A DNA stretch of 64,000 bases from Liolophura sinensis (taxonomy: Eukaryota > Mollusca > Polyplacophora > Chitonida > Chitonidae), in assembly GCF_032854445.1 (NCBI RefSeq), contig NC_088304.1, positions 4,218,001 through 4,282,000 on the forward strand, in the 5' to 3' direction. The position numbers and the translations under genes were made by a program. Positions 1 through 64,000 of this stretch are shown in pieces (within the stretch, counting starts at the first letter, position 1; every line of letters begins with the position of its first letter). The notes beneath the pieces are model-generated. The model did no database searches and had not been told where the DNA came from. It saw only the letters and a program-made list of their open reading frames with translations.

Positions 1-549
1 AGCTCAAGGCACAAATGTCTCACTTATCTGAAGATACACAAGTCTCACTCTACTCAAGTTACAAAAGCCTCACTCCTCTCTGGATTAGCAGAGTCCCATG
101 GTCAGATTTAGCTCCGTCTGGCTCTGTGGTTGCGGCCTATTGTCAGGATATGTGTTAAATACCTGGAGAGATCCATAGGCTTGGCCACTGTTGTTTAGGT
201 GAAATATTCTTGAATGGTTTCAGCATAAAACACATATTAATAAACAAATAAATAAATAGATGAGGTATTGTGACCAGTTTTTATCAACACCTTCCTCATG
301 AACATGCATTTTTGTTTAGTTCTGTTTGACTTTCCCAAGATATTCTCATTTAATTGTGCTAAAGCATTTTTCGTCTGCATTGAACTATTTTGATCACTTT
401 ATTAACTGAGAGAAGAGTCAGGACTGTATAACTGCATGTGAGAGTTTTGTTAAGTTTTGGCCATTGATTGGAAATGTCATCATACGGTTATTTGAAAAAA
501 ATTTGTAATATCAGTAGTTCATCTGTGATGTTTTGACCTTGTTTCTCAG
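1..549 (+). other. UBE3B intron, upstream part
   Basis: No exon or RNA gene is visible. The segment is read as intron because a clean acceptor (TTTCTCAG) ends it at 549 and the next exon starts in mid-protein. It holds one degenerate SINE tail at about 196-258. The 5' part of the gene lies outside the window. Confidence 0.7.
196..260 (+). repeat. Family A SINE, 3' fragment
   Basis: The words GTGAAATATTCTTGA and AAATAAATAAATA occur in the same order as at the 3' end of the complete family A copy at 48668-48932. Only the tail is left and it is diverged. Confidence 0.6.
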
Positions 550-674
550 CATTATGAGGGTGATGTGAGTGACCTTGATCTCACCTTTTCCTGTGATGAG
601 GATTTTCTCGGCAAATTGATGACCCATGAGCTGGTGCCTGGGGGCAGGGCGGTGCCTGTAACCAATGACAACAG
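550..674 (+). CDS. UBE3B: UBE3B exon a (first in window)
   Basis: Acceptor TTTCTCAG, then CAT TAT GAG GGT (HYEG). It ends AACAG|GTCAGT after PVTNDN, leaving two bases of the next Arg codon. It encodes the start of the conserved block [20 protein letters not shown] and the GGRAVPVTN motif. Confidence 0.93.
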
Positions 675-3600
675 GTCAGTCAGTGATTGACAGGTTACTT
701 TATTTGATAACGTACGTTGCTGAAAACTTCATAATTTAATAGTTAGAGCAAAGAAAAGCAGAAAAGAATGATGTTCTTTATTTGAAACATGTAGTTCGTA
801 AACAGTCATTGATATGATTAATAAAAAACTATTTTTTTCTTTTCTATACAGAAAAATGTCTTTGAATTGCATGAAAGGTTTTGCTTCATGTGTTGATATT
901 TGATTTTTCTTGCTATTTTTAAGGATAAGCTATGTCCACCAGATGGCACTGTTTAGAATGTACGGACAAATCAAGGACCAATCAGCTGCCTTCATAAGAG
1001 GATTTAAATCCATCATCAATTCTGATTGGCTGATGATGTTCTCAGCTCCTGAGTTGCAAAAATTGATATCTGGAGATACAGTTGACATTGACATAGACGA
1101 TTTGAGGTATGTTTTTGGTACTTAATATAAATCTTGCCACTAATTACTGTGTGTACGTTTAGTTTAATTAAAATCAGATCGGATATGTAAACTAAATAAC
1201 AAGGAAATAACAGTGTGACTAAGCTAAACATTCTCTGTGCCATGGTACTAGTTCACTTCTAGCTGACATGAAGCAGGTCTCTATTCCCATGATGTTGGGT
1301 CACACCGAAGACTTCAAAAATTGTACAGCATCACTACGTGCTTGGCACGGAGAAGTTAGAGAAAGGAAACCAGATTGGTCGGCCCTGTATTAGTCAATGT
1401 TACTGGGTAGGGTGTCATATCTGGTGCCATCAGCATGATACTTCATTGGCCGCAGCCCTTTGGTGAAATGGACTTGCCCTGCCACACGAAGATACAATAT
1501 ATGTACACACAATTTTTGTCATTATAGGACTAAAAAATTGTTAAGTACAACGTAAAATCCCAAGCATACATACATACATAGATGTTATTACCATTCACAT
1601 AACCTTCCTCTCGAGATGTCACTGTGTTGTGTTGATTTGATCAGCAAGTGAATTGGAACATTCTGCATGGGTTCCAGAGCCATTCCATGGGTACACCTCG
1701 CCAGTGCATTAGAACATTCTGCATGGGTTCCAGAGCCATTCCATGGGTACACCTCGCCAGTGCATTGGAACATTTTGTATGTGTTCCAGAGCCATTCCAT
1801 GGGTACACCTCGCCAGTGCATTAGAACATTCTGTATGTGTTCCATAATCATTCCATGGGTACACCTCGCCAGTGCATTAGAACATTCTGTATGTGTTCCA
1901 TAATCATTCCATGGGTACACCTCGCCAGTGCATTGGAACATTCTGTATGTGTTCCATAGCCATTCCATGGGTACACCTCAGACCTTCACATGTTTTGTGT
2001 CACCAGGCGTCACACTCAGTACTACGGTGGTTACCATAACAACCATAAAGTGCATGTGTTCCATAATCATTCCATGGGTACACCTTAGGCCTTCACATGT
2101 TTTGTGTCACCAGGCGTCACACTCAGTACTACGGTGGTTACCATAACAACCATAAGGTGCATGTGTTCCATAATCATTCCATGGGTACACCTCAGACCTT
2201 CGCATGTTTTGTGTCACCAGGCGTCACACTCAGTACTACGGTGGTTACCATAACAACCACAAGGTGATATGCTGGTTATGGGACATCCTCAACCGGGATT
2301 TCTCACAGGAGGAGAAAGGACTTTTCCTGAAGGTAGGGTCACTGAACATTACTTACCCTACCCCTCTAAGCTCCCTCTGTTTTAGATTCTTAATCACTCA
2401 GGTAGGGTGCAGATACATGAATACTTCCCTTTTCAGTGTGACCTTGAATTCCTTTCAGGCTGTGCTCGGTTTCCTCCCAACATAATACTGGTCGCCGTCA
2501 TATAAGGAAGTATTCTTGAGTATAGCATAAAGCACCAATCAGATATAAAGGAATTGAAGATGTGACTCTGAAAACTCTGAAACAGTTAAAATCAAATCAG
2601 GATTTCTGGATTGGAATTGGCAGATAAGTGAGATTGTGAGATGTTTTGATATGAATAACCTAAAGTATTTTTGCAAAATGCAAGACACAAAAATTTGCAG
2701 CTGCCTTGCTCACAATGTTTAGTATGTACATGTAAAAATGCACTTTTATACTTAACATAAAACTCAAGATAAGTGTGTCAGTTGAAAAGTGCTTAACTTT
2801 AGGTGACATACACTTTATTTTATACATGTCATTTTATGTTCATACTGAAAATATTTTTAAGCATTTACGGATTACTTCATACTGTGTGAAAAAGTTGAGT
2901 GAATTATGTTCTTGGAAGGTGAATCAAATTAATTGTTGTTCATCACATTTGTAAACAGTTTGTGACCAGTTGCTCTAAACCACCTCTGCTAGGCTTTGCA
3001 AATCTGGAACCTCCATTTTCCATCAGATGTGTGGAAGTCAGCGATGATCAGGTAAGTGCAAAATGTTCTGCACAGCTAGTTACCTCCCTTGATGAGGTCA
3101 TTTGATCATCAAATGACCTATCCATACAATACATATGCGCAACCCTGTCAACACTTCAATGTACCCGTGGGAAGATATGTCAGCAGCCTGCAGATGGTCA
3201 TGGGTTCCCTCGGGTTTTGCCCAGATTCCTCCCAACGTAATGCTGGCCTCTGTCGTATAAATGAAGTATGCTTGAGTACTGAGTAAAACAATAAACAAAT
3301 AAATACTTCTGCCTACCAATGATTCAAAATAACACCCCTTCTGTAGGGCTCCTGAAGTTAGATGTCTTATCAGTCTGCCTCATCAGTGAATGTCTTCCCT
3401 GTGCCTTATCAGTGAATGTTTTCTGTCTGCCTTACCAGTGAATATTTTCTGTCTGCCTCATCAGTGAATATTTTCTGTCTGCCTCATGAGTGAATGTTTT
3501 CTGTCTACCATATCAGTGAATGTTTTCTGTCTACCCTATCAGTGAATGTTTTCTGTCTGCCCTATCAGTGAATGTTTTCTGTCTGCCTCATCAGTGAATG

Positions 3601-4097
3601 TTTTCTGTCTGCCCTATCATTGAATGTTTTCTGTCTGCCTGATCAGTGAATGTTTTCTGTCTGCCTGATCAGTGAATGTTTTCTGTCTGCCCTATCAGTG
3701 AATGTTTTCTGTCTGCCTGATCAGTGAATGTTTTCTGTCTGCCCTATCAGTGAATGTTTTCTGTCTGCCTCATCAGTGAATGTTTTCTGTCTGCCTTATC
3801 AGTGAATGTTTTCTGTCTGCCCTGTCAGTGAATGTTTTTTGTCTGCCCCATCAGTGAATGTTTTCTGTCTGCCCTATCAGTGAATGTTGTCTGTCTTCCT
3901 CACAGGACACAGGAGACACAGTAGGAAGTGTCCTGAAGGGTTTCTTCAACATCAAGAGGCGTGACCCAATTGGAAGACTACCCACCTCTTCCACCTGCTT
4001 TAACCTTCTCAAACTTCCCAACTATCAGAAAAAAGGCACGCTGAAAGAAAAGCTACGCTATGCCATCCATTCCAACACAGGTTTTGAGTTGTCATGA
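550..4097 (+). CDS. UBE3B: UBE3B-type HECT E3 ubiquitin ligase, C-terminal part (partial gene)
   Basis: Five exons (550-674, 924-1106, 2221-2332, 2959-3051, 3906-4097) join to 705 bp, 235 codons with the stop. They encode most of the HECT catalytic domain. All junctions are GT-AG and all phases agree. The protein runs from [14 protein letters not shown] through [21 protein letters not shown] and [10 protein letters not shown] to the end GFELS. The active-site motif [14 protein letters not shown] has its thioester Cys at 3996-3998. The segment [19 protein letters not shown] is typical of UBE3B; UBE3C and UBE3A differ there. The family transfers ubiquitin from an E2 through this cysteine to lysines on substrates. 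The N-terminal part, where UBE3B has an IQ motif, is outside the window. Introns 2 and 4 carry tandem arrays that touch the coding exons. Assignment to UBE3B is by remembered family sequence; a search would settle paralogy. Confidence 0.93.
924..1106 (+). CDS. UBE3B: UBE3B exon b
   Basis: Acceptor TTTTTAAG, donor GAG|GTATGT. Reads [19 protein letters not shown] to [13 protein letters not shown]. The phase (1 base in, 2 bases out) matches its neighbours. Confidence 0.94.
1231..1520. other. Intronic sequence, possible old dispersed repeat
   Basis: Lies in UBE3B intron 2. It has no coding potential that fits the gene. The composition, richer in GC than the flanks, suggests an old interspersed repeat, but I found no second copy in the window, so the call is weak. 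Confidence 0.25.
1625..1985 (+). repeat. 56-bp tandem array in UBE3B intron 2
   Basis: About six units of 56 bp. The word CCATTCCATGGGTACACCT recurs at about 1680, 1736, 1792, 1848, 1904 and 1960. Each unit also carries GCCAGTGCATT and GAACATTCTG. The last unit passes directly into the 107-bp repeat that contains copies of the next exon. Confidence 0.95.
1981..2266 (+). repeat. 107-bp triplication carrying UBE3B exon c acceptor and 5' end
   Basis: The acceptor plus exon start (GTGTCACCAG|GCGTCACACT) occurs at 2007, 2114 and 2221, exactly 107 bp apart. Each copy is followed by about 45 bp that match the exon ([10 protein letters not shown]). The first two copies then pass into the TTCCATAATCATTCCATGGG part of the upstream 56-bp unit and have no donor. 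Only the third copy continues as the real exon. Use of copy 1 would reach an in-frame TAG at 2086-2088. Use of copy 2 would read on in a shifted frame to a stop. Confidence 0.95.
2221..2332 (+). CDS. UBE3B: UBE3B exon c
   Basis: Acceptor CACCAG, donor CTGAAG|GTAGGG. Reads [20 protein letters not shown] to EEKGLFLK. It is the third and only complete copy of the acceptor region in a 107-bp triplication. Confidence 0.93.
2456..2551 (+). repeat. Family A SINE, 3' fragment
   Basis: GGTTTCCTCCCAACATAATA, TATTCTTGAGTA and CACCAATCAGATA align in order with the 3' half of the full copy at 48668-48932. It lies in UBE3B intron 3. Confidence 0.8.
2959..3051 (+). CDS. UBE3B: UBE3B exon d
   Basis: Acceptor GTAAACAG, donor GATCAG|GTAAGT. 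31 codons, phase 0 on both sides: [13 protein letters not shown] to [19 protein letters not shown] is a hallmark of HECT C-lobes of this group. Confidence 0.95.
3165..3305 (+). repeat. Family A SINE, 5'-truncated
   Basis: GTGGGAAGATATGTCAGCAG, CCTGCAGATGGTCATGGG, CTCCCAACGTAATGCTGG and a tail of AATAAACAAATAAATA follow the family A order. The tRNA-like head is missing. Confidence 0.85.
3372..3905 (+). repeat. 26-bp tandem array ending at the acceptor of the last UBE3B exon
   Basis: About 20 units of GTGAATGTTTTCTGTCTGCC plus CTATCA or a variant, period 26 bp (for example 3541 and 3567). Each unit has a pyrimidine-rich run followed by TCAG. The last unit, GTTGTCTGTCTTCCTCACAG, is itself the functional acceptor that ends at 3905. 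Confidence 0.95.
3906..4097 (+). CDS. UBE3B: UBE3B last exon (catalytic Cys and C-terminus)
   Basis: Acceptor TTCCTCACAG. 63 codons plus TGA at 4095-4097: [18 protein letters not shown], then [14 protein letters not shown], then the end NTGFELS. The catalytic Cys codon TGC is at 3996-3998. The acceptor belongs to the last unit of a 26-bp tandem array. Confidence 0.96.
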
Positions 4098-5386
4098 CGA
4101 CCGAAGATGATAGTGTTTTCGTGGAGACATTTTGTGCACACCCATATGATGCTTTGTGTGTACTTGTGTTTTCACAATGTGAAAGGGATGTCTGTATGAC
4201 CCAAAACATCCTTTTCTTTGTGCAGTGAGTATGAGAGAGTCAAGTTGCAACATTACATCATCAGGGTGATATTCCTTTTGTCAGGACGTCATGACCAGTA
4301 TATGAAATAATGAAATTATCCAAAAACACAACTTTAATATCCTGATTTTAATTTCTTTGCTGAAAGTCGTGTAAAATGTATATTTCAGGAAATAAGTTAT
4401 CACTTTTGGATCAAATTAATTATAGTATATACCTGTCTATGTTGAATTCCAGTGATTGAATAAGATGACGATGTCATGAGCCACAGCATTGTAATGTGGC
4501 AACTCGAGAAACTTTTAGCACCAAAATTATGTTATTAACCAATTGTTAATAACACAACAGTTTTTGATCTCAGATTTCTGTGTTCTTTAGCAAAACAAAG
4601 TAGTGTGTCACTCTAATTCTACCATTGAAAATAACAGTGAACACTTTCAGCACATACCACTTACATGTACAGTTTGTAGAGTGCGTGAGCTGTGATACAT
4701 CAACAGTTGCTTCCCTTTGTGTAAACATTCACTCATTCCAGTACCTATCTTAATACTTTATATTGTGACAGGAAACAATAGTTCTTCTATATTTTCTGTT
4801 TTCCTCATGTCATTTATTGGTATTAAAATTAGGTATTGGGGTGAAAGGAAATTTACGTGCACAAGTGCATGTACTCTGATGGGTACAGGTATAATGCAAT
4901 ATTGTGGTTACCTATTGTGATGAGCGTTTTTGTGAACAATAGCCTATACATGTAAGTAACAGTGCCAAGACAAGCCATGCCCTGTAGTTAACTGTTCAGG
5001 GAATACATGTATCTCTTAAAGAGCTTTGAACGCTATTTTGAGCAGTAATACCTTGTTCACACGGCCATGCTTTGGTTTAACCTGCGAAAATGGCTTTGAG
5101 CCAGTTTGATGTTGCCCAGGTGAAGAAAAAAGTGGGGTCATTTAATCCGATTTATTTGCCCAAGCTAGCGACGTCGGTTTAAGCCAGTTTCAGGGCTTGA
5201 GCGGGGTCCAGTGCCTTTCATTGTTGTAAATATCCAGAATATTCACAAAATTTCGTAATACATCAGTGTTCCAATCAAAGGCATTTTGTGTTGGTCAGTT
5301 AGTACTCTTCCAAAAACTCAGATGATATTTTACCTTTAGGCATCAAATATTTTCATGGTTTTGCTGGTTATTTTTGCTAGGAGCCT
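4098..5386 (+). other. Presumed UBE3B 3' UTR and downstream DNA
   Basis: Follows the stop codon. No second gene is seen, the reading frames are short and the sequence is AT-rich. I did not find a convincing polyadenylation signal with a downstream element, so the end of the transcript is unknown. Confidence 0.45.
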
Positions 5387-5602
5387 CTCTCACCAATGTG
5401 GTTGCTATGAGTTCAAGTCCACCTCATGCTAGCTTCCTCTCCGACCATACGTGGGAAGGTCTACCGGCAGCCTGCAGATGATGTGGGTTTCCCTGGGCTC
5501 TGCCAGGTTTTCTTCCACCATGAAGTTGACTGCCGTCATAAAGGTGAAATATTCTTGAGGATGGTGTAAAACACTAATCAAATAAATAAATAAATAAATC
5601 AT
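5387..5602 (+). repeat. Family A SINE, nearly complete
   Basis: Begins at CCTCTCTCACCAATGTGG, has a B-box-like GAGTTCAAGTCC, then TACGTGGGAAGGTCTACC and CACTAATCAAATAAATAAAT. Only the A-box part of the tRNA-like head is lost. Confidence 0.9.
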
Positions 5603-6310
5603 TCAAACAAAGTGATTGAAGTAGGAACTCAAGTGTAGAGAACAACCCTTGAAAGTTTTCTAGTCCAAATCGGAAAAGGAGTAGGTAATTTTAAGACACC
5701 GGTGATCCGAGAACTGTTTTGAATTATATTCGTTCATGTAAATATATGTAACTGTTTAGAGTTTTTGTGTACGTTTTGTATAAATCATGTAGAAAATTTC
5801 TGTACATTCATGTATATTCTGCCAATTCTGAAGTTGTAAATTTTGTAAAGTAAATATATATATATATATATATATATGTATACTAAAAGAATGTATATCT
5901 GAAACACTGGGTTGTCTGTTGTGTGTATAAACTTAGCTATGTCCCTAGCCCTGAACTACCATGACAGCATATGTTGTGAAGACCTAAAGTGTTCTTGCCT
6001 AAGAGCTACTTAACATTAAGTACGCTTCATGAAGCTGGGCCCAGGTTTACTGCGACTGTCAGGCCATCAACTAATGAGGTTGCATGTACAAATCCAGCTT
6101 TTTCTGGGTCAACTGTGACTTTGTCGTGTGCCATAGGTGGTTAACTGAAGACACACCACATTCCTCCACCTACAAATCCCACACCCACAAATCTGATCTT
6201 GTGAGTGAAAATTTCTTCTTTATAGCATGAAATACCTGTCAAATAAATAAATAAATTTACTTTACATTATAACAATATTAAGTTTGGCTTATGCTGACTA
6301 CTTTTCCAGT
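5603..6310. other. Intergenic DNA with a TA microsatellite
   Basis: No gene seen. A (TA)n run lies at about 5850-5878. A short AAATAAATAAATAAAT run at about 6241-6256 could be the tail of an old SINE. Confidence 0.5.
5850..5878. repeat. (TA)n microsatellite
   Basis: About 14 TA dinucleotides in a row. Confidence 0.95.
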
Positions 6311-6460
6311 CATAAGTGGGAAGGTCTCTGGCAGCAACCTGTGAATGCTTGTGAGTTTCCCCCGGGCTCTGCCAGGTTACCACCCACTATAATACTGGCC
6401 GCCATTGTATAAGTGAAGTAGTTTTGAATACGGCATGAAGTACTAGTCAAAGAAAGAAAT
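6311..6460 (+). repeat. Family A SINE, 5'-truncated
   Basis: GTGGGAAGGTCTCTGGCAGC, TTTCCCCCGGGCTCTGCCAG and ATAATACTGGCCGCC followed by GTATAAGTGAAG keep the family order. The tail is diverged (CAAAGAAAGAAATA). Confidence 0.85.
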
Positions 6461-6476
6461 AATAATATGTTATTCA

Positions 6477-6598
6477 CATGCAAGAAGTCAGTAGTCATGA
6501 GATTAAACTGTCCAATACACATGCAAGAAGTCACTAATCATGAGATTAAACTGTCCAATACACATGCAAGAAGTCACTAGTCATGAGATAAACAGTCT
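6477..6598 (+). repeat. 43-bp tandem triplet
   Basis: CACATGCAAGAAGTCA recurs with a 43-bp period (CAAGAAG at 6481, 6524 and 6567), each followed by CATGAGATTAAAC or a variant. Confidence 0.95.
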
Positions 6599-6721
6599 GA
6601 TACCTGTGCTGGAAGACAGAAATATTTGTTTAAACTTTGTTCAGTTGTTTAATTGGGGGTTTGAAACAGCTTTCCTCAAAGTTTGAGTCATATCTTGATG
6701 GTGTCTCCTGGTAGCAGGTAG

Positions 6722-6880
6722 ACTCAGTGTCAGTATATTTATAGTGCTGCCTCACTGGAGCACCATGCCGAAGACACCGGACACCACATACCACCCAGTC
6801 ACATTGTACTGACTCCTGGTTAACCAGTACTTCAGCTGCATCTCTCGTGCTCAGCACCAAAGGAGACAGTATCAAGGTTG
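6722..6880 (+). repeat. Family C dispersed repeat
   Basis: Contains GTGCTGCCTCACTGGAGCAC and ATGCCGAAGACACCGGACAC. Related words occur in reverse orientation at 25440-25660 (TTCTTCGGCATGATA) and 57790-57960. The class is unknown, and recognition rests on these in-window matches. Confidence 0.55.
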
Positions 6881-7187
6881 TCAGTTTTAGGCCTATCCTT
6901 GAGCTACAATGGGCTCAAATCATTTTTTTCACCACAACATAAAAGAGCCTTTGACCAAGGAGGTCACAGGCTCAAATCCACCTTTTGCTAGTTAAATTGC
7001 AGGTTTTGGTCTTTAGTGGCAGTTACACTAGGAACAATTGGCAGGTTGAGGCTGGCTAAAGACAGCTCAGATGTTTGTAGTAGCGAAAAAAAATGGTGAG
7101 GTAAACTGGATAATGACTTGGTTTAGTCCACCATATTCACTCGTCTGAATGCAAAACAATTGCCGGGTTGAGATGAATACTAATATC

Positions 7188-10100
7188 TAATGTGAAAGGT
7201 GTGAGTTTGCAACTCCTGTACAGGTGAATCAAACATTAGCTCTACCGATTCACTTGGGACTACTAGTGTAAAAGCAAACGGACAAAGTGGTGAATTTAAC
7301 TGAGCTGGCTGAGATGTGAAAGGTGTGAGTTTGCAACTCCTGTACAGGTGAATCAAACGTTAGCTCTACCGATTCACTTGGGACTACTAGTGTAAAAGCA
7401 AACAGACAAATTGGTGAATTTAACTGAGCCGGCTGAGATGTGAAAGGTGTGAGTTTGCAACTCCTGTATAGGCGAATCAAACATTAGCTCTACCGATTCA
7501 CTTGGGACTACTAGTGTAAAAGCAAACAGACAAATTGGTGAATTTAACTGGGCTGGCTGAGATGTGAAAGGTATGAGTTTGCAACTCCTGTATAGGCGAA
7601 TCAAACATTAGCTCTACCGATTCACTTGGGACTACTAATGTAAAAGCAAACAGACAAATTGGTGAATTTAACTGAGGCCGCTGAGATGTGAAAGGTATGA
7701 GTTTGCAACTCCTGTATAGGCGAATCAAACATTAGCTCTACCGATTCACTTGGGACTACTAGTGTAAAAGCAAACAGACAAATTGGTGAATTTAACTGAG
7801 CTGGCTGAGATGTGAAAGGTGTGAGTTTGCAACTCCTGGATAGGCAAATCAAACATTAGCTCTACTGATTCACTTGGGACTACTAGTGTAAAAGCAAACA
7901 GACAAATTGGTGAATTTAACTGAGGCGGCTGAGATGTGAAAGGTGTGAGTTTACAACTCCTGTATAGGCGAATCAAACATTAGCTCTACCGATTCACTTG
8001 GGACTACTAGTGTAAAAGCAAACAGACAAATTGGTGAATTTAACTGAGGCGGCTGAGATGTGAAAGGTGTGAGTTTGCAACTCCTGGATAGGCAAATCAA
8101 ACATTAGCTTTACCGATTCACTTGGCACTACTAGTGTAAAAGCAAACAGACAAATTGGTGAATTTAACTGAGCCGGCTGAGATGTGAAAGGTATGAGTTT
8201 GCAACTCCTGTATAGGCGAATCAAACATTAGCTCTACCGATTCACTTGGCACTACTAGTGTAAAAGCAAACAGACAAATTGGTGAATTTAACTGAGCCGG
8301 CTGAGATGTGAAAGGTGTGAGTTTGCAACTCCTGTGTAGGCGAATCAAACATTAGCTCTACCGATTCACTTGGCACTACTAGTGTAAAAGCAAACAGACA
8401 AATTGGTGAATTTAACTGAGCCGGCTGAGATGTGAAAGGTGTGAGTTTGCAACTCCTGTATAGGCAAATCAAACATTAGCTCTACCGATTCACTTGGGAC
8501 TACTAGCATAAAAGCAAACAGACAAATTGGTGAATTTAACTGAGCTGGCTGAGATGTGAAAGGTACGAGTTTACAACTCCTGTATAGGCGAATCAAACAT
8601 TAGCTCTACCGATTCACTTGGGACTACTAGTGTAAAAGCAAACAGACAAATTGGTGAATTTAACTGAGCTGGCTGAGATGTGAAAGGTGTGAGTTTGCAA
8701 CTCCTGGATAGGCAAATCAAACATTAGCTCTACCGATTCACTTGGGACTACTAGTGTAAAAGCAAACAGACAAATTGGTGAAATTAACTGAGCTGGCTGA
8801 GATGTAAAAGGTATGAGTTTGCAACTCCTGGATAGGCGAATCAAACATTAGCTCTACCGATTCACTTGGGACTACTAGTGTAAAAGCAAACAGACAAATT
8901 GGTGAATTTAACTGAGCTGGCTGAGATGTGAAAGGTATGAGTTTGCAACTCCTGTATAGGCAAATCAAACATTAGCTCTACTGATTCACTTGGGACTACT
9001 AGTGTAAAAGCAAACAGACAAATTGGTGAATTTAACTGGGCTGGCTGAGATGTGAAAGGTATGAGTTTGCAACTCCTGGATAGGCAAATCAAACATTAGC
9101 TTTACCGATTCACTTGGCACTACTAGTGTAAAAGCAAACAGACAAATTGGTGAATTTAACTGAGCCGGCTGAGATGTGAAAGGTATGAGTTTGCAACTCC
9201 TGTATAGGCGAATCAAACATTAGCTCTACCGATTCACTTGGCACTACTAGTGTAAAAGCAAACAGACAAATTGGTGAATTTAACTGAGCCGGCTGAGATG
9301 TGAAAGGTGTGAGTTTGCAACTCCTGTATAGGCAAATCAAACATTAGCTCTACCGATTCACTTGGGACTACTAGCATAAAAGCAAACAGACAAATTGGTG
9401 AATTTAACTGAGCTGGCTGAGATGTGAAAGGTACGAGTTTACAACTCCTGTATAGGCGAATCAAACATTAGCTCTACCGATTCACTTGGGACTACTAGTG
9501 TAAAAGCAAACAGACAAATTGGTGAATTTAACTGAGCTGGCTGAGATGTGAAAGGTGTGAGTTTGCAACTCCTGGATAGGCAAATCAAACATTAGCTCTA
9601 CCGATTCACTTGGGACTACTAGTGTAAAAGCAAACAGACAAATTGGTGAAATTAACTGAGCTGGCTGAGATGTAAAAGGTATGAGTTTGCAACTCCTGGA
9701 TAGGCGAATCAAACATTAGCTCTACCGATTCACTTGGGACTACTAGTGTAAAAGCAAACAGACAAATTGGTGAATTTAACTGAGCTGGCTGAGATGTGAA
9801 AGGTATGAGTTTGCAACTCCTGTATAGGCAAATCAAACATTAGCTCTACTGATTCACTTGGGACTACTAGTGTAAAAGCAAACAGACAAATTGGTGAATT
9901 TAACTGGGCTGGCTGAGATGTGAAAGGTATGAGTTTGCAACTCCTGTATAGGCGAATCAAACATTAGCTCTACCGATTCACTTGGGACTACTAGTGTAAA
10001 AGCAAACAGACAAATTGGTGAATTTAACTGAGCTGGCTGAGATGTAAAAGGTATGAGTTTGCAACTCCTGTACAGGTGAATCAAACATTAGCTCTACCGA

Positions 10101-12468
10101 TTCACTTGGGACTACCAGTGTAAAAGCAAACAGACAAATTGGTGAATTTAACTGAGCTGGCTGAGATGTGAAAGGTGTGAGTTTGCAACTCCTGTATAGG
10201 CGAATCAAACATTAGCTCTACCGATTCACTTGGGACTACTAGTGTAAAAGCAAACAGACAAATTGGTGAATTTAACTGAGCTGGCTGAGATGTAAAAGGT
10301 ATGAGTTTGCAACTCCTGGATAGGCGAATCAAACATTAGCTCTACCAATTCACTTGGGACTACTAGTGTAAAAGCAAACAGACAAATTGGTGAATTTAAC
10401 TGAGCTGGCTGAGATGTGAAAGGTATGAGTTTGCAACTCCTGTATAGGTGAATCAAACATTTTTACCGATTCACTTGGGACTACTAGTGTAAAAGCAAAC
10501 AGACAAATTGGTGAATTTAACTGAGCTGGCTGAGATGTGAAAGGTGTGAGTTTGCAACTCTTGTATAGGCGAATCAAACATTAGCTCTACCAATTCACTT
10601 GGCACTACTAGTGTAAAAGCAAACAGACAAATTGGTGAATTTAACTGAGCTGGCTGAGATGTGAAAGGTATGAGTTTGCAACTCCTGTATAGGTGAATCA
10701 AACATTAGCTCTACCGATTCACTTGGGACTACTAGTGTAAAAGCAAACAGACAAATTGGTGAATTTAACTGGGCTGGCTGAGATGTGAAAGGTATGAGTT
10801 TGCAACTCCTGTACAGGCGAATCAAACATTAGCTCTACCGATTCACTTGGGACTACTAGTGTAAAAGCAAACAGACAAATTGGTGAATTTAACTGAGCTG
10901 GCTGTGATGTGAAAGGTATGAGTTTGCAACTCCTGTATAGGCAAATCAAACATTAGCTCTACCGATTCACTTGGGACTACTAGTGTAAAAGCAAACAGAC
11001 AAATTGGTGAATTTAACTGGGCTGGCTGAGATGTGAAAGGTATGAGTTTGCAACTCCTGTATAGGCCGAATCAAACATTAGCTCTACCGATTCACTTGGG
11101 ACTACCAGTGTAAAAGCAAACAGACAAATTGGTGAATTTAACTGGGCTGGCTGAGATGTGAAAGGTATGAGTTTGCAACTCCTGTATAGGCGAATCAAAA
11201 CATTAGCTCTACCGATTCACTTGGGACTACTAGTGTAAATGCAAACAGACAAATTGGTGAATTTAACTGGGCTGGCTGAGATGTGAAAGGTATGAGTTTG
11301 CAACTCCTGTATAGGTGAATCAAACATTAGCTCTACCAATTCACTTGGCACTACTAGTGTAAAAGCAAACAGACAAATTGGTGAATTTAACTGAGCTGGC
11401 TGAGATGTGAAAGGTGTGAGTTTGCAACTCCTGTACAGGTGAATCAAACATTAGCTCTACCGATTCACTTGGGACTACCAGTGTAAAAGTAAACAGACAA
11501 ATTGGTGAATTTAACTGAGCTGGCTGAGATGTGAAAGGTGTGAGTTTGCAACTCCTGTATAGGCGAATCAAACATTAGCTTCTACCGATTCACTTGGGAC
11601 TACTAGTGTAAAAGCAAACAGACAAATTGGTGAATTTAACTGAGCTGGCTGAGATGTAAAAGGTATGAGTTTGCAACTCCTGGATAGGTGAATCAAACAT
11701 TAACTCTACCGATTCACTTGGGACTACTAGTGTAAAAGCAAACAGACAAATTGGTGAAATTAACTGAGCTGGCTGAGATGTGAAAGGTATGAGTTTGCAA
11801 CTCCTGTATAGGTGAATCAAACATTTTTACCGATTCACTTGGGACTACTAGTGTAAAAGCAAACAGACAAATTGGTGAATTTAACTGAGCTGGCTGAGAT
11901 GTGAAAGGTATGAGTTTGCAACTCCTGTATAGGTGAATCAAACATTAGCTCTACCAATTCACTTGGCACTACTAGTGTAAAAGCAAACAGACAAATTGGT
12001 GAATTTAACTGAGCTGGCTGAGATGTGAAAGGTGTGAGTTTGCAACTCTTGTATAGGCGAATCAAACATTAGCTCTACCAATTCACTTGGCACTACTAGT
12101 GTAAAAGCAAACAGACAAATTGGTGAATTTAACTGAGCCGGCTGAGATGTGAAAGGTATGAGTTTGGAACTCCTGTGTAGGCGAATCAAACATTAGCTCT
12201 ACCGATTCACTTGGGACTACTAGCGTAAAAGCAAACCGGCAAATTGGTGAATTTAACTGAGCTGGCTGAGATGTGAAAGGTATGAGTTTGCAACTCCTGT
12301 ATAGGCGAATCAAACATTAGCTCTACCGATTCACTTGGGACTACTAGTGTAAAAGCAAACAGACAAATTTGTAGAATTTAACTGAGCTGGCTGAGATGTA
12401 CTGATTCACTTGGGACTACTAGTGTAAAAGCAGACAGACAAATTGGTGAATTTAACTGAGCCGGCTCC
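7188..12468 (+). repeat. 124-bp satellite array, about 42 units
   Basis: A head-to-tail array of units with period 124 bp. Constant words are CGATTCACTTGGGACTACTA, GCAAACAGACAAATTGGTGA, GCTGGCTGAGATGTGAAAGG and GAGTTTGCAACTCCTG. Units differ by a few substitutions (TGTATAGG or TGGATAGG, GGGACT or GGCACT). The last units are degenerate, one with a deletion of roughly half a unit near 12400. Each unit has a short inverted repeat, GTGAATC then 16 bases then GATTCAC, in its less altered forms. The overlapping 76-codon minus-strand frames seen in nearly every unit follow from the repetition and are not genes. Confidence 0.98.
8349..9960 (+). repeat. 868-bp (7-unit) higher-order duplication within the satellite
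   Basis: Units carrying diagnostic variants recur 868 bp apart: TAGCATAAAAGC with GGTACGAG at about 8505 and 9373, GGTGAAATTAACTG at about 8777 and 9645, and CTACTGATTC at about 8976 and 9844. The seven-unit block therefore appears twice, almost identical, next to each other. This points to a recent unequal exchange. Confidence 0.9.
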
Positions 12469-12629
12469 AAGTTCTACTTTTACTGGCAAAGTCTCGTGTA
12501 ACCGCAACTTTTGTAAGCTTTATCAAGCACAGATCTTTACTCCTGTGACATCCTCTACCTGTGAAACCTTTTTGAGTACGGTGTGGCATCAATCATTTAC
12601 AAGATAAATCCTAGCCACTATATGAACCT

Positions 12630-12855
12630 GTTTATTTTATTGGTGTTTTACGCCGTACTCGAGAATATTTCACGTATACCACAGTGGCCAGCACTATGGT
12701 GGGAAGAAACCAAAGAGAGCCTGGGGGAAACACACCACCATCCGCAGGTTTTTGGAAGACCTTGCCATGCACGGCGAGAGAGGAAGCCAGCATGAACTGG
12801 ACTTGAACTTGAGCACTCCTGGGTCACTGCGCCATGCTGGCATTTTAACTGCCTC
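12630..12855 (-). repeat. Family A SINE, nearly complete
   Basis: On the plus strand it reads TTGGTGTTTTACGCCGTACT, CGAGAATATTTCAC, CACCATCCGCAGG, GAGGAAGCCAGCATGAAC and CTCCTGGGTCACTGCGCC, which is the reverse of the complete copy at 48668-48932. The tRNA-like head is partly replaced. Confidence 0.9.
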
Positions 12856-13194
12856 CCCCTATATGTATAAAGGGTCTGAGTAACTGGTTGAAATGATGAA
12901 CACAACACTTCCGAGTACATGGACAAGGATAGTTTTATTTCAGTTCTAAAGGACGAATTATCAGATTGAACTGGAGTACACCTGAGAGTTGTGGATTCAA
13001 ACTTTCTATCAACTCGTTAACAGGTGAAAATTTTCCGCACCAAACACGGCCACCCTGTGTAGCCCGCTTTGTTTCAATCCAGGAAATCTTATAAAATCTT
13101 TTACCATGTTAATAACAAGGCGTAATCTGACGACCATACATTTATTATAAACACAAGATTTGAACAATATTATTATTAATAATTATTACTGGGA
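12856..13194. other. Intergenic DNA
   Basis: No gene or recognised repeat. A reverse-strand AATAAA at about 12931 and another near 13140 could be late polyadenylation signals of the minus-strand malectin transcript, but nothing else supports this. Confidence 0.3.
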
Positions 13195-13440
13195 TACAAT
13201 ACAACAAGATACAGTATGGAGTATCTAGTACAATCAGATACAGTATGGGGTATTCTGTACAATGTGACACAGTATGAGGTATCCAGTGCAAGGAGATACA
13301 CCCTGCAGTATGAAGGGATATATTACAAACGGATACAAGACACCACAAAGGGATAAGGTACAAAGAGATACAGTATGAGGCCATTCAGTACAAAGATACA
13401 CCTGCAGTATGAAGGGATATAGTACAAAGAGATACAGTTT
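13195..13440 (+). repeat. Degenerate minisatellite, about 30 bp unit
   Basis: AGATACAGTATGRGG and GTACAA words recur about eight times with variable spacing (for example near 13208, 13237, 13366 and 13430). Confidence 0.75.
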
Positions 13441-16400
13441 GGATGCATATACTGTATTTCTTCAAAAGATGTTTATTCAAACATATTTTGAAGGCATTAT
13501 TCTGTGTAGTCTTATAAAATTATACTCTTTCTGAAGCCTTAAAATTAGCCAACTCAACCAATGGAGTTTTGTCTCCTATATCAAGTTGTAAATGTGTGTA
13601 AATTGCTCTTTCATATGCAAAAAGGTTGAGAAATTAAGGTAGTTCATACTGATATGTGCCTTTGATTTGTTCACCTGTAGGCACTAATACTTGGTATTGC
13701 ATATGCATGCGAGTGTGAGTACACATGTACCAAAGTTGGCCACCACTGCAATAAGTTTTTTTATCATAAATCAGGTGACACCTATTTTATTTTGCATTTT
13801 ACAGGTGAGCACACACTAAAAAATTATACAATGGAATAAAAATGAAACTCGACATGCTCCTTTTATTTTGTCCGGTTTTAATTCTTTTAAACAATATTCC
13901 TGCCTTTTTTATGCCTTTCTGGTCATTTAAATGTCAGTAACGGGAACAATTGCTGGAACAGCCCAACACTTCCCACAAATTGGATAATTTTTCAGTTTTA
14001 CTTATATACTCACCTCCAAATGACCCTGTTCTGCAAAGACTCACATCTGAAATAAGTTAATAACACATGTGATCAATTCAAATGCTTCACAGATAGAAAG
14101 ATTATGACCTTGAAAGATAAACATCCCTTTAAATCCATCCATACTATAATCCAGTATTAATCCTGCATGTCCACTGCAGCAGCTCTTTATGCTGACAAAC
14201 TAAATTAATCAACCAATGAGAAAAATGCACAGTGGTATATTATCCCTATTATAATTGGATGATATCGTCCAAACATGGATGTTATACCTGTTGTGATTGG
14301 CTAGAAATCTAACACAAGATTCAGACCAGTGAGATACAGACGCCATTATCACAGTTTTGCATGGTAATGAAAATATATACCAGTGCCTGTATGCATTTCC
14401 ACAAAAACAATCCTAAAAAAAAGTCACAGACAGTTCAATTTTTCACCATTGTGAAATCGTACAGTGTATCGTTTTCAAAACTTGTAAGGTGGCCATGTTG
14501 GGATTTGAACCCACAAACTTGGGGATAGTAGCCTGCTCTTTACCCCAAACTCATGGGCTGGACTCTATGTTCTGTATTTCACCTAAAATTTTGCCCATGG
14601 CTAAGTTACTCCTTTTAAAACCTGATTTCACCAATTCTGCTGATCAAAGAAAAGTGTTTTTTGGATTCGTTTGGGTTTGTTTGGGAAGGTAGAATGATTC
14701 CTCCTACATCTATTGGAAAAATGCAAGCTTTAGCAACATAAGTCAAACTTTATGACCTTAATTTTTCCTCTAAACATGCTCTTTTTGGAGGGAATTTTCA
14801 TGGCAAATACAGGCCTCTCTTAACCTATTTCCATTTGTTCTCTCAGACAGCTGACAGCTATCACAACATGACAACTCAAAGTATGACATCGGTGAACAGA
14901 TCATGCACATTGACAGCCATTTGCTCCTCATTGCCCTTGAATGTATTCAGTTTCGGACTATTAAACAATCAAGTATGCAGCAGTATGAAATGTGAAAGTG
15001 AAGCATGATTTTCACAGTAATCAATTTCAGAAATCTGTTCCAGGTCCTCACAATTTAGCAATTCAGCCGAAACATTGCTTTAGCCTCACCTGAGCAGACA
15101 GTGACCAATCAGGTTGCAGAACATTTGCCTGCCAAATTGTGTGACACCATACAAACTGGATGGATTTTCTGGCACTGGCACTGCACATTATCCACACCCA
15201 CCCACCCACTCACCCACCCAACAACCTGATTGCTCTTGTAAAAGTCGAAAAATTTTGAAGTATAAACTCACAAAATGAGTTTCAGCAAACTAATTTCAGA
15301 AAAATTAAACCTGTTAAATGCTTTGAAATATAAAAATCGAATACCAAAAAATAACACCTTTCTGGTTTTACTAGGAAAAAAACTTAGATTTGGCAGCAAG
15401 GCTACAAAAGAGCTTGTTCATAGGAGACACACAAATGCATAACTTCAGCTCAATACATATAGCACTGAAATCATGAATTTCATGGTAATTAGTATGCAAA
15501 CAGAGTATCCGCCATAAAACATCCCCCTTGTGTCATTGTGCTCTACATGCATGTAAAACTTCAGGTCAATACATGCAGTATGTGTTGAGTTACCACCATT
15601 AATATTTTGTTTCACGTCGATTCTAACACAGAATACAGTAAGTCTAGAGTTTGGTAATTTATGATAGTTAATATGCACACACCGAATCAAGAATGGAACA
15701 CCCCCATCATAATATTGTGCTCTATGTATGTGTTCAGATCCTGAGCTAGATACAACGCCTAACATTTTGTTTATAATTGCTTATAAAACAAGTCAGAAAA
15801 CATGCCTCAGCACCTAACATTTCCTGAATCATCCACCATTGTCAAAAATCGTGAAATATTATGATTCACGCAAGCGACCAATTAATCGCCCTTTTGTGCT
15901 TAACAGGGCAATTAAATGGTGAACAATGCCATGAAACTATAGATTGTTTACCTGTACTGTATCAAAATTAAATTAAAATCACAACGTACCTATTAGTGTT
16001 TAACACTATACTTAATAACAATGTTTGACTTCTATGACAGCATCAGAACCAACAGATGCTAGATTGAAGCCTGCGACATTCGTGGTCAAGGAAAAATTGG
16101 ATGCAACTGAGCATTTTAGGCAGATTTTAGTCAACACGAGCCTCCATTTCATTGGTGCATGTACAAGCATGACCATGGAATGAATGTGGCAATCAGGGTT
16201 TTGAAATTCATTCTGATGAGAACAGGAGATTTTTCCAAAAAACTTTTCACATCCATCAAGTTTTCCATCTAAGGCAAACCACCATAATTAATTCAGCTAT
16301 CATACCAAAACATATCCTTCCCTTTTTCTTTGCTGGATGGTCATAATCAAAGAAAGATGTTAACACGATTGGCTGTGTTGTTCTCTAAACATTTTAACTC

Positions 16401-16837
16401 CGGTCACAAGCAATGTGGTAGGCCAATACCACAGTGGTATTTACAATAGTAAATGAAATGGAAAAAAAATGGCAATAAATTTACAGTTTAAACAGAATAA
16501 TACTCTGGATGCAAATGTTGTCATGAATGTCAAAAACACAAAAATATTATATGAAAAAAAAAACACAAAAGACCAAATACCAAATTATAATATACTGACT
16601 GATACAAAGGGAAATTCTGTACACCTTATGCGTCTCTTGAGCAAATGTTAACATAATGTCCATTAATAATTATTACTCTTTTTATTATTAAAATTACTTA
16701 CTCAAACATTAATGTGTACCATAACCAATTCTATTTATGGTCAATAACCCAGATAGAAATCGACAAAACACTTTTACAATTGAATACCAAATTAGAGGTT
16801 CTTGGTGATGTATCATTAGCACAACTTCAGGATTTTA
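13441..16837. other. Intergenic or distal 3' UTR DNA, no recognised gene
   Basis: AT-rich, with short reading frames only. It is notably poor in SINEs compared with the rest of the window. It may include part of a long malectin 3' UTR. A tRNA-like remnant is listed separately. Confidence 0.4.
14488..14565 (-). repeat. tRNA-like remnant (pseudo-tRNA or SINE head)
   Basis: The reverse strand has a B-box-like GTGGGTTCAAATCCCAAC, preceded by GGTAAAGAGCAGGC, which resembles the end of a D-arm and the start of an anticodon stem. GCCCATG upstream can pair with CATGGCC downstream at six of seven positions. The 5' half of the D-arm is missing, so it is not a functional tRNA gene. Confidence 0.4.
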
Positions 16838-16945
16838 GTTCATTTATTTATTTCATGGGTGTTTTACTCTGTACTCAAGAATATTTCACTTATACAATGA
16901 CAGCAAGCATTACGGTGGGAGGAAACTGAGCAGAGCTTGGGGAAA
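16838..16945 (-). repeat. Family A SINE, 3' fragment
   Basis: TTTATTTATTTCATGGGTGT, ACTCAAGAATATTTCACTTA and GGTGGGAGGAAACTGAGCAG follow the reverse family A order. Only the 3' half remains. Confidence 0.85.
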
Positions 16946-18027
16946 TAAGATTTTAGCATTTCACTACCACGCCACTAGCTTACTATTATCAGGAAATAAA
17001 CCAGCTTTCAGCATTCCATTACCAATCCAATAAAATACAACAGCCTTTGTCACCTGAGAGTGTGAAGTCATTGGAGTGGTCAGATCTTCACATCTATGAA
17101 TCCTCTTTCAATCAGTTTCAATGGTTTTTCATAGAGAAGATTTTGTGAAAATTACTTTTTCAATGGACACGATTGCACTCAAGTGTTAATGGAACTATTC
17201 CTGCATTTTAGACACCACAAACCATGCACAAAAGGGCAAAGTTCAACATGGTCATCTGTCAAGAATCTAAACAGACTTTCTCTTTAGGATCCCTTCACAG
17301 TGCCTATTAAAATGTATCAACAAAGAAATTTGCACAGAATTCAAACAGCGACAAAAGCCAGTCCTTTACCTGCAATATACCATAAATCTTCAACTATTTC
17401 AACCACTAAAACACTTGTTTTCAGTGGAATTTATGTAAACAATTATCATGAAAACAACCCTAAATATGATTTGTGTCAATAAGGATGCAAGCTTCGTAAA
17501 ACTGTGCAAATTATTTCTCTGCAACCCATAGTTCTCTCGGAAAGTTTCAAAATATTGGTCGCAGAGGCGAATAAAAAGGTGGAAGAATTTGGCTAAGTTT
17601 ACAAAAAAAAAAAACAGAGAGTGTTTTTACTTCATCATCATTCAGTCTGCTGGGATTTGGACAGTGGAAATCAACCCTTCATTATCTATAGTATGCTCCG
17701 GCACAATTATGGTGGATTGATTCCGCTATTTAAAGGGTTTCTCAAGTCTCAAGAGAAACCAGGCAAAAATATTAAAATGATATGAATGATGCCCCATGGA
17801 ACAGTTCTAACACTAGGGTTCAAAAGGACAACACTATTTAACCCCTATTTGAAGAATTCTCAAAAACAAAATCTTTGCCAGTTTTCTTTAACTTTTCCTG
17901 ATGCCATGTGATAATATTCCTTATTTGATGATGAAGTGGGCAGAAATGATGTTGAGTAAGGCAGTTCTGCTGGAATGATGTCATGATCATCTGAAAGTAC
18001 AGCTTCGTTTGCAGCTATCCCTCATGC

Positions 18028-18056
18028 GTGACGTCAAGTGTTCTTGCATGACGTCA
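18028..18056. promoter_or_regulatory. Two closely spaced CRE palindromes
   Basis: TGACGTCA occurs twice about 20 bp apart (GCGTGACGTCAAG and GCATGACGTCACATC). This octamer is the consensus site for CREB/ATF factors. Position, downstream of malectin, gives no clear target gene, so function is not established. Confidence 0.4.
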
Positions 18057-18220
18057 CATCAGGCATAATTAGAAACGACAGATTGTTTCCGTACAATCCT
18101 CCAAAACTTACTAAAGTGGTTGTAATACAATGCAATTTTTATACAATTTAAGATAGTCCTGAATCTCAAGCCTGCTTTTAAGATGTACACATCTGGACAA
18201 TGGAGTAGCTCATTAAGAAC

Positions 18221-18296
18221 AAATACAAAAAAGCAACCAGTGACAGAGATGAGCAAACAAATACAAAAAAGCAACCAGTGACAGAGATGAGCAAAC
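18221..18296. repeat. 38-bp direct tandem duplication
   Basis: Two identical copies starting AAATACAAAAAAGCAACCAG and ending GAGCAAAC, 38 bp apart (18221 and 18259). Confidence 0.95.
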
Positions 18297-19854
18297 ACTG
18301 ATGTTCCAACAATTTGAAGACCTGTACAATACCATGTTCCACACGGGTATTTGATAATACAGTGCTAACATTAATAACAATACAAAGTTCAAAACATGAA
18401 AATTTACCAAATGTTTCCCTAACACTAAAGTCCCACTACAAGATTGTTTGACATTGGTTCTCATATGACATTGTTCACGTCCAACAAATGATATTATAGA
18501 CACAATAAAATAGCTCAAGTGTTAAACACAGGATTGCTTAAACAGTGACTGATAATAATTATCAAATTAAATTATCTCTGTGAACTAAAGGATTACTTAC
18601 TCATTATAATGATTGGCATTTTCCCGTCGTACTCAACAATTCTGTGTTTCATACAATGGCGGTCAATTCTATGGGTGGGGGAAACCTTGAGTACCTAGCA
18701 TACACGAGTAAGGCACACACAAACTCTCACCAGCACAAATGCCTTAGGGTGTAATCTATATTGATGGAGACATGTGATATTTCCCGAAATTTCATGCAAG
18801 ACCAAATCAAATGGCCAAGGCGAAGCAAGACCTCAAAACAGTGGAGTTTTAAGAATCTCGATGTTCCTCTGTCCAAGACTGGCACTGAAAAGCACCTTGT
18901 ATATCCGGACGCTGTCAGTAATGTCAAGCTCCAAGCAGCAGGACCTTGACACCATTTTACTGATATCACCATGATGACGTCATATAAAAGGCTGTATGAC
19001 ATTACAATAGAAACTGATACACTGTAACACTGTTACAATCCATTTTTGATATAACAATAAATCGAGGTCCTACGTCACACTAGCGCAACCTCATGGAGTT
19101 GAAAAATATGCCACCTTCCCTTTACACAAACACAAAGTGAACAGAAAGCCGTGTTCATCCCGAAATTTACTCTTTAATATCTTAATGTGCAGCACATAAT
19201 AAACACTTCTACACGTATACTTCACAAGTCATCTACTCAAATTTTTCAACGTTTTTTTTTTTTTGCTGACTATTTTCCTTCTAAATAGATTTATTCATTA
19301 CACTGATAAGATGGAGGATTTTTTGCACTCCGACGTTAAGGATTCAAAACAATAAACTGTAAAAGTATAAAGAATGTTTCAGTGTTGTAGAACACAACTA
19401 ACACAATCATCTGATTACTGCTTTCCTTTTTTTTATACATTTTTTTCCTTTTTCAATTTTTTTCAGAAATAAAAATCCCTCACACCTATTTACAAACAAA
19501 ATCAGATAAATATTATTCCTAATCTGACAATTAAAATCTTTCCCCTTTAATATATAAACGTATGTATATATATGTGTATATATATATATATGTATAAACA
19601 TTTATAGAGTAGAACATTCTGAAGGCTATTTATTATCAATTAAAATCAGTGATAAATGAAAATGTAGGATGAAACATTCGCAGTTTCAAACAATCTTTTT
19701 CAACAGAAAATGACGCAAGAAAAAAAATGGTACATGAAGCAAATGAGCAATAGCTCTGCCATTTCTCCTCCTGAAATTCACACGCAAACAGAATTGAAAA
19801 AGTTCACACATGTGGGTTCTTTAAAAAAAAAAAAAGAAAAACTAAATAAAAAAG

Positions 19855-20078
19855 CTATAATTTACATAGACAGAATAGCAATGGAATAAATGCACCAACA
19901 GCCACAAAGACTGGCAGGAGCATGGTACTGGTGTCGTCAGACGCATATGGATCCTGCGCTTTTGGCCCTGATGGACGACGACGTTTTGACGGCTTCTGTT
20001 CCACTGGCTCCTCCTCTTCCTCTTCCTCGTCATCACGGCGATTATCAGCACCAGGCAAGGGAGGTAATTTTGGAACAT
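19855..20078 (-). CDS. MLEC: Malectin exon 4
   Basis: Acceptor CTTGTAG (plus-strand CTACAAG at 20079-20085). It completes the Asp codon of IDD, then [20 protein letters not shown], a basic KPSKRRR patch, the segment [16 protein letters not shown] with the membrane span, and the end FCLCKL. Stop TAG at 19855-19857. The acid-rich spacer and the hydrophobic C-terminus match the malectin family. Confidence 0.95.
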
Positions 20079-23000
20079 CTACAAGTCAAGAGAAAGCGGT
20101 TCAAAAATGTCTGTTATAACACCACAAATGGTGCAAGGGAGCACCCAAACCCCAACCACTCCATGGTGCAAGGAAACAGTTAAAACCCCACCCACTACAT
20201 GGTGCAAGGGAACACCCAAAACCCCAAACATTCCTAATGTACAGACGCACAAAGTATTTGGCGATTGTTGATACACAGGTAGACACACCAAGTTTCCAAC
20301 AGCTCTTGATATAAACACACACCACTATCTGACAGCTCTTCACATAAACACACACTACTATCTGACAATTCTTGATATAAACACACATCACTGTCTGACA
20401 GTTCTTGAAATAAACACACACCACTATCTGACAACTCTTGATATAAACACACATGACTTTCTGACATCTCTTGATATAAACACACACCACTATCTGACAA
20501 CTCTTGATATAAACACACACGACTGTCTGACATCTCTTGATATAAACACACACGACTGTCTGACAACTCCTGATATAAACAACACCACTGTCTAACATCT
20601 CTTGATGGAAACACATGCCACTATCTTCTTGATATAAACACACACTAAGTTTCTGACAGCTCTTGACATAAACACACACCAAGTTTCTGACAGCTCTTGA
20701 CATAAACACACACCAAGTTTCTGACAGCTCTTGATATAAATACACCCGTGTCCTTAAACTCCTGATTGTTGTTCATACAATAGAGGCTGATATCAGGGAA
20801 CCAGAATGCTCTGGGTAAACCAGAGACCTCTGGGTGAGTTACCGACTCACATGGTCATACACAAGGTCATACACAAGGTCAGGATTGAGCCTGCATTACA
20901 AATGTCTTGACACAAACTTTAATGCGAAGACATCAAATATTTCCCAACTCTTATTGTAAAGACATATAATTTCAATGTGATGTTTCTACTTTGGGACAGA
21001 GGTCATACAAACTAAACCGCATCCATTCAACAATGGAATGTGGAGTTTAAACTCTTTTGTCATTAAAGGTAAAAATGTTTTGTCAACAGTAATTTACAAA
21101 TATGTGTTACCGTCTTCGGGAGACACAAAAGACACCTCTTTCCCTCAGGCACTTCTCTTTTTAAGTTCGCAAAAGTTCAGTTCCTCAATTTTCACCATCA
21201 TTCATCAAACTCTTTCTAAGTAAATATAATCCAAACCTGCAGCGCAATATTTTTCACAGGTCACATGATGCAGTGGCATTTTCATAGCGTTACAGATAAA
21301 AGAGTTTTAGAACTCCAAACTCCCCCCCCCCCCCAAATTACTGTTTAGGAATAAAGCTAAACATAAACAAGTTACTTACCATCAATAGTACCCTTCATTA
21401 CATATAAGGCATTGACCTTGGGATTGTCAAGGTCACCCTGCAATAAACAGATCAAAGGACATATTGGTAATGACTCACACAACTTGTACACGATCATCTT
21501 AAAGCTGAACAGCTTAGACAATTCATGTCACCGTTACACACGTAGGTATACCTGTACATGCTCTATAACAAGGAAATGGTTCATTCAAAGTTTATGGCCT
21601 CAGATTACAAGAAGAATTCTATTTCAGGAGGCATTGTGAAACCAGTCTTGATATGATTATCTAAGAGCTAATTTTCACAAATTCAATGATTTTCATGTTT
21701 TTATTTTTACTTTTATACCCTTCCCTGACATTGAAAGAACATTTATTCTCCTCCCACCCACCCCTACCCCCTCCCCAAAAATTAAAATTGGAATTAAAAC
21801 GTGTGTGGCCTTACTGAACCAGAAGGTTACCTTTATAAATTCTACACTAAGCTTTCCGTCGAGCTGCGACGTCTCTCCGTTCACTTTTAATTTCCCATTT
21901 TTAACGGAAAACGGAACAATTTCATCGTGGGCGACACCACGGCCCACTTTGCCATATATGTCCAGCTCATCCACAACTGTGTGTTCTCCATTTAAGACCA
22001 CATCAAATACCTACAAATGAGAAAAATATACAAGATTATAATCTGTTCACACAGTGTTAACACAAAAAAAAAAACTAGGTCATGATTCAATTGTTTCTAT
22101 ACATGTTGGCAAAAATAAATGTTCCCTAAACAAAATATATGTGTGGTTGGAAAAAAGTGTCAAGTGCATCATGTTAAAACTGGTGGTATTATCATGATCA
22201 ATTTCTGAAATGGAAAAAAACAGTCAAATGTGTGTGCACGAGTGCTTGGGGTTTAAAGTCGTACTCAACAATTTTTCAGTCATATGACAACGAAGGAATC
22301 CTTAGGGTGTATGTAATGTGCCTCCTTGTTGCAGGACAGATTTCCACCGCTCTTTTATCTAGTGCTGTTTCACTGAGACGATTTACTAAAGGCAAGTAAG
22401 GCGCCCCAACCGAGCCATTATACTGATACGCGTCAACCAGTTGATGCGATATCCCCTTCCTGCTGAACACCAAGCCAGGAAGTTACAACTTTCTCTTTTA
22501 AAGTCTTGGGTGTGACTCGACCCAGTTTTGATCCTGGATCTACTGCTCCCGAAGCGGACGAGTCAAATGTGAAGTTTGCGAAAACTGTCCACACAAGGGA
22601 ATAGATCAATGGACAGATTACAAAGAGTTTGGCCACATTTACATTGTCTTGATCTTTTATACCAGTAACTGTAGACTATTTGTCCACAAGAATAAAGAAC
22701 AAGACACACATCTGAATATTTAAAGGAATGACAACCACCATCAGTAAATACCATCAGCTTACAGGTATATTTGTTGCATCCACAATTTTTTCTGTTTTCA
22801 TTTTGGCTGTGAATTAATCATCAAAAGCCAAAGCCATCAATTTATCAATTTCCAATTGACAGCGCTATGGCAAGCAAAATGCAGCAATCAACAACTGGAT
22901 TTTTCAAAATTGTGCTCGTTTCATCAGTATAAACATAATAAGTGTCACCTCATGATATAATGAACAATAATTTTATCTATGACTCTATTTAGAATGCGTA

Positions 23001-24531
23001 TGTATGTTGTTTAAAGTTGCTCCTTTTCATGTCGCGTTACAAATGTTTCTGAAGTTTGTTTGGAATGCACGATGATAGCACACTGGACAAGCGTTAGCAG
23101 AAACCCGCATCTCACTGATATGTACATCTTCAGTTTCAATCGTAGTCTAAGTTGATTATGCAGCCGACTTTTACAAAACTGCTTACTGGGACACATAAGC
23201 CACATCACCAGCCACGCCCTCCCCCACCTCCCTCACCAACACACTTCCTCACAATACCTAACCTTACTTTGTACCAACGAACTAAAAATACGTGTTTCAT
23301 AACATACAAAGAAAAAATATTTCATGACATTTGCTTGCCTCTAAAAGCACACTTTTGGGGAGGGGGAATTTTGAGGTTATTTACAGCTTGTATACATGGC
23401 TACAGGTAATTCTAACAGATATTCAGTTAATACACTGTACATGAGCATCATTATCCTATACACAGGAGTATCAAACACAGTTATGTATAAAACCTGATCT
23501 TAACACCAGCTGTGCTGTGATAATTACAATTCCATTCATGCCATGAGAGCATGGCCTATCACAATAAAGAGTCGTTTAACATTTCATCGTTTTACCTGGG
23601 TACAACAAGATTGATATTCATGTACACAGATTTGGTTATCTAATACATGTATGCTCATCTGTGACATGTGCCTCTGGGTTTCCAGTCACACAGCTTTAAA
23701 TACCAGTGTTTTGTTTATTTATTTATTTATTTATTTCACTGTTTTTCAAAGCCATGCTCAAGAATTTTCCAAAGATACGAAAATACAAAATGGTGGTCAG
23801 TTTCATCAGTGGTGCACTTCGGAGTGCCCGGGGTAAACCTCTGACCATGGTCAAGTTACTGATGAACTTTCCCACGTGTGAAGTACAGAAATGTACGTCA
23901 CAATGGTGGAACACAAGTTGGCTTCACTCCTCAACTAATGTTAGAGGTGCGCAAACATGAGCTTCAACGACCTCTTATTATCTCTAACACCCCCCATACA
24001 GTGCGAATGAGGGAAATAACGTCCCTGTTTAAGGCCAGATTTGAACCTGTATTTGTGTGTGATGGCGATTGTATTTATTTATTTGATTGGTGTTTTACGC
24101 CGTACTCAAAAATATTTAACTTACACGACAGCGGCCAGCATTATGGTGGGAGGAAACTGGGCAGAGCCCTGTGGAAAACCACGATCATCCGGATGGCAAT
24201 TGTAAGGTTAGCACCTTAGCCACTAGGTCATGAACTGCTCCATACTTGTCAAAATAGCATTCAACGCTGCTCAGATTTACACAACCTATACCTTAAATGA
24301 AAAAGCAATACAAACTGTATGGAATTCTGGTTTCAAGTTTTCGTAACAAAGAAAAATGGTTTTAAACATCGTCATTTTCTTCAAAAAATTCGGGGAGCAT
24401 CCAAAGTCCTGACATGTTTCAGGCTTGTCCAATGAAAAGCCTCCTTTCCTCCTGTGACATCATTGTGACATCATTGAGCTTAAGGTTTTACTCCTACTAT
24501 ATGACTCACATGCATTTCTAGTCTCAGCTAA

Positions 24532-24586
<55 letters not shown>

Positions 24587-27500
24587 CATGAAAATTGTGG
24601 ATTTAAGAACTGTAAATGCCAATTCTAAAAAGGAAGAGTCTGGGATGTACTAGATTTGATTCTTGTTTTATGCCGTACTCAAGAATATTTCACTTATACG
24701 GCAGCGGCCAGCATTATGGTAGGAGGAAACCAGTCAGAGCCCGGGGGGAACCCACAACCATCCGCAGGCTGCTGACAGACCTTCCCACATACGGCCGGAG
24801 AGGAAGCCAGCATGAGCTGGACTTAAACTCACAGCGACCGCATTGGTGAGAGGCTCCTGGGTCATTACGCTGCGCTAGCGCGCTAACCAACTGAGCCACG
24901 GAGGCCCCCGGGATGTACTAGAGGGCCACATCTTACCTACATGCGTGGCTGTAGGCTGCCAAACTGTGTCTGGAATCCCATGTCCTGAGGAGCTACTGGG
25001 CAAAGCAAACATGTTGACGTTTGTAATCTGACTCCCAAGCCTTCAATGTTTAAGTATTAAATACTCAAATAACACTCATTGCTGGCACAAAATTGAGATA
25101 TTTCATATAACCTTAAGTACATCTCTAAAATTTAAGATAAGGCTGTTTTTTTCTTTTAAGCATCAAAAGTTTCTGGGCAAAATCTTGGGTGATTTTCCGA
25201 ACTCCTTACAGCACATGCGCTGTTCTCAACGTATACGCTGCATCACTACACCCACTCGCAAACTCTGTACTGAAATCTTGACAAAGCCACGGAGGTCACA
25301 GTGATGAGGCAGAGGTGATGTCAGAATACACAGAAACTCAACCTTTGTCTCTAAGAATACTTTACACACATGCAATGTCTTTATCTAGAGTATATACAAC
25401 ATGACTCTGACCAACACTTGATTCTAACCATCACCTGTACGTATAAGCCTCGGAAAATCTGGGACCAAACCAGGTCGGATCGTATTAAAGACCTTAAAAA
25501 TGGTACTTGTGGTCGCCTCGCTCGACACTCAGCACTGAGTGATTAGAGCAACAAAACAAGACTGGTTAGCTCCGTGTCATGTCTGGTTTCTTCGGCATGA
25601 TACATGTATATAGTGGGGCAGCACTTAGGCAGCATGGACTCTCTCTGTTACAAGAAAACACAGCATATCTACCCACACCTAATGACTCCTCGTACATACA
25701 TAAGTATGTAAACAAGCCTACAAACAAAGCTTGTTTACAGGTGGTAATGACGTAAAACGAGCACATGCATTGCATTCAAAGTATGTAAGCTGTGCCACAA
25801 ACATCAAACTGGCCATGTCGCCATAACATGCTGGTTACAGTCATTACAAGTGTGCTCAGCTGATGAGGATAGTGTGTCATGCCATTAGACGTGCCTCACA
25901 AACAGCGCAGGTGAGTCCTCATACAAAAGGACGCATCAGTCAGAGCAATGCTGACTTATTGATCGGTGATCAGAGATCAATGGGAGGAGTCAGCAAATCT
26001 GATGAGATGAGTTCCTGCTGCCACGCCTTGTAATGCAGTACACTCAGTTTCAGGCCAAGATGCTTTTATTGTTTTGTTTCTGTTAGCCACAGTTTTGTTC
26101 GCTGATTTGGTCAACTTCTGCTGGGGCCTCTTACAATAATAATAATAATGATAATGTTGATGATAATAATAATGATGATGATGATAATAACAGTGATGAT
26201 GATAATAACACTACTACTAATACTTCATTTTCTGAAGGCCATCAAATAGTTACATAACCAATCTTTCCTCATACACACACACATTCACACAAAAGGTTAC
26301 TTACAAAGTCTATACAGTTTATATAAAATACAGATGAACCTGATATAAGATGATCAAAGACTATATACAACATAGTGCATCACACTGTCAGAAAACATAC
26401 CTACGATATGTCATCGGCAAAATTGACATATCCTGTCAACCAACCATTGTCCAAAATACTCATACTATGTATTTTCTGAAGGTGTGGAAGCAGCTCCTGT
26501 AGTTGTGAAGAAATGGTGACAATCATGAGCTGCTTCCTATGACATACATGTATTTTAGATATCAAATTCTTAGAACTCCTTCTAAACTACTACAGATGAA
26601 CAAAGTTTGGCAAATTCTTCCCAAAGATATAGTGTTATATTTAAAAAATAATATCTGGTAATTTTAACAAGGGATGGTATATAGAATACAGAAAACTAAT
26701 CAAAAAGGACTAGACTGATCATCTGAATTATGTTTTTGGGTGGGTTTGGGTTACCAATATTGCAAAAACACTGATATTCTGTCGGTACTTTGATCTTAAA
26801 GCTGAACTATCCTCGTTGATCAAATTTTTCTCACCAAATTAACACAGGATATCCTTGAGGTATCTGAACCATGGAGCCGAAGTGATTTAAGGAATTCAAT
26901 TCGCCAGATGTTGTAGAAAAACCATTTTTTTTTGGCTGATAGGTTGAGTTTTATGAAGTTTGATATTCTCTACACATTTAAATGTATCTGCCCTTGATGT
27001 CCCCCTAGTTTATGACGTTACATTGCAGCAATGCCACTTTGTGCGGCAATGAACTGTGCTAATTGCACACCAAGTTATGATGGGATTGGTTTTTATGCCT
27101 CCCATCGGACCCCTCCATGTGACGAAAAATGGATAATTACCATGTGAACAGACCATTTCGTCACGAATAAGCACTCAAAATTATGCCCCAACCATTTTGA
27201 GGAGGCGTGTTTTGACCCAGCTTACAGGTTAAAAATGGGGTTAGAATTGGATTTCACAGCGGAATGGAAATTAAAAAATCTGCCGACAATTGAAACCTGA
27301 AGCAGTACTATTTTAAACATTCCTGGTCACAAAAGCAGTTTTTCTGTCAAATAATGTGGATCAAACACAATGTAGCCGACACTATGCCTTTAAACCAGAG
27401 TTCTACTGTTATGTCACACATATTTGGCACATTAGTGCCATTCAAGGGCAGACAAGCGATGTGAGTCTTTTCTCTCACAATTTTTGCTGTTAACTATGTT

Positions 27501-30262
27501 TTTAATTTCTACAAGTAAAACAACTCACCAGATGCTTTTTATTATTTTTTTTGTTTTCATAAGTTTTTCCCATATCACAGGTATACCATTCAGTTAAGTA
27601 AAGTGAGATATTAAACTGGGACAGTTCACCTTTAACGTGATCGTTACCATGTTCAAAGATAGACAAGTAGCCCTATTGTGCCATAAAGGGGCGACCAAAA
27701 TTCTGCACTGGGACATCAGTCATTTGTAGGCTGAAAGCTCCCTATTAAATCATCAGTGTAAAAATAGCCATCATGGTATGTGCATTTCTACGCCAATTCA
27801 TTGGTAGTTCCAGATTGTGCTCACATCTGGTTTCACTTAAGGTATTTGAGGTGTAAAAGCAGCATAAGCTATTTGAGGTGTGAAAGGGACATAAGCTATT
27901 TGAGATGTGAAAAGGACATAAGCTATTTGAGGTGTGAAAGGGGCATAAGCTATTTGAGATGTGAAAGGGACATAAGCCATTTCAGGTGTGAAAAGGACAT
28001 AAGCTATTTCAGGTGTGAAAGGGACATAAGCTATTTGAGATGTGAAAGGGACATAAGCTATTTGAAATGTGAAAGCGGCATAAGCTACATGAGATGTGAA
28101 AGGGACATAAGCTATTTAAAATGTGAAAGCTGCATAAGCTAGTTGAGGTGTGAAAGAAACATAAGCTAGTTGAGGTGTGAAAGGGACATAAGCTATTTGA
28201 GAGATGAAAGGGACATAAGCTATCTGAGATGTGAAAACGCCACCTGCCAGTTGAGGTGTGAAAGAAGCTGTAAGCACCGTTAAAAATTACAGATATAGCC
28301 GTTCTGATGTCTGACCACAATGGGTCACACTTCACCCTGATAGAAGAATGGACTGATCAGCATCAATGATTTTCGCTATTCGGTGGTCCTCCTGTACAAA
28401 ATGGAAGAGGTATATCCTGTATGCATGCAGTGGCAGTTTTTTACCCAGAGCAATGCCAATATCACTCTATGTCAAGTCAGAGCTACAAAACACAGGGTCA
28501 TAATGCAAAGGGTTAGATTTGAGATCTCAAAGTAAAAGTCGGTAACCTATCTAACCTCTAATCTAATCTTTAGATTGACCATTACATGGGGATGTACTTT
28601 CCGCTTTACACTGCATTTTGACAGTTTACTGTCTAAGGGAAAGGTTTCCTAGTTCAAGAGTCCCAGAAGTCAATGTGTGTATACTGTTTGTGTTTCATGT
28701 TTATGGCATGGGCTTTTGAGTTGATGGACCATACACAGACTACGTGTCCAAGCAGAGGAAGAAACAGCAGGAATTAAATTTAGGCACTTCACCCCATAAC
28801 CATGACAACCAAATGTACAGCAGGACACAATTCTCATATACCGCTAGAGAATGGTTTATAAATGTACAACATGCTTCAGTCATGTTGGAGACCAGCCTTG
28901 CCGACTTCAATATAATTCCTCCTGAAAACAATTATGGTAAGCTTCAACTCTCACCATACTTTACCAAGACATTTAACACAACATGACATGAGTTTTGGGA
29001 AATGAGTCCCACAGCAAATCTGTCATCCTGTTTGCAAAGACAATAGGGAAGGGGTCTGCCGGGTGAAGGTTGGGGGATTGCGGGGGTGATTGGGCAGAGG
29101 GCGTTTGACTTGTAGGGGTGACTTGTATAATCTAAATACACTGGCTGTTGGTTGAAAGTAGTCGAAAACACCATATACATGGCGGCTCAGTCTACAGTCA
29201 CAGACGTGCAAGTTTGTCTCAATGGCGTGACACAGATAGCGGCCCCACCTATCTCCAGCTACTTACATCTACGTCGTAATATCTCCCCTTACATTCACCA
29301 CCCAAATTTTTTTTCATGATAATCCAATAAAGTATTGTTTCACACGTGAAACGCCTTCAGGCCATGACCCACCATCGTGTTTTCAGACGGCTGCCATGTA
29401 TTTAAAATGGGTGAATACAATTTTGGGAGCGTACCCAAAAGCAGACTTTTGTACTTTTCTTTTCTCAAGTAAGTCTCGTGCATTATTTTTGCAGCGCAAG
29501 TTTCAATTTTGTGGAATTGGGTTATTTATAGTATAATAATTTGGAATATCTTAAATGTAGTCAACTACAAATTAACGAGTCCAGTCATTGACGATTCAAG
29601 TGTTCATGTGACCCTGTCAAACTACAAGGCAAATGGCAGCTGCTTTGAAAACACGACAGAAAGACATGCCCTGGAGGCATTTTACACGTGAAACGATACT
29701 TTACTGGTAATACTTTAGTTTATTACCATTAAAGAAATGTGTGTGGCGAATGGAAAGGAAGATGTTACAACATGTATTTAAGCAGTTAGTGGTAGGTGGA
29801 GTGATTATTGGGGCCGCTACCCGCGTCACACAATTTCTCACATATTTCTCAACAGTCAGTGTACTTGGACTATGACTTGTACAGAGGAGGGGTGCATATC
29901 TTACCTTTTGATTTGGGGACGTGAACCAAACTTCACAGAATTTCAACACGATTACATAATCACCGTCCTCTTTAATGGAATCTCGTATCCAAACGTGGAG
30001 TAGTGGTACCTCTCCGTCTGGTACAGGATTTGATCTGGTGGGACAACCCTCTGGATCATTAAGGTTTTACCGTAATCAGACGGGATGCCGTTTTTCAGTT
30101 TGTCACTCTGATATTTGATGCCGTGAACATCGGTGTGTGCCTCCCCACCCGAGTTTACAGCCCAAATTACATCTCCTATCGCAAGAGTTTGACTAAACAG
30201 GGAGAGGGACACACCACAAACTAAACAGTGCGCAGCGGTTATTGACGAGACACCGCCCCATC
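19855..30262 (-). CDS. MLEC: Malectin, ER membrane lectin (exon 1 apparently frameshifted)
   Basis: Four exons on the minus strand: 29905-30262, 21831-22010, 21380-21437 and 19855-20078, all with GT-AG introns. Malectin is a type I ER membrane protein that binds diglucosylated high-mannose N-glycans and works with the oligosaccharyltransferase subunit ribophorin I in early quality control. Seen here: a hydrophobic leader, the malectin core ([38 protein letters not shown] and [16 protein letters not shown]), an acidic DDEEEEEEE stretch, and a C-terminal membrane segment [20 protein letters not shown]. Exon 1 shows two apparent 1-bp indels. An extra G in GGGG (about 30256-30259) puts the only plausible ATG (30260-30262) out of frame. 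A missing base at about 29977 breaks YEIP from IKEDGDYV. Both lie in G runs, so assembly error is likely; a true pseudogene is possible. Exons 2-4 are intact. Confidence 0.92.
20120..20228. repeat. About 38-bp tandem triplet in malectin intron 3
   Basis: TGGTGCAAGG followed by A-rich and ACCCMAA words recurs three times (near 20130, 20164 and 20201), with CCACTMCATGG between copies. Confidence 0.8.
20285..20745. repeat. 33-bp minisatellite in malectin intron 3
   Basis: About 14 units of a 33-bp motif with CTGACAGCTCTTGATATAAA and CACACACC. Because 33 is a multiple of 3, one minus-strand frame stays open for over 200 codons with an 11-residue repeat (VCVYIKSCQ). That frame is treated as a by-product of the repeat. 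Confidence 0.93.
21380..21437 (-). CDS. MLEC: Malectin exon 3
   Basis: Acceptor TTTATTGCAG, donor GATG|GTAAGT. 58 bp: [19 protein letters not shown] plus one base. The DNPKV and LYVMKGT words are typical of the malectin domain end. Confidence 0.94.
21831..22010 (-). CDS. MLEC: Malectin exon 2
   Basis: Acceptor CATTTGTAG, donor ATAAAG|GTAACC. 60 codons in phase 0: [20 protein letters not shown], then [16 protein letters not shown], and the end KLSVEFIK. It is intact and highly typical of malectin. Confidence 0.95.
22262..22565 (-). repeat. Family B tRNA-derived SINE
   Basis: About 300 bp, matching 47815-48152 along its length (AACAATTTTTCAGTCATATG, GAAGGAATCCTTAGGGTGTA, CGCTCTTTTATCTAGTGCTG, AAGTTACAACTTYCTCTTTT and ACTGCTCCCGAAGCGGACG). 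The tRNA-like head is at the right end on the minus strand and is truncated here. Confidence 0.9.
22566..23703. other. Malectin intron 1, no recognised feature
   Basis: AT-rich intron DNA. Reading frames are short and resemble no family I know. Confidence 0.5.
23704..23980 (-). repeat. Family D dispersed repeat
   Basis: Starts with TTTATTTATTTATTTATTTA, then GGTGGTCAGTTTCATCAGTG, CCCGGGGTAAACC, CAAGTTACTGATGAACTTTC and CCACGTGTGA. Related order at 40520-40640 and a fragment at 63745-63850. A T-rich end and SINE-like length suggest a SINE-type element, class not proven. Confidence 0.6.
24069..24235 (-). repeat. Family A SINE, 5'-truncated
   Basis: TATTTATTTATTTGATTGGT, TTTTACGCCGTACTCAAAAA, GCATTATGGTGGGAGGAAAC and CACGATCATCCGGATGG, then TAGCACCTTAGCCACTAGGT as a degenerate tRNA-like end. 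Confidence 0.9.
24535..24582. repeat. (TA)n microsatellite
   Basis: About 23 uninterrupted TA dinucleotides. Confidence 0.97.
24658..24908 (-). repeat. Family A tRNA-derived SINE, complete
   Basis: The minus strand begins GGGGGCCTCCGTGGCTCAGT with the A-box-like TGGCTCAGTTGG, has GTGAGTTTAAGTCC in the B-box position, then the core (CCGTATGTGGGAAGGTCTG, CTGCGGATGGTTGTGGG and CATAATGCTGGCCGCTG) and the 3' end GAGTACGGCATAAAAC. The plus strand reads the reverse. Confidence 0.93.
25262..25405 (+). repeat. Family E dispersed repeat
   Basis: GTACTGAAATCTTGACAA, GAGGTCACAGTGATG, GAGGTGATGTCAGAA, CCTTTGTCT and TCTTTATCTAGAGTA recur in the same order at 51045-51195. No tRNA-like head or coding sequence seen. 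Confidence 0.65.
25440..25660 (-). repeat. Family C dispersed repeat
   Basis: Minus strand has GTGCTGCCCCACTATATAC, ATGCCGAAGAAACCAGACAT and GACACGGAGCTAACCAGTC, then GTGTCGAGCGAGGCGACC. The start matches the copy at 6722-6880 and a fragment at 57790-57960. Confidence 0.65.
26137..26222. repeat. AAT/GAT trinucleotide microsatellite
   Basis: Runs of AATAATAATAATGATAAT, GATGATGATGATAATAA and ACTACTACTAATAC. Confidence 0.95.
26793..27645. mobile_element. Small inverted-repeat element enclosing a THAP-domain relic
   Basis: The left end reads GATCTTAAAGCTGAACTATC (26793-26812). The reverse complement of the right end reads GATCACGTTAAAGGTGAACT (27623-27642). Apart from a 3-base gap and two substitutions they match over about 20 bases. 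A THAP-domain frame lies between them. THAP domains are found in P-element-type transposases, so a decayed DNA transposon is a reasonable reading. Target-site duplication was not identified. Confidence 0.45.
27031..27300 (+). pseudogene. THAP zinc-finger domain gene relic with internal stop
   Basis: One frame from ATG at 27031 encodes [18 protein letters not shown], then [19 protein letters not shown], a TGA stop at 27145-27147, then in the same frame [15 protein letters not shown] and [12 protein letters not shown], ending TGA at 27298-27300. The order C-x4-C, Trp, C-x2-H-F and a final LPTI is that of a C2CH THAP DNA-binding domain of about 85 residues. The stop between the Trp and the C-x2-H pair would cut the finger in half. 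No further domain follows. It lies on the plus strand inside malectin intron 1 (opposite strand). Confidence 0.8.
27837..28262 (+). repeat. 27-bp minisatellite
   Basis: About 16 units of 27 bp: GCTATTTGAGGTGTGAAAGG then GACATAA. Since 27 is a multiple of 3, long frames stay open on both strands with 9-residue repeats (plus SYLRCERDI, minus SLCPFHISN). These are regarded as by-products. The word GAGRTGTGAAAGG is also part of the 124-bp satellite unit. Confidence 0.95.
28263..29904 (-). other. Malectin intron 1, proximal part
   Basis: No exon or recognised repeat. It ends at the malectin exon 1 donor, plus-strand CTTAC at 29900-29904. Confidence 0.5.
29905..30262 (-). CDS. MLEC: Malectin exon 1 (leader and first half of lectin domain, two apparent 1-bp indels)
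   Basis: Donor CAAAAG|GTAAGA. From the left end upward: [17 protein letters not shown] preceded by KEDGDY, then a 1-base shift, then [39 protein letters not shown] and a leader-like [15 protein letters not shown]. In this frame there is no ATG before an upstream TAG. The nearest ATG (30260-30262) is one base out of frame across a GGGG run. An unseen upstream coding exon is the other possible source of the start. Confidence 0.85.
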
Positions 30263-30289
30263 TTAGCACAAACTAAACTTGCCACGGAA

Positions 30290-30372
30290 AACATGTTGCT
30301 GCAAACCACGTTCCCACTCGGGCTTACTTCCTAGCGGAAGTTGTCAACGCCGGGTCCCGTCATGCGCACTGT
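30290..30372 (-). promoter_or_regulatory. Probable malectin core promoter with ETS and NRF1-like sites
   Basis: Just upstream of exon 1. A palindromic pair of ETS cores, ACTTCCTAGCGGAAGTT (about 30327-30343), is followed by GGGTCCCGTCATGCGCACTG, which on the minus strand contains TGCGCATGAC, close to the NRF1 site. The segment is GC-richer than its flanks. ETS and NRF1 sites are common in TATA-less housekeeping promoters; no TATA box is seen. Confidence 0.45.
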
Positions 30373-30620
30373 TGCTCGTAGTGATGCTATACTCTATTGC
30401 ATAGAAAAAATTACATTACATAGAAATTACATGGACCCCCACCCCCCACCCCCACCCCACAAAATTCGAAGAAAATATACCGTACTGCAAATGACCTCAA
30501 ATTTCGTCCATGATTAAGTTGTTCATTTTTCCAGATTGTGAGAGGTCTATTGATCTTCAAAATGTGATAGAATGGCATCCTACTGGTAGAATGCAAGTTT
30601 CAGCACCAAAAGTTATTTTT

Positions 30621-30765
30621 ATATCTATTTATTTATTTGATTGGTGTTTTACACCGTACTCAAGAATTTTTCACTTATGCGACGGCCGCCAGCATTATGG
30701 TGGAGGAAACTGGACAGAGCCCGAAAAAAACTACGACCATCCGCAGGTTGATGGCACACCTTATT
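30621..30765 (-). repeat. Family A SINE, 5'-truncated
   Basis: TATTTATTTATTTGATTGGT, TTTTACACCGTACTCAAGAA, GCCAGCATTATGGTGGAGGA and CGACCATCCGCAGGTTGATG in reverse family order. Confidence 0.92.
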
Positions 30766-32565
30766 TTTATACAGCATTTAAGTTTGCCCCAGAAAAAGGA
30801 TATCTAACGGTCAGTTACAGTATATTTATATTGCAGGTATTTGTGCAATAATGTTAGGAATTATATACAATTATTGCGACAGGTAACGCAATTAGCTGAT
30901 ATACTGGCTGATCAAAGGCCTTCACGCCTCATCGCTCATCTGTCAGCCACCTGCGTATGTTGCCCATACGTGTTATGTTTATACGTCGTCTGTTCTATTT
31001 ATCTCCCTCTGCAGAGTCTACTTAGCGGGCGTATTGGTCGTAGCAGTCGAGATTTTGTTTCCTTCAAAAAATGTAGTTGTCTTGTGTTACAGTTCATAGT
31101 TTTGCAGTGATATCACGGCTGCTCTTAGCCAATCATGAGCACACGTGACTTAAGTGCTGGAGGTGAAAACAAAGCGAATTTAATCCCCGAGAGAAATACG
31201 TTAGGTATTTAGGACAATTTTAGCTCAAAAAATGTAAAATATTCTTTGTGGAAAAGTAATCATAATGTGTCCAGCCTTCAAATATGACAGTTTGTGTCCT
31301 TAAGTACTGTATATTTAGGAATCGGTAGAACTCGGCATTTCGCCCAGTTAGCTCCATGTTATTTTCACCTCCTGCTTCCGGCCAGGAACCTGGGTGCCCG
31401 AAACTATGGATATGCAGATACATCAGTAGCTTACACATCGGCCTGTTACAATGTCAATTGATCCCGCTAATCTTATCAATCATACTTGAAGAAGCTTAGG
31501 CTTATGGATATTTACAGCACTGGGCCCCGCCCAGCCGTGTGAACCTAGGCCCAGTAGTTTGAAAATGTACTAGGTAATACTGGTATCAAGTCATATTTTG
31601 TATATAAATTTTTAGCCAAACTCATCAGCCACTAGAGATCTCGAAAGTCAAAGTATAACAGCAACAGTTTTAGTTCATATTTGATATAATGGTACATTAG
31701 TTTTTGTTAGGCTAAGTACAAAATTGAATACTAAAAGTCATGGCTTAAAGTTATATCTGGTATTAAGTCTTAAACCAGTTTTGAATAACCGAGCCCAGAG
31801 CTGAAGTCAGGACTCCACGTGATTTATAATGCCGTGTTTATGTGAAGTTTAGCGGAGGGGGGGAGGGACGCTTCTATGGATTTCATGTCCATATATAAAG
31901 GCCTATCCGACAGAGTTTGCTAATTACGCTAACGATATCCAAAACGATCGACCGGCATTATAAATAATAATAAAATTATTAAAAATAATTTAATACCATT
32001 TTAATTCCACACATCAGGTTGGAGTTTTCTGAAAAGTTGTAACGTTTGCGCTACAAGAGAAAAAGTGAAGATCTGAAACTTTGATGTGATGAGTGCTTTC
32101 CGATTCTCCACAATATGTGGTGTATACAGCCTCTATAGCATTTGTGTTGTTGGGAGAGACCAGTTTTCGTGGATGTTCTCGGCTGACAGCCCATATACAC
32201 GTGTCGCTTCTCTCCGATCAGTTCATCGACTAATTAAAGCGAACGAGCTTACCTCCTCTTTTACGATTTTTTAACGAGTTACACCCAAAACTCTGCGTAT
32301 CATGGCACGTATGTTATTCACACCTATATTCATAGACAGAACGATAATCAGAGCGCGTTGCTGGACATAGTGAAAAAATCAGGGTAATTTCCATATGCAA
32401 GTTTTCCTGCTAACGGATTACTTGATTTAAGGATTCACACCGATTGATATGTTTGATGCGAGAAAAGTCTGAATAATGAAGCTTGCGTGCATGTGAACGG
32501 CGGAAAGCACGTGTCAGCCGACGTTTTGCCGTGATATATATTGCATACTTCACGTAAAGTTCAGT
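30766..32565. other. Intergenic DNA, no recognised gene
   Basis: Short frames only. A G-rich run (about 31855-31868) and scattered AT-rich parts. Nothing I can name. Confidence 0.5.
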
Positions 32566-32790
32566 ATTTTTATATATTTTTTTATTTTTTCAAGTGACAT
32601 ATTTTTTTCTTGAATCTGATTGATTCATCTATACCTTATAAGGCCACTTACAGATACTTTTTGTGAAGTTTGATTAATTTCTAATCAGAAAAACTTAACT
32701 GTTGGCATCAAAAGTATTATTTTTATATAGGCCCGTACCATGCTTCTGAACCTGAGATGAAATACATCCCTATGCCTGAATGAGATCTAA
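32566..32790 (+). repeat. Family F dispersed repeat
   Basis: TTTTTTCAAGTGACATATTT, GGCCACTTACAGATAC, TTTTTGTGAAGTTTGAT, ATCAGAAAAACTTAACTG and TTGGCATCAAAAGTATT. The same order occurs at 45911-46105 and, more diverged, at 46600-46815. Class unknown. Confidence 0.75.
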
Positions 32791-32827
32791 AGTTGTTTAC
32801 GCCTAATTAATTATGTAGTTGAATGGT

Positions 32828-33007
32828 CAGGGGGCCTTAGTAGCCGAGTTGCTAGTGCAGTTGCTGGTTTCCTCTCAGGTCGTACATATAAGAAGGACTG
32901 ACAGCAACCTCGAGGGATTGCGGGTTTCCCTCGGGCTCTACCCGATTTCCTCTTACTACAATGCTTTAGTCTGTGGCGTAAAACTCTAAACAAAAAAAAA
33001 ATAAATA
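32828..33007 (+). repeat. Family A SINE, diverged
   Basis: GGGGCCTTAGTAGCCGAGTT as a diverged tRNA-like head, GACTGACAGCAACCTCGAGG, GGGTTTCCCTCGGGCTCTAC and a tail CAAAAAAAAAATAAATAA. It carries an internal deletion of the B-box part. Confidence 0.8.
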
Positions 33008-33480
33008 ACTTTGAGAGACCACGAGTGAAATACAAAACAGACATTCGTAAACCAGTCATCAACAGGTATGGACGTTCCAGGCCAATAATCGCAAGGCCGA
33101 TTCCCAAAACGACCTCTAACACAAACCATCAAAGAACAAAGAAGGCACTAAATTAGGACGGAAGCAATCAACAGTTTTCAGTGATGTTGAAAAAGCGCAA
33201 GGTATGTCCCAGGAGAAAATCAGTATTCTGGTCGTGTACCATGCTAGTGCATAAAAGAAGTCCATGATAAAATATGTAACTCAGTTGCGCCAATGTGGCG
33301 ATCTAATCCAACACGATGAATACATCGCAGATTGTGTTAAGCGCAGTTAACACAATCGTGAAACAATCGTGAAGGGATTCTGGACGCTCTGTACAAATTT
33401 ACTTACAAGAGCTTTATAGTTTTTGCAGTATGACGTTTATTGAAATCGTCACATATATAACACACAGAATCTAACAAATG
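33008..33480. other. Intergenic DNA, no recognised feature
   Basis: No gene. A 10-base word (CACAATCGTGAA) is repeated at about 33350-33372. Confidence 0.4.
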
Positions 33481-34130
33481 CTAAAATGTGATATATGTAC
33501 CCGCCATGCAGGCAGGACACATAGGTATATTGGTGTCCAAGTTAGGATAATTTGCAATGTCAAAATTGAAACTATCCATCTTCTTGTAAAGTCTACAAGA
33601 CAGGCAACCGTTTTGGTCTTTGTAAAAATCTAGGTCCAGATAAGATGTACCTTTTGGGGAGTATGTGGTTTCTTTAAATCCAGGGAAGTTCAACATACAT
33701 GTATATCTTTCTCAGCCTTTGCAATATAGATTGTTTAAAGCTGGCAGATCATCAATATACCTTTTAGTGAATGTGAAAGATTGGGCTGGGTGAGGATTAC
33801 TCCTTAAGAGTTTCTGTATATAGCCTAGTTGTATTCATACGACGACACGTATAGATCAGTTAAAAGGGAGAAAAACGTATCCATCGAAATACCTACATAC
33901 ACTGTCGATATATGGTTTCCGCGAATTTCACGTAGAAGTTATTAATGAGAAATTCCAGCAACTCGATGAACAACTAAATATCCCATGAATGGTAATCCTT
34001 GTACACGTAGTGGAACTGAAGAACGTTTTGTTGCCTTTGACGTTGATGTAGCGGTGACCAGTTTTATTGAACACCGATATAATTATTGGTGAAATTCTAT
34101 CAATTAAATCTGTGTGAGGAACAGTAGCAC
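33481..34130 (-). pseudogene. Reverse-transcriptase relic of a retroelement, multiply frameshifted
   Basis: On the minus strand, fragments in shifting frames fit one RT palm in order: ELLEFLINNFYVKFAETIY, then SYEYN, then KLLRSNPHPAQSFTFTKR followed by the catalytic-type YIDD and LPALNN, then SYLDLDFYKDQNGCLSCRLY, KKMDSFNFDIANYPNLDTNI. YIDD is the metal-binding motif of reverse transcriptases, and the following YLDL and FNF blocks match a widespread animal RT group. Several stops (for example after CKG) and frameshifts show it is dead. No endonuclease, integrase or LTR is seen, so the retroelement class (Penelope-like or non-LTR) is not decided. Confidence 0.7.
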
Positions 34131-34141
34131 CGAGACTGGCG

Positions 34142-34143
<2 letters not shown>

Positions 34144-34210
<67 letters not shown>
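34144..34210. repeat. (TA)n microsatellite
   Basis: About 33 TA dinucleotides, next to the RT relic. Confidence 0.97.
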
Positions 34211-34212
<2 letters not shown>

Positions 34213-34698
34213 GTTATCTTTTGAGTTGTATTAATACTTCACTTTCTAGTACAACATTGAGCATTGTCATGGGGCTTTAAATATTGAGTTGTCGGAAAAG
34301 CCTTTGTGCAATCCGTCCCTGCATTAATTTCAAAGACTAGATTGTTTAAAGACAAGAGTGGATCATGTTTAAAGCACATTATATGTAGTTTATATGGTCT
34401 GAATGGAAATTATACAAGATTGAAAAATTCAGACTTCTGTCCCTGCATGATGTAAGCTGGCATCACCAAACTAAAATACAAAATACCTATATTTTACTGT
34501 AGTTGTTCGTGGATACAACTATACCAAGCCATTTCAAAATTAAAATATAAACTAAAATAAAGCTGTAGAAAAAGAATGTTGTATATATTCACGAAGGCAT
34601 TGTATACTATATATCCTGAAGGCACCTGGCTAACCTGGCTAACGGCGCCGGGATCACCGTGACAAAAACCCAACTGAACCCATTATGAAATATACATA
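34211..34698. other. Intergenic DNA
   Basis: No gene or repeat recognised; AT-rich. Confidence 0.5.
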
Positions 34699-34825
34699 TT
34701 TAATTATTTATTTCATTGGTGTTTTACGCCGTAATATTTCACTTATTCGACAGCACCCAGCATTATGGTGGGAGGAAACCGGGAAGAGCCCCGGGTGAAA
34801 CCACGAACTATCCGCAGGTTGCTGA

Positions 34826-34828
<3 letters not shown>
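34699..34828 (-). repeat. Family A SINE, 5'-truncated
   Basis: TTATTTCATTGGTGTTTTAC, CGCCGTAATATTTCAC, GCATTATGGTGGGAGGAAAC and CTATCCGCAGGTTGCTGAT; a TA microsatellite follows where the core would continue. Confidence 0.9.

Positions 34829-34907
<79 letters not shown>
34829..34907. repeat. (TA)n microsatellite at the broken edge of a SINE
   Basis: About 38 TA dinucleotides starting directly at the truncated end of the family A copy. Confidence 0.97.
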
Positions 34908-34910
<3 letters not shown>

Positions 34911-37900
34911 TTATTCAAGCTAACGATGTCGGACATAATGATTACGAAGACTATGGCAATTAAGTATCAACATACAATAAAAAAAAATACATAGAAACTT
35001 CTGTAATCTGCAGAGAAAAACACTTCCGTGTGGGTTACTTCCTCGTAATATCCGTCCTAATATAGACAGTGTTTATAGCTTATGTCATATACAAAGACCT
35101 CTATAAAAATAAATAACACGCTATCTGACAAATTAGCAGCGTTAGTGTCGGAAGCATATATTCTTTTAAACTTAACAGTTTCTCGATATCAACCTTAAGC
35201 TTGCAAAATTAAAAAATGTACGTTTTTTTCGCATATGAAATAACAACTTTCAGAGAAATTTATGCACGTTTGTAATTTGATTTTTGAGACAAAACTAAAT
35301 TGGCTGGATTGATCAGTTTCAGGGCTTCACAAAAAGTATGATTATATTAGTCTACACAAAATAATGCCGTCAGAATATGCTTGAATAAATACCTTGCAAA
35401 CATGCGAAAAGGTTGAAGAATTACAGTATATTTATATATATTATATACGTCTCCCGCCTACAAATATAGTGGGATATACTGCCCACTTCGATACACTGAG
35501 CGCACCGACAACAGCTTTAGCAATTCAGGCCTTAAAGCTGGGTAGTCTATTGTGCATTCCAGCCTTTGGCAAGGCGTACATTGTGGGCAATCTGTTAACA
35601 CATTGAGCTACTCATACATTGCAAGAGAACAAGGGTCGGTCCAGCTTGGACCTAAGTCTCCATCACACGGGAAAAGTGATCCCATCGCTTATCATACAGA
35701 TTCTTCCATTGCAGCATTCCATTCCGAAAACAGTTTGTAATAATGGATTACCCAAGTTTATTTCGTTTCGGTACGAACTGGTCATTTTCTCTTTTTTTAC
35801 ACCTATGAGAAAATAATGTACTTTCTAAGATTGATCTTGAACTTTATGGTATAGATCTCTCCGTTACAACTTGGCTATGCCATCTCCGTCTAGATAACGT
35901 CCTGGGACCCAAGAACATATTCACCCTTTTCTTCTTTTAGAAAAAATTCTACTTTGACGTTTACAGAAAAAAAGAAAAAAAAAAACACTTATGAAGTGTA
36001 GTCAGACAAAATTCTTTATTTTTCCAAATTTTTTCAACCCAGTAAATTGCCTTTAAAACACTGGATACTTGAATAACCTTTTCTGACCTTTCTGTGAACT
36101 GTGATGTCACACAAGTTTTTTACCACTTGATAAATACAGTCTGTTAAATTACTACACTAAAATACATATAAAATACACAGATATACTTAAATAGATCCTA
36201 AAGCAAATTATTTCTTAATGGATATATTATTCGTTGACGAAGGCACTACTATGCAAATAGAGCAGTCAGGTTGTTCATTCGTTGTTTTGATCGTTGTTTT
36301 GATCGTACCATTCAAAGGTGCTTGTGATTAACCTGTAACTATCACTTGTACATTTTCTAGGGATACACTAACTACTTACAGAGCGTTCCACCCCAAATGT
36401 GCTTTGATAGATCTCGACATTTTCGCCATTTCCAGATGAAATTGTGCGCGTACTCTCTCCCAGCAGTAAAGTAGACAAAGATGTTTCAAGGATTATCATG
36501 CAGATGCGGTTGGTCTCTAAGGGGTGAAAAACAAACGAGCCTCCGGTCCAGTTTGGTTACCTTTGGTGTAGATGGCAACAGCAATCCAAAAACTTGACCA
36601 AAGAATCTTTGCCCTACGCAAGACGGACATCGATTCTGCAGTCCTGCATTAGAAGCTCTAGACTGTACACAAACAGGAGTTTTCCTTCAGATATAGCGGT
36701 GTTAATCCATAATCGTTCATTAATTTCTCCAGAAGTAGTGTAGGACTGACTGTAGGAGTTACTTGGATGAGTCACTTTACTTTGTTTTTCGGTTGAGAAG
36801 AGAAATCTTTTCCTTTATCCAGAAAGCTGGACCACAAAACTCACCAATGACTGCCAACACCCAGGGTTCCATAATTAAAGCCACCATGGAATTAAGACAT
36901 CAAATTAAAGAGCAAGATGTTGATTAAACATCCATGACACCTGATGACAGATAAATAAAAGTGTGAATATATCTCTAAAAGACTCAAGTCTTGCAGTTTC
37001 CTTTGGCGTTTACGGTAATGGAAAGACCCTTTCTGTTTGTCATTTGGAATTTACCATTTGGATATTTAGACCTGAAGTCAGCAGTTAATTGTTCACACAA
37101 TGCCCTATAATGTTACAAAACATAAGCTTTATCTCTTCTGTCGTTTTCTGGATGCAAAGAAAACTGCCGATGCAGTCCTTCTCGCGCCGGCAGCTCAGCC
37201 CTCTCCCAACCCATAGAGGGCTAAAATGTAATTTTTCATCAACAAATCTGTCATTATGTTTGAGAAGATAAGCTTGAATTAGCCGAGGATGTATTCCTAA
37301 AGGTAAACACTCTGTTCCTGAGTTGACTGGGGCTCAAACAGCGCTGTTATTGTATGACTGTTGGCAATATATGAGATGACAAATTAAACAATAAATATGT
37401 TTATGAAGGGGGGCATAACCCATACAACCCATACATCTGCAAGGACTGTCATATAAAACATGAACTAAAGACAGACACCAACTTAAAGATAGCAATGGGA
37501 TTTGGCAACCCTGGGTGGCACCAATATGTGAAATTTTGAGCCTTGGCCAATGGTTTATTAGTCATGTTTCGTTAATATGCTTGAATAGGCAACGTCTATC
37601 GGAAGAAATGGTTGGAATCTTACTTCCACCGTGAACTCTAGCTTAATGTTGTTATGTAAGGGAGTAAACTTTCCGCTTCTGTTAGCTGCTCCTTGACGTT
37701 GTTAAGTGCTGGAATATTTCTGAGGAATCCCCATGACCGATGGGTCCTTTACCCAAACGGAATATTTCACTTTTACAACACCAACACAACACTTTGTTTG
37801 AACTAACCGCCAGCTGAGCGAAACACAACCATGATCTAACACACTCGTTGAAATTTCTCAACGTTTTTTTGACTTTTTATACCATTTGATTCTTAATTCT

Positions 37901-38927
37901 GTTAAATTTAATCAATTTAAAATTTCAATTTTTTTGTCAAAATCAAAACTGGCTTTATAGAATTCATTTGCGATTCTAACCTTTCGATCATTCCGGTAGA
38001 GAGGCGACAGGCAGCTTTATACACGAGAAGAAACAAAAAGGTCACAAGACAAAGAAATTAAACAACGCACCAGAACGTCCTCAAGTTTGATTGCATTGTA
38101 TTTATTTGTGGTGTTAGCGCATGAACGCGTACAGCATGCCCCTAAATTTAATACGTCCAATATAATGTAACAAATTGCCCATAACAGGTAGCAGGTCAGT
38201 CAATAACTGCGAAAACTTACATACTTGTGCAAAATTCTCCTGGAGAAATCATGAATCTCGACATGAGGAATTATATTTACCTGTATAAATGCCCTTCTTC
38301 ATTCATACTCCTTAGAGCGCACGTGTCGCTCTCTACGCTCGCTTCGCATCACTGCCACCACTGGACGAACATGACCCTCGGAGCCTGGGCGGCGCACGAA
38401 GGCTTCTATAGACATAGTCTCACCACTTGTGTCCTTGGGCGGAGCTTTGTAATCAGCATTCATCAATTAAATTGTTTTAGGTGTTGGTTGAAACCATGCT
38501 GTGGATACTTTAGTTTGACAGAACGCAAGCATGTGTAGGAGATATTAGTGATAATAGAGGTGGGGGCAGAGGTTTTTTGTCTGTTTTCTGACTTCCTGTC
38601 TCATCACAGTGACCCCAATGACCTCGGTATTGTTCAACAATTCTGTACCAAATTTGTCAGTGGTGGCACTGATGTAAGCAACTGTTAAAGAGCCGCGCGT
38701 GCGCTGTAGGGAGTATGTGCTTAATTTTGACCATACGTTTATAAAGACACTGGACACAAATGTGCTTAGATCTAAACACATGAAATTCATAATACTTAAT
38801 TAAAAAGAAGACAACAGTTCTAGAGCACCATGTCTAGGAGTGTGGAACACTCGGTTGTTGGCACATTTCATGAAATAATGAATTGCTGACATGATATGAC
38901 ATGAACACTGCCAATTCAGCACACAGC
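34908..38927. other. Intergenic DNA, no recognised gene
   Basis: Four kilobases without SINEs of the families seen elsewhere and without a convincing coding exon. Frames are short. A GC-richer, CpG-bearing patch lies at about 38310-38460. A non-coding transcript or a distal 3' UTR of Twinkle cannot be excluded. Confidence 0.4.
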
Positions 38928-39012
38928 ATGAATCCATTAAACATCGCAACTGAATCCATTAAACATCGCAACTGAATCCATTAAACATCGCAACTGTATC
39001 CATTAAACATTG
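38928..39012. repeat. 22-bp tandem array, four units
   Basis: GAATCCATTAAACATCGCAA plus CT repeats three times, with a fourth diverged unit (GTATCCATTAAACATTGTG). A related word, GAATCCATTTAACATTGTG, recurs at about 39130. Confidence 0.93.
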
Positions 39013-39971
39013 TGTAATGCTGGAGTGTAAGGGATGGCAGATACAACTGATGACATGATAATGAATGTTCATTACTGATTAGTAAACCAGCATTCTCCCA
39101 AGATACAACAACACATAGCACTGCACCTGAATCCATTTAACATTGTGTAATGCCCGAGCGTAAGGGATTGCAGATTCACCTCCACTATAGGTCAGAAGGG
39201 CCGATATTGCCCCCGTTGGCACAGATCGGACGCTTCCAGTCCAACAGCCTATTTTTCTGTGTGTCTCCTGAGATCACGCCATGTGATCTACTGGCCAATG
39301 GGTTGACAGCACCATAATTGTTACTGTACTGAACAAAAACACTGTCTTAAAATTTAAAACTGAATTTTTAAATACACAACTAACATTACGACTAAAATCA
39401 TTTTACCTCAAAATGGACAAATATGAAGCAACTGCAAGAATCACTCTTTAAAATGAACTGAGAAGGGATCTGTGACAGAGTGAAAGATCAATACCATCAG
39501 AATCCTTTCTCCAACATGTTTAGTGAGGCGGCGAGAGCAAAGACGATGAAATCTACTCATCTACAAAAGTCTATGCATGGACGGACAGACAGATAAAGCA
39601 GCAGTACTAATGGTAAAAAAAGTAACTTAAATGCAAAGTGATAGGTGCAGTAAATGTATATAAAATCAATCCAGCTTGAGGTGTGGAAAATTGTATGCAT
39701 TTTGAATAAATGTATGGCTTTAATAGTCCATGAATATACACGTAGAACAACTGGAACATATGGAATATGGAAGACATATACACTGCTGAAAAGAAGACTT
39801 CTTCTTTTTTGGAACAATCACACGTAAGACACGAGTTCTTTTCAGCTAAAACGTAACGACCAGACGAACACATTCTACCTCAATGACAGCTAAATTTAAA
39901 TCACTTCAATCCAAAATGACAAAAATCACTTCAATTCAAAATAAAAAAACCTCCACAAAGTCTAGTGAGTG
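39013..39971 (-). other. Presumed Twinkle 3' UTR
   Basis: Downstream of the Twinkle stop on the minus strand. No other gene is seen. I could not fix a polyadenylation signal. Confidence 0.4.
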
Positions 39972-40142
39972 TTAAACTCTATCTTCATGGCTAGCAATGT
40001 TGTCTTCCTCTGCCTGCAGATCATAGTCCTCTTGAGATTTGGATTTCTCGGCTTTCTGTGGCTTAATTGCAAAGCTCAGAGTGTCTTTGTCAAACTTTAG
40101 CAGCATCACACCCAGTTCCCCATCAAAACGATTTTTGGCGAT
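39972..40142 (-). CDS. TWNK: Twinkle exon 13 (C-terminus)
   Basis: Acceptor [28 protein letters not shown] and TLSFAIKP, an acidic tail, stop TAA at 39972-39974. KNRFDGELG is the usual end of the helicase core. Confidence 0.95.
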   Translation of the reverse strand: MAKNRFDGELGVMLLKFDKDTLSFAIKPQKAEKSKSQEDYDLQAEEDNIASHEDRV

Positions 40143-43100
40143 CTGAAAGCAAAGTGAATGTGTTATGCTAAGCTTATCACTAGGATGTTTTCACATGGGG
40201 CAACATACTTTTATCTGCAATGCAAATTTACATTGCTATGGTTGGAAATGTTCAGAGTTTAAAGAAAGTTTGAACTATACTTATTATAAGCTACATATAA
40301 CTAAGATTTTCACATCCCCTTCATTTATTAATTTATTCATTCATCTACATACTCAAAATATGCATGTGGAGGTATGTAGCAAACCTGCGGACGGTCGTGT
40401 ATTTCCCCCCGCCTCTGCCCGGTTTCCTCCCATCACAACACTGGCCACTGTTGTATACGTGAAATAGGCTGGAGTACAGCGTTAAAACCAATCAAATAAA
40501 TAAATAAATCAAAAATTACTCGTGTATATGATGGTGGTCAGTGGGATGCATGGTGAACCTGAGTTAAACCACTGACCTACGGCAAGCTGCTGAGTAACTC
40601 TCCCACATACATGATGGTGCACAGACCAGGACATAAACATAAACTAGAACAGACTTGAGAAAAGTGAAGCCTTGGTGACACGCTTAAACAAGTGAATGAT
40701 CACTTATTGGCATCGAGGCCCCATAAACGCTAAGAAATTCCTCGTTCACAGCTGGTATTGAACCCGGGGCCACCCTAGCCAACTAAAAAACAAGTGGCTT
40801 GTTAACTGACTTGGCCACAATCCTCTCCCCACATCCCTTTTCTTCCCCACACTGTACAGCTAAGGTTATCTGGATCACCCAGCCAGTTAACAGACAGGTA
40901 AGCTTTCTCTGTAACACAAAAGAGCTGGCTACCTCTCCAGGCGTGCACGGAAGGTCTGCCATCAACCTGCGGATGGTCGTGGGCTTCCCCCAGTTTCCTC
41001 CCACCACAATGCTGACCATTCTCGTACAAGTGAAATATTCTTGAGTATGGCACAAAAACTCAATAAAATAAATAAATATATAAATATAAAGCACAAGAGG
41101 CCTGCTGTACATTACCTGTAGGTATTTCTTCCCCCTCAGACTCATCAGCCGCTTGTCCTGTAGGATCATGACGTTGTCGGCTTCCTGCGTGGCCTTGGCG
41201 CTACCGTATATGGATGCTGTCGTCAGCTCATCATTATCCTTTTCCTGAAGAGTCAAAAAACCTTTGAAGATTTTTATGACAAAGTTTGTGCAGTAGGAAA
41301 CTCATCAATATTATCTCATGTGATAATTCTGAATTGAGTCAAAATAATTACACGCTACCATTACAGTTACAGATAATAACATAGATACTGATATTATTTC
41401 CAATACAAAAACAAAAACACATCTTGAGATCTGCAGTTTTATTTTTTTTTTATACATATTCAATTTTATGGAAAGTTTTTACTTCTGTACAATTCAGTAC
41501 AGACATTTTAATGAAAACTGACAGCAGAAGACAAGGGATCCTCAACAACTTTATGTAAGACAACCTAATTTGCATATAAGAAAGGTGAATCAGCGTCTTG
41601 TGTATCCAAGTGACCAACTGTCAATGTTGACCAACTGTCAATGTTGACCAACTGTCATGTCAACCAACTGTCAATGTCAACCAACTGTCAATGTCGACCA
41701 ACTGTTAATGTCGACCAACTGTCAATGTTGACCAACTGTCATGTCAACCAATTGTCAATGTCAACCAACTGTCAATGTTGGAACTCTCATGACAAATTAC
41801 TTGGAAGATATTTCAGAACAGCTTTCAAAAGTAATCTAACAGTGCATTTTGACTTAAAGAGGGAGACACCCAGCACTGAAAGTGTTGTTGAATATCTTAA
41901 GTGTGCTTTTCAATTTAAAATAATACATTATTTAATTTTCAATGTAATTCCTTTTCCTGAAAGGGCTGAAAACATGTCCACAATATGAGCAGTCATCTAA
42001 TATTTCCTGGCATTTCTGCAGAAAACCAAACAATGGCTAACCTTTCTGGGATGCACCACAACGGTCACATGACAGTTCATGGTGGTGGCGAACTTTCGAA
42101 TGCAGCGACGATCTGATCTTGTCCTCTGGAACCTGTCCATCATCAATCTGTCCGACTCCACCCCCATCATGAACTGGAGGTTGTCAACAACAACGTGGGC
42201 AATGTCATGTACATAGACAGCATGGGACATCGTCTGTCAAAAAAGGCAAAAAACAGTTTTCCTAGTATGTCCTTTCAGGGCTTTTGCCAACCAATACTTT
42301 GTTACAAAAGTGTGCTTTAAACTGACAGTTGGTACCAGGCATTCCTTTTTGTATTTGAACAGGTGTGTGATTATCACATCTCTTACCACTGTGACTAAGA
42401 GTGTGATTTGCACACCTAATACTTGCAAAATTGGTGCTGTGGTCATAACGCCTTTTAAAACATAAAACCATTTTTTTTTTTTTACTGTACTGTTACATCT
42501 TGGGTTATTTCTGAATTTTACTTGTTCTTTATTGCAACCCTGACCACATAATGTATGCAAGATATATGCTGATACATAAACTGTGTATTTTTCTGGCTTT
42601 GTCCAGGCCAAGTTCAGAACACCTGAACGCCCATGACTGACCTCTATGACCTTCTTGATGCTCTCCTGCCCAAAAAAGGTCATGAAGTACATGGGAAGGT
42701 TCTCAAACTGGTCAGCCCAATGATCAAACTCTCTTAGGTTCTTGGACATGTTTTGCCTTGGTACAAGAAAGAACATTGCATGGCATTAAAACAAACTGGT
42801 TACAACAACATGAATGTAACTAATCCTGTATACCTGACACTCAAGATTTTTAGGGGAAAAACAAACATGTAACACCCTGTTGACTAAAAATCTTTAGTCT
42901 TCATAAGTCTTCATAAAAATGTTTAACAATTGTTTACTGTTTACTGTTTTACTGTAAAGATCTAAAAATATTCATTTTGAGAATTGCCAGATATTGGGTG
43001 ATATAATTTAGTACTGCATTCTGATCAATGTTGAGGAAGTTTAATTGGGATCAATCATTAGAACAGGATTCTACGATTGTTCTATCCTTCTGTGAAAAAA

Positions 43101-46100
43101 GGAAAAAAAAACAAACCCCAAAAAATAAAGAAGAAAGACCTACCTACCCTCTTTCGTTATAAAGGGCTTGTAACATATATAGTAACAATATTTTGGCCCT
43201 GCCAATACACCAATATGGGTCCATTCTGGCACCAAAGCATTCGTCAAGTAGCAGACAATCACCACCCGGACTGATGAAGTGTGGTATCAAATCCAGCTCT
43301 TGCTAATTTAGCAGTGGCTTTAGGAGGTTTGTCAAGGTATTAGAAGCTTAGGTTTCTTCCCTCCAAAAAACCTGACACCCTTTGTTTTTTAAAGAGACAA
43401 ATTCTCAAGAATGCCTTTAAACACTGACCAACTAGACCAATAATATTCCCATTCAAAAAAAGCCCTGTCCCTGTCACAGTCCCTGTTTAAGCCACAAGCC
43501 CCAAAACAGAGTACTTGTTCAAAGATCAACCTGAAACCCAAATGCAGTCCCTGTCTAAAGCCCCAACCTGAAACCCAAAACACGGTCCCTGTCTAAAGCC
43601 TCAACCTGAAACCCCAAATGCAGAGTCCCAGTCTAAAGCGTAAGCCCCAACCTGAAATCCTGAATACAGAGCCTCTGTTTGAAGCCCGACCTGAAACCAA
43701 ATGCCCCTGTCTAAAGCTCAGTCTGAAAGCCCAAATACAGAGTCCCTGTCTAAAGCTCCAACCTGAACCCCATGAAGAGTCTCTGTCTAAAGCCTTGATT
43801 TGAAACCCCAAATGCTGTGTTTCTCTCTAAAGTTCCAACCTGAAACTCAAACTACAGTCCCTGACTGAAGCCCCAACCTGAAACTCAAAATACAGTCCCT
43901 GTCTAAAGCCCCAGTCTGAAACCCCAAATGCAGAGTCCCGGTCTAAAGCCCCTACCTGAAACTCAAAATACAGTCCCCAGTCTAAAGTACCAACCTGACA
44001 CCCCAAATGCAGAGTTCCTGTCTAAAGTCCCAACCTGAAACCCCAAATGCAGAGTTCCTGTAAAAAGTTCCAGCCTGAAACTCAAAATAGTCTGTCTAAA
44101 GTCCAAAACTGAAACTCAAAATATAGTCCCTGTCTAAAGCCCCCAACCTGAAACTCAAAATACATTCCCCTGTTTAAAGCCCCAACCTGAAAACCCAAAT
44201 GCAAAGTCCCTGTCTAAAGCTCCAAACTGAACCCCATGTAGAGTCTCTGTCTAAAGCCCCAACCTGAAACCCCAAATGCAGAGTCCCTGATCGAAGCCCT
44301 AACCTGAAAGCCCAAATGCAGAGTCCCAGTCTAAAGCCCTGACTTGAAAGCCCAAATGCAGGAAGCAAGTCCCCAAGTAAACACTGAACATATGACTCCT
44401 CCAAACAAAGATCATATTACTCACTGGGCAAACTGTGTAAGCATCATCTTCATCAAGCGCACATTGTTGATCTCAAAGCTTCCCCACAGTGTGTTCACCT
44501 TGACAAAATTGAGAAGAAGAAATTCATGGGCTTATACCTGAAATCTTGTGGTTGTTATATGAAGGGGAAAACAATTACACAGCATAAACCACAGACTTTG
44601 AGAAAGGGTCTGTGGGCTCACTATTGGAAAAAAAAATTAATGCACAACTGCCTATTTCAGGGGAAAATGTACCAGGGAGCTGTGATTTCTAAGGGCCGTG
44701 TACTTGAGAGTTAACCGGTACTTAACCTAGATCCAATACCTGGGGTAAAACTTGTGAATGCATACACAAGATACATTAGATGATTTTTCAGTTTCATATT
44801 TACCTTTGTACACGCCTATGACATTGAAATACAAAGATTTATTCCTCAACTAAAACAAAGCCTTAAACTGGGGGGCCTTACCCAAAAAAATATCCTGAGA
44901 ATACAGGAACAGCAGCTCACACCCACTGATGTTTGAATACAGTTTGATCAGACAAGACCTCTAACTATACTATACCCATATATAAAGCTAATGAATTTAC
45001 ATGTGCCTTACTGCAAAATTCCTTTCCTGGGTTACACTTCTGAAAAGTTTCTCTTTTTAGTTGGACCACAATTAAAAATATGTCCACCCTTCTCAAAATG
45101 TGCCCGATAAAATTTCTTACGGGCTTTTGATTTTTAAAAAAAGATTTAAATCCCTCTTATATTTTCTAGTTGTGTTACAACCGCACCCCCCTTACATAGA
45201 TTGTTGTAAGAGTGAACTTTGATTTTTTGCTTCTTTTCCATACAGTTTATAAGAAGCAAAGGAAAACCTGTGTTACAGACTTACCCCCTGTACACACAGA
45301 TCCAAAGAGTAATCACTGATGAAAGTCGTCTTGCCCGACCCTGTGGGGCCAGTGAAGATGGTCAGCTCTCCTCGGCGATGACCCTTCAGTAACTTGTTCA
45401 GGTGAGGGTATCGCTTCCACTGTCAGGGCGGTAAGAGATATATATCTGCGTTAAGTGAAGCTGGCTGAGTGGTTTAAACTTCACTTTTTTATCTAAGACC
45501 CCAGTCCTTGGCCAATGATTTATTTATTTATTTATTTGATTTATAACTAATATGATGGATGCCAGCATTACGAAAGTGAGGAAACCAGGCAGAACCCCGG
45601 GGAAACCCACAACCACCCACAAGTTGCTGAAACCCCTTCCCATGCCTGGCTGGAGAGGAATCTTGGCCAATGAGATTGTAGTCTAGGGCATATTGATAAT
45701 GTGTGAAACTAACATGACTATTCTAGTCTCCTTAAATTTGAGAATCATCAAAATACCAACATGTGATAAAATCTAAATTGCTGAATCCACCGAGATGTTT
45801 TTCTTGCCTTTCACAGTAACTGCTAAACAAACCAGAGATCAGAAATGGAAACATGAAAAACAAGAACTTGATTATTTTTTGGGACTTGGCTACTATCTAT
45901 TTGTTACACTGTATTCCACCTTAAAATTTAGCTTTTTTCAAGTGACATTCTAACTAATTCATCCAAATTTAATATAGCGCCACTTCAGAGGTTCTTTTGT
46001 GAAGTGAATTTTTTTATCAGAAAAACTTACGTATTGGCATCAAAAGTTCATTTTCAAATGCAACACTTTACTGAAATACAGTCATTCAGGCCACTTTATT

Positions 46101-49100
46101 ATACAATATTTATCTCCTATCTTCTGCTTCGAATATCCATTAAACTTGCGGCCATGGTTTATAAGATTATTATATGATACTGTCATATACAAATCATTAC
46201 GTTTTGGATCTGGGTAACAAGACATTTTGCTCCACATTCCATTTGTGCAAGGACATTTATCTTTTATCTCTTCATTTTACAAACCTAGGGACATTATCAA
46301 CAACAACATATGTTTGAACGGTCACATGCACTACTTCACCTTGACCCCTGCGACCTGCTCCACATGGGCCAGCTCAGAATAGACTTCCTGCCTGAGTTGT
46401 GAGAAGGCTGTTATAGATTGATGAGTGACAGGGCGTGCATGCTCCAGGATGCGGTGTAGGTTACTGCCCCTCTGAAGTGCTTCCAGGGCGTTCGGGTGTT
46501 CTGAACTGGGCCTGGAAACACAAAAATATATGGCTTATTTTGTTTGCTGGTATTCTGTTTTCATGTCCTACTACAGATCTGTCTTAGTTTTTTCTCAGTT
46601 CTGGAGTTTTATGCTGAACGGTATTCAACTAAAGTTTAGCAGTTTTCAAGTGACACATTTTCCTTGGTTCTGACTTATTCTTTCACCTTAGAATGATACT
46701 TACAAGTGTATGTGGAGTCTGATCAAGAAAATTTTGAAGCTTTGGCATAAAAAGTGTCATTTTAAGGTTTCCAGTGCATCTGAGGTGCATTTTCACATAC
46801 CCAACTGGGATACAGTATTTGCTTAGTAGATGCTTAACAAACCTCCCGGCTCAAACCCTTGATGAACCTTTGAAAACTGGAATCAAGCCTGCTACCTAGT
46901 TTGCCAAACCCGAGGTGATATTGGTGGAAATGGTCTTCAACGCCCGTAAGACTTGATACCTACTTATTGTCATTAGTAGCCACAAATCTACAAATTCCCT
47001 AAGGTCAGTATTGACCCCAAACCTCCTATTTGAGTTCTTACAATGAGCACCACATGTACAGCTTATCTGAATTTACAGATTGAGGAAATCCTGCATGGTA
47101 TGGCAGAAACTACAGCAACAATCAGGATCCTGACAAATCTTCTGACGAAGGGCTGCAGCCAAGACAAAAAGAGTTCTGAATTCGTACTGGAGACCTTGTT
47201 GGTCAAAAGCCTATTGCCAGCAGCAAGAGTCAAACTTTATACAACTAAGTTCTTTTGTGAATTTGTTGTAGGGTGTGTCAAGTAAGCAGTTCATGTTTTT
47301 AAAATGACACCTGAAGAGTTTCACTGCTTACCTAATCACAAAACACCGTTTCTCGTTCAGCTTCTTGGTGAACTGCTTAGCAGCTTCCCAAGAACGGATG
47401 TCATTTTTAAACCAGAGGACGATTTTCTTAAACTGCTCCAATAATGGTAAAATCTGGAAAAAAAAAATCAATCAATACTTCCTTTGAATAATGAAGTAAA
47501 CCTTTTGATATATGTTGTCAACATTCTTTCTAGTTTATTTTTCTGATAAACTCAATGTTACATACAGGTTCAGTATAATTTTTTTTGTTACATTCATCAT
47601 GAAGTTTTTGCTTACTTTTGTTCTTTGTATTAAGGGTGCTTAATTTTCAGTTTTAAAATATATGCTTCAACTGTTTGCAAACTTTCTAAGAATAAAGATG
47701 ATTAGCTGCCTCTGAAATAGTAATGTGAGTCATTTGCACCATTTTGTACCTTCCTTGACAGGAGGGTTACAGCCATCAATACTCATATTGAGTGAGTGAG
47801 TGAGTGAGTGCCTGGGGTTTAATGTCGTGCTCAACAATTTTTCAGTCATATGACGACGAAGGAATCCTTAGGGTGTATGTAATGTACCTCCTTGTTGCAG
47901 GACGGAATGCCACCGCTCTTTTATCTAGTGCTGCTTCACTGAGACGACTTACCGAAGGCAAGTAAGCCGCCCTGCCCGAGCCATTATAGTGATGCGGGTC
48001 AACAAGTTGTTGCATTATCCCCTTCATGCTGAACGCCAAGCCAGGAAGTTACAACTTCCTCTTTTAAAGTCTTAGGTGTGACTCGACCCAGGATTGATCC
48101 TGAGATCTACCGCTCCCGAAGCGGATGCTCTACGATCTGTGCTATCCGGGACATCTATTCATATTGATACTAACCTCCTGTGGCAACACAGAGTCGCCTT
48201 TTGGAAGTGCGATGGCCGGTACTTTAGTTTCTTGATATACTGCCATGGCATCAAACTCGCTGGCCGTCAAAACAACCTCATTGGTTGATGGAGCAATCGT
48301 GTTCCAGCCAATCAGGCCGTGAACGTCACCTCTACAATTCAAAATTAGCATAAATATCAGAGAAGTCTTAAAAAAAGGAACAAAACCCTAAAAAAAGAAA
48401 AAAATCTTTTTTCTCAGGTAAATGTGAATAGAAACAATTTTCAAAATAATGAATGTAAAATAGCACCTAATTAGCTCAAATTAAAACTAACACTTTCCAT
48501 TGCCACATTGTTTTCACAAATAACTCATCCCATGGAAGAGTGAAATCCATATTAACAGATATAAACTGCCAAATAATCCATCTTATTGACCAATCAAAAT
48601 GTAAAGCTTATCAAGACAAATGGTCACAATACTTGTTTAACTTTCATTGTAACCATGAAGATGATTCTTGGCGGCCTCCGTGGCTCAGTCGGTTAGCACT
48701 CTAGCGCAGTGTATTGACCCAGAGGCCTCTCACCAATGCAGTCGCTGTGAGTTCAAGACCAGCTCATGCTGGCTTCCTCTCCAGCCGTATGTGGGAAGGT
48801 CTGACAGCAACCTGCAGATGGTTGTGGGTTTCCCCCGGGCTCTGCCCGGTTTCCACCCACCATAATGCTGGCCGCTGTCGTATAAGTGAAATATTCTTGA
48901 GTACGGCGTAAAACACCAATCAAAAAAAAAAAGAAGATTTTTTGACACACATTTGGGGTTTCAGGTTGGGGCTTTAGACTGGGACTCTACCGTTTTCATA
49001 TTACATATAACGAAGACGACCAAAGACTGTACATCTCATGTTTTTACTCCCTTTGGTGCGAAGGCAAAACGCTCATCCGTTGACATAAAGAGAACGGACG

Positions 49101-52100
49101 AGTCTATTATAACATGGGATGTTGCTTTCACTGAAAAATGAATGGATAAATATCATATGCCAGGTGTAAGGAAACAACATCTAAAGACATTGTCAATTTC
49201 ATTCCTTCCTCGGTAAAAAACTACTGTGGTGTCAGAAAGGTTAACCATACGTTATCAGTATAAGGCGAACAATTTGCAACTTTGCATTTCATCCTTAGCA
49301 AAGGCAATTATGTCACAGCAAGATTCGAACACGTACTAACCAGTGTGCTGCACATGATATGTAAACAACTCTGGCAGCAGTGGTTATTTCGCGAAGAGAA
49401 TCGTGTCATTGTCGAAAATTACAAGCAGACAGGTACCAACGAATGTTTCAAAACACATCACGCAATCTTTTCAACAGCTGTTTTTGCCATCAGTTTGATA
49501 TTCGTTCCCACTGAAATCAGTGGGTAGTTGGCTGGTACCTTTTATGCCCAGAAACAGAGGTTTTGCCTGGTCTTTGCAGGTCACCCGCTACTTAGAATAA
49601 TTTTGCCTGGATCCTCCAACGCTATACGCCGTATGGGTGGACCTTCTACCTAAAACAATAACCTCGTCCACCTTGTTGACTTAAAAACTGCTGATAGACA
49701 CCCATAGCAGGAACACTGTTCCTTAATTTACCTAACCTATTATATGGCCCTTGAACACCGGATCATTTGGCACACATTTAACTCGGTACAATCTTTTGAC
49801 AAATTTCACTGGAATTGAGTATAATATACTGTACCTCTTATGATAGGGACCATCTTTACCTGTACATGAGCCTTTAACAATTATTTACCTGGAAATGAGC
49901 CTTGGTCGATCATTTACCTGGAAATGAGCCTTGGACAATTAATTACCTGGAAATGAGCCTTGGACAATCATTTACCTGGAAATGAGCCTTGGACAATCAT
50001 TTACCTGGAAATGAGCCTTGAACAATCATTTACCTGGGAAGGAGCCTTGGACAATTAATTACCTGGAAATGAGCCTTGGGCAATTAATTACCTGGAAATG
50101 AGCCTTGGACAATCATTTACCTGGAAATGAGCCTTGGACAATCATTTACCTGGAAATGAGCCTTGGACAATTATTTACCTGGAAATGAGCCTTGGACAAT
50201 CATTTACCTGGGAAGGAGCCTTGGACAATCATTTACCTGGGAATGAGCCTTGGACAATTAATTACCTGGAAACGAGCCTTGGACAATTATTTACCTGGAA
50301 ATGAGCCTTGGACAATTAATTACCTGGAAACGAGCCTTGGACAATCATTTACCTGGAAATGAGCCTTTGACAATTATTTACCTGGAAATGAGCCTTGAAC
50401 AATTATTTACCTGGAAATGAGCCTTGGACAATCATTTACCTGGAAATGAGCTTTGAACAATCATTTACCTGGAAATGAGCCTTGGACAATCATTTACCTG
50501 GGAAGGAGCCTTGGACAATCATTTACCTGGGAATGAGCCTTGGACAATTAATTACCTGGAAACGAGCCTTGGGCAATTATTTACCTGGAAATGAGCCTTG
50601 GACAATTTTTTACCTGGAAAAAAGCCTTTGACAATTATTTACCTGGAAATGAGCCTTGGACAATCATTTACCTGGAAATGAGCCTTGGACAATCATTTAC
50701 CTGGAAATGAGCCTTGGACAATTATTTACCTGGGAATGATAGTCTCTCGAGTCCCTTTCAGTGTTCCGTCGTCAGCTGTCTTCACTGCAATCTTCTTCAC
50801 CGCATGAATTGTGTTGTCCACAAAGTACACAGGAACTAGGAATGCTTCTCGTGACTGGTCCACCCTCACACCATACGCCTTTAACACACTGGGGGACAGG
50901 CCCTGTCAAACAGGTAAAGGAGGATTCTTAGAGTAAGGAAAGTTTCGAGGTGGAATATAAAACTTCTACTACAACGTCTTACTCATACTCCTTACATATG
51001 GTGCCCTTTGCGGCCACTTTACATGACCGCCAGCACTAGAAAATTTTGTACAGAAATCTTGAACAACGCCGAGGTCAATCAAGTCATGGTGATGGGACAG
51101 GAAGTGATGTCAGAAAGCACAAATTTCTGTTTCCACCTTTGTTTGTACTACATATTCTTTATACATTCTCTTTATCTAAAGTAAGCACAACGTGATGAAA
51201 CAATTGACAAATGAAACAATTTTATTGATGAATGCTGAAGACATATGTCATATCTTTCAAGATATGCCAGAATGCACACTATTTTAAACTAAATGAACAT
51301 GGCTATTTGGATCACAATGGGACTGATTGGTGAAGCAATTGTAGGTAAAGTCTAAACAGTCCCTGGCTAAAGGATCGAAAAGGTCAACAGTGCACGAACT
51401 TTGTCTTGATTGGTCATGCTTGTGGCTTTAGTCTCGTAGCAGATTCCACAAAAACATTCCTGAAATCTCGACACAAAATGTAGTTTGTAGAACTGGTACA
51501 GGCAGCTGATGTTTTGACACGTTTGCCATAAGATAACATGTATGAGGTGGTCAACATTTTAATATCTATAGCCAAAAATAAGCTCTAAAATTGCATTTCA
51601 CAAGTTGAAAATCTTGTGGAATTGGGTAACGTCAGCTCTACGTTTCACTGTAAGACCTAATTTTTACCTTTGCCATTGTAAGTTTACCTCTACTCTGCGA
51701 ATCACAATGAAAATGCCATTGATTACTCGTCAATTAAGTACAACAACCAGTCCTAAGGTGAAGACTAAAACTGTGCTGAGCATACGTCTGCATTCTGATC
51801 TTGTGCAGACAAACAATATTTATCAACCATGTCAGAGATGGGTCATACCTGCAGAGAGCTGACATGTAATAAGTGGTCAAGATCATCTTCTGACACATCA
51901 TGCCAGGGGAGAGAACTCTCCCACAACGCTGTCATGACAGCTGAGCGAGGAGCGTTATAATTACTCTCCATCTCAGGGAAGCAGTCTTGGTCTTTTCTAG
52001 AATATAAATCATGACATTATTGTAACTTCAATTTTGGGGGAATTTTTTTCAAGAAAATTTCTCGTCTCAGACACTGACAACAATGCTTTAACTGCTTGAT

Positions 52101-55047
52101 CTCGCATGAATCCCCAAAAACAATGCTTTAACTCCTTGATCTAGCATGAATCCCCATAACAATGCTTTAAATACTTGATCCACCACGAATCCCCAAAAAC
52201 AATACTTTAACTCCTTGATCTAGCATGAATCCCCATAACAATGCTTTAAATACTTGATCCACCACGAATCCCCAAAAACAATACTTTAACTGCTTGATCT
52301 AGCATGAATCCCCATAACAATGCTTTAAATACTTGATCCACCACGAATCCCCAAAAACAATACTTTAAATACTTGATCCACCATGAATCCCCAAGAACAA
52401 TACTTTAAAAGCTTGATCCACCATGAATCCCCAAGAACAATGCTTTAACTGCTTGATCCAGCATGAATCCCCAAGAACAATGCTTTAAACACTTGATCCA
52501 CCACGAATCCCCAAAAACAATACTTTAAACGCTTGATCCAGCATGAATCCCCCAAAACAATGCTTTAACTGCTTGATCTAGCATGAATCCCCAAGAACAA
52601 TGCTTTAACTGCTTGATCCATCATGAATCCCCCAAAACAATACTTTAAATGCTTGATCTACCATGGATCCCCAAAAACAATACTTTAAATACTTGATCCA
52701 CCATGAATCCCCAAGAACAATACTATAAATACTTGATCCACCATGAATCCTCCAAAACAATACTTTAAATACTTAATCCACCATGAATCCCCCAAAACAA
52801 TACTTTAAATGCTTGATCCACCATGGATCCCCCAAAACAATACTTTAAATACTTGATCCACCATGAATCCCCAAGAACAATACTTTAAATACTTGATCCA
52901 CCATTAATCCCCCAAAACAATACTTTAAATACTTGATCCACCATGAATCCCCAAAAACAATACTTTAAATACTTGATCCACCATGAATCCCCAAGAACAA
53001 TACTTTAAATACTTGATCCACCATGAATCCCCCAAAACAATACTTTAAATACTTAATCCACCATGAATCCCCCAAAACAATACTTTAAATGCTTGATTCA
53101 CCATGGATCCTCAAAAACAATACTTTAAATGCTTGATCCATCATGAATCACCAAGAACAATGCTGTAACTGCTTGATCTAGCATGAAACCCCAAAACAAT
53201 GCTTTCACTGTTTCAACCAGCTTAAATCCCCGAAAACAATGCTTTAACTGTCTGAACCAGCCTAAATCCCCGAGAACAATGCTTTAACCGCTAGATCCCC
53301 GGGATCATGTTGGTCACGAGGAAAATGTACTTCAGGTTTTCAGCAATAGCCCTTAGACCTGTCGTAAACCTTGAACATAATAAACACGAAATACCATGCG
53401 GATGATATCAAAAAACAGATGCTCATCTATATCCAATATCACACCATATATTCACTCACTTTCTCCGAGTTCCTTTCAGTAATGAAACATTGTCTTGAAA
53501 CTGGCTCCAGGCACCAACCTTTCGACAAGCATGGCACACAAATGATCCTGTAAAAAGTGGAAGAAATATATAAACACAAGTAGCAAATATGATATGATAA
53601 ATTTTACTTTATCTTCCTAGATGATGTGCCTCAAAAATGAAAAACTCAACTCAACGAAAAAGTCCACCTGGATAACGAAATTGTCTGAGTTTCAGCCTCA
53701 CCAGTTTTCTTTTTATTGACTACATAGTTAAAAATCAATGTAATTTTTTTCTTAAAATTAAAACCCACAGTATAAGGCAGTTTTTGCAGTAAAGGTGCTC
53801 ATCAATACAACGAAACTCCGATTTACACCTTGCTTACAGTACCACGGTTAAATGCAGCTGTCAAATTTTGGGCGCCCATTTAGGAGGCTAATTCGGGCAG
53901 AAACACTTCTGCACACATGTATTAAGAAACTTGAAACTAATATCTTATATACCAAATCATAGTATCAAAATTATTATCTGATATCAGTACAAAAAACACT
54001 GCAAATTGCTCCAAACACCTAATTTGACTTCATCAGGCAATATTGCCCTTAACTTTTGCCTTTATAGGTATGCTGTAATTTGGACATCTTTAAAAGGTGC
54101 CAAAACATCCTTGCATTTGGCCCGGAGTACATACCTGTCGTCATGTTTATATATATTTTTTCTGTTTCGTCCAGCTTCGTTTTTCTCTTGTTCAGACGTG
54201 GACATGACGTTATGAAACAAGTGTGGCCGTTTTCAAACTTTAGACTTTGAGCCGTGAGGTATTTCTTAATATCTGCTGGCATTACTGTCACTGGTTCTTG
54301 CAAAACTGGAATAGATTTCCCATAATCCCTTGCTTGGAGAGTTGTCCAAGGCCGACCAATCTCATCAGCTGGTGATTTGGAAGCCGCCTGGCCAGAATTT
54401 GTCACGTTTGTTAAAGGGGGAGAACTCAGGTTTCTTTTGTTCACAGATGAATTACCTCCCTTTACTCTTCCACATTTCCCACAAGTGTTCTGTTTTGAAA
54501 ACCAAGCAATTCCACTATAAGATCTTCGAGAACTGGAAATAAAACTGTTACCCCAAAAGTCAGATGAATTCTGCAGAAATTGTTTGAAGTGTCTTGGACT
54601 TAAAATGCTACCTTCCTCACATATTGAGTTCAACAGATTCATTTTTTGCAATCGTTGGTAAGACTTGACATGGTAGGGACTCCCGGGATCTCGTGGATGT
54701 TTGCGACATCCATCCATGCTTACATCTGTACATTCTTCGGGTGACAAGGCTTCAATACAACGGTTCCCTCTCATGTGCAAAATGCTGCTATATCTCTTTG
54801 TGAAGAATGACCTGTTCTTCTGCACATTCGAAATTTTATCCACCAAACACCTCGCACCATATTGGTAACCCTTCGCAATGACTTGTCTCTCTTCCTTGTC
54901 ATTTAACACACAATGGTAGTTTTGTCCAAGACTTGTTCTTCCCTGAACAATTTTGGAAAAATTTTCACTGATAGTTCGATCTCTGAGATTCTGTTTCAGG
55001 TTGATGTTGGTGGCATTTTGTTGCCGCAGCAACTGTGCCGCCTTCAT
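39972..55047 (-). CDS. TWNK: Twinkle, mitochondrial replicative DNA helicase (complete, 13 exons)
   Basis: Exons on the minus strand: 54135-55047, 53460-53547, 51849-51996, 50730-50902, 48175-48331, 47332-47453, 46340-46511, 45285-45419, 44425-44498, 42642-42756, 42042-42233, 41116-41244 and 39972-40142. They sum to 2589 bp, 862 residues plus stop, with every phase consistent. Twinkle is the hexameric 5'-3' helicase of the mtDNA replisome. Seen: a 250-residue N-terminal part I do not recognise, a zinc-ribbon-like Cys set (C277, C282, C309 and C312), a primase-like segment (exons 3-7), then the RecA-type helicase with Walker [10 protein letters not shown] (K621), Walker B VVVDN (D716) and [11 protein letters not shown]. 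Human Twinkle is 684 residues, so this protein is longer, mainly at the N-terminus. An in-frame TAA 12 bases before the ATG supports the start. Introns hold six or more repeats and four long minisatellites. Confidence 0.95.
40365..40510 (+). repeat. Family A SINE, 5'-truncated
   Basis: ACCTGCGGACGGTCGTG, GCCCGGTTTCCTCCCATCAC and AACCAATCAAATAAATAAAT in Twinkle intron 12. Confidence 0.9.
40520..40640 (-). repeat. Family D dispersed repeat fragment
   Basis: GATGGTGGTCAGTGGGATGC, GAGTTAAACCACTGACC, GGCAAGCTGCTGAGTAAC and CTCCCACATACATGATGG follow the order of 23704-23980. Confidence 0.5.
40925..41092 (+). repeat. Family A SINE, 5'-truncated
   Basis: CACGGAAGGTCTGCCATCAA, CCTGCGGATGGTCGTGGG, CAATGCTGACCATTCTCG and CTCAATAAAATAAATAAATA. 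It ends about 25 bp from exon 12. Confidence 0.9.
41116..41244 (-). CDS. TWNK: Twinkle exon 12
   Basis: Acceptor GACTCTTCAG, donor CTACAG|GTAATG. 43 codons: [20 protein letters not shown], then [13 protein letters not shown] and [16 protein letters not shown] is the helicase motif that follows Walker B. Confidence 0.96.
41611..41781. repeat. 17-bp minisatellite in Twinkle intron 11
   Basis: About ten units of GACCAACTGTCAATGTT with small variants (GTC or ATG losses). Confidence 0.95.
42042..42233 (-). CDS. TWNK: Twinkle exon 11 (Walker B)
   Basis: Acceptor TTTTTTGACAG, donor AGAAAG|GTTAGC. 64 codons: [47 protein letters not shown] carries the Walker B Asp. Confidence 0.96.
42642..42756 (-). 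CDS. TWNK: Twinkle exon 10
   Basis: Acceptor TTTCTTGTACCAAG, donor ATAGAG|GTCAGT. Reads [20 protein letters not shown], then [18 protein letters not shown]. Confidence 0.95.
42757..43394 (-). other. Twinkle intron 9, part without tandem repeats
   Basis: AT-rich intron DNA. No recognised repeat or RNA. Confidence 0.5.
43395..44370. repeat. About 39-bp minisatellite in Twinkle intron 9
   Basis: About 25 units, 36-41 bp each, of CCAACCTGAAACCCCAAATG then CAGAGTCCCTGTCTAAAGCC. Units vary in length and sequence, so the array is old. One unit in reverse orientation is found alone at 48948-48992. Confidence 0.93.
44425..44498 (-). CDS. TWNK: Twinkle exon 9
   Basis: Acceptor TTTTGTCAAG, donor GCCCA|GTGAGT. 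74 bp: [20 protein letters not shown] and TQFA plus two bases. Confidence 0.95.
44499..45284 (-). other. Twinkle intron 8
   Basis: No recognised repeat or gene. Confidence 0.5.
45285..45419 (-). CDS. TWNK: Twinkle exon 8 (Walker A)
   Basis: Acceptor CCCTGACAG, donor CAGGGG|GTAAGT. 45 codons: [20 protein letters not shown], then [20 protein letters not shown] and [14 protein letters not shown] is the nucleotide-binding P-loop. Confidence 0.97.
45515..45662 (-). repeat. Family A SINE, diverged
   Basis: TTTATTTATTTATTTATTTG, GCCAGCATTACG, GAACCCCGGGGAAACCCAC and CATGCCTGGCTGGAGAGGAA in reverse family order. Confidence 0.85.
45911..46105 (+). repeat. Family F dispersed repeat
   Basis: TTTTTTCAAGTGACATTC, CGCCACTTCAGAGG, TTTTGTGAAGTGAATTT, ATCAGAAAAACTTACGTA and TTGGCATCAAAAGTTCATTT, as at 32566-32790. 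Confidence 0.75.
46340..46511 (-). CDS. TWNK: Twinkle exon 7
   Basis: Acceptor GTTTCCAG, donor GTCAAG|GTGAAG. Reads [20 protein letters not shown], then [20 protein letters not shown] and VEQVAGVK. It is the linker to the helicase domain. Confidence 0.95.
46600..46815 (+). repeat. Family F dispersed repeat, diverged
   Basis: TTTAGCAGTTTTCAAGTGAC, GAATGATACTTACAAGTG, GGAGTCTGATCAAGAAAATT and TTTGGCATAAAAAGTGTCAT keep the family F order. Confidence 0.65.
46816..47331 (-). other. Twinkle intron 6, part without known repeats
   Basis: A plus-strand frame of 80 codons (47043-47285) is not similar to any family I know and is taken as chance. Confidence 0.45.
47332..47453 (-). CDS. TWNK: Twinkle exon 6
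   Basis: Acceptor TTTTTCCAG, donor GATTAG|GTAAGC. Reads [20 protein letters not shown], then [20 protein letters not shown]. This is the toprim-like part of the primase-related region. Confidence 0.95.
47454..47789 (-). other. Twinkle intron 5, part without known repeats
   Basis: AT-rich, nothing recognised. Confidence 0.5.
47790..48152 (-). repeat. Family B tRNA-derived SINE, complete
   Basis: The minus strand starts CCCGGATAGCACAGATCGTA and GAGCATCCGCTTCGGGAGCG, a tRNA-like head with A-box TAGCACAGATCG and a B-box-like GGATCAATCC. The body follows and the 3' end is a (CACT)n-type tail (plus-strand TGAGTGAGTGAGTGAGTG). It lies 22 bp from the donor of Twinkle exon 5. Confidence 0.92.
48175..48331 (-). 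CDS. TWNK: Twinkle exon 5
   Basis: Acceptor TTGAATTGTAG, donor CAGGAG|GTTAGT. Reads [20 protein letters not shown], then [20 protein letters not shown] and [12 protein letters not shown], the primase-like region. Confidence 0.95.
48332..48667 (-). other. Twinkle intron 4, start of distal part
   Basis: AT-rich intron DNA without recognised features. Confidence 0.5.
48668..48932 (+). repeat. Family A tRNA-derived SINE, complete reference copy
   Basis: Starts TTGGCGGCCTCCGTGGCTCA with A-box TGGCTCAGTCGG and B-box GAGTTCAAGACC (about 48748), then GCTGGCTTCCTCTCCAGCC, GGGAAGGTCTGACAGCAACC, TTTCCCCCGGGCTCTGCCCG, GTATAAGTGAAATATTCTTG and CACCAATCAAAAAAAAAAAG. About 15 further copies or fragments of this family lie in the window. 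A tRNA head, a conserved core and an A-rich tail define a Pol III SINE. Confidence 0.95.
48948..48992 (-). repeat. Lone inverted unit of the intron 9 minisatellite
   Basis: Plus strand CATTTGGGGTTTCAGGTTGG then GGCTTTAGACTGGGACTCTA. This is the reverse complement of one unit of the array at 43395-44370. It sits right after the A-rich tail of the family A SINE. Confidence 0.85.
48993..49847 (-). other. Twinkle intron 4, middle part
   Basis: No recognised repeat or coding exon. Confidence 0.5.
49848..50735 (-). repeat. 29-bp tandem array that includes the donor of Twinkle exon 4
   Basis: About 30 units of 29 bp (plus-strand AATTATTTACCTGGAAATGA then GCCTTGGAC). On the minus strand each unit contains CCAG|GTAAATAATTG. 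The unit at the right edge is the real donor (CCCAG|GTAAAT at 50734-50724). Confidence 0.96.
50730..50902 (-). CDS. TWNK: Twinkle exon 4
   Basis: Acceptor TTTGACAG, donor TCCCAG|GTAAAT. Reads [20 protein letters not shown], then [20 protein letters not shown] and KGTRETIIP. The donor lies in the first unit of a 29-bp array. Confidence 0.95.
51045..51195 (+). repeat. Family E dispersed repeat
   Basis: GTACAGAAATCTTGAACAAC, GAGGTCAATCAAGTC, GGAAGTGATGTCAGAAAG, CCTTTGTTTGTAC and TCTTTATCTAAAGTA parallel the copy at 25262-25405. Confidence 0.65.
51196..51848 (-). other. Twinkle intron 3, part without known repeats
   Basis: No recognised feature. Confidence 0.5.
51849..51996 (-). CDS. TWNK: Twinkle exon 3
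   Basis: Acceptor TATATTCTAG, donor CTGCAG|GTATGA. Reads [20 protein letters not shown], then [20 protein letters not shown] and HVSSLQ. Confidence 0.93.
52075..53290. repeat. 40-bp minisatellite in Twinkle intron 2
   Basis: About 30 units of 40 bp: AACAATACTTTAAATACTTG then ATCCACCATGAATCCCCAAG. Period is exact in the centre (52861 and 52901); the left and right edges are more diverged. Confidence 0.96.
53460..53547 (-). CDS. TWNK: Twinkle exon 2
   Basis: Acceptor CTTTTTACAG, donor AGAAA|GTGAGT. Completes Gly305, then [20 protein letters not shown] and [13 protein letters not shown] is the second Cys pair of the zinc-ribbon-like motif. Confidence 0.93.
53548..54134 (-). other. Twinkle intron 1
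   Basis: No recognised repeat. The exon 1 frame would run on 28 codons into this intron to a stop at 54049 if unspliced, but the ACAG|GTATGT donor and the TTG-SF joint of the family favour splicing at 54135. Confidence 0.7.
54135..55047 (-). CDS. TWNK: Twinkle exon 1 (N-terminus)
   Basis: ATG at 55045-55047, donor ACGACAG|GTATGT. 304 codons. Residues 1 to about 250 are rich in Ser, Arg, Lys and Asn and match nothing I know. The start is Lys and Arg rich with few acidic residues, compatible with a mitochondrial presequence. TCGKC (C189 and C192) is an extra Cys pair. From about 253 the family part begins: [20 protein letters not shown], then [10 protein letters not shown] and KIYINMTTG. Confidence 0.92.
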
Positions 55048-55414
55048 TGTGTTAGAATCTTAACCAGATAGTTCAGAGGGGCAGGACTTCCTACAAGTGA
55101 TTGACACATATTGACAAGCTCACTGAAAAACCAAGAAAAGAAACAGAAACTTGAATGAAATCTTTTGAAGTTGACTGGGCAAATTGCTTCTATTTTTAAT
55201 TCATGACAGATGAAAGCATCGCTGAACTTGTCACAAAGGACTGTGTAGTCCTGTTCGGTTAATTTCCATGTCTTGGCCCGTGGTTCTGAAATTTTAGTTG
55301 ACCCGACTGGCCATAACAGCAAAAAATCATTTTGACGAGCCAGAAGGAAATTTCTGTGGATTGCAACACCATTTCGGCTTGGAAATAGCTTTGTACTTGT
55401 AGGGGCAATAACAA
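55048..55414 (-). other. Twinkle 5' UTR and proximal upstream region
   Basis: A 92-codon minus-strand frame (55044-55322) ends overlapping the Twinkle ATG. It has no similarity that I can name and may be a chance or upstream frame. No TATA box seen. Confidence 0.4.
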
Positions 55415-56373
55415 AGGTAAAAAATATCAGAAATTGTGGAAAACAGACCTCAACATTTAATTTAATTGAATTACTAAATTGGAATGTTTAAAAATTGCAG
55501 GTCATCTGCTACTGCGCCTGTCTAAAAATTTATGACTGAAAAAGTTGCACTGTGGACCCACACTGTTTCTGCGAGTCTCAAAGGAGATAAATTTATTCTC
55601 GGAAACAGTTGTTCTCGGAAAACATAATTCATCTAGCTGGATTCGATCATCATATTTCACCCGAGAAGAATAGAAAAAAAGGGCTTGTTTCAATGCATGT
55701 AAGTTTGGTGCACCTTGCTGAGATCACTTCCCTCAAGCTGCCGTTGACTTCTAAAATCTGTGCCACTTTTTTTGAGAGGTGGGAACAGACTCGGTAACAA
55801 TGAATGTCAAAATTTTAAAACAGCACACTGAGCCCATCTAGATGAGCCCACCACATCTGAAATTAGGGAAGTTTTAACAGACAAATTGTTCCTTACCATA
55901 AATCTGACATATTTGTGGCTGTTTCCATAACTCTCGTAAATGTGGTGTTTGAGTGATATTTAAGAAATAAACAATTTTAGGGTTCCTGCACAAATAATGG
56001 TCACATGACAGATGCTTAAGAACGAGACTTGTTACGAGTTACTATTTCACACAATAACAGAACACATCACATATCATACAGAACTTGGTCCCTGATTGCT
56101 GGGACATTACAAAGATGACCCCAAATCAACGTCAGAGAAAGCTCCATTTAAAATGCTGATGCAGTTACCTGTCCTTGACAAATATGTCGAGACCGTTGGT
56201 AGAGTGTGTCACTTTGAGCATCACCAAGAAATCTCAGGCCCACAAGGCCTAGGAATTAAGTGACTGACCCTGCGCTTGTCATAAATGGACAGGCGAAGAG
56301 ATAAGGAACATAATAATTCAATTAAATTAAATGTTGACGTCTATTTTCAACAATTTCTGATATTTACCTGCCT
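55415..56373. mobile_element. Possible long-TIR element (family G)
   Basis: The left arm has ATATCAGAAATTGTGGAAAA, CAACATTTAATTTAATTGAA, GCGCCTGTC and ATTTATGAC (55415-55545). The right arm (56265-56373) read in reverse has the same words in the same order: ATATCAGAAATTGTTGAAAA, CAACATTTAATTTAATTGAA, TCGCCTGTC and ATTTATGAC. The inverted arms are about 110 bp with about 720 bp between. No transposase frame seen. Confidence 0.5.
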
Positions 56374-56987
56374 AAACCTTTAACCATTGAATACATAAAC
56401 CCAGTAGTTTCGTTCCACAAGGCACTTTGTGGAATAAAGTGGGCTTTTAAATCCACTCTAAAACCGCTGCAAATGCGAATTTCTGGTGTACATTCAGGAT
56501 TGAGAATAGAGCTTTCTTACCACACCTGCAAGTGTAAATACCATTCCCAAATCAGAATGTTGTTGAAATCCACAGATATATTTCCTTCTCACCTGTCATA
56601 ATTTGCCCAGTTAGTCAAGCGAGAAAAATTAATTTAAAAGGTTGCAGTCAACACTTGTGGTTACCATGTGCGCATCTGCTTTGTTATCCATGTTTTCTGG
56701 CCTCAGATGCCATCTGGAATTTGGATGCAAACTGATTGTCGCATGCATACCCTGCGATTCTGAAGAAAGAAAAGTCAACACTTTGTCAGATTTTCTGCAT
56801 ATAACTAGTCTGAAATGGATTTAAATGTGTATTCTCTGACGATTGAAAGCATCAATTTCTCTTCGATCCTCAACAGAAATTGGCTTGTGCTGCTGTTTTG
56901 GAGTGGAATGTGGACAGACTTTGTTCCACAAACTGTTATGTGGGATGGATCTACTGGATTTTTTTAATTCACTGATCAAACCTTGTG
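56374..56987. other. Upstream intergenic DNA
   Basis: No gene recognised. Confidence 0.45.
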
Positions 56988-57095
56988 GCAGGTAAATATC
57001 AGAAATTGTTGAAAATAGATCTCAACGTTTAATCCGAATGAAAATACGTAAGTGTCCAACAACTGCAGGTCATGGAGACGTATTTAATGGGTAGT
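56988..57095. repeat. Third copy of a family G arm
   Basis: GGTAAATATCAGAAATTGTT, GAAAATAGATCTCAACG and AACTGCAGGTCATGG match the left arm at 55415-55545 in the same orientation. Confidence 0.7.
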
Positions 57096-57789
57096 TTTTG
57101 TCTCAAACGCCGTGATAATAAAAACTCATCTCGGAGTGCGCATTTAAGCACACCACAACAACAAAATTAAGAGGAATAAAAATGTGGGTGTCCAAATTTC
57201 AGTCAGTCACCCTACACCTGGATCTTCAAAGTTCAAGTGTAATGAAAAGAAATGTCATTCGGTTCCACACTATCAGGGTGCATTTGAATTCTAAAACTGT
57301 CTATTGGACGCCATAAACTGATGTCAAACGTTTGCATTTTTAACCTTTGCTTAGATGATCACCTTTTTCCTTCACATACTTTTCATACACCCACGAGGTC
57401 TTCGACATTGAAGTTTAGCGCCATTTCTAGAAATCCGCCAAACTGACATCCACGCCTCTATTATTAAAGAGCTACTTAAGGGGGACAATCAAACTTTCTG
57501 GATGACAGCCGCGCATAGTTATCTCCCTTGTGTTGTGCACTTCGCTCTGCTGTTGGAGGAGCCGGCGCATTTTTCTCACGTTTGACTGATTGTCAGTCCT
57601 AGCCCAAACGTGTAACTTACACGAAGGTAATTTAGCGACTCTCAGATTTTACTCCCACCGCACATCCACCAAAAACTGTGGTTTATTTTTCTCTCATTGA
57701 CACTTATAGTGGATTCGGAGGTTATTTATGGATAAGACTTTGAAATTGGCCAAGCGCTTGTTTCTCAGTGTACTTGCATAGTGACCGCG
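57096..57789. other. Intergenic DNA
   Basis: A GC-richer patch around 57500-57660 has several CpGs but I can assign no gene. Confidence 0.4.
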
Positions 57790-57960
57790 CCAGTGTCATG
57801 TCTGGTGTCTTCGGCATAGTGTTCACGTGAGGCAGCACTGTAAATATGTGCTGGCTTTAAATCCTCCTTGCTACTAGGAGACGTCATCATTTAGGTAAAA
57901 TGATCATGGATCGAGCGACATTAAAGCTCTAGTAAACAAATAAACACATAATAGATCGTT
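57790..57960 (-). repeat. Family C dispersed repeat, degenerate
   Basis: AGTGTCATGTCTGGTGTCTT, CGGCATAGTG and GAGGCAGCACT match the reverse of 6722-6880 and the same strand of 25440-25660. Confidence 0.5.
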
Positions 57961-60164
57961 CAAGAGGTTGACGATATATGCAGCAGACGATATTAAGTGC
58001 ACAAATCCTACAGTGTAACAATTTCGGGGTTTTCCGGGGTAAACCAATGATTACCATAATCTAACTCTCGAATCCGTTAACTGCGAAGGAACATTTCACA
58101 TTCATTCTTTTCATACATGTATATTCACATTCATTCCATTAACATTGTTGTAAAACTACAGTTTTGAAAACACTAAAGATTTTTAAAAAAATAGTTTTAA
58201 AAGTCTACAGTGAGCACGATCATTCAGCCTATATATATTTCTTTGGTTATTTATTTGATATATAATTTATTGGTCTCTTGCCATAAATGTTTTGCATCAA
58301 TAATGATATTTCCAGAAAAGTTCTGTTCTTTGTTGACAAGACGCAACGCATGTGAGTATCAGTCGTGCCACGCCTCTGTGTGAAAGTCCATAGATATCTA
58401 CACACAAAACAGTGCTGGCAGAATACAAAAAGCTTGGTCTACACTCAGACAAAGTGAGTTATACCACACCAGGGTATCCGGCGGATCATCGTTATGTATA
58501 CATAAGATCGGAAAGTAAACGGTATCTGTTGACACGCATTCTACAGAACAGGTTTCTCTGAATACAGGTGGGTACACAGGTAATACAGGTTGGCACACAG
58601 GTAAATACAGCTGAATATGGTCACGCCCCACACCGCTGTCAATAGACCACAGAACTGTCGCCAATTTTCCAGACAGACGAGAATTCAACGTCACGATAAA
58701 ATGGTGGTATTTCTCCATGTCCTTAAAGGACAAGGTATAACCTGGCTAAAATATATTTCCCTCGAAAGCGGGATACTCAAGCTTTCTAAAAAGTATCACA
58801 CTTTATTAATTTAATGAGATTTCACTGAATAACATGTAGAATAAAATGACAATACGGCACAAATGACTGGTGTAGATCGAGGCAGCCACTTTGAGAATAT
58901 TTATCCCATCAAACGCCTTGCGTGCCAAAGCTGTGACGTAAGCTGTGACGTAGCCTTTACCCATTCGCTCCATGAAGTGACATATGATAAAATAAAAACT
59001 ACTGCATGAGACATATTTTTTGACCGTTTTCAATGATTTATTTACGTGTAGCCAAAGGGCCATTCCACAAATGTTGTAGGGCAGCTTTGTATCACTTACG
59101 GACCACCATAGACGTAAAATCAGTTGATTTACAAGCCGTGTAAATATGCAACGATGGTATCACAAATTATGTCAGATAGCAGCATATTGTCTCAGCTCAA
59201 ACCGCATTCAGCTCCATAAGTACATTTTTTGTCGTTCATTTTAGCGCCATCATTTTGTAAATAACAAACATCAGAGTCAGTGCAGAATTCATTATTGATG
59301 CCGAAGGTTGATGGAAATAAGACGACATCTCACCAGACAGCGCTTAAAATTAATTAAAATCTTATGATATAATTTTTTTAAAACTGAAGAAATTAAATTT
59401 TGCTCCTTCCTCTTTCGCCAATGCAAGGAATGATTATTTTCTATTTTCTTTTATAAAATCCAGTAAAATTATTGAAACGCTGTGTTCAAACCGAGGTGCA
59501 TTCTCTGACGTCCGCCAAGGATCTCGGCTGTGATCTTTTAATATGGGGTTAGGCGTAGATCACAGATACGGGTGGCTAGTAGTCCCCACGTATCAATATG
59601 TATAAGCCACCCTTAGACCGAGGTCTCGGGCTAACTTTCATCTGCCATTGGCTACTGCTTAGACTATTACACGGAAAATACGTTCGACACTAAAGAGATA
59701 GAGTAAACGTTATGTCACTTTGCCCCAGATAATGAAGACGTGTGGAAGCTGTGTCAAGACGAAGTTTCACAAAACATTTATTGGGTTAAAAAAAAAATCT
59801 AAACAAATATTTAATGCCGGTTTAAGATACTTTAGATGGTAGTCTTTCAGTGGACATAAACGTTAGTCAGGTGCTGTCTTTCACTTTAACTGTAACATAA
59901 TGGTGTGGATATGACAACCCTGCGTATGAATTAAAATTCCCTATAATCTACAGGATTATACAGATCTGTTGACTCTGTCAATGACTAAGGGATTACTTTC
60001 CCTCTTTTTCTGTTCGTATACCGTCTCAAAATTCCCCTTTCTTTCTTAAGCCGTGGAAAGTGCCCTTTCGTGTGCTTTTGCATTAAGTTTACTTATGGCC
60101 ACTTGCGTTCGACGAATACGGGTCATGTGTCTCACGGGATAATTCGGCATTAACTCGCAAAAGG
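57961..60164. other. Intergenic DNA, no recognised gene
   Basis: The longest frame (58398-58733, minus, 111 codons) has no recognisable domain. AT-rich overall. Confidence 0.45.
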
Positions 60165-60285
60165 TCTAGGTGGTTTCCTTTAGGCGATCTGGCTTCCTCC
60201 ACCCATAACACTGGCCCACGTCATTCACGTGAAATATGATTAATTGGGTAAGATATTAAACAACAGTCAATAAAGCAAATCTGTG
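60165..60285 (+). repeat. Degenerate SINE tail
   Basis: GGCTTCCTCCACCCATAACA, CTGGCCCACGTC and CACGTGAAATATGATTAATT resemble the 3' half of family A or D with a spacing like that of a SINE tail. Confidence 0.45.
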
Positions 60286-62629
60286 GCAAGAAGGTTGCTT
60301 TGTTTAGTATATTTATGGTAGTTAAAGCATAAAGTCATCGTCAAAAAGACATGACACCCAATATGAAATGAAGTATTATAGGCCTACCCAAACCGAACCA
60401 TACGAGACTGCGGGATTAAGAGAAAGTTTGACCTACATGTAGGTGGAGAAATTGTAGCTGGAAGAACAGAATTCGTACACCTCATGTTTTCATGAAGCCA
60501 ATCGACACACGTTTCAGTATATTCTAAGAGTTAATACCGATTGGTGGAATCGTACTCTCAACCTTAATACGAGTAAAACCAAAAACACCTTTGGTCATTC
60601 GATCAGTGAATAGGTTTACGTCAAATTTCAATGATAAGTCTTGTTTTATTTAGTTATTTAGTTATTCGTATTTACTCTAGGAATTAGCGTGAAGGGAGCT
60701 GATAGACATTTGACAGCTGACATGAGGACATGAAACGTCCCCACGCCATGGCAAGTATGTGTCCTTGGTACACTTGCATTATCAGTCCATATCCTTGCGT
60801 AGGTGTCCTTTTTTTCTCATACAGGTATGTCCTCTTTCTCATATTTCGTCCGCACTTCAATAACGATTCCCCGTGCAAACCAAAGGGCGTGCCCAGATGA
60901 AAGACGTTTTCTAAAGGCCAGACTGACACGTCGTTTCATCAGAGATCAGAACCTTTTATATGTAATTCTATCCGCTTGCCTGAAATGCTGTAAGCAAACA
61001 GATGGCCATTCATCCAAAACACGACCCTCAAAAACTATGTTATCTTTGTTGGTGGAATTCGTTTCGTCCTTTCCGTGGAATTACCATAAGCTATGCTCTG
61101 ACTAAGCAAAACAGACGACACTTGAACAAACACGTGACTGTGTTCCACTTTCAAGAATGAAGGACAACCAGCCTAATTACGACTGGGTTTTCTCGACATC
61201 ATCATGTTCTTGATTCCGTTCTACATATATCTCTTTTTAGGGCTTTGCTGCTAATGGCCTTAAACCATACAAATAACCCCGCAATCTTAGCCCTGGCCAA
61301 CTACAGGAATTTACACTGGCGCAAATGTTGAAAAAAAAAAACAAAAAACGAATGATTATGGCTTAACCTGACTTTGGTTTAATGCTGGTTCATTTAAATT
61401 CCGATAGATGATATTCATTTGTGATCGCCAAGCCAGACAAGTGTTACCAAGATTGCTCATTTAAGGTAAAAGGAAATCGGTAAAACTCGAGATTAAATCC
61501 CGTATTGCCATTGTAAACTGATGGTCGTAAGCATCCATACCTTCAAAGTAAACCGGGCAGATTGAAGACAAGGCTAGCTGGATAGGCGGGGGTGTTAGTT
61601 GTGACGTTTTCATAATTAGGACTGGTGTGGAATCCGGACGGTGATTTGCTTATCCAGCTCAACATTGCTTCCCGAGAAATAGAGTCTGGTATAAAATATA
61701 TATGATTAAAAAAAATTGAATTCATATGCACTGTTAAGATGCTGGATAGCCTTTCAGAATTTGTTACTTAGGTTTTGTCATCTGAAAGTGGATTTTTAAT
61801 GTGATGTTATGTGATGGAAGTGACCTATGTATGGGTTGAGAAAGCCGAAATGCCTAATGACAAACCGACTGACACACATACCGTAAACATTTGAAAAGTC
61901 CGAGCGTGGTTCCCATTTTACAGTTGTTCAATACTTCAGCCTACCTGGATACTTTATATGGGATTATTAACACAATACGAATAAATTGTAATGTCAAAAA
62001 TATTCAGTTTGAAAGGGAAAGGTAAGAAGAAGTCTTCATCATTAGACACCTGAAATGAGATATCTACAAAATACATTTACTCATTTTTAAATATTTTCGT
62101 CAGTAGAATAAAATGCATTTAGATATTTAAATTCGAACTTTAGGTCGCATGAACATTTTTTTTACCTTTACGTTCCTTGTGAAACGCCTTATGTAGTTGT
62201 ATGTATAAATGGACTGTACAAGGCGTAATTTACACTCGGAGCGAAAATCAAAAATGCTTGTGGTGGCATTGTCGCCATCCAAACGCTATCAGTGAAAGGG
62301 TCCATCAATGTAATTTGAAAAACAACAATGAACTGTTTTATATTTAGTACCACTTTTTATTTAGTGCCAATAGTACATGTAAATACGAGAGATTGTTCTA
62401 CGGTACAATGAGCGAATAATTTATTTTCAAGTCAATTGAATGAAGTCAACAGATCGATTGACGGAGTAAAACACGATCAAATGTTGGGGGTGATATACCC
62501 TCATTATGACATAAACAATGATGAATACAATCCACCGTAGAACTGCAACATCCTATAACATAACAGCTATTTAATGCAGGGCTTAACAAGTCATAGAGAA
62601 AAAATTTATATCAAATATCTATCTGGTAG
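60286..62629. other. Intergenic DNA, no recognised gene
   Basis: Short frames only (longest 60803-61105, plus, 100 codons, no known domain). Confidence 0.45.
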
Positions 62630-62795
62630 ATACGTGGGAAGGTCTGCCATCAACCTGCGGATGGCCTTGAGTTTCCCCCGGGTTCTGCCCGGTCCCCCCC
62701 CCCCACTATAATCCTGGCTGCCGCCGTATAAGTGAAATATTCTTGAGTACGACGTAAAACACCAGCCAAATAAATAAATAAATAAATAAATCTAG
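62630..62795 (+). repeat. Family A SINE, 5'-truncated
   Basis: TACGTGGGAAGGTCTGCCAT, CCTGCGGATGGCCTTGAG, CGTATAAGTGAAATATTCTT and CACCAGCCAAATAAATAAAT. An expanded C run (12 C) lies at about 62693-62704. Confidence 0.93.
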
Positions 62796-64000
62796 TAGTG
62801 GTTACTTACATTTCTAAATGGTATATTCCTTTCTGTATGTGTTGTTTGTTTTAAAGTTTTACTTAAGGGGAAAGACCGCGGAAAAGTTGATATCTGACCT
62901 CTCAGAGAGAGTCTAATCTATGGGAATCCAGATGGTCAGGACTGCAGCGATTTTTTGTAACTACATGTAGTAGTGAATTGAACTGGGGCCTTCGTTTAGA
63001 TCTTAAGTCAGGTGACCGAGTACATCGCTTTCTTCAGTCACAATAATAGTGTTTTGCCCCTATCTGTACTTCTTACTTGCTGTGTGGCTAAATGTAGGCC
63101 TACACGTTAAAAGGTAATTATCGTTAGATTTAAAATGTTGAGTAAAACATTTTTTAATTTCGCGTAGAGATCTTTACTTGCATTGACTTTTACTTTAAGT
63201 TAAATATACTTGATAAGAGCACTGGGTGATTTGTTAATATGTTTGAGTTTCACTTATCTATAATTGTCTGGAACTCTGTGTGACGTGAATATCTTTTAGA
63301 AAACAACACGAACAGCTGCAGTTGAAGTACATTACAGTGTGCATAGCGTCTCTCTGCAAGTGATTTAGTTTACAGAGAGGTCAACTTTAATTCCTTTGCT
63401 CTGTAGACATTCATACTGGAGCTTACATAATCGGGTGGGCCTTTGCTCAGTATTGGCTTTACTATATAAATATACCTTATACATGTACATACAACGCTTA
63501 TGACGCTTACTTATAGACATGCGCAGTACACGCCGAGCATTATCTATGTATTGGACAGTCACTGTCACCCTAAATTCACAAGCTTATCTATGAATTTGTT
63601 TGATTGAAATTGTTTTGCCAAATTTATGATTGCGTGTCGTCTGTACCTGTAGGTTGATGATGGTGGACAATCAAGTAGAAACATGCAAAATACACCACTC
63701 GGTTAATGTATATACTGTTTAATGCCTTGTATACGGAAGACTTTTTCATTTATCTGCATACGACCGATCATTGGCAGGTTACTGACAAACTTTCCCTCGT
63801 TGCAAACTTGCTGGTGGAAAACAAGTGGCCTGATTATGATGTTAAACCATCAATTAATTCATATAACTAGTTAAATGAGCGAAATATGTCACCGGCTGAA
63901 CGGAGAATCTATCTGAATATGAAAAAGACAGAATGTCTGTTTTAAGAGAACTAGTTAAGTCCAATGTTCAGTTCTCCTGTGTTTCCTCTTACGATTCATG
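62796..64000. other. Intergenic DNA, no recognised gene
   Basis: No coding exon. One family D fragment is listed separately. Confidence 0.45.
63745..63850 (-). repeat. Family D dispersed repeat fragment
   Basis: GGCAGGTTACTGACAAACTT and TCCCTCG match CAAGTTACTGATGAACTTTC and CCACG in 23704-23980. Confidence 0.45.

Follow-up and report, generated by a model that had tools for sequence, protein, structure and literature searches.

The window analysed here, a stretch of 64,000 nt on the forward strand of a genome contig of the chiton Liolophura sinensis (RefSeq assembly GCF_032854445.1, NC_088304.1, positions 4,218,001 to 4,282,000), carries a minus-strand gene which, on homology, is Twinkle (TWNK), the gene for the mitochondrial DNA helicase. 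Intron 4 of this gene begins within a tandem array of 29-bp units, and a 5' splice site (donor) recurs in every one of them. The species, called Liolophura japonica in its genome paper, was renamed L. sinensis by a correction (PMC12441733). The relevant features are as follows, with a slash marking the exon-intron boundary and +1 denoting the first intronic base.

54134, 53459 and 51848, minus strand: +1 positions of the donors of TWNK exons 1-3, read by eye.
50730..50902, minus strand: TWNK exon 4, 173 nt, ending in TIIP plus AG (phase 2); its frame is open and, joined to exon 5, aligns with 8e2l_C and 7t8b_A across the junction.
50730..50739, minus strand: the final 10 nt of exon 4, TCATTCCCAG, which agree at 10 of 10 positions with the corresponding bases of array units 8 and 18.
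50721..50729, minus strand: putative authentic donor of intron 4, GTAAATAAT (unit 1); of the 31 donors, it alone leaves an open frame into exon 5; predicted U1 duplex -8.3 kcal/mol.
49847..50739, minus strand: 29-bp minisatellite of 30.8 copies in TWNK intron 4, overlapping exon 4 by 10 nt at its 5' edge, defined by TRF, the in-register donors and the table of units.
49859..50700, minus strand: 30 further donor copies (CAG/GTAA), from unit 2 (+1 at 50700) to the partial unit 31 (+1 at 49859), established by register and the table of units; any of them brings an in-frame stop.
48332..50729, minus strand: TWNK intron 4, 2398 nt, with the array at its 5' end and without AATAAA.
48175..48331, minus strand: TWNK exon 5, placed by its Twinkle match and the junction test; acceptor TTGTAG/AGGTGAC, donor GAG/GTTAGT read by eye.

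The attribution to Twinkle, made in the preliminary description, is upheld by the homology of exon 5, of the joined exons 4 and 5, and of a helicase exon to Twinkle chains. By itself, the frame of exon 5 matched 8e2l_C (E 1.5e-5, 28.6 bits) and 7t8b_A (E 1.5e-4), and the helicase exon at 42002-42236 (minus strand) matched 7t8b_A with an E-value of 7e-17; exon 4 alone gave no Twinkle match in the search, and none of five frames from this gene region, a set that did not include the helicase exons, scored above the cut-off in Pfam. When exons 4 and 5 were joined at unit 1—that is, at the first donor of the array—the frame was kept, the score against 8e2l_C rose from 28.6 to 41.3 bits (residues 65-172, E 1.8e-9), and the alignment with residues 188-292 of 7t8b_A (E 1.6e-7) ran through the junction, with RETIIPRGD opposite EETTIPRPS and the codon divided in phase 2 (AG/A). 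Homology and reading frame together support the earlier proposal that the terminal unit of the array would serve as the donor of exon 4. Between MMG and RKFAT, the helicase exon fits the Twinkle chain poorly and another frame of the DNA looks more alike by eye, possibly owing to two small changes of frame or to an error in the assembly. The translation of exon 2 (53460-53547, minus strand), together with HTCFITSC in exon 1, resembles a cysteine pattern of the primase-type zinc ribbon. Most of intron 2 (51997-53459) is filled by a second minisatellite (52079-53298; 40-bp unit, 30.6 copies by TRF) that leaves 82 nt to exon 3 and 161 nt to exon 2 and includes neither splice site.

The array in intron 4 spans 49847-50739 and comprises 30.8 copies with 90% matches and 0% indels (TRF), as 30 full units and a partial last unit that diverges past GTAAA; with head-to-tail units in the range of about 10-100 bp, it is a minisatellite. 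On its minus strand, CAG/GTAA occurs 31 times, successive sites being always exactly 29 nt apart, with the first +1 G at 50729 and the last at 49859. Since CAGGTAA occurs only seven times on the minus strand and nine times on the plus strand in the rest of the 64 kb, 31 copies in register are not a product of chance. The preliminary description had reported some 30 tandem donor copies in a 29-bp unit, and the count and the period are borne out; the form of the unit that it quoted, with GTAAATAATTG, is present but belongs to a minority of the full units (8 of 30), GTAAATGATTG being the commonest form (14 of 30).

Eleven of the 29 unit positions vary among the 30 full units and 18 are invariant, the latter including positions -4 to +4 around the donor, so that CAG/GTAA is retained in 30 of 30. 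The base at +5 is A in 24 units and T in six, and never the consensus G. If variable positions fell at random, seven given positions would all be invariant with P ~0.02, a value that ignores the kinship of the units; given this common descent, and the fact that 18 of 29 positions do not vary in any case, the constancy of the donor core hints at most mildly at a function for which the copies are retained. Similarity between units is maximal at lags of 8, 10 and 17 units, and the array shifted by 290 bp is 95% identical to itself, a pattern that fits block duplication by unequal exchange or slippage of blocks. A dispersed origin of the unit was rejected: in a search of the species' own genome (609,464,459 bases in 632 contigs, one haplotype), a 212-nt array query gave six matches, all within the array and from one first-look candidate, and no copy elsewhere was scored. 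A coding role is likewise not favored, as the 29-bp unit is not a multiple of three and the wholly internal frames of at least 50 aa reach only 50-57 aa, all on the plus strand. Just upstream of exon 4, the segment at 50967-51100 (minus strand) is a dispersed repeat with at least 40 further matches in the genome at 77-93% identity.

The array does not stop at the splice site, but takes in the last 10 bases of exon 4, as would be expected had it arisen from a duplicated exon-intron edge, and the suggestion to that effect in the preliminary description is strengthened accordingly. Upstream of these 10 shared bases, only four of the next 19 match the unit. The C at exonic position -5 is part of a Pro codon, and T stands there in 24 of 30 units. 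Because the shared bases code for part of RETIIPR, which is aligned to EETTIPR of the Twinkle chain 7t8b, the array is more likely to have been copied from the exon than the exon from the array. On these sequence comparisons, the array was probably seeded by duplication of the edge between exon 4 and intron 4.

The consequences of using each donor were assessed by building all 31 joins of exon 4 to exon 5 in silico. The first is open, and the other 30 contain an in-frame stop, because AG/GTAA reads AGG TAA directly after the exon and every longer version retains that TAA. Use of any later donor could therefore lower Twinkle output, and no other full-length protein could result from it. Neither this immediate stop, common to 30 of the 31 donors, nor the human F7 precedent considered below had been recognized in the preliminary description.

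Donor strength does not single out the first unit. Predicted pairing with the 5' end of U1 amounts to -8.3 kcal/mol at 25 sites and -8.1 at six (on the same scale, CAGGUAAGUAU gives -14.0), and five other donors of the gene, the exon 2 donor and one near 42640 being left unscored, range from -5.6 to -9.7; the copies are thus about as strong as donors in use. As pairing is alike for all 31 units, a stronger authentic donor was rejected as the distinguishing feature. RNA structure that hides the later copies was rejected as well: the array RNA is predicted to fold less stably than shuffled sequence (z = +2.36, with 20 of 20 shuffles folding at least as well). In every unit the 9-nt donor has a low predicted probability of being unpaired (0.000 to 0.091 across the 31 units, 0.031 for unit 1), so that folding separates unit 1 from the others no better than strength does. 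On these predictions, it should be the position of the real donor, and not its strength, that leads to its selection. Protection from premature polyadenylation found no support either, intron 4 containing no AATAAA, ATTAAA or TATAAA and a single AGTAAA.

An arrangement of this type has been described in intron 7 of human F7, where the first of a variable number of highly homologous 37-bp tandem repeats holds the authentic 5' splice site; the same source states that only the most upstream site is used in the normal state, citing Borensztajn 2006 (PMC6627357). In chiton Twinkle, too, the probable authentic donor is the first copy of an array of highly homologous units, each with a 5' splice site (CAG/GTAA in 31 of 31; -8.1 to -8.3 kcal/mol). 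The chiton case differs in its 29-bp unit, its 31 donors and its location in a mollusc gene for a mitochondrial helicase. It also differs at +5, where the presumed authentic donor has A, the base that causes deficiency when it replaces G in the first F7 repeat, as reported there (PMC6627357). In phenylalanine hydroxylase (PAH) intron 11, a U1 site that resembles a donor and lies downstream of the natural one acts as an intronic enhancer (PMC5933811), which offers a second parallel, although the PAH element is one site demonstrated by experiment and the chiton array consists of 30 repeats known from sequence. With ordinary intronic minisatellites the array shares head-to-tail units of 10-100 bp and signs of block duplication, but its unit holds a complete splice donor and it overlaps a coding exon. 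By anatomy, the chiton array belongs with F7 intron 7 as a new case of the same kind, with the first donor likewise predicted to be the one used. A literature search of limited depth retrieved no second donor-bearing array at an exon edge besides F7.

We therefore favor a reading, held at a probability of about 0.68, in which an edge duplication was expanded, the first donor is used and the other 30 are tolerated pseudo-donors. A short tandem duplication of the last 10 nt of exon 4 and the first 19 nt of intron 4 would have started the array, and slippage or unequal exchange may then have enlarged the duplicated edge to a minisatellite of about 30 units, every unit retaining a complete and about equally strong 5' splice site. 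The spliceosome would most likely use the first donor, the one joined to the exon; U1 may visit the 30 downstream copies, but splicing there would be seldom, and the array would be largely tolerated rather than useful.

Two other readings assign the extra copies a role. The copies could be landing pads for U1, such that repeat-bound U1 strengthens the recognition of exon 4 and of its own donor, which has A at +5, and the array is an intronic splicing enhancer. U1 bound downstream of a donor acts as an enhancer, and exon inclusion is promoted when U1 binds just 3' of the natural donor (PMC5933811); a potential site recurs here every 29 nt, with a core that is the same in all 30 full units. However, by duplex energy the exon 4 donor (-8.3) is not weaker than the five other donors scored in the gene (-5.6 to -9.7), and we regard an enhancer role as unlikely. 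Slightly less likely still is that the copies are active decoys, so that a share of transcripts is spliced downstream, gains a stop and is degraded, and array length tunes Twinkle output. The in-frame stop from 30 of 31 donors and the equal U1 pairing accord with this idea, as does earlier work cited in the Discussion of PMC5933811, according to which the downstream donor is preferred when two sites more than 40 nt apart are both occupied; this preference would favor decoys and count against use of the first donor. Adjacent units, however, lie 29 nt apart, under the quoted spacing, even if more distant ones exceed 40 nt, and in F7 intron 7 only the most upstream site is described as used in the normal state (PMC6627357).

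For a run of 31 donors, first-site use as in F7 and the downstream preference cited in PMC5933811 make opposite predictions, and this is where the value of the locus lies. Equal donors at a fixed step of 29 nt in one natural gene provide a ready test of 5' splice-site choice: if the spliceosome scans from the exon, only the first unit should be used; if it prefers the downstream of two occupied sites, later units should be used; and if the array is an enhancer, exon 4 should be lost once the repeats are absent. RNA-seq of five tissues (digestive gland, foot, gill, gonad and heart), described for this species in PMC11068029, could show whether the first unit alone is used; the same paper lists an assembly of similar size for another chiton, Acanthopleura granulata.

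Minisatellites are abundant in this genome, and their general content was examined in 20 sampled 10-kb stretches (10,000 of 200,000 bases being N). These contained 54 arrays of period at least 10, covering 10.7% of the sequence; 15 of the 54 had at least eight copies, and the consensus sequences of those 15 contained none of the six donor-like heptamers examined. The window contains 24 such arrays covering 17.2%, eight of them with at least eight copies, and one of the eight, the Twinkle array, with a donor. This abundance, and the other array in Twinkle intron 2 with its 30.6 copies of 40 bp, would suit the view that the donor core is incidental to an ordinary minisatellite whose edge met the exon by chance, but an array edge 10 nt inside the exon and in phase with the donor, and the absence of donor-like heptamers from all 15 long sampled arrays, make that very improbable.

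Across the genome, three occurrences of CAGGTAA at gaps of 10-40 nt were found at 4,539 places (2,249 + 2,290), versus 1,092 (468 + 624) for the reversed word in the same pattern; the counts are of overlapping places, which gives long arrays more weight, and reversal of the word makes for a weak control, a minisatellite core containing CAGG being known, so the comparison only hints that donor-bearing arrays are unusually common in the chiton genome. The single words are about equally common, with 47 occurrences of CAGGTAA and 40 of the reversed word in 263 kb. Units starting CAGGTAAGT were among the matches listed. Among these listed matches, which covered only the first 4.3 Mb of contig C1, 21 clusters were grouped by eye and the first site of each cluster's first row was taken: G stood at +5 in 10 of 21 clusters versus 12 of 47 background single sites (Fisher one-sided P 0.066), and GT at +5/+6 in 5 of 21 versus 3 of 47 (P 0.053), neither difference being significant. 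A broader proposal would be that minisatellites in this genome have repeatedly been seeded by splice donors, many introns beginning with runs of their own donor and 5' splice-site choice having routinely to ignore tens of equal copies. We consider this rather doubtful, since the control is weak, the places overlap, the bases at +5/+6 are not significantly donor-like and the sampled stretches held no case. If the genome-wide excess holds and sits at exons, chitons would supply many cases like the Twinkle array. Elsewhere in the window, a large array at 7190-12399 consists of 42 copies of a 124-bp unit with 95% matches (TRF).
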